Virus record (IMG/VR): IMGVR_UViG_3300034190_000290
Coordinates: 1-21,778 of that record
Strand: one strand, 5' to 3'
Length of the DNA stretch: 21,778 nucleotides
Origin: a virus
Under the pieces are notes generated by a model, which worked only from the letters and a program-made list of their open reading frames with translations, made no database searches and was not told the origin of the DNA. The first letter of the stretch is position 1; each line of letters starts with the position of its first letter. Of the stretch, positions 1 to 21,778 are shown piece by piece. The translations under genes were made by a program, and so were the position numbers.

Positions 1-153
1 TGGATTTTGGGTAGTATATCTAAGGAAGACTTTTACAAGAAAGCTACCCTATATAGAAAAGGGGACATCGATAAAGACAACGGTTTTGTATTCAAAGCTG
101 ATTGTTACAACCTAAGAATAAATGAATTGAGTCCTATCAATGAAAGAATTTAA
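1..153 (+). CDS. C-terminal end of an unidentified phage protein (5' truncated)
   Basis: The frame starting at base 1 is open until TAA at 151-153 and encodes the last 50 residues of a protein whose start lies left of the window. The visible part is mixed charged and aromatic (GSISKEDFYKKATLYRKGD, then FVFKADCYNLRINEL) and looks like a soluble globular domain end, not a membrane or fibrous protein. I do not recognise the family. It overlaps the following + strand gene by 14 bases, so the two are probably co-transcribed and translationally coupled. Because they run opposite to the virion genes, they probably end an early or middle (replication/metabolism) operon. Codon-like continuity and the tight overlap support it being real. 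Its function is unknown. Confidence 0.6.
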   Translation, partial: WILGSISKEDFYKKATLYRKGDIDKDNGFVFKADCYNLRINELSPINERI

Positions 154-370
154 AAGTAAAGTAAAAGCGAAGTTGTTTTCGTTAGAAGCCTATCTAAACA
201 AGGATGGCAACGTAGAGATGAACTACGAAGCAGTGAAGCCAGAAGATTTAGAAAGAGAACTTAACACTGGGTTTCCCATGTATGATGGAACGAGTCAAGT
301 TGCATCACTGCTTAGATTTATGAGAAAGATGGGAGACGAGATAATGGATGGTTCAAGGAACTACATCTAA
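140..370 (+). CDS. Small hypothetical protein, last gene of the + strand operon
   Basis: This 76-residue protein starts with ATG inside the end of the preceding gene (14-base overlap) and ends with TAA at 368-370. The first 15 residues are basic (KEFKSKVKAKLF), followed by an acidic helical-looking middle (AVKPEDLERELNTG) and an amphipathic stretch (SLLRFMRKMGDEIMDG). There is no membrane segment, signal peptide or recognised motif. No strong Shine-Dalgarno is visible, so translation probably depends on coupling to the upstream gene. Its stop overlaps the stop of the oppositely oriented SET-domain gene by four bases, making it the convergence point of the two operons. Its function is unknown. 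Confidence 0.6.
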   Translation: MKEFKSKVKAKLFSLEAYLNKDGNVEMNYEAVKPEDLERELNTGFPMYDGTSQVASLLRFMRKMGDEIMDGSRNYI

Positions 371-395
371 GTGTGGTAATTTAGTAGTAGTTCTT
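356..395. other. Imperfect hairpin over the convergent stop codons (possible bidirectional terminator)
   Basis: Bases 356-364 pair with 387-395 (nine pairs, one G-U). After a 2x2 mismatch (365-366 / 385-386), bases 367-371 pair with 380-384 (five pairs, last one G-U), leaving an eight-base loop at 372-379. Both stop codons (+ strand 368-370, - strand 369-367) lie in the inner stem. Neither side is followed by a T-rich tract, so it is not a classical intrinsic terminator. A role in stopping the converging polymerases or protecting 3' ends is inference. Confidence 0.45.
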
Positions 396-684
396 CGCCT
401 TCAGTTATTAGTCTTTTGGTAATAATATTAAACACAAGATGATCATCCCAGTCTTGTGTACAATCTAAAAAACAATTTGGTTTATCGGAGTGATTGATGA
501 AGCCACCAAGAGGTGTTCTTATATAAGTAAGGATCATTGGCACTTTGATATGTGTAGCACCTATGTCTGTGCCTTTCTTTATATCTTGAGCCGCAAAGAT
601 TCCGTGACCATGCACAGAACTTTCTTTTATACAAACTTCTTCAGGTAAAGGATTATAATAGAATCTGTTATATTTTATCTTCAC
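367..684 (-). CDS. Minimal SET-domain protein-lysine methyltransferase
   Basis: This 105-residue protein is essentially a bare SET domain, the fold that transfers methyl groups from S-adenosylmethionine to lysine side chains. The family signatures appear in order: SSVHGHGIFAA at 22-32 (the first AdoMet-binding GxG segment), INHSDKPN at 63-70 (the NHS..PN pseudoknot motif), and GEELLLNY at 96-103, with Tyr103 in the position of the catalytic tyrosine. There is no post-SET cysteine cluster and no other domain. Its size is close to that of the 119-residue chlorella-virus vSET. Translation probably starts at GTG 684-682, which overlaps the upstream TAG by one base (TAGTG). It is the last gene of the virion operon, so it is likely expressed late. 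The substrate (virion protein or host protein) is unknown. The fold assignment is confident; activity is inferred. Confidence 0.88.
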   Translation of the reverse strand: MKIKYNRFYYNPLPEEVCIKESSVHGHGIFAAQDIKKGTDIGATHIKVPMILTYIRTPLGGFINHSDKPNCFLDCTQDWDDHLVFNIITKRLITEGEELLLNYHT

Positions 685-953
685 TATTTGTTTCTTAACA
701 TAGCAAAGTCTTCTTTGTCAATCCTATTATTTTTATTTTTATCAAGTTTAACTTGCCCACCAGTTAAATAACCCATACCAAATTTCTTTTGATCTGTCAT
801 CATGCCCATAGCATCTGCAGTTTTACGTGTCATTGCGTTTTGCTGTTGTCTATTTTGTTGTGCTAGTCCACCCATTTGCATCGGTTTACGTGGACTTGCC
901 ATGCCACCCCCATACATTTTAGTTGGTCTTTGTCCATTATTGTACATTTTCAT
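684..953 (-). CDS. Met/Gly-rich small protein with one EF-hand-like calcium-binding loop
   Basis: This 89-residue protein has a low-complexity, basic, methionine- and glycine-rich N-terminal half (KMYGGGMASPRKPMQMGG at 12-29) and a Gln/Asn-rich middle. It ends with one EF-hand-type loop at residues 71-82: Asp71, Asn73, Asn75, Ile78, Asp79 and Asp82, followed by Phe83. Position 12 of the loop is Asp instead of the usual Glu. Short MYGGGM-type proteins ending in such a loop look familiar from marine phage genomes, but I know of no defined function. The start ATG at 953 has a good Shine-Dalgarno (AAGGAGA, seven bases upstream) inside the end of the 1593-residue gene, a 17-base overlap. A second ATG two codons on is possible. 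A calcium-sensitive virion or host-interaction role is inference. Confidence 0.75.
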   Translation of the reverse strand: MKMYNNGQRPTKMYGGGMASPRKPMQMGGLAQQNRQQQNAMTRKTADAMGMMTDQKKFGMGYLTGGQVKLDKNKNNRIDKEDFAMLRNK

Positions 954-3900
954 TGACTGTCTCCTTATTTAAAAATCTATCTGGTACAACTGCTTCAATA
1001 ACTTTTGTTTGTAAACTTTTTTTAGAAATGTCTTGCATCTGGGATTCTATATTTTTTCTTTTCTTTTTTATTTCTTTAGAAAATTTATTTAACTCTTCCG
1101 TTCTAGGATCATCGTCTTGATCTGCTTGTGCTTGATTTCTTGCTAGTATACTTATAAAAGCTTTTTCTAATGCTTGTCTGTCTTTAAAGTTAGGTGGCTC
1201 ACCTTCTTCTAACATTTTAACAACAATTCTTCCTACTTCTGGATTATTCATCATTTCTTCAAACATTCCATACTTACCTTTTCTGATAGCGTGTATAGCT
1301 GCTTCAGTTCCTAAAAATTGTGTTCCAATTACTCCTCTTTGCCAAGCATAAGCTCTACTAACCCAAGATGCCATTGATAATGATCTAGGTATACCTTGTA
1401 TAGTAAATGGTATTTTAGACACTTGCTCTCCTGTCATGTACCCTGCGATAGTAATATAGTTATCAAATACCTCGTCTGTACCATCTACAGAGCCTCTCTT
1501 AACAAGTTCTCTAAAAGATTTTTCCCAATCTGTTCCCTTACCAAGTAAGTTCATCATGGTTTGACCTTTTATTAAATCGTTTGTTGATATGTCCATTTGA
1601 CCATCTATAGGACTTATTTCTACTTTTGGTAAACTTGTGTTATCAGCAACTTTAGCACTGTTTTCAACAAACTCTAATGCTCTTCCTGCTATAGCTCTAT
1701 CATACTCTTTCATTAAACCTTCGTAGTTTCTAGCCTGATTACTATTTAAATCGGCTATGCTACTAACTCCTAATTGATCTAATAGTAATTTTGAATAAGT
1801 ATTTCTTGTTTGATCTAAAACTTCTATACCTTGTTTACCTAATTTTATTTGACTGTGAATATAATCAGGCGTAAATTGTCTTAAAAGATTATCTTTTGCT
1901 TCTTTTAAACCTTTAAATACACCTGTCTGTCTTTGTGCTAATTCATTTTTTATCGTAGTAATTTCGTTTTTAATTTTTGTTTGAATTTGCTTAGCTTTTT
2001 TGTTAAATTCAGAAGAGTATGCGTAAAGTTGTTGAACGTCAAGAGCTTCCTCAACCTCTGTTTTATTAACTAATTGTTGTCCAGTGGATGTTTTTAGTAA
2101 ATCTAAATTGTTAAGAAATGTTTGAAATTTTTCAGTTCCTTTAAGTTTAGGTAAGTCCCCCGGTCTTATAACATCTCTACCTCTTAATTCATTCAAAAGT
2201 AATTGTCCTGCATCACTATTTAAAAGTAATTGTTTACCTGCACGTTGAATTATTTTTTGAGCTAATTTTAAACCAGTAGAATTTTTTGAACCATCGAAAC
2301 TCCAACGTGCTACACCCCCACCTTGAGATATATTAGTTCCACCAAATACTTGAGCTATGTCACTCACTACTTTATCTGCTTCATCTTGAGTTAAATTTTT
2401 AGAGCCTAATCTATTTATTATGTCTTGAACCCAAACAGTAGGATCTTTAGAAAGTATAACAGCACCACTAGGATCTTTACCTATTATCTTTCCCCAGTCT
2501 TTTCCGTATCCACTTTTGTAACGTGATGCCCAATCTTGCCAAGCACCTTTAGCAAGTCTCCAGTCTTCAAGAACCTCACCACCTACAAAGGCACTTTCTT
2601 TTGCATTAGGATTGAAAAAGTTTAAAGAAAATCCTGTTACTTCATCTTCTGCTAAATCAACCCAATATTCATATAAGCTATAATTCTCTTTACCTTGAAG
2701 TGATCCCATTTTTTGATAAGCTTTTGATCCCATAGTTTGAGCAACTATTTTCCAATCATCAAATCCTATAGGAAGTTTTACGTCTCTTCCTTCATCGTAT
2801 AACTCTTTCCAAATTTGAAAATTACTTGCATCAGGATTTTCATCTTTAACTATTTTAATTGCTTCTTGTAAGTCTGGGGATAATAATCTTACGTTTTCAT
2901 CAGCTAAAAACTTTCCCGCCGCATCATCAAATAATTTTTCAAACTTATTTGGCAACACACCCGGTTTGATATTTGCAATGTTCTTTGCTCCTCTAGAAAC
3001 CTCCGAAACAAACAATTCGCCTTCTTCAAAAAAATCTTGAAAGTCAGGTGCATCATAGTTTTTTATTAATCCGTAAAAATCTGTTGCATCCATAAATACA
3101 GGATTACTACTGTTTCTTCCATAAGTATTTTTTAGATATATAAATTTACCGTCAGCATTGTTTTTCAAAGTTTGATTAATTTTTGAATAACCTTGATACA
3201 TTGAGTTACTTGATACAGGAACATTTGAAGTTATGCTATCTACCGTATCTAAATTTTTACGTATTTGTAAATCAAACTTATCTAACTTTTCGTTTGCTCT
3301 TTTTACTGCTTCTTCAGCAGTGTAACCTGCAAATACATCTTTTGATATATAATGGTTACTTAATATTTCTAATTTTGATGCGTAGTTATTAAGAACAGTG
3401 GGTTTAAAATCATCTGGATTGGCTTTTAAACCATCTACCATGTCAGATAAATCGTTTTCTAATTTAGTTGCAAACTGATCAGCCTTCAACTCATACTCAC
3501 GTAGATGCTTTGCATAGCTATCATACATGGCGATGTAGTTATCTATTATTTGCTTTGATGCTTCATCAGCTTGCATGTCGGGATGCAATCTTGCTTTACG
3601 TAGTTGATTTATACCTGTAGATAATTCATTATATAGTGATACTTTATCTCTCTGATTCAACAAAAACTTTTGAAATCCATCACTAAAATCCCTTACTTCA
3701 CTATGTTTTATACTGTCTAAAACTTGATCCCCTGCGTTTCTTAAACCAATTAATCCAACCAATTTATACACAACATCGTTGAATGCTTCTGGATTAGACA
3801 CAAGAGGTTTGCCGTCTACCATTAATCCACTTATTTTTTCTCCTATAGCTCTATGTCCGTCTATAGAAGCAAATATATCCTCTTGTATTTTTGGATCTGC

Positions 3901-5718
3901 TAAAGATAGCCATTTGTATACGTCTTTAGCTTTTCCTTTGTACTTAGGATTATCAAAGTCTTTTAAAAACATGTAACCTAAATGATCTTTTAAGCTATTT
4001 GTAAATCCCTTTACTCCATTGATACCTGTTTCAGTAGCGATAGTACCCCCTATTCCTCCTAAAAGCATCATCAAAAAATTAGGTTGTATGTTTTCTGGAT
4101 CAACACTGTCCATTTGATAATAATGATTTACACTAGCTATGCCAAATGTTACGCCTAATTCATCTTTAAATAAACTTCTAAAAGATTCTGGAACAAGAGA
4201 TTTCAAAGTCTCTGCTTCCATATTTCTTTCAATTCTTGCAACTACTTTAGCTTGAGCATTTAAAGCTTGTTGAGTTATTTGTCCCTTTTGAAATTGACTT
4301 GATAGGTTAGCATACTTTTGATTCGCAGCATCTAATCTTTGTTTTAAAAAATTTACTCTTACTCTTTGTTTTGGATCAAATATACCTTTAGCTTCTTGAG
4401 CCATCTTCATAGAAAACATAGTCATGTTTTTTCTGAATCCATTTAAAAATCCTATGTTACCATCTTGCCAATATCTCTCAAATATGTCAGCGTCAGTAAG
4501 ACCTTTTTTGTTTGCATTTTTTAATGCACCTTCAAATGTTTTAGATTGAAATGTATTCTTTGCCCAGTTTCTAAACGCACCACTTTTTATTTGACCCATA
4601 GTTAAACCTAAACCACCTGTGATGGCATAGGTAGTCAATCCTATGAACCCTTCTCTTTTTAAAGTAGTTGCAAAGTCAGGACTGTAAGCTAATATAGCCG
4701 TTGCATTATCTACAGATAATACACCGTCTGTTTTTTCGTTTATGATATCAGCAGCAAATTTAGTCTTACTGAACATATCTCCAGTTGTATCTATCTTAGG
4801 AGCAATAAAAGATCCTAAAGGAGTAGTTTTTAAATCTTCTTTAAACGTATTATTAACTTCAATTGTAGCATCTGCAACTGCTTCTCCCACACCCTTTAGA
4901 ACGTAAGGAACTAATTTAAGTAAGTCAGTAACTCCATGCTTGGTTCTGAATTGTTCCATTATACCACTCTGTTCAGCGTACATAAATTCAGCTATCTTTA
5001 ACTCATCTAACCCCATATTTTTAAGAAGTTTAAAGTAACGTTTTGTTTCTTCTTCGGGACTTCTAGTTTCAAAATCTATGGGTGTCATATCAAAATCAAA
5101 CCCAACATCAGTTACGGCAGGTTGAACATCAATGCCTTGTTTACTTCTTTCTTCTATGTCTAGTAGTGATTTTGTTTGCTCAAAAGTAGGTATGGTGTAT
5201 TTATTACCTTGTTTATCTAGCACAGTAAAAGCATAACTGTTATCTCCTGCTAAATTTAAAGGATTATTAAATATGTATTTTAGTCTCTCATTTATTAAAG
5301 CATCTTGTTCTTCTTTAGTTACTACAGAGCTAACACCAGTGTCTCTCTCAGTGGGGAGTGCAGGGAAAAGATCAATAACATTCTTTTTTAAATCCTCTTC
5401 TCCAAGAGGTATTTCTCTTCCTAATTTTGCTGTTAACAAAGGATCTACTAACGTTCCTTGTCTTGCTCTATTTAAAATAGATTTCTCACTAACTATACCT
5501 GTATCAGCACCTCTTTTTAAGTAATCAAGCATAGGTTGATTAAATTCTAAGTATTTTGCATTGAGAATAGAGTTTCTAAAGTTTTGGTCATTGAACAAAT
5601 CTTTAGTTATTGTAGCTGTTCTGTAATCATCTACTTGACTTAGAAACTTAAAATCTTCAAATGTTGTAGGCTTTGGGTTTCTACCCATTTGTCCACGTGT
5701 ATTAACTGCTAATTCCAT
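937..5718 (-). CDS. Giant virion protein (1593 aa), probable internal/DNA-ejection protein
   Basis: At 1593 residues this is by far the largest gene in the window. Its size and position among late structural genes match the large internal core proteins of podoviruses, which are ejected into the cell with the DNA (T7 gp16 is the comparator). Visible features are a charged, mostly helical body; Gly-rich hydrophobic stretches near residues 350-370 and 545-567 (the latter LLGGIGGTIA) that might insert into membrane; coiled-coil-like helices about 452-515; a segment near 1445-1465 (SMASWVSRAYAWQRGVIG) resembling the C-terminal region of other giant phage proteins; and a Lys-rich tail about 1535-1575. 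I see no lytic transglycosylase or protease motif. ATG 5718 follows the upstream stop by two bases with no clear Shine-Dalgarno, suggesting coupled translation. The virion role is inferred. Confidence 0.75.
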   Translation of the reverse strand: MELAVNTRGQMGRNPKPTTFEDFKFLSQVDDYRTATITKDLFNDQNFRNSILNAKYLEFNQPMLDYLKRGADTGIVSEKSILNRARQGTLVDPLLTAKLGREIPLGEEDLKKNVIDLFPALPTERDTGVSSVVTKEEQDALINERLKYIFNNPLNLAGDNSYAFTVLDKQGNKYTIPTFEQTKSLLDIEERSKQGIDVQPAVTDVGFDFDMTPIDFETRSPEEETKRYFKLLKNMGLDELKIAEFMYAEQSGIMEQFRTKHGVTDLLKLVPYVLKGVGEAVADATIEVNNTFKEDLKTTPLGSFIAPKIDTTGDMFSKTKFAADIINEKTDGVLSVDNATAILAYSPDFATTLKREGFIGLTTYAITGGLGLTMGQIKSGAFRNWAKNTFQSKTFEGALKNANKKGLTDADIFERYWQDGNIGFLNGFRKNMTMFSMKMAQEAKGIFDPKQRVRVNFLKQRLDAANQKYANLSSQFQKGQITQQALNAQAKVVARIERNMEAETLKSLVPESFRSLFKDELGVTFGIASVNHYYQMDSVDPENIQPNFLMMLLGGIGGTIATETGINGVKGFTNSLKDHLGYMFLKDFDNPKYKGKAKDVYKWLSLADPKIQEDIFASIDGHRAIGEKISGLMVDGKPLVSNPEAFNDVVYKLVGLIGLRNAGDQVLDSIKHSEVRDFSDGFQKFLLNQRDKVSLYNELSTGINQLRKARLHPDMQADEASKQIIDNYIAMYDSYAKHLREYELKADQFATKLENDLSDMVDGLKANPDDFKPTVLNNYASKLEILSNHYISKDVFAGYTAEEAVKRANEKLDKFDLQIRKNLDTVDSITSNVPVSSNSMYQGYSKINQTLKNNADGKFIYLKNTYGRNSSNPVFMDATDFYGLIKNYDAPDFQDFFEEGELFVSEVSRGAKNIANIKPGVLPNKFEKLFDDAAGKFLADENVRLLSPDLQEAIKIVKDENPDASNFQIWKELYDEGRDVKLPIGFDDWKIVAQTMGSKAYQKMGSLQGKENYSLYEYWVDLAEDEVTGFSLNFFNPNAKESAFVGGEVLEDWRLAKGAWQDWASRYKSGYGKDWGKIIGKDPSGAVILSKDPTVWVQDIINRLGSKNLTQDEADKVVSDIAQVFGGTNISQGGGVARWSFDGSKNSTGLKLAQKIIQRAGKQLLLNSDAGQLLLNELRGRDVIRPGDLPKLKGTEKFQTFLNNLDLLKTSTGQQLVNKTEVEEALDVQQLYAYSSEFNKKAKQIQTKIKNEITTIKNELAQRQTGVFKGLKEAKDNLLRQFTPDYIHSQIKLGKQGIEVLDQTRNTYSKLLLDQLGVSSIADLNSNQARNYEGLMKEYDRAIAGRALEFVENSAKVADNTSLPKVEISPIDGQMDISTNDLIKGQTMMNLLGKGTDWEKSFRELVKRGSVDGTDEVFDNYITIAGYMTGEQVSKIPFTIQGIPRSLSMASWVSRAYAWQRGVIGTQFLGTEAAIHAIRKGKYGMFEEMMNNPEVGRIVVKMLEEGEPPNFKDRQALEKAFISILARNQAQADQDDDPRTEELNKFSKEIKKKRKNIESQMQDISKKSLQTKVIEAVVPDRFLNKETVNENVQ

Positions 5719-5720
5719 GT

Positions 5721-7817
5721 TTATTGATTACCACTAAATAATGCTTTGTCTCTAGCTGTTGATTTTTTTTCAGGCACTTGAAATAATCCTACCTCACCAC
5801 CTTCAGGTGATAAAGTTGCTTTTTGACCACTTCCGTAGGTAGCTTCATCAACTTCCATAACTGCTTGCCCTGCTGTTACTATACCTTTACTGTCAAGTTT
5901 ATCTTGCATTTCTGCATAAGAACTAATTGATATACCACCGTAATAAGACTCATTAAGTATTTTAGCAGCACTTTTTATTCTATCATCAGAATTTTTAAAA
6001 CCTTTTAGTATCTCAACTTTAATCTCTGCGTCTTTTACTATAGCACTCAGTATAGCTGTTTGACCACTTCGATAACCTAAATTAGTTCCTAAATTAAGTA
6101 TGCTTTTCCAAAGTTGTACGTCTTTATCAGATATTGTTCTTGAATCTACTGAACCTTCAGATCCACCTTGAACTGCTGCGGCCATAGTGAAAGTTAAAAC
6201 ACCTGCGTAATAATTGAATAACGCTGCTTTTCTTTCTTTATCACTTAATGCAGAATCTTGTGATCTTTTATAGTAATCATCAGTTTCTTTTTGTAGTTTT
6301 TGTAGAGCATCAATAGCCGATTTATCAAATAAACCTGAATTTGCTGCAATCTGTTCTCTCGCAGCTATGGTAAATTCTTGAAATTGTTGTTTTGCACCTG
6401 TCCAAGCCATAAACATTTTTTGAGTCAACCCTGTGTAAACTCTTTGTTCTGCAGGTGCATTTAATAATTTAATAAGTTCTTTTGCAGGTGTCATAACGTT
6501 TTGAAGAGCCTTTTGTTTGTAGTCTCTAGATGCTATATCTTTAAATCCGAGTTTATTAGCGTTACTAAGTTCTAAAGCTGCTTCATTTTCTTTTTCTAAA
6601 AGTTTAAATTGCTGAGAGTCAGAATACAACTGATTGCCCATCAAAGCACCTTGTATTGGTTTAAAATCTTGTTTTCCTTTTATAGAAGCAGGTAAAGCCA
6701 TAGCAACCACATCTATAGCTAGTTCTGGACTTGTTGCTAATAATTTTCCTATTTCATCTTCTTCAAAAAAAGCTTTTATTTCTTTTTCATTATTAATAGA
6801 AGTTAAAGGTTTAGAGTAATTTCTAAGTTTTGATTTTAATCTTGTAACAGCATTATTTATTAATTCACCACCGTGACCTTCTAAAAGGGGAGCTTTAAAT
6901 CTGACCATGCTATCAAGCTTTCCCATTTTTTCTTGAGTGTTTAAACCTATCAACTCTGGATGATTTAAATTTTTTATTTGTGTGTTAATAATGTTTTTAT
7001 CTTGCATGCCACCGTCTGGTGTTTTATAATATCTATCATCTAAAGTAAAAGTTATTTTAGCATCACCTTTATTGTCTACTTGTACCTCTCCAATACTACC
7101 ATTATTTTGCTCAATTTCCCCACCTAATTGTTTTCTTATAGTTTTAAGAGTTGTATTATATTTTTTTTCAAATCTTTTTTGAAGAACTGGGTGAGATGCA
7201 AAATAATCTACCATTCCTTTTGTCATAATTTTTATGTCTTGAACCTTATCACCATTTTTGTTTTGTTGATTTATAACTTCTAGTGTATCCAAACCTGCAT
7301 CTATAATTGTATCAGCAACTGCGTTAACATCATTAGTATAATTTGCGTTACCACTTACACCATACTTACTATCATCAAAAACTTGTTTCCAAAATTGAGG
7401 TTTAAAATTTAATTTTAAAGCAGCATAATACGAAGATTCATCGTGATCACTACGTTTAGGTATTAAAAACTCAGAGTTTTTGAAATAATCGTTCTCTGGG
7501 AAGTATTTACTAAAGTCAATAGCAACACCCTTTGGTTTGTTTTTAAGGTTTTGTTCTTGAAGTTTAAGTTTTTGAACTTCTATTTTAGCTTGTTTATCTA
7601 TCTTTGCTTTTGCTATAGCTTGTTTTAATGCAGATTCACTTTCTAATTTTGTTCTTAATCTGACTAAACCTTCTTCTGCTTCATACTTTTCTTTATCTCT
7701 TTTTAAGGTAAACTCTTCTGCTCTTCTTTCATCAGAAATTTTATTGTATTGTTGAGCCATACCCCCAAGAACATTAAGGGCTGCTCCACCTGAAAGTAAA
7801 CCTGATAAAAATCCCAT
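5721..7817 (-). CDS. Probable internal virion protein (698 aa)
   Basis: This 698-residue protein begins with a Gly/Ala-rich hydrophobic segment (GFLSGLLSGGAALNVLGGM, 2-20), followed at about 25-92 by a highly charged helix with strong coiled-coil character (RRAEEFTLKRDKEKYEAEE and on). The remainder is mixed helical with no enzyme motif that I recognise. A membrane-active N-terminus joined to a long helix is common in phage ejection proteins. The gene lies between a 183-residue and a 1593-residue virion-type gene, consistent with a second internal core protein. The upstream stop TAA is three bases before ATG 7817, and GAAGAG serves as a Shine-Dalgarno. The junction 12-mer GAGTAAAAAATG is identical to that at 8372. 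No homologue can be named with certainty. Confidence 0.7.
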   Translation of the reverse strand: MGFLSGLLSGGAALNVLGGMAQQYNKISDERRAEEFTLKRDKEKYEAEEGLVRLRTKLESESALKQAIAKAKIDKQAKIEVQKLKLQEQNLKNKPKGVAIDFSKYFPENDYFKNSEFLIPKRSDHDESSYYAALKLNFKPQFWKQVFDDSKYGVSGNANYTNDVNAVADTIIDAGLDTLEVINQQNKNGDKVQDIKIMTKGMVDYFASHPVLQKRFEKKYNTTLKTIRKQLGGEIEQNNGSIGEVQVDNKGDAKITFTLDDRYYKTPDGGMQDKNIINTQIKNLNHPELIGLNTQEKMGKLDSMVRFKAPLLEGHGGELINNAVTRLKSKLRNYSKPLTSINNEKEIKAFFEEDEIGKLLATSPELAIDVVAMALPASIKGKQDFKPIQGALMGNQLYSDSQQFKLLEKENEAALELSNANKLGFKDIASRDYKQKALQNVMTPAKELIKLLNAPAEQRVYTGLTQKMFMAWTGAKQQFQEFTIAAREQIAANSGLFDKSAIDALQKLQKETDDYYKRSQDSALSDKERKAALFNYYAGVLTFTMAAAVQGGSEGSVDSRTISDKDVQLWKSILNLGTNLGYRSGQTAILSAIVKDAEIKVEILKGFKNSDDRIKSAAKILNESYYGGISISSYAEMQDKLDSKGIVTAGQAVMEVDEATYGSGQKATLSPEGGEVGLFQVPEKKSTARDKALFSGNQ

Positions 7818-7820
7818 TTT

Positions 7821-8372
7821 TTACTCTTCTTCCTTGTCAGTAATTGTTGCTACAGCTAAAAATCCCCCTTGAGTTGGTTCTTCAACAGATGGCTGTTCAA
7901 CTTGTTGTTTTAAATAATTATACAAAGATGGATTGTTTTCTTGCATCATTTCTTCAAGATTTATTTCATCCATGCCTTTATCCATAGCAGGTGTTCCATC
8001 ATTTGTATTAAAAACTCTTACGGGTATGTTGTTTTCAGAAGCCATGCCTAAGAAATATATTGCAAGTGGTGCTTTTATTATTTCTGCAACGTCTGGAGAA
8101 AACTCCCCTTGCATAAACCCACCAATAGCAACTGTGTCAACTATCTCCTCTATAGATATACCTGCAAACATAAGTTTTGCAAATTGATCGTAAGTTTGTT
8201 CTGATCCTTCTATTTTTTCTATAATCGAATCAACAGCATCACCCGGAATAGAGTGTTTTGGTGGTTTTTCCCACGCCCATTTACCAAGTGGCTCAGTTAA
8301 GCTCCAACCTGCCGGGGCCCTGTTAAAACGTTGATCAATAGGTCTGTTTCGTGTTTTTATAGGTATATTCAT
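7821..8372 (-). CDS. Conserved marine-phage virion-associated protein (183 aa)
   Basis: The protein is 183 residues. The N-terminus is basic and proline-rich with Trp motifs (PAGWSLTEPLGKWAWEKPP at 20-38). A helical region about 50-115 includes FAKLMFAGISIEEIVDTVAI and FSPDVAEIIKAPLAIYFLGM. The acidic, Gln-rich C-terminus ends in Glu-Glu-Glu. The combination of a W-x-x-TEP-x-GKW motif with the downstream helical repeat resembles proteins from marine podoviruses and cyanophages that are listed as virion structural proteins; that recollection is the only functional basis. It sits between putative internal virion genes with three-base spacers on each side, so it is probably co-translated with them. 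Its exact role is unknown. Confidence 0.65.
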   Translation of the reverse strand: MNIPIKTRNRPIDQRFNRAPAGWSLTEPLGKWAWEKPPKHSIPGDAVDSIIEKIEGSEQTYDQFAKLMFAGISIEEIVDTVAIGGFMQGEFSPDVAEIIKAPLAIYFLGMASENNIPVRVFNTNDGTPAMDKGMDEINLEEMMQENNPSLYNYLKQQVEQPSVEEPTQGGFLAVATITDKEEE

Positions 8373-8375
8373 TTT

Positions 8376-8957
8376 TTACTCAAAGTATTTAGGTTTACGT
8401 GAATAAGGCATGCTTGTTTTAGTTCCGACCCTACCCAATGCTGCAGTCCCCAATTTAGTTTTAGTTCCTGACCTTCTGTTAACATTTCTCATTATAGAAT
8501 TTACCAAATCTTTTATAGCAGGAACATCAGATGTAGATGCTTTATACAGACTACCTCTTACATTATTTGTAAAACCAAAATCTCCTGCTAAATTAACTTG
8601 GGTAGATGTAAATTGATATCTACCTGCTTTACTACGGGGAGCATTTACTTTTGGAGCAGGTGGCATTTTTATAGGACCTGAAGAGTACAAACCACTTCCT
8701 CCTTTGCCCTGCCCGATGTTTAAAAATCCACCCCCAAAATCTTTTAAAACTCCTCCAATTGTCTTAACACTTTCTGCTCCTACATTACCTGTAGGGTCTC
8801 TTTTACTGTATAATTCATAACTTAAAATAGGATCTATAGTTGACTGATATGCTTTTTCTAAAACACTTCCTGAATATAAATCAGCTATACCTTCTTGAAA
8901 TACAGGTTCAAAAAAGTATTTATCAACTAAACCCTCTAGTGCATCAAGTAACGCCAT
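8376..8957 (-). CDS. Hypothetical virion-region protein (193 aa), basic Gly/Ser-rich C-terminal half
   Basis: The 193 residues divide into an acidic helical N-terminal third (ALLDALEGLVDKYFFEPVFQ), a Gly-rich middle (LKDFGGGFLNIGQGKGGSG) and a basic Ser/Thr/Arg-rich C-terminal half (NRRSGTKTKLG, SMPYSRKPKYFE). There is no membrane segment and no recognised domain. The basic tail could contact DNA or the acidic neighbouring virion protein, but that is speculation. ATG 8957 follows the upstream stop by 12 bases, with AAGG in a very AT-rich spacer acting as a weak ribosome-binding site. It belongs to the same block as the putative ejection proteins and is presumably a minor virion component. Confidence 0.55.
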   Translation of the reverse strand: MALLDALEGLVDKYFFEPVFQEGIADLYSGSVLEKAYQSTIDPILSYELYSKRDPTGNVGAESVKTIGGVLKDFGGGFLNIGQGKGGSGLYSSGPIKMPPAPKVNAPRSKAGRYQFTSTQVNLAGDFGFTNNVRGSLYKASTSDVPAIKDLVNSIMRNVNRRSGTKTKLGTAALGRVGTKTSMPYSRKPKYFE

Positions 8958-8969
8958 ATTATATATACC

Positions 8970-10322
8970 TTACCATTTTACGTTAAACAACCCGTTGAGA
9001 ATAGCTTTTCCTAGTTCTGTTTGTTGAGTTGTTGCTGTTGATTTCTTATAAAAGTCTGCATTAGCAGATGTTTCCATGCCGAGCAATCCTATTTCGTGGT
9101 ATCTCTGCTCTGCATCTTGTCCTATTTTAAACGCCCATCCTGCTTCATCTCTATATTTTTGCCATAAAGCATTGAGTGCAGATTGATTGATACCTAACAG
9201 ATTTTGTGCATTTATTTGATTTACAGCATTTTGGTTTGCTGTGTTTGCTGTGTTTATTTCTCTACGCCACACTGCGTTAGATTGATCTATTTGTGCAGCC
9301 ATACCTATATTAAATTGTTCACGTTGGCTATTCTGACTTGCAACAAATTCTTGAGTAGCATTAGCTTCGTTTACATTAAATTGATTTTGTGCAGCAATTC
9401 TATTTTTATTTGTTGATTCTATCTGTGATCCCAGAGACGCAAAAAATTCATCTATTTGATTTTGAGATTGTGCGTTAAACTGTTGTTGTACATTTATCGC
9501 TGCAGCGTTACTTGTCATAGTTTGCAACTCACCTGCATAATCTATTTCTGCCATCTTTTGTTCGTTTGATAAATTTTGTAGGTCAAGTGCTAAAAAAGAT
9601 TTAGCATTATTTACTGCAACCTGCATACGAGCATCTAGATTAGCTTTATCCATTGAAGCAAACGTAACTGCATTTTGCATAACAGCTTGCTGTTGATTGT
9701 TTAGATTAGCTAAATCCATTTGAGCATAACGATCAGCATCCATTTTTGCTATCGGTATACCTGCTTCTATAATCGCTTGAGTTATAGCTGCAGAAGCCAT
9801 GCTAGATGCTCCTAAACCTCTAGCTTGCATAACAGCACCTACAGCTCTCATAGCAGGTGCAGCCCACGCAGGAGCAGGTTTGCCTTCTTCAAATGATTTA
9901 AAAAGTTCCCCTATTTGGTACTGTACTGTAGATTCTTCGGATACTTGACCTTGAGCTGCTTGAACTAAAGATTGTTCACTTACTGTTCCTGTGATGTCAC
10001 CAACCACAGCTTCTGAAGATAATCTACCCTGTGCAGCGATAGCTTCAGGTGTGCCATCTATTGTCTGTGCAGTGTACTTTTCTGCTGATTTAGTCTGAGG
10101 TACTGTTACTTCTAGTCCAGTTGTAGGCACTTGGGCAGCCTGCATATTAACTTGACTTAATTGTGCAGGATTTTGAAGTAACTCATCAGTTTGAACCTGT
10201 TGTTCAACTCTTTCAACTTTAGTTCCAGTAGGTGCTTCTGTAGCTCCTGCTCTTTTTTCTAACTCAGATTGTACATCTGTTACAGGTGTAGATGTATCTA
10301 AGGTTGTATCTGTTTCAGCCAC
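8970..10322 (-). CDS. Ala/Gln/Asn-rich helical virion protein (450 aa)
   Basis: This 450-residue protein has a Thr/Val/Gln-rich, probably disordered N-terminus (1-120). A small hydrophobic helical region follows (APAWAAPAMRAVGAVMQARG about 146-165, then GLGASSMASAAITQAIIEAG). From about 190 to 400 there is a long Ala/Asn/Gln-rich helical region full of AQ/NQ/QN steps (for example NTANTANQNAVNQINAQN). It ends in an aromatic GLFNVKW. Such composition is typical of internal core proteins and of a protein common in marine podoviruses and cyanophages; no enzymatic function is visible. The start is GTG 10322-10320, overlapping the upstream TAG by one base (TAGTG), so translation is probably coupled to the holin-like gene. 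Confidence 0.68.
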   Translation of the reverse strand: MAETDTTLDTSTPVTDVQSELEKRAGATEAPTGTKVERVEQQVQTDELLQNPAQLSQVNMQAAQVPTTGLEVTVPQTKSAEKYTAQTIDGTPEAIAAQGRLSSEAVVGDITGTVSEQSLVQAAQGQVSEESTVQYQIGELFKSFEEGKPAPAWAAPAMRAVGAVMQARGLGASSMASAAITQAIIEAGIPIAKMDADRYAQMDLANLNNQQQAVMQNAVTFASMDKANLDARMQVAVNNAKSFLALDLQNLSNEQKMAEIDYAGELQTMTSNAAAINVQQQFNAQSQNQIDEFFASLGSQIESTNKNRIAAQNQFNVNEANATQEFVASQNSQREQFNIGMAAQIDQSNAVWRREINTANTANQNAVNQINAQNLLGINQSALNALWQKYRDEAGWAFKIGQDAEQRYHEIGLLGMETSANADFYKKSTATTQQTELGKAILNGLFNVKW

Positions 10323-10555
10323 TATCTAGCTCCAATTAATATCTTATCTAGTTTATCTTCTAGTCTTTTCATTGCATCCATGATATCGTGCATATCATCT
10401 TTTACATCATCTTTACGTGCATACTCTTCACGAGTCTTATTTAATAATATCTGTAGACGTTTTACCTCTTGGAACATCTTGTTGAATGCCCACCCTGCAG
10501 GTACTACGACCATTGTTAAGATTACATTCCAAAATAACATTGCGTCTATTTCCAT
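10322..10555 (-). CDS. Small membrane protein with coiled coil, holin-like
   Basis: This 77-residue protein has one clear N-terminal transmembrane helix (about 7-25, FWNVILTMVVVPAGWAF), followed by a charged amphipathic helix with heptad spacing (29-73) that includes REEYARKDDVKDDM and LEDKLDKIL. One helix plus a soluble coiled coil, placed near tail-fibre genes, is a layout often annotated as a phage holin or holin-like protein; however, single-helix proteins of this type have rarely been proven to act in lysis. It is separated from the upstream GDLA gene by 40 bases, the largest gap in this part of the operon. The GTG of the 450-residue gene overlaps its stop. It may act in lysis timing, or anchor an ejected complex. 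Confidence 0.6.
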   Translation of the reverse strand: MEIDAMLFWNVILTMVVVPAGWAFNKMFQEVKRLQILLNKTREEYARKDDVKDDMHDIMDAMKRLEDKLDKILIGAR

Positions 10556-10576
10556 AATTAATTTATTCCATATAGT

Positions 10577-10604
10577 TTTATATTTCCAATAGCGTTTATG
10601 CTAA
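10577..10604 (-). promoter_or_regulatory. Weak candidate promoter ahead of the holin-like gene
   Basis: On the - strand TTAGCA (10604-10599) and TATAAA (10582-10577) are 16 bases apart, with four and five of six matches to the sigma70 boxes. The -35 half overlaps the end of the previous gene. In such AT-rich DNA this can arise by chance, and the 40-base gap is the only other support. Confidence 0.2.
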
Positions 10605-11048
10605 GTCTCCCACCATCATGTTAGCAACATAATCTTCATCTGCAACATTTGCTGAACTAGCACCTGCAAAAACTTGAACAATTCTACAAGTGCTTGTGGC
10701 TACAGAACCATCTTCTTTAGGTTGAGCAGACTTTACAAAAGTTGTTACATCTGATGCGTGTGCTGTTACACCACTTATTGCATATCCTTTAGCTGTAGCC
10801 ATGTTATTAGTATACGCATAAGAAGTATCACCCGTTCCATTATCTGTAATAGAGCCATGATTAAAAGAATCAAAAACAGCAGGGTTTCCTGCTGAAGCAG
10901 TATCACCATAAGTAATCCATGTTTTACACAATCCCTGTTGTAAGTTCGTTGTAAGACCAGTTGAACCACTAGCTGTTACCCCTGCTTCACCATGTACAGC
11001 AGTAGAGCCACTTGTCATTAATCTTGCTAAATCAGATGCTTTACTCAT
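10596..11048 (-). CDS. GDLA-family tail-fibre tip module A (last of cassette 2)
   Basis: This 150-residue protein is a member of the array of seven paralogues in this window. After a short variable N-terminus it has LTTNLQQGLCKTWITYGD, then the core FDSFNHGSITDNGTGDTS, the helical-looking NNMATAKGYA, a variable beta region, and the terminal GDLA shared by all copies. It is the longest of the seven, with an insert in the loop before the DSFN core and an acidic extension just before GDLA (ANVADEDYVANMM). The fold is probably a small beta-rich adhesin; this is inferred from similarity to tail-fibre C-terminal regions. ATG 11048 overlaps the previous TGA (ATGA). It has no GDLA gene after it, although the terminal DNA motif is intact. 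Confidence 0.72.
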   Translation of the reverse strand: MSKASDLARLMTSGSTAVHGEAGVTASGSTGLTTNLQQGLCKTWITYGDTASAGNPAVFDSFNHGSITDNGTGDTSYAYTNNMATAKGYAISGVTAHASDVTTFVKSAQPKEDGSVATSTCRIVQVFAGASSANVADEDYVANMMVGDLA

Positions 11049-11422
11049 GCTAAGTCTCCGTGTATTGTAACTGAGTTTACTGTGGCATCTAATGCTGCAC
11101 CAGTATCAGCTTTATATGTCTGAATACGAAGAACACCTGCTGCTCTTGATGTTATTTCCCATACTTCTGTTCCTGCTGTTTCGCCACATACACCACTTGG
11201 AGCATAATCAGCATTACCCATATCATTCGCTATTGTAATATCTGTTAAGCCAACTCCTTGATCTGTAATACTCGTTACATTGTAAGAATCTCTAGTAGCA
11301 ATAGTTCCTGTTCCATTAAAATTAATCCAAACTTTAGCAGTACCACCAAACACCACACTCGTAGCAACACTATTATTACCACTTGCATCTTTTAATGTAT
11401 TTACTCTTAATTCACTTGCCAT
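11045..11422 (-). CDS. GDLA-family tail-fibre tip module B
   Basis: At 125 residues this is the shortest paralogue. The N-terminus is MASELRVNTLKDASGNNSVA, followed by KVWINFNGTGTIATRDSYNV, then SITDQGVGLTDITIANDMGN and ADYAPSG. A variable region with strand-like segments (EVWEITSRA, VLRIQTYKAD) precedes HGDLA. It lacks the TTNLQQGLAK segment seen in modules A, C and F, going straight from FGGTAK to VWINF, so it looks like an independently evolved or recombined copy. ATG 11422 overlaps the preceding TAA by one base (TAATG). Presumably it is a tail-tip adhesin or fibre decoration; no receptor can be inferred. Confidence 0.72.
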   Translation of the reverse strand: MASELRVNTLKDASGNNSVATSVVFGGTAKVWINFNGTGTIATRDSYNVTSITDQGVGLTDITIANDMGNADYAPSGVCGETAGTEVWEITSRAAGVLRIQTYKADTGAALDATVNSVTIHGDLA

Positions 11423-11811
11423 TATGCTAAGTCTCCATTCACTTCCCCAAAATTAGTGTGGTCACTTGCACCACCACTTGACGAAACAAAAATTAAAATT
11501 TTAAAAGATGTCGTTGCTCTTGATGCAATTGTTGCAGTACGAGCATTTGAATCTCCTGCTGTTGCAAGGAACATTGTTGATGCTGAAGATAAAGCGTTTG
11601 TTATATTATATGTGTAATCTCCAGTTCCATTATCTACACCAGAAGACACATTTAAAGCATTAGTAGGTGAAGCTGCATTACTACCTAGTAAATGAACTTT
11701 TGCTAACCCTTGTTGCAGATTAGTTGTTGTACTACCACCTTCACCTGTAACAAGTATAGAACCTGCTGTGGTTACACCTGTTAATTTATCTACTTTAAGT
11801 TCACTTGCCAT
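11422..11811 (-). CDS. GDLA-family tail-fibre tip module C
   Basis: The protein is 129 residues. Order of elements: MASELKVDKLTGVTTAGSIL, VTGEGGSTTTNLQQGLAK, VHLLGSNAASP, then a divergent core NALNVSSGVDNGTGDYTYNI and TNALSSASTMFLA. A Ser/Thr-rich region with FKILIFVSSSGG precedes NGDLA. Here the usual Asp-Ser-Phe-Asn of the core reads Asn-Ala-Leu-Asn. The N-terminus closely matches module F (TLTGTTSAGSIVVTGEGG), which lies in the other cassette, suggesting that these two share a more recent ancestor or have exchanged ends. ATG 11811 overlaps the preceding stop (TAATG) and is served by the GGAGA encoded in the end of module D. Confidence 0.72.
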   Translation of the reverse strand: MASELKVDKLTGVTTAGSILVTGEGGSTTTNLQQGLAKVHLLGSNAASPTNALNVSSGVDNGTGDYTYNITNALSSASTMFLATAGDSNARTATIASRATTSFKILIFVSSSGGASDHTNFGEVNGDLA

Positions 11812-12239
11812 TATGCTAAATCTCCATGTATTATTAGGTGTCCAAAAGGAGAAACATCTATATCAGATGTACCTGTATTTAAGTGACGAAGTGTGCCTGT
11901 TGTTGATGTTGTTTTAACATTATCTCCATTGTAAAATAAGTCAGTACAGTTACTACCAATTAAACCTGCATATGCAAAATTAGCTGAACTAAAAACATTT
12001 GTAACTGTAAAGTTAGCTCTTCCAGTATTTTCATCTGACAAAGATGAAACATTAAAACTGTCATCTAAAGCATTATCCCCCATGTCATATTGAACCCATG
12101 CTTTTGCTAGTCCTTGCACAGTTGTTGTAGTAGCACTACCACCTTCAGCCACAGTAACGGATGTATTACCTATCTTAACATTCGTGCCACCTGACCCTGC
12201 TTTATCTACAATGGTATCTACATTTAATTGACTTGTCAT
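11811..12239 (-). CDS. GDLA-family tail-fibre tip module D (first of cassette 2)
   Basis: The protein is 142 residues from ATG 12239 (MTSQLNVDTIVDKAG). I prefer this start over an in-frame TTG four codons upstream because ATG overlaps the previous stop as ATGA and has GGAG upstream (TTGGAGTATCGTATG). Elements: ATTTTVQGLAKAWVQYDMG, the core LDDSFNVSSLSDENTGRANF, TNVFSSANFAYAG, a variable region with Cys, then FGHLIIHGDLA. Sequence between the conserved ends is strongly divergent from the other modules. It directly follows the 152-residue leader protein, matching the arrangement leader-then-GDLA gene seen at 15325. Confidence 0.72.
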   Translation of the reverse strand: MTSQLNVDTIVDKAGSGGTNVKIGNTSVTVAEGGSATTTTVQGLAKAWVQYDMGDNALDDSFNVSSLSDENTGRANFTVTNVFSSANFAYAGLIGSNCTDLFYNGDNVKTTSTTGTLRHLNTGTSDIDVSPFGHLIIHGDLA

Positions 12240-12694
12240 ACGATACTCCAATAACCATTAACAGTAACTGTCGCTGATTGTGTTATAGGACCTGCTGATA
12301 CACCATTCTCATCACTGTCTATTGTAATGTCTGCACTAATAGTCTGTCCATTTAATCTGATAATACTGTTGTTACCTTTGAATGGATAACGTGTATCTGA
12401 TTCAGTCTTTGTGTAACTATCTGCTACTGTAAAGGCATCATACACAATCATTTCTACTATATCATTTAAACTTGCACCAGTTACTAATACGACACTTGTA
12501 CCACTTGTAGCTGTATAATCTGTACCTGCTTTGAGGAGAACACCATTTTGGTACACATCCATATACAAGCTATCTGAGTAGCTAAGTGTTAGCGAATTAG
12601 CATCTGACCCACTAAAAGTTGTTTGAGAAGCAGTAGCTTGATATACAAATCTACTTCTTACTCCTTGATTGGGTGACCTTCCTATATATGCCAT
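12236..12694 (-). CDS. Tail-fibre leader protein of cassette 2 (152 aa)
   Basis: The 152-residue protein has the phage fibre N-terminal signature MAYIGRSPNQG, then a beta domain with LYMDVYQNGVLLKAGTDYT and VVLVTGASLNDIVEMIVYD, a linker AFTVADSYTKTESDTRYPF (the YTK.E.DTRY type common in tail fibres), and a C-terminal repeat IRLNGQTISADITI with GPITQSATVTVNGYWSIV. The C-terminal part is homologous to the C-terminus of the 149-residue protein at 15325, and both precede a run of GDLA modules. It probably attaches the adhesin modules to the tail or forms a short fibre subunit. ATG 12694 follows the upstream stop by nine bases. Its TGA overlaps the next ATG. Confidence 0.72.
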   Translation of the reverse strand: MAYIGRSPNQGVRSRFVYQATASQTTFSGSDANSLTLSYSDSLYMDVYQNGVLLKAGTDYTATSGTSVVLVTGASLNDIVEMIVYDAFTVADSYTKTESDTRYPFKGNNSIIRLNGQTISADITIDSDENGVSAGPITQSATVTVNGYWSIV

Positions 12695-12703
12695 AGTTTA
12701 TTC

Positions 12704-13270
12704 CTAAAATAATTTAATCGCTTGTAAGAAACTAGCATTTTGACCAGCAACAGAACTTCTATTTCCACTTGACTGGTCTGAAAATAATGTGCAATCAAAA
12801 TAATCATTTGTTGCAACAGTACCAATCCAAGTTCCTTGAAATGTAACTGTTTCTCCTTCATCACCAACTAAAAACATAAATTGATATTGAATTGGAGAAC
12901 CATTTTTTTGCAATGCTCCTTGCATATTGTCCCCCGGATTTCCACCAGTTATAGCCACTGCCCAAGAAATTAAAAAATAATTACCATTAAATGCAGATGT
13001 TATTTTTAATCTGTCATTTGTAGCGTCATAAAGACTGTGTGTATCAACAACGCTTGTTTGAAAGGGAATAACAGTTGTGGAATTATCATTAACAGTTGTA
13101 GCACTACTATTATACATTATTGAAACAACAGGCACAGATTGGGTTAAAATACCCCCAGAGGATATAGACAGAGCATCTGTATCACTTGCAGAACCTATAT
13201 TTCCACCATCTGAAATGGTTACTCCAGAAACAGTGCCTAGTCCATCACCTGTAACTTTAGTTAAAGCCAT
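12704..13270 (-). CDS. Tail-fibre protein with probable C1q/TNF-like jelly-roll domain (188 aa)
   Basis: The protein is 188 residues. The N-terminus (MALTKVTGDGLGTVSGVTIS) is a fibre-type segment. From about 50 on the pattern suits a C1q/TNF-like trimeric jelly roll: IMYNSSATTVNDNSTTVIPF, a Tyr/Asp-containing turn (HSLYDATNDRLKI), FNGNYFLISWAVAI, and the ending ASFLQAIKLF, which resembles the last strand of such domains. This assignment rests on pattern, not on a computed match. These domains commonly form trimeric fibre heads that bind surface ligands. AAGGAG is well placed before ATG 13270. It lies between two chaperone-like genes and cassette 2. Confidence 0.6.
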   Translation of the reverse strand: MALTKVTGDGLGTVSGVTISDGGNIGSASDTDALSISSGGILTQSVPVVSIMYNSSATTVNDNSTTVIPFQTSVVDTHSLYDATNDRLKITSAFNGNYFLISWAVAITGGNPGDNMQGALQKNGSPIQYQFMFLVGDEGETVTFQGTWIGTVATNDYFDCTLFSDQSSGNRSSVAGQNASFLQAIKLF

Positions 13271-13280
13271 GCTTTACTCC

Positions 13281-13658
13281 TTATGCGTATGGACTATCGC
13301 CTAATACAGTTGTATCCCAAGCTGCCTTGAGCTTTGCAATAGTATCTGCACTTGATATTGCACTTGCTGCAGGTGCATCTCTAAGAGCTTTCTTCTTAGT
13401 TACACTAGCTGATTGTGCAGAGGAATCTCCCTCTTCAAGAGCTTTCATGTACACTACGTCTTCTGCTTCTAGTAGTGGTTTTCTGACTTCTCTAATCTTA
13501 TCTTGAAAGATTTTCTTAGCTTCAGTCATGTCTTCTGATATTACCTTCTTGTCTGAGTCTACGACCCAAGCACCTCTGAAGTGTCTATCGGAAGGTTTGG
13601 TAACTGTAGAAGCATCTACAGTAACACCATTTTTATCTACAATATTTGTTGTTGGCAT
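13281..13658 (-). CDS. Tail-fibre-assembly-chaperone-like protein (125 aa)
   Basis: The protein is 125 residues: DRHFRGAWVVDSDKKVISED at about 24-43, then a long amphipathic region MTEAKKIFQDKIREVRKPLL, VYMKALEEGDSSAQSA, KKKALRDAP, and a C-terminal helix TIAKLKAAWD. The order RHFR.AW / I..DM.KAK.I..DKIR..R.PLL / A.E.GD...Q / K..LRD / LKA.W is characteristic of small proteins encoded next to tail-fibre genes and usually called tail-fibre assembly or tail-assembly chaperones. It would help fold or trimerise the nearby fibre modules and need not be in the virion. AAAGGAG lies upstream of ATG 13658. Family placement is reasonably sure; the mechanism is inferred. Confidence 0.65.
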   Translation of the reverse strand: MPTTNIVDKNGVTVDASTVTKPSDRHFRGAWVVDSDKKVISEDMTEAKKIFQDKIREVRKPLLEAEDVVYMKALEEGDSSAQSASVTKKKALRDAPAASAISSADTIAKLKAAWDTTVLGDSPYA

Positions 13659-13669
13659 TGTGTTCTCCT

Positions 13670-14155
13670 TTATGCTGCCTTATCAGTGGCTATTATATTC
13701 TCATCAATCTTCCAAGCGTTTCGCCACTCTCTTGTACTTGGAAGCTGATTCTTTTTACAAATAACTAATCTTGGTTTATTAGCTTTTTGATATTCTCTCC
13801 ACACTCTTTGTGGTATGTCTTTCATAATTAAATATTCTATTGCTTGTTCTTCTGTCATTGCTTCAACAGGTTTAGTGTTGTGTAGCAAATAACCTCTTGT
13901 ATGTTTCTTGAAGTCAGGCTTTGCTTCATCTTCTGCTAATGCCCAATAGACTTCTACTGGTGGTAATATGCCACCTTGTAAGGCACAAGCCATCCAATTA
14001 GGGTCAGGTACTGTTATCTTAGAACATTCTTCAGGTGCATCAGGGTCTTCCCATACAATGCGATAGTCTGATTGTTTACCTTCTAAGTTTTCTTTTGCCC
14101 AACACAATCTATCCCATAAATGTGTACCTTGAAATTCTGGTGTTTTTATTGTCAT
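13670..14155 (-). CDS. Tail-fibre-linked hypothetical/chaperone-like protein (161 aa)
   Basis: I place the start at ATG 14155 (MTIKTPEFQGTHLWDRLCWA), because it overlaps the previous TGA (ATGA) and sits behind GGAGACCTAGC; an in-frame ATG five codons upstream lacks this. The protein (161 residues) is soluble and Trp-rich, with PDPNWMACALQGGILPPVEV at about 51-70, YLLHNTKPVEAMTEEQAIEY, LIMKDIPQRVWREY and LPSTREWRNAWKIDE near the end. The last motif resembles the R.FR.AW element at the start of the 125-residue chaperone-like protein encoded next. The two may work together, or represent a split version of a longer fibre chaperone. There is no membrane or catalytic motif. Confidence 0.6.
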   Translation of the reverse strand: MTIKTPEFQGTHLWDRLCWAKENLEGKQSDYRIVWEDPDAPEECSKITVPDPNWMACALQGGILPPVEVYWALAEDEAKPDFKKHTRGYLLHNTKPVEAMTEEQAIEYLIMKDIPQRVWREYQKANKPRLVICKKNQLPSTREWRNAWKIDENIIATDKAA

Positions 14156-14553
14156 GCTAGGTCTCCACAAATTTGCATTTCTGTATGTGTTATATTACTT
14201 TCTGTAGCACTTCCATCATTCATGCTCATCATTCTTACTTCTACTGCACTCGCTGTTTTGCTAGGACTTTGAACCATACCTCTAGGATTTAATCCGTCAA
14301 CTGTAACTGCAACTGCCGAAGAGTACAAAGCATTACTAAAAGCGTTTGTAAAATGTATTCCAAAATCTCCACTACCATCATCATCTACAGAACTACAATT
14401 AAAACTATCGTCTTGAACTGCATCCATGCCTAATGTAAACCAAACTTTGTTTACACCATTAAAAATGTAACTCGTATCAATAGACTTTTCTGTGCCAGTA
14501 TTAACTGAATCAGATGTTGTTAATGTATCAAATGCTATTGTTCCGTTTGCCAT
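14152..14553 (-). CDS. GDLA-family tail-fibre tip module E (last of cassette 1)
   Basis: The protein is 133 residues from ATG 14553 (MANGTIAFDTLTTSDSVNTG). An upstream TTG at 14580 would extend it, but ATG 14553 has the standard GGAGACTTAGCATAATG junction. Elements: NKVWFTLGMDAVQDDSFNCS, SVDDDGSGDFGIHFTNAFSN, LYSSAV, a basic/Ser variable region (SPSKTASAVEVRMMSMNDGS), then CGDLA. Its N-terminus is unlike modules C and F and lacks the NLQQGLAK block. Its stop overlaps the start of the 161-residue chaperone-like gene, so the cassette is coupled to that gene and not to another GDLA copy. Confidence 0.72.
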   Translation of the reverse strand: MANGTIAFDTLTTSDSVNTGTEKSIDTSYIFNGVNKVWFTLGMDAVQDDSFNCSSVDDDGSGDFGIHFTNAFSNALYSSAVAVTVDGLNPRGMVQSPSKTASAVEVRMMSMNDGSATESNITHTEMQICGDLA

Positions 14554-14950
14554 TATGCTAAGTCTCCATTTACTCCACAAGTTAGAGGGTCTAAATCTAA
14601 AGCACTATTACTTCCATCACGACATCTACACCTTAAAGTAGTAGTAGTAACTCCATTAGAGCCAATATTGGATTGACTAGCACCATTAAATAAAAACGCA
14701 TAGTCATCACTAGACATAGCATTTGTAAATGTAGTAGTATATTCCCCTGTTCCGTGGTCTGTAGTAGCTGTCATGTTAAAAGAATCATTCATTCCAATAG
14801 TTCCTGTACCATCTAATTGATACCACGCTTTTGCCAATCCTTGTTGTAAGTTTGTTGTGTTAGAACCACCCTCTCCTGTAACAACAATGCTACCTGCTGA
14901 AGTTGTACCTGTTAAGGTGTTTGTCTTTAAGGTACTCATGCTAGGTCTCC
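14153..14950 (-). repeat. Dual-use GDLA-codon / Shine-Dalgarno motif, cassette 1
   Basis: Copies of GGAGACYTAGCAT on the - strand lie at 14950-14937, 14567-14551 and 14166-14153. Two have C and one T at the variable Leu codon position (CTA or TTA). Each leads straight into the next ATG with an ATGA or TAATG overlap. The 14166-14153 copy launches the chaperone-like gene, so the motif is not restricted to starting GDLA paralogues. Confidence 0.85.
14553..14939 (-). CDS. GDLA-family tail-fibre tip module F
   Basis: The protein is 128 residues: MSTLKTNTLTGTTSAGSIVV, TGEGGSNTTNLQQGLAKAWY, QLDGTGTIGMNDSFNMTATT, DHGTGEYTTTFTNAMSSDDY, a variable loop with a Cys pair (TLRCRCRDGS), then CGVNGDLA. It contains every conserved block of the family and is the best reference copy. 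It shares its N-terminal 40 residues with module C in the other cassette more closely than with its immediate neighbours. ATG 14939 overlaps the previous TGA. Presumed function is a tail-tip beta domain that contacts the host surface or caps a fibre; the evidence is context and resemblance to marine phage fibre C-termini. Confidence 0.73.
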   Translation of the reverse strand: MSTLKTNTLTGTTSAGSIVVTGEGGSNTTNLQQGLAKAWYQLDGTGTIGMNDSFNMTATTDHGTGEYTTTFTNAMSSDDYAFLFNGASQSNIGSNGVTTTTLRCRCRDGSNSALDLDPLTCGVNGDLA

Positions 14951-15328
14951 CATTATAGCCATAGTAGCTTGAACAGTATCTACTAAAGCACTACTGCTGT
15001 TATGTGATGATAAACTTAATTCACCTGTCGTTTGGTCATCAGCTCCAGAACCTGCGTGTTGCACAGCAAGCACCCAACCTGCTTCTGTTACTGCATCTCT
15101 GTGTGTACCTGCTGTTAATGGTGAATAATTAACATTTGCCATATTGTTTGTATAATCTAAGGTAAATATTCCTGTTTTATCATCTGTTAGAGAACTTATA
15201 TTTAAACTGTCTCTTGCTGTTGTTGATGACATTGTAAAATGACAAAAAACTTTAGCTGCGTGTTGATTAGTAAGCGTAACTGCACCACCACCTGTACTTT
15301 GTACTGTATCTACTTTTATTGTACTCAC
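14936..15328 (-). CDS. GDLA-family tail-fibre tip module G (first of cassette 1)
   Basis: The protein is 130 residues, starting with GTG 15328-15326 (GTGA overlap with the upstream TGA), preceded by GGAAGG about 11 bases upstream. Elements: MSTIKVDTVQSTGGGAVTLT, HAAKVFCHFTMSSTTARDSL, NISSLTDDKTGIFTLDYTNN, MANVNYSPL, a variable region WVLAVQHAGSGADDQTTG, and MGDLA. The Trp normally found in the KVW / KAW strand is Phe here (KVFCHF), and the core reads Asp-Ser-Leu-Asn instead of Asp-Ser-Phe-Asn. It directly follows the 149-residue leader protein, mirroring module D after the 152-residue leader. Confidence 0.72.
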   Translation of the reverse strand: MSTIKVDTVQSTGGGAVTLTNQHAAKVFCHFTMSSTTARDSLNISSLTDDKTGIFTLDYTNNMANVNYSPLTAGTHRDAVTEAGWVLAVQHAGSGADDQTTGELSLSSHNSSSALVDTVQATMAIMGDLA

Positions 15329-15774
15329 GATGTTACCAACCTTCCACCACTTTCAACTGTCAATGTTACACCACTTGATATAGTTAGTGGACCTGTAACT
15401 TGTGCATTTTCGGTTGCAAGTATTGTTATGTTTGCACCTAATGATTGTGCGTTAGTTCTAAACAACCCACCACCTTTAAAGTTACCCTTGTTCTCTGCTG
15501 CAGGTGTTATTGTACCACCTGATAGCTCAAGGAAATAGACAAAGATATTATTTGTTCCACTAGAAGGAGCTGCACTAAAAGTAAGAGTAGACCCATCAGG
15601 AATAGTATAAGCAGAGCTATCTTGCACAACACCATCCACCGATACCAATATGTCTTGAACATTTGAGACTGTTCTACCTAATGCGAATGTAGTATCACTT
15701 CCGTCACCATTGAACCTTACAACTGCAGGTGGTGTCTGAAAGTTAGCAGGAAGTTGATTACCTATCATTGCCAT
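15325..15774 (-). CDS. Tail-fibre leader protein of cassette 1 (149 aa)
   Basis: The protein is 149 residues: MAMIGNQLPANFQTPPAVVR, then FNGDGSDTTFALGRTVSNVQ, DILVSVDGVVQDSSAYTIPD, GSTLTFSAAPSSGTNNIFVY (a small beta domain common in phage fibres), and a C-terminal repeat NKGNFKGGGLFRTNAQSLG, ANITILATENAQVTGPLTI, VTLTVESGG. The C-terminal 60 residues align with those of the 152-residue protein at 12236 (N.Q....ITI...EN....GP.T...VTV). It is likely a short fibre subunit or adaptor that precedes the adhesin modules. ATG 15774 forms TAATG with the previous stop. Its TGA overlaps the GTG of module G. Confidence 0.72.
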   Translation of the reverse strand: MAMIGNQLPANFQTPPAVVRFNGDGSDTTFALGRTVSNVQDILVSVDGVVQDSSAYTIPDGSTLTFSAAPSSGTNNIFVYFLELSGGTITPAAENKGNFKGGGLFRTNAQSLGANITILATENAQVTGPLTISSGVTLTVESGGRLVTS

Positions 15775-16121
15775 TAGGTGATCTCCATGATTGATATAGC
15801 TATGTCAGTTGCACCTGATGCTGTTAATTTTAACACATCGGTTGTTTCCATAACCACCTTATTACCTGATAACAATTCAAGTGATGAACCTGCAGGTATA
15901 GGAGCATTGGTTACTAACTCTACGTCTTGGTTAGCTTCGTTGTTAGCACCTGCTCTGTTTGATGTGTCCGAACTTAAAGTAACTGTAGCAGTGACTTGGC
16001 TTGTTGTCGTATTACCGAGCATAACTCCCAACACAACCGTTGTTGTAGAACTTGCTACTGTGTAAATGACATCTTCGCTAGTTACGCCTGCTTTCGTTAC
16101 TACTTTAAATGTATTTGCCAT
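15774..16121 (-). CDS. Small beta-rich virion protein (115 aa)
   Basis: The 115 residues are almost wholly beta-prone: MANTFKVVTKAGVTSEDVIY, TTTVVLGVMLGNTTTSQVTA, VTLSSDTSNRAG, PIPAGSSLELLSGNKVVMET, TDVLKLTASGATDIAISIME. This Ig- or cupin-like pattern (PAGSSLELLSG..V.ETTDVLK) looks like a small protein common next to tail-fibre genes in marine phages; I know of no experimental function. ATG 16121 lies four bases after the upstream stop in an AT-rich spacer with only AGGAT as a possible ribosome-binding site. It may decorate the fibre or tail. Confidence 0.62.
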   Translation of the reverse strand: MANTFKVVTKAGVTSEDVIYTVASSTTTVVLGVMLGNTTTSQVTATVTLSSDTSNRAGANNEANQDVELVTNAPIPAGSSLELLSGNKVVMETTDVLKLTASGATDIAISIMEIT

Positions 16122-16125
16122 AATA

Positions 16126-17940
16126 TTATCCTAATGCTATTGCAAGTGCTGTCGGATCTTCTGTAGAGAAGCCTGCACTTGTTAAATAAGTTTTTACATC
16201 TGTCAATGCTACTTGTTTCATAGTACCACTATCATTTGTAACAAATCTGTCTGCATCTGCTAGTGTTGTTGATGTTGCAGACGTATCACCATCAATTATG
16301 TTTAACTCTGCGGCAGTAGCGTCTACTGCAGCTAATTTTGTAAAGTCAGCTTGTACTAATCCTGACACACCATCTAATAAGTTTAACTCTGTTGCAGTAG
16401 CTGTTAATGCTACATTTTCGTTTATCTTTGGTGAAGTTAATGTTTTATTTGTAAAGGTCTGTGTACCTGCTAGTGTAGCTACAGTAGAGTCTATAGCAAA
16501 AGTAACAGCGTTACCACTACCACTTGTATCTATACCTGTGCCACCTGTAAATGTTAAAGTTTCACTGTCTAAGTCAATGCTTAATGCACCACCACTATCT
16601 GCTTGGAAGTCTAAGTCTTCTGCAGTTATCTGTGCATCAACGTAAGCCTTTACAGACTGTTGTGTAGGCACGAGAGTAGCACTGTTAGATGTCATATCAT
16701 CTTCATCAACAAATGCAGTTATTGTTATAGTACCATCAGATAAATTACCATATGTAATTGTACCTGTAGTTGTTATAGCTGATGAACCATTGTTTATTGC
16801 ACCAAAGCCTGATGTAATAGAGCCACTATTTAATGCACCAACTGTTGTTACGTTTGATAGTGTATCTAATGCAGATTCAAAGTAAGTTTCAAAGTCGGTT
16901 AGTGCAACCTGCTTCATTGTTCCTGCATCATTGACAACAACTCTATCTGCGTCTGCAAGTGTTGTTGATGTTGCAGAAGTGTCACCATCCATAATGTTTA
17001 GTTCTGTAGCAGTAGAAGTTACATTAGTGCCACCAATGTCTAGTGTAGTTACAGATATTTCACCTGCTATTGTTGCTATACCATTTGCAACAGTTATAAG
17101 GTCTGTGTCATCTGTGTGACCAATAGTGCTACCATTTATAACAACATCATCTATATCTAATGAACCACCTGTTATTAAACCTGTGGTTGTTATAGTAGAT
17201 GAGCCTGTATTAATGTTACCAAATCCTGATGTAATAGAACCACTATCTAATGCACCTACTGTTACAAGATTAGGCATTGCAGTTATTTCATCATCAAAGT
17301 AAGCAGCTAAGTCTGTGACTGCTACTTGCTTCATTGTACCTGCATCGTTAAATACAACTCGGTCTGCATCTGCTACAGTTGTAGATGTAGCACTTGTGTC
17401 TCCATCTAGTATATTTAATTCTGTTGTTGTTACTGTAGCACCATCAAGTATTTCAAGTTCTGTTTCAGATATACCTGCACTACCTATTGTCAGTGTGCCT
17501 GATATATCTACATTACCGTTTATATCAATAGTTGTTGCAGCAATCTGTATTTCAGTATCTGCTACGAGATCTAGTTGTCCATCCGTACTGGAATTGATGT
17601 ATATTGCTGTATCTCTAAATTGTAGCTTCTCTGTAGAAGCGATAAGTATGTCGTCACTAAATTCGAAGTAATCTTCATCTTCCATCCATTTTAGTACACC
17701 ATCTGATGTTTCACCATCAAAGGTAATTGTTATATCTGTGCCTGCTGTTCCTGCACCGAACGTAAGTGTGTTGCCTAATAATTTAGTTATAGGGCCACCT
17801 TCGTTGGCTGTACCATCGTGGGTGTGTCCACTACTTGCTTGGAAGGCTGCTAATAACTGATTGAACTCATCATTGGTATGAGCTGCAGTTATTACGTCTC
17901 CGTCAGTGTAAGAAGATTGTCTGGTGTAGGTTGCTCCCAT
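16126..17940 (-). CDS. Tail fibre protein with internal repeats (604 aa)
   Basis: The 604-residue protein starts with a fibre N-terminal segment (MGATYTRQSSYTDGDVITAA; HTHDGT at 39-44, then EGGPITKLLG). It continues with Thr/Ser/Gly-rich beta repeats. Repeat units begin at about residues 172, 311 and 543, each opening with ELNI.DGDTSATSTT.AD and NDAGTMKQVA.TD. The first two continue through TVGAL.SGSITSGFG.IN; the third ends at the C-terminus. Between them is QTFTNKTLTSPKINENVALT, the NKTLTSP segment typical of phage fibres. The Cys-free, low-hydrophobicity composition suits a trimeric beta-helical shaft. ATG 17940 follows TAA with no gap (TAAATG). The receptor-binding tip may be supplied by the small downstream genes. 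Confidence 0.83.
   Translation of the reverse strand: MGATYTRQSSYTDGDVITAAHTNDEFNQLLAAFQASSGHTHDGTANEGGPITKLLGNTLTFGAGTAGTDITITFDGETSDGVLKWMEDEDYFEFSDDILIASTEKLQFRDTAIYINSSTDGQLDLVADTEIQIAATTIDINGNVDISGTLTIGSAGISETELEILDGATVTTTELNILDGDTSATSTTVADADRVVFNDAGTMKQVAVTDLAAYFDDEITAMPNLVTVGALDSGSITSGFGNINTGSSTITTTGLITGGSLDIDDVVINGSTIGHTDDTDLITVANGIATIAGEISVTTLDIGGTNVTSTATELNIMDGDTSATSTTLADADRVVVNDAGTMKQVALTDFETYFESALDTLSNVTTVGALNSGSITSGFGAINNGSSAITTTGTITYGNLSDGTITITAFVDEDDMTSNSATLVPTQQSVKAYVDAQITAEDLDFQADSGGALSIDLDSETLTFTGGTGIDTSGSGNAVTFAIDSTVATLAGTQTFTNKTLTSPKINENVALTATATELNLLDGVSGLVQADFTKLAAVDATAAELNIIDGDTSATSTTLADADRFVTNDSGTMKQVALTDVKTYLTSAGFSTEDPTALAIALG
16200..16316 (-). repeat. Tail-fibre internal repeat 3 (short C-terminal copy)
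   Basis: This region encodes residues 543 to about 580 of the fibre (AAELNIIDGDTSATSTTLAD, NDSGTMKQVALTD). It matches the first part of the two longer units at the protein level and largely at the DNA level. It lacks the TVGAL...GSI half. Confidence 0.75.
16745..17013 (-). repeat. Tail-fibre internal repeat 2 (full unit)
   Basis: This region encodes about residues 310-398: ATELNIMDGDTSATSTTLAD, VVNDAGTMKQVALTD, TVGALNSGSITSGFGAINNG, SSAITTTGTI. It is the closest relative of repeat 1, in the same frame and order. Confidence 0.75.
17165..17430 (-). repeat. Tail-fibre internal repeat 1 (full unit)
   Basis: This region encodes about residues 172-258: TTELNILDGDTSATSTTVAD, VFNDAGTMKQVAVTD, TVGALDSGSITSGFGNINTG, SSTITTTGLI. 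With the unit at 16745-17013 it forms a tandem-like duplication separated by about 50 residues. Confidence 0.75.
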
Positions 17941-19467
17941 TTATCTTCTAGCTCCTAATTGATATTCTAATTGAAATCCTTTTAGTGAATAGGGTGCAGT
18001 TGTTCCCCCATCATTCACTCTCAAGGCTACTGCAAATCCTGATCCTTCTACAGGCTGTCTTACAAGAGGTTGTGATGCACCACCATACGTTCCTGATGAA
18101 GTTGATGTTGAACCGTAAGTTGATGTGCCATATATTGCTGCTATGTCTTCTGAATCTAAAGGATAAGCTGCAGGTCGAGCAGACTCTCTACTCTCATAAT
18201 CATACCGAATAAATAGGTCTGCGTCAATAGAAGATTCAGGTGCATAGTTAACTATCACCCTTTGCATGTTTTTTCGTATTCCCGGATCGTTCATTGTTAA
18301 ATCAGGACTACGGTATCTTCCAAGTATTGCTGTGCCATCAAAATCATTACCTGACTCTTGTCTGTACACAAATCCATCACCTGATCCATGTATGGCTATA
18401 ACATTACCTGCTGATACGAAAGTATCTGTTGAAGTCGGTCTTATACCTTTTAACTCAGCAAATTCAAATTGTTGTCCTCTAAGAACACATATGACTCCTT
18501 TTGTAGAGTTTTCTCCTTGACCACTCTTCGTAAAAAATATTCTGTATTGCGTCTTTTCAGGTATTACGATTGATGTAAAACTACCTGCATCTGCTAGATT
18601 GGTATCAAAAATAGACTGTACGTTAGAACTAATTGTACCCAACTCAACGTCACCAATTCTTGCAGTACCTGCAATGGTACGTAATCCGTCAGGTCCTAAG
18701 AATATTAAGTCACCTGCAAATTCTTGTATGGTCTGTCCGTTTACACATCCTATGTTTCTTGTTACAGGTTTTACTGCAAAGTCACTAGAACTTGATCCTG
18801 TCATTTGGAATATTCTGTTTTCACAAAATATAAATAAATTGTCACGGAATACTTTAAGTCCTGTTACTGTGTCGTCTACTTTTACACTACCTGCACCAGA
18901 GCCACTGTTAAACGCATCTTCATCAAAGCCTACACTAAAAACTATTTCTTGAGGTGTACTGGACATTCCTGCATAAAACATATGATCTTTAAATACAGTT
19001 ACAAATTTAGCACCAGATACTGTGCTTTCACTTATGTCTGTTGCACTAAATGATGTGTTAAATACTGTAGGTGCATTGTTACCATCTACAACAATTAACT
19101 TATCATTACCGTCAAAGTTGAATCTTTCAAAATCATATGTGCCTGCACTGGTTCTACCAGTATCTCTTTCTGTCCAACTTGATCCACCCGGAGTAGCACT
19201 AAATATCTTCTCTCCTCGTGCAGCAACAACATTTGATCCAAACGTTGCAACCATCAGCACTTCTTCACTTGATGAACTTGTCTGTGGTACAATACCAGTT
19301 ACGTATTTACTAAAACCACTTATTCTTCTGTACCCACCTTCGATGTCAGGTTCAAAGTTAAGTAACTCAAGAGCTTGACCGGGTTTCATTATAAATGTAG
19401 ATTGGTTAAGAACTAACCCACCTTCACATACAAATGGAAACGCACCTGTCTGACTTAGCTCTGGCAT
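17941..19467 (-). CDS. Probable tail nozzle / DNA-stabilisation protein (508 aa)
   Basis: This 508-residue protein opens with CEGGLVLNQSTFIMKPGQAL, ELLNFEPDIEGGYRRISGFS. The motif in which bound or owned features are listed and then EGGYRRISG appears is typical of the large protein encoded after the adaptor in marine podoviruses, and I place it with tail-tube/nozzle or stabilisation proteins (roles of T7 gp12 and P22 gp10). The rest is beta-rich and repetitive (LKVFRDNLFIFCENRIFQMT, GDLIFLGPDGLRTI, VIAIHGSGDGFVYRQ), consistent with a propeller-like fold. It ends in LEYQLGARR. ATG 19467 forms TAATG with the adaptor gene, so the two are coupled. It would extend the tail below the portal and hold fibres. 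The exact homology group needs profile comparison. Confidence 0.62.
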   Translation of the reverse strand: MPELSQTGAFPFVCEGGLVLNQSTFIMKPGQALELLNFEPDIEGGYRRISGFSKYVTGIVPQTSSSSEEVLMVATFGSNVVAARGEKIFSATPGGSSWTERDTGRTSAGTYDFERFNFDGNDKLIVVDGNNAPTVFNTSFSATDISESTVSGAKFVTVFKDHMFYAGMSSTPQEIVFSVGFDEDAFNSGSGAGSVKVDDTVTGLKVFRDNLFIFCENRIFQMTGSSSSDFAVKPVTRNIGCVNGQTIQEFAGDLIFLGPDGLRTIAGTARIGDVELGTISSNVQSIFDTNLADAGSFTSIVIPEKTQYRIFFTKSGQGENSTKGVICVLRGQQFEFAELKGIRPTSTDTFVSAGNVIAIHGSGDGFVYRQESGNDFDGTAILGRYRSPDLTMNDPGIRKNMQRVIVNYAPESSIDADLFIRYDYESRESARPAAYPLDSEDIAAIYGTSTYGSTSTSSGTYGGASQPLVRQPVEGSGFAVALRVNDGGTTAPYSLKGFQLEYQLGARR

Positions 19468-20153
19468 TAGACGGCTCTCATATATATTGACTTGTTAATT
19501 AATTCTACACGCATACGCTTGATAGATTTCTCAAACTGCATTTGTGCAAGCTGTGCATTTTGCACTTCACCACGCAAAGTAAAAGCATAATACTTTGCTT
19601 TTTCTGCTATAACTGTTTCAAACCTTGTCGGTATAAGAGATGTATCTGTAGACGCACTTAAAGCAGTGTGAGTTGCGTAATAAAAATATTTTACAGTATA
19701 CGTTGCTTTATCTGGCACAGGAGATAAACCTATGCTTTGATCTGGATTCTCATACACAAACTCAGGTATGGCTCTAGAGTTACCTGTAGGATCTGTGTCT
19801 CTTTCGTGATAGTTGTCAAGGTATTCACTGTGACTTATGTAATCAAGTTTAATTTCTTTTTTATCTGCTGCTTCAAGAAATGTAAAACTATCGTAATCAA
19901 TTGTTTTAGTATCTGTTGTGCTTAAATCAGATCGACTATACAATCTTTTACCTGCAGTTGTGGTAAAAGTTTTTGCTGTCACTGTAAAGGGCCACTCAGT
20001 ATCTGCGTTGATTATATCATCTATTGCACGATTAACATAATCTTTTACAGCAGTTTGTATACCTCGTGATGCACTAAACGTGCTACTTGTTAGCTCTACC
20101 TCGTTTAGATCTCTTAGTACGTTGTTTATTAATACTAGATAACTGCTCGCCAT
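19467..20153 (-). CDS. Probable head-to-tail adaptor / tail tubular A-like protein (228 aa)
   Basis: This 228-residue soluble protein begins SSYLVLINNVLRDLNEVELT, the pattern of phage adaptor (tail tubular A-like) proteins. A helix with VKDYVNRAIDDIINADTEWP follows, and the C-terminal half includes YTVKYFYYATHTAL, PTRFETVIAEKAKYYAFTL and a basic helix MQFEKSIKRMRVELINKSI. In podoviruses this protein binds under the portal and recruits the nozzle protein, which matches its position directly upstream of the 508-residue gene. AAGAG precedes ATG 20153. Its first 71 bases may overlap the end of a small ORF at 20083-20316. The family is inferred from motif pattern, length and gene order. Confidence 0.68.
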   Translation of the reverse strand: MASSYLVLINNVLRDLNEVELTSSTFSASRGIQTAVKDYVNRAIDDIINADTEWPFTVTAKTFTTTAGKRLYSRSDLSTTDTKTIDYDSFTFLEAADKKEIKLDYISHSEYLDNYHERDTDPTGNSRAIPEFVYENPDQSIGLSPVPDKATYTVKYFYYATHTALSASTDTSLIPTRFETVIAEKAKYYAFTLRGEVQNAQLAQMQFEKSIKRMRVELINKSIYMRAV

Positions 20154-20316
20154 GTTTAATTTTCTCTTGGACTCGTTTGCTTTCTAAATAGTGTCTTCTT
20201 TTTTGAGCTTTGCGTGACGGACTATTTAGTTTTTTGTTAATCTCTGCTACTTGTTCTGGTGTTAGTAGCCTATAAGGTTTAGCGTTGAGTGGTGTTAGTA
20301 GTCTTAAATTTTTTTT
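20083..20316 (-). CDS. Basic small ORF without a usual start codon (possible gene or frameshifted remnant)
   Basis: Between the genes ending at 20337 and starting at 20153, the - strand frame is open from 20316 to TAG at 20085-20083 (77 codons). It encodes a protein-like basic sequence: LRLLTPLNAKPYRLLTPEQV, AEINKKLNSPSRKAQKRRHY, ESKRVQEKIKHGEQL. There is no ATG, GTG or TTG in this frame. The open region begins just after a TAA and a run of ten A on the - strand (20318-20309), where an insertion or deletion could join it to another frame. A 12-base direct repeat (20257-20268 and 20290-20301) encodes the two LLTP motifs, 11 codons apart. The ORF overlaps the adaptor gene by 71 bases. A real gene with an unusual start, a sequencing error, and chance are all possible. 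Confidence 0.35.
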   Translation of the reverse strand, partial: KKNLRLLTPLNAKPYRLLTPEQVAEINKKLNSPSRKAQKRRHYLESKRVQEKIKHGEQLSSINKQRTKRSKRGRANK

Positions 20317-20336
20317 TTAATTTGGTTATTTTGTAT

Positions 20337-20624
20337 CTAACCACTCTTACGTGCTTTCTTTAATTGTTCTTTTGCCTTTTTTGCTATTGCTACGACTTCT
20401 GTCTTACCCATCACTTTTGCTCTTTGCTCCATGACCGTAAGAATTTGTATCTTTCTCGCATACGGTTTCTTAATTTTTTTAACCTTTGCAACCGTTGCTC
20501 TGGCATCTGACGGTGTAGCAAACTTGATACTAACCGTGTCTTTAGGGTTCTCATCCGTATATAAACGTCTACCAGATTTTTTTGGCTTTTTTCCAGTTCC
20601 AACTTTAGGATCTTTTTTTGTCAC
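20337..20624 (-). CDS. Conserved small basic phage protein with SGRRLYTDENPKDT motif (95 aa)
   Basis: The protein is 95 residues and very basic (Lys-rich). It carries DPKVGTGKKPKKSGRRLYTD and ENPKDTVSIKFATPSDARAT at residues 5-44, followed by a Lys-rich helical region ending KKARKSG. The motif SGRRLYTDENPKDTV looks to me like a strongly conserved segment found in small proteins of many marine phages, but no function is established that I can cite. Basic charge suggests nucleic-acid contact or a structural role (inference). It starts with GTG 20624-20622, which overlaps the previous TGA (GTGA). The frame is not shared with the weaker 63-residue shadow in the same stretch. Confidence 0.7.
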   Translation of the reverse strand: MTKKDPKVGTGKKPKKSGRRLYTDENPKDTVSIKFATPSDARATVAKVKKIKKPYARKIQILTVMEQRAKVMGKTEVVAIAKKAKEQLKKARKSG

Positions 20625-20830
20625 TGGGAAGCTTCTTGCTTTTCTACTTCTTTTATGCTATCTTTAGCCATGTTATTTAATGTTTTTAATTTCTCTGTAG
20701 CTGTGATCATGTCATTTAATGCTGTGTCAAGAACATTCAAGGCTGCATTGTTATTATTTAAAATGGCTGTTGCAGTGTCTATTTGCAACTTGTATTGGTA
20801 AGCTAAAGCTTGGGCTGCTAGTGATTTCAT
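20621..20830 (-). CDS. Small helical protein (69 aa)
   Basis: The 69 residues are largely helix-prone: KSLAAQALAYQYKLQIDTAT, AILNNNNAALNVLDTALNDM, ITATEKLKTLNNMAKDSIKE. Heptad-like spacing of Leu/Ile/Ala suggests a coiled coil or helical bundle. There is no membrane segment. AAAGGAG lies about 10 bases before ATG 20830, within a small hairpin formed by GGAC and GTCC (20850-20847 and 20840-20837). It is the first gene after the possible promoter at 20852-20880. Small helical proteins at this position could be scaffold- or tail-related, but the sequence alone does not decide. Confidence 0.6.
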   Translation of the reverse strand: MKSLAAQALAYQYKLQIDTATAILNNNNAALNVLDTALNDMITATEKLKTLNNMAKDSIKEVEKQEASQ

Positions 20831-20851
20831 GTAATGGGACTCCTTTGTCCA

Positions 20852-20880
20852 ATTATACAGATAAGATCCAGTAATTGCAA
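20852..20880 (-). promoter_or_regulatory. Candidate sigma70-type promoter
   Basis: On the - strand TTGCAA (20880-20875) is followed 17 bases later by a perfect TATAAT (20857-20852). Transcription would begin near 20845, within or just before the AAAGGAG of the 69-residue gene, leaving a very short leader. This is the best promoter match seen in the window, in the 55-base gap between two genes. Its closeness to the ribosome-binding site is a reason for caution. Confidence 0.5.
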
Positions 20881-20885
20881 GTAAA

Positions 20886-21329
20886 TTATAACTTACCTGT
20901 CCATTTACCTACAAAATAGAGGATTAAGCCACCTACAGCCAACAAAGCTATAAAAGCTACACTATACCCTGTTATCTCTAAAATCTCTTCTCTACGCTTC
21001 TTAGCCATGCGTTCTGCGTGTCTTCTAGACTTTCGTGCTTCAGCTTGAAACTTTTGCCAATCTGCCCATAATCCGGGTCTACCTGCATAAATCATTATTT
21101 GTTTAAGTTCTTCTTCTTTTTGCTTTAGTTCTTCTAAAGCCATGAACTCTTCTAAATCATTTGTGCGTATTCCCTTTGATCTTTTCTTATTTGCTTTTTT
21201 TTCTATTTGTTCTTTTGCAAATACAAAATCACCGATATGTTTGCCACAACTAGCAAGTTCCTTACCGTTGGATACGAATTGTTTAATTACGCTAAAGGCC
21301 GCATTTGCTGCGGCAAGCTCTGCTAACAT
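20886..21329 (-). CDS. C-terminally anchored membrane protein, lysis-region (147 aa)
   Basis: The 147 residues include an Ala-rich N-terminal helix (AELAAANAAFSVIKQFVSNG), a highly charged coiled-coil-like region (DLEEFMALEELKQKEEELKQ at 59-78), the motif GRPGLWADWQKFQAEARKSR, and one transmembrane helix about 122-141 followed by GKWTGKL. AGGGG precedes ATG 21329. The organisation (soluble helical domain, single C-terminal membrane helix) and position after the lysozyme gene suggest a lysis accessory role such as holin- or spanin-like, although the sequence looks like a conserved marine phage protein for which I know no tested function. Confidence 0.65.
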   Translation of the reverse strand: MLAELAAANAAFSVIKQFVSNGKELASCGKHIGDFVFAKEQIEKKANKKRSKGIRTNDLEEFMALEELKQKEEELKQIMIYAGRPGLWADWQKFQAEARKSRRHAERMAKKRREEILEITGYSVAFIALLAVGGLILYFVGKWTGKL

Positions 21330-21338
21330 GTATTCCCC

Positions 21339-21491
21339 TTACTTGTTTACTGGCTTGCAATATGCAATTATTCTTTTATCTCCTTCCTCAGAAGGTATCA
21401 TTGGTTGTTTTGTTAGACGTTCAGCAAAATATAGGCATCTGTCTATATTGCGAAACCTTTGCGTTTGATTTATCACCTGAGTGTCTATCAT
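21339..21491 (-). CDS. Small hypothetical protein (50 aa) between the cysteine-cluster ORF and membrane protein
   Basis: ATG 21491-21489 opens a 50-residue frame ending with TAA at 21341-21339: MIDTQVINQTQRFRNIDRCL, YFAERLTKQPMIPSEEGDKR, IIAYCKPVNK. The content is protein-like (no long low-complexity runs), with two Cys and a C-terminal IIAYCKPV strand. It fills the gap before the 147-residue gene, ending nine bases before that gene's ATG, as expected for a packed operon. It overlaps the 3' part of the cysteine-cluster ORF by 71 bases in another frame. No Shine-Dalgarno is obvious for the ATG, and a GTG five codons downstream is an alternative start. Function unknown. Confidence 0.5.
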   Translation of the reverse strand: MIDTQVINQTQRFRNIDRCLYFAERLTKQPMIPSEEGDKRIIAYCKPVNK

Positions 21492-21591
21492 TATCACTAG
21501 AAGAAACTCTATCATTGTGATGGCAATCGCATGAGCATTCTTCGCAATCGCATTCGTAACATTCGCAAGTCTCGCATCGTTTCTTAGTCAA
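21421..21591 (-). CDS. Cysteine-cluster small protein, likely metal-binding (56 aa)
   Basis: Starting at TTG 21591 (GGAG six bases upstream; the in-frame ATG at 21603 lacks a good Shine-Dalgarno), the ORF encodes MTKKRCETCECYECDCEECS, then CDCHH. There are eight Cys between residues 6 and 23, spaced C-x2-C-x-C-x2-C-x-C-x2-C-x-C-x-C, followed by His-His, enough to coordinate zinc or an iron-sulfur-type cluster. The C-terminal half is polar, may be disordered, and overlaps the 50-residue gene. It overlaps the lysozyme stop by eight bases. The DNA encoding the Cys cluster is a degenerate short repeat, so it may be variable in length. Function is unknown. Confidence 0.5.
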   Translation of the reverse strand: MTKKRCETCECYECDCEECSCDCHHNDRVSSSDNDRHSGDKSNAKVSQYRQMPIFC

Positions 21592-21778
21592 CCCACTCTC
21601 CATGTTCCATAGTCTTTGATAAATTATCTGCACGTTTACCTACCTGTTTTGCCCAACGGGAGTTAAGCATCTCGGCTGCAGCCCATTCAAAGTCCTGTCT
21701 TTCTATAGCTTCCCACATCTTTTTAAACTTCATAAGACGTGGTATACCTAAATTAAATCCCATATCTACAAGACACAT
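21584..21778 (-). CDS. Phage lysozyme (GH24 family), C-terminal fragment
   Basis: The visible 64 residues are the C-terminal part of a T4-type endolysin, which cuts the glycan strands of peptidoglycan at the end of infection. They match the family pattern: CLVDMGFNLGIPRLMKFKKM, WEAIERQDFEWAAAEMLNSR, WAKQVGKRADNLSKTMEHGE (LVDM.FNLG, then S.WAKQVG.RA). The gene continues past the right edge. The Met at the edge aligns with an internal position, so it is not the true start, and the N-terminal catalytic Glu-Asp-Thr region is not visible. It stands before the membrane protein gene, as in many lysis cassettes. Confidence 0.85.
   Translation of the reverse strand: MCLVDMGFNLGIPRLMKFKKMWEAIERQDFEWAAAEMLNSRWAKQVGKRADNLSKTMEHGEWVD

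Follow-up and report, generated by a model that had tools for sequence, protein, structure and literature searches.

A minimal SET-domain gene carried as a one-gene cassette by marine tailed phages

What does a SET domain do in a phage whose host is probably a marine bacterium? SET methyltransferases are best known from histone marking in plants and animals, and lysine is the usual methyl acceptor in the superfamily; to our knowledge, eukaryotic histones are not expected in a marine bacterial host. The gene in question lies in a viral stretch of 21,778 nt (the window) that represents part of an HMO-2011-like phage, its tail protein and that of Puniceispirillum phage HMO-2011 being 57% identical; it is this backbone that points to the host. 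The features discussed are listed in Table 1.

Table 1. Features of the window, with positions counted from its first nucleotide.
Feature	Position	Strand	Size	Remarks
SET-domain methyltransferase gene	367..684	(-)	105 aa	GTG start; ORF call, Pfam, PHROG, AlphaFold, Foldseek
SET motif residues				GxG 26-28, H45, RTPLGG 56-61, NH 64-65, E98, Tyr103
Protein upstream of SET	684..953	(-)	89 aa	KMYGGGM; Lys/Arg-rich; weak EF-hand-like C-terminus
Convergent gene	140..370	(+)	76 aa	Stop overlaps SET stop
Putative internal virion protein	937..5718	(-)	1593 aa	Named by position; Lys-rich C-terminus
Basic protein	20337..20624	(-)	95 aa	Earlier-proposed substrate; frequent in comparable phages whether or not SET is there
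Seven small late proteins	10596-12251 and 14152-15328	(-)	about 125-150 aa	GDLA at every C-terminus; apparent tail-fibre paralogues
Cut-off ORF	21584-21778	(-)		64% identical to part of L408:9449-9940; lysozyme-like by sequence appearance only

The ORF is real, its coordinates are exact, and it encodes a complete minimal SET domain, as a sequence-only reading of this DNA had proposed. The GTG start is supported by the relatives, most of which have ATG at the equivalent site in the alignment. The protein matches the Pfam SET family (PF00856; E=1.6e-11, 44.9 bits against a curated cut-off of 22.4 bits) and PHROG 28741 (4.4e-21), which is labelled “unknown function”. All three motifs named in the earlier reading are present, as G26-H-G28, N64-H65-S..P-N70-C71 and G-E-E98-LLLN-Y103. 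A phmmer search of PDB sequences with the window protein matched MLL/KMT2 SET domains, and vSET weakly; a 43-row profile lifts the vSET match to 1.1e-8 (hmmsearch). In NCBIfam the best match is LegAS4, which is also the best bacterial match in the PDB.

Structure prediction, which had been suggested as a check, returned a SET fold. The AlphaFold model (43-row alignment) has a mean pLDDT of 87.9 and a pTM of 0.78, and Foldseek matched it to SET structures in the PDB with a probability of 1.00 (MLL3, 1.5e-6; P. falciparum SET, 2e-6; vSET, 2.5e-6; LegAS4, 3.5e-5). Judging from this fold match, the chain would thread the SET pseudoknot and form an AdoMet pocket. In BFVD, the model matched several UniProt “SET domain containing protein” entries of uncultured Caudovirales. 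Phage SET proteins of this kind had been deposited already, in PHROG 28741, which is the family of the window SET, and in such UniProt entries. They carry automatic names only, and our literature search found no study of their function, context or mobility.

The most similar well-described protein is vSET (PBCV-1 A612L, a viral H3K27 methyltransferase), which is likewise free-standing, minimal and virus-encoded; the window SET is in fact slightly smaller (105 versus 119 aa), in keeping with the size comparison made earlier. However, vSET belongs to a virus of a histone-bearing eukaryote, its matched core is 13 residues longer, and it extends beyond the catalytic Tyr, whereas the window SET and its clade stop two residues beyond Tyr103 and so have no post-SET segment. 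The window SET is also set apart by H45 and its RTPLGG loop, which mark a separate subfamily. Because the post-SET segment is absent and the protein has its own invariant residues (H45 and R56-T57-P58), a histone-tail-like substrate is not to be assumed. Chlamydia NUE and Legionella LegAS4/RomA share the SET fold and motifs, but these are secreted proteins with eukaryotic chromatin targets (for NUE, a secreted effector, see PMC2904774), whereas the window SET comes from a phage of marine bacteria and no secretion context was seen around it.

We use “RTPLGG SET” as a handle for the subfamily, and nothing more. A scan of IMG/VR with the single sequence found 209 relatives, and an alignment-based scan found at least 590 related stretches. 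A few isolate phages have a member (including Kolga, P-SSM7 and P-RSM6), and marine bacterial chromosomes carry others. Eleven residues (G28, G42, H45, R56, T57, P58, G60, G61, N64, E98 and Y103) are invariant in 86/86 dereplicated phage and bacterial members, with H65 conserved in 85 and G26 in 84; this set left out eight related rows whose loops are of the RTSIGG, RTAIGS or RLSLGG-like kind, so that the RTPLGG loop is not strictly universal. Where dS was computable, dN/dS between the window SET and its relatives was 0.03-0.20, which indicates purifying selection. The window SET falls in a phage-only clade of 33 rows (support 97), and the SAR11 copies form a clade of their own (support 99), with an insertion before the last motif, for which reason a recent capture of the phage gene from SAR11 chromosomes was rejected. 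With few columns and some long branches in the tree, its deeper branching is unsure. This large subfamily has apparently not been described before: our literature search gave no paper on its SET proteins in phages or Pelagibacter, nor a demonstration of methyl transfer by any member.

Within the window, SET is the last gene of a late operon on the minus strand and is convergent with a gene on the plus strand. The earlier description of it as the final late gene is correct here, but holds for this HMO-2011-like backbone alone. SETs that are 76-88% identical to it are found at the end of a late operon, between a UvrD-like helicase gene and DUF3310-PolA, between a Pam3 Gp34-like gene and a primase gene, and in a capsid/tail cluster. 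More distant relatives lie between 2OG-Fe oxygenase and glycosyltransferase genes, in small-ORF arrays with glutaredoxin, or beside small basic proteins. The phages with 76-88% identical SETs mostly have little else in common with the window phage, and contigs whose SET is 86-87% identical showed no other shared protein over the stretch compared.

Sites lacking the gene give the same picture. Contig G542 and the SET-bearing contig L014 have helicases that are 99% identical, and yet G542 has no SET; compared with L007, its flanks are 91-93% identical in DNA on both sides, and what sets the two apart at the site is the SET ORF, which L007 has exactly where two genes of G542 share an ATGA overlap. 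The window's own junction is empty in contig G461 (tail protein 91% identical to the window's), where a homologue of the 89-aa gene directly abuts a convergent 73-aa gene, the homologue of the 76-aa gene. In HMO-2011 itself, SET is missing from the matching junction, where the MazG/ribonucleotide-reductase side meets the large late protein. From the empty sites in G542 and G461, SET is a clean single-ORF accessory cassette, and it is portable across unrelated backbones of many marine tailed phages. Small ORFs of another kind, resembling CxxC...CxxxC zinc fingers (L014:354-608 and L014:2381-2614), also vary in presence between near-identical phages, and one of the two directly adjoins SET.

The gene upstream of SET in the window overlaps it (TAGTG, stop of the 89-aa gene with start of SET), but persists in this backbone irrespective of SET and is outside the cassette. 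Its product is one of a set of KMYGGGM-type proteins of 89-113 aa, with homologues in L001-L022, in which EF-hand-like acidic loops occur near the C-terminus (DKNKNNRIDKEDF, DLDGDGN and DFDKDGN). The 1593-aa protein that precedes it in the operon had no convincing Pfam or PHROG match. It also gave no blastp match with the protein at the same position in L407 (L407:9830-14632), a relative with tail proteins 86-91% identical, and so this large protein has either diverged fast or been replaced.

A virion substrate had been inferred from the position of SET as the last gene of this operon, and a minor share of our own confidence, well short of half, remains with the view that the lysines methylated by SET are those of virion proteins or of phage DNA-binding proteins (such as the internal virion protein or the 95-aa protein) late in infection. 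Besides the window arrangement, this is suggested by one phage group (L060-L080) in which the 95-aa basic gene immediately precedes SET, and by another in which a 2OG-Fe oxygenase and glycosyltransferases flank it, giving the look of a gene set for protein modification. The inference from position is not supported, however, since relatives 78-88% identical are located in replication modules of unrelated phages and the junction in G461 is empty; moreover, the 89-aa neighbour remains where SET is absent, and we found nothing in favour of the Lys-rich tail of the 1593-aa protein as a substrate.

The 95-aa basic gene requires closer comparison. In whole records, it accompanies SET in 27/42 cases (8/10 for records over 50 kb), but only 3/31 records with the basic gene have SET, and backbone-matched records without SET carry it about as often (8/15; 3/4 over 50 kb), all of these samples being small and related. 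The controls were 15 backbone-seeded SET-less records; one further record has a SET cut by the contig end, and lacks the basic gene. The gene occurred within 10 kb of SET in 1/80 cases, although limited flanks hid some. A dedicated pairing of the two proteins was therefore rejected, the nested pattern (27/42 versus 3/31) being voided by the similar rate in the controls. Given that contexts vary, empty sites exist and the basic gene is equally common without SET, there is no support for a dedicated virion substrate among the neighbours. The basic protein, for which there was no Pfam match above cut-off, is itself related to at least 595 IMG/VR stretches, versus 8 of 50,697 phage records.

The bacterial members lie in quite different surroundings. 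A scan of bacterial genomes found 28 loci; some of the “bacterial” contigs (e.g., L085, L087 and L088) resemble phage contigs binned into MAGs, whereas the copies in Porticoccaceae, Flavobacteriaceae and SAR11 are surrounded by genes that are clearly chromosomal. By the appearance of the neighbouring sequences, the Porticoccaceae copies sit after fabA-fabB, and those of Flavobacteriaceae between argC and proC, inside an arginine operon. Strong matches occur in about 28 of 197 SAR11-family genomes, the proteins being mostly 142-146 aa, and 14 of the 15 SAR11 loci examined are beside amino-acid or methylated-osmolyte genes. Two arrangements recur: AptA-AlaDH-SET, followed mostly by an FAD-GcvT protein (dimethylglycine/sarcosine-dehydrogenase-like), and Rieske GbcA-like (glycine-betaine-monooxygenase-like)-SET-DddP-like, at times accompanied by a BHMT-like gene. 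The names are those of NCBIfam matches, several of which fall below the curated cut-off. Loci L287-L300 are SAR11 chromosomal members with such conserved alanine dehydrogenase or osmolyte-demethylation neighbourhoods.

These neighbourhoods bring in a further reading, in which the acceptor of SET is a small molecule (an amino acid, amine or sulfur compound) and its methylation changes the methyl or osmolyte metabolism of the host. There is a precedent in BurB, a bacterial single-domain SET protein that methylates free methionine to S-methylmethionine and contacts AdoMet via His72 and His93 (PMC12542666). The spacing of these two residues, as taken from the text of that paper and unaligned, is similar to that of H45 and H65, which is a lead only; H45 and R56-T57 are invariant, and the SAR11 and arginine-operon settings fit a substrate of this type. 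On the other hand, BurB is 172 aa long, had no sequence match found with the window SET and is not among the PDB matches listed; the Porticoccaceae copies are in another setting; and the SAR11 clade, with its insertion, stands apart from the phage clade. We regard the small-molecule reading as unlikely overall. Its stronger form, in which RTPLGG SET is a small-molecule methyltransferase of marine bacteria, tied to the metabolism of methylated osmolytes in SAR11, that became a mobile phage cassette redirecting host methyl and osmolyte pools and is no protein-lysine methyltransferase at all, seems to us quite doubtful. A catalytically dead SET fold serving as a binding or regulatory protein, which the absent post-SET segment and the few conserved aromatics near the site besides Tyr103 and F62 (inferred from the alignment) might suggest, is very improbable, because the expected AdoMet-binding and catalytic residues are invariant or nearly so in phages and bacteria.

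We therefore favour, with about even confidence, an active AdoMet-dependent SET methyltransferase on a portable cassette, most likely methylating a lysine of a host protein or of a protein common to many infections, rather than a partner encoded by a neighbouring gene. AdoMet-dependent methyl transfer is likely in view of the conserved motifs. As the neighbouring genes are not conserved from one context to the next, the simplest common factor would be a target shared by many infected hosts, and a portable single-gene cassette makes a host-cell target more probable than a tie to adjoining virus-particle genes. The subfamily traits H45 and the RTPLGG loop, which are not features of the matched lysine methyltransferases, count against this explanation, as do the missing post-SET segment and the existence of SET enzymes that act on small molecules, such as BurB. 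In the mechanism we propose, many marine tailed phages would carry the ORF as a single-gene accessory cassette and express it together with whichever operon had received it; the enzyme would then transfer methyl from AdoMet, likely to lysine, on a host protein or one common to many infections, presumably to the benefit of the phage.

The RTPLGG SET proteins, apparently unstudied so far, are small and suited to a direct enzyme test, and the empty-site pairs provide natural comparisons with and without the gene. If active, they would constitute a methylation tool, for protein or possibly metabolite, that is spread across hundreds of ocean-phage contigs and has relatives on the chromosomes of marine bacteria.
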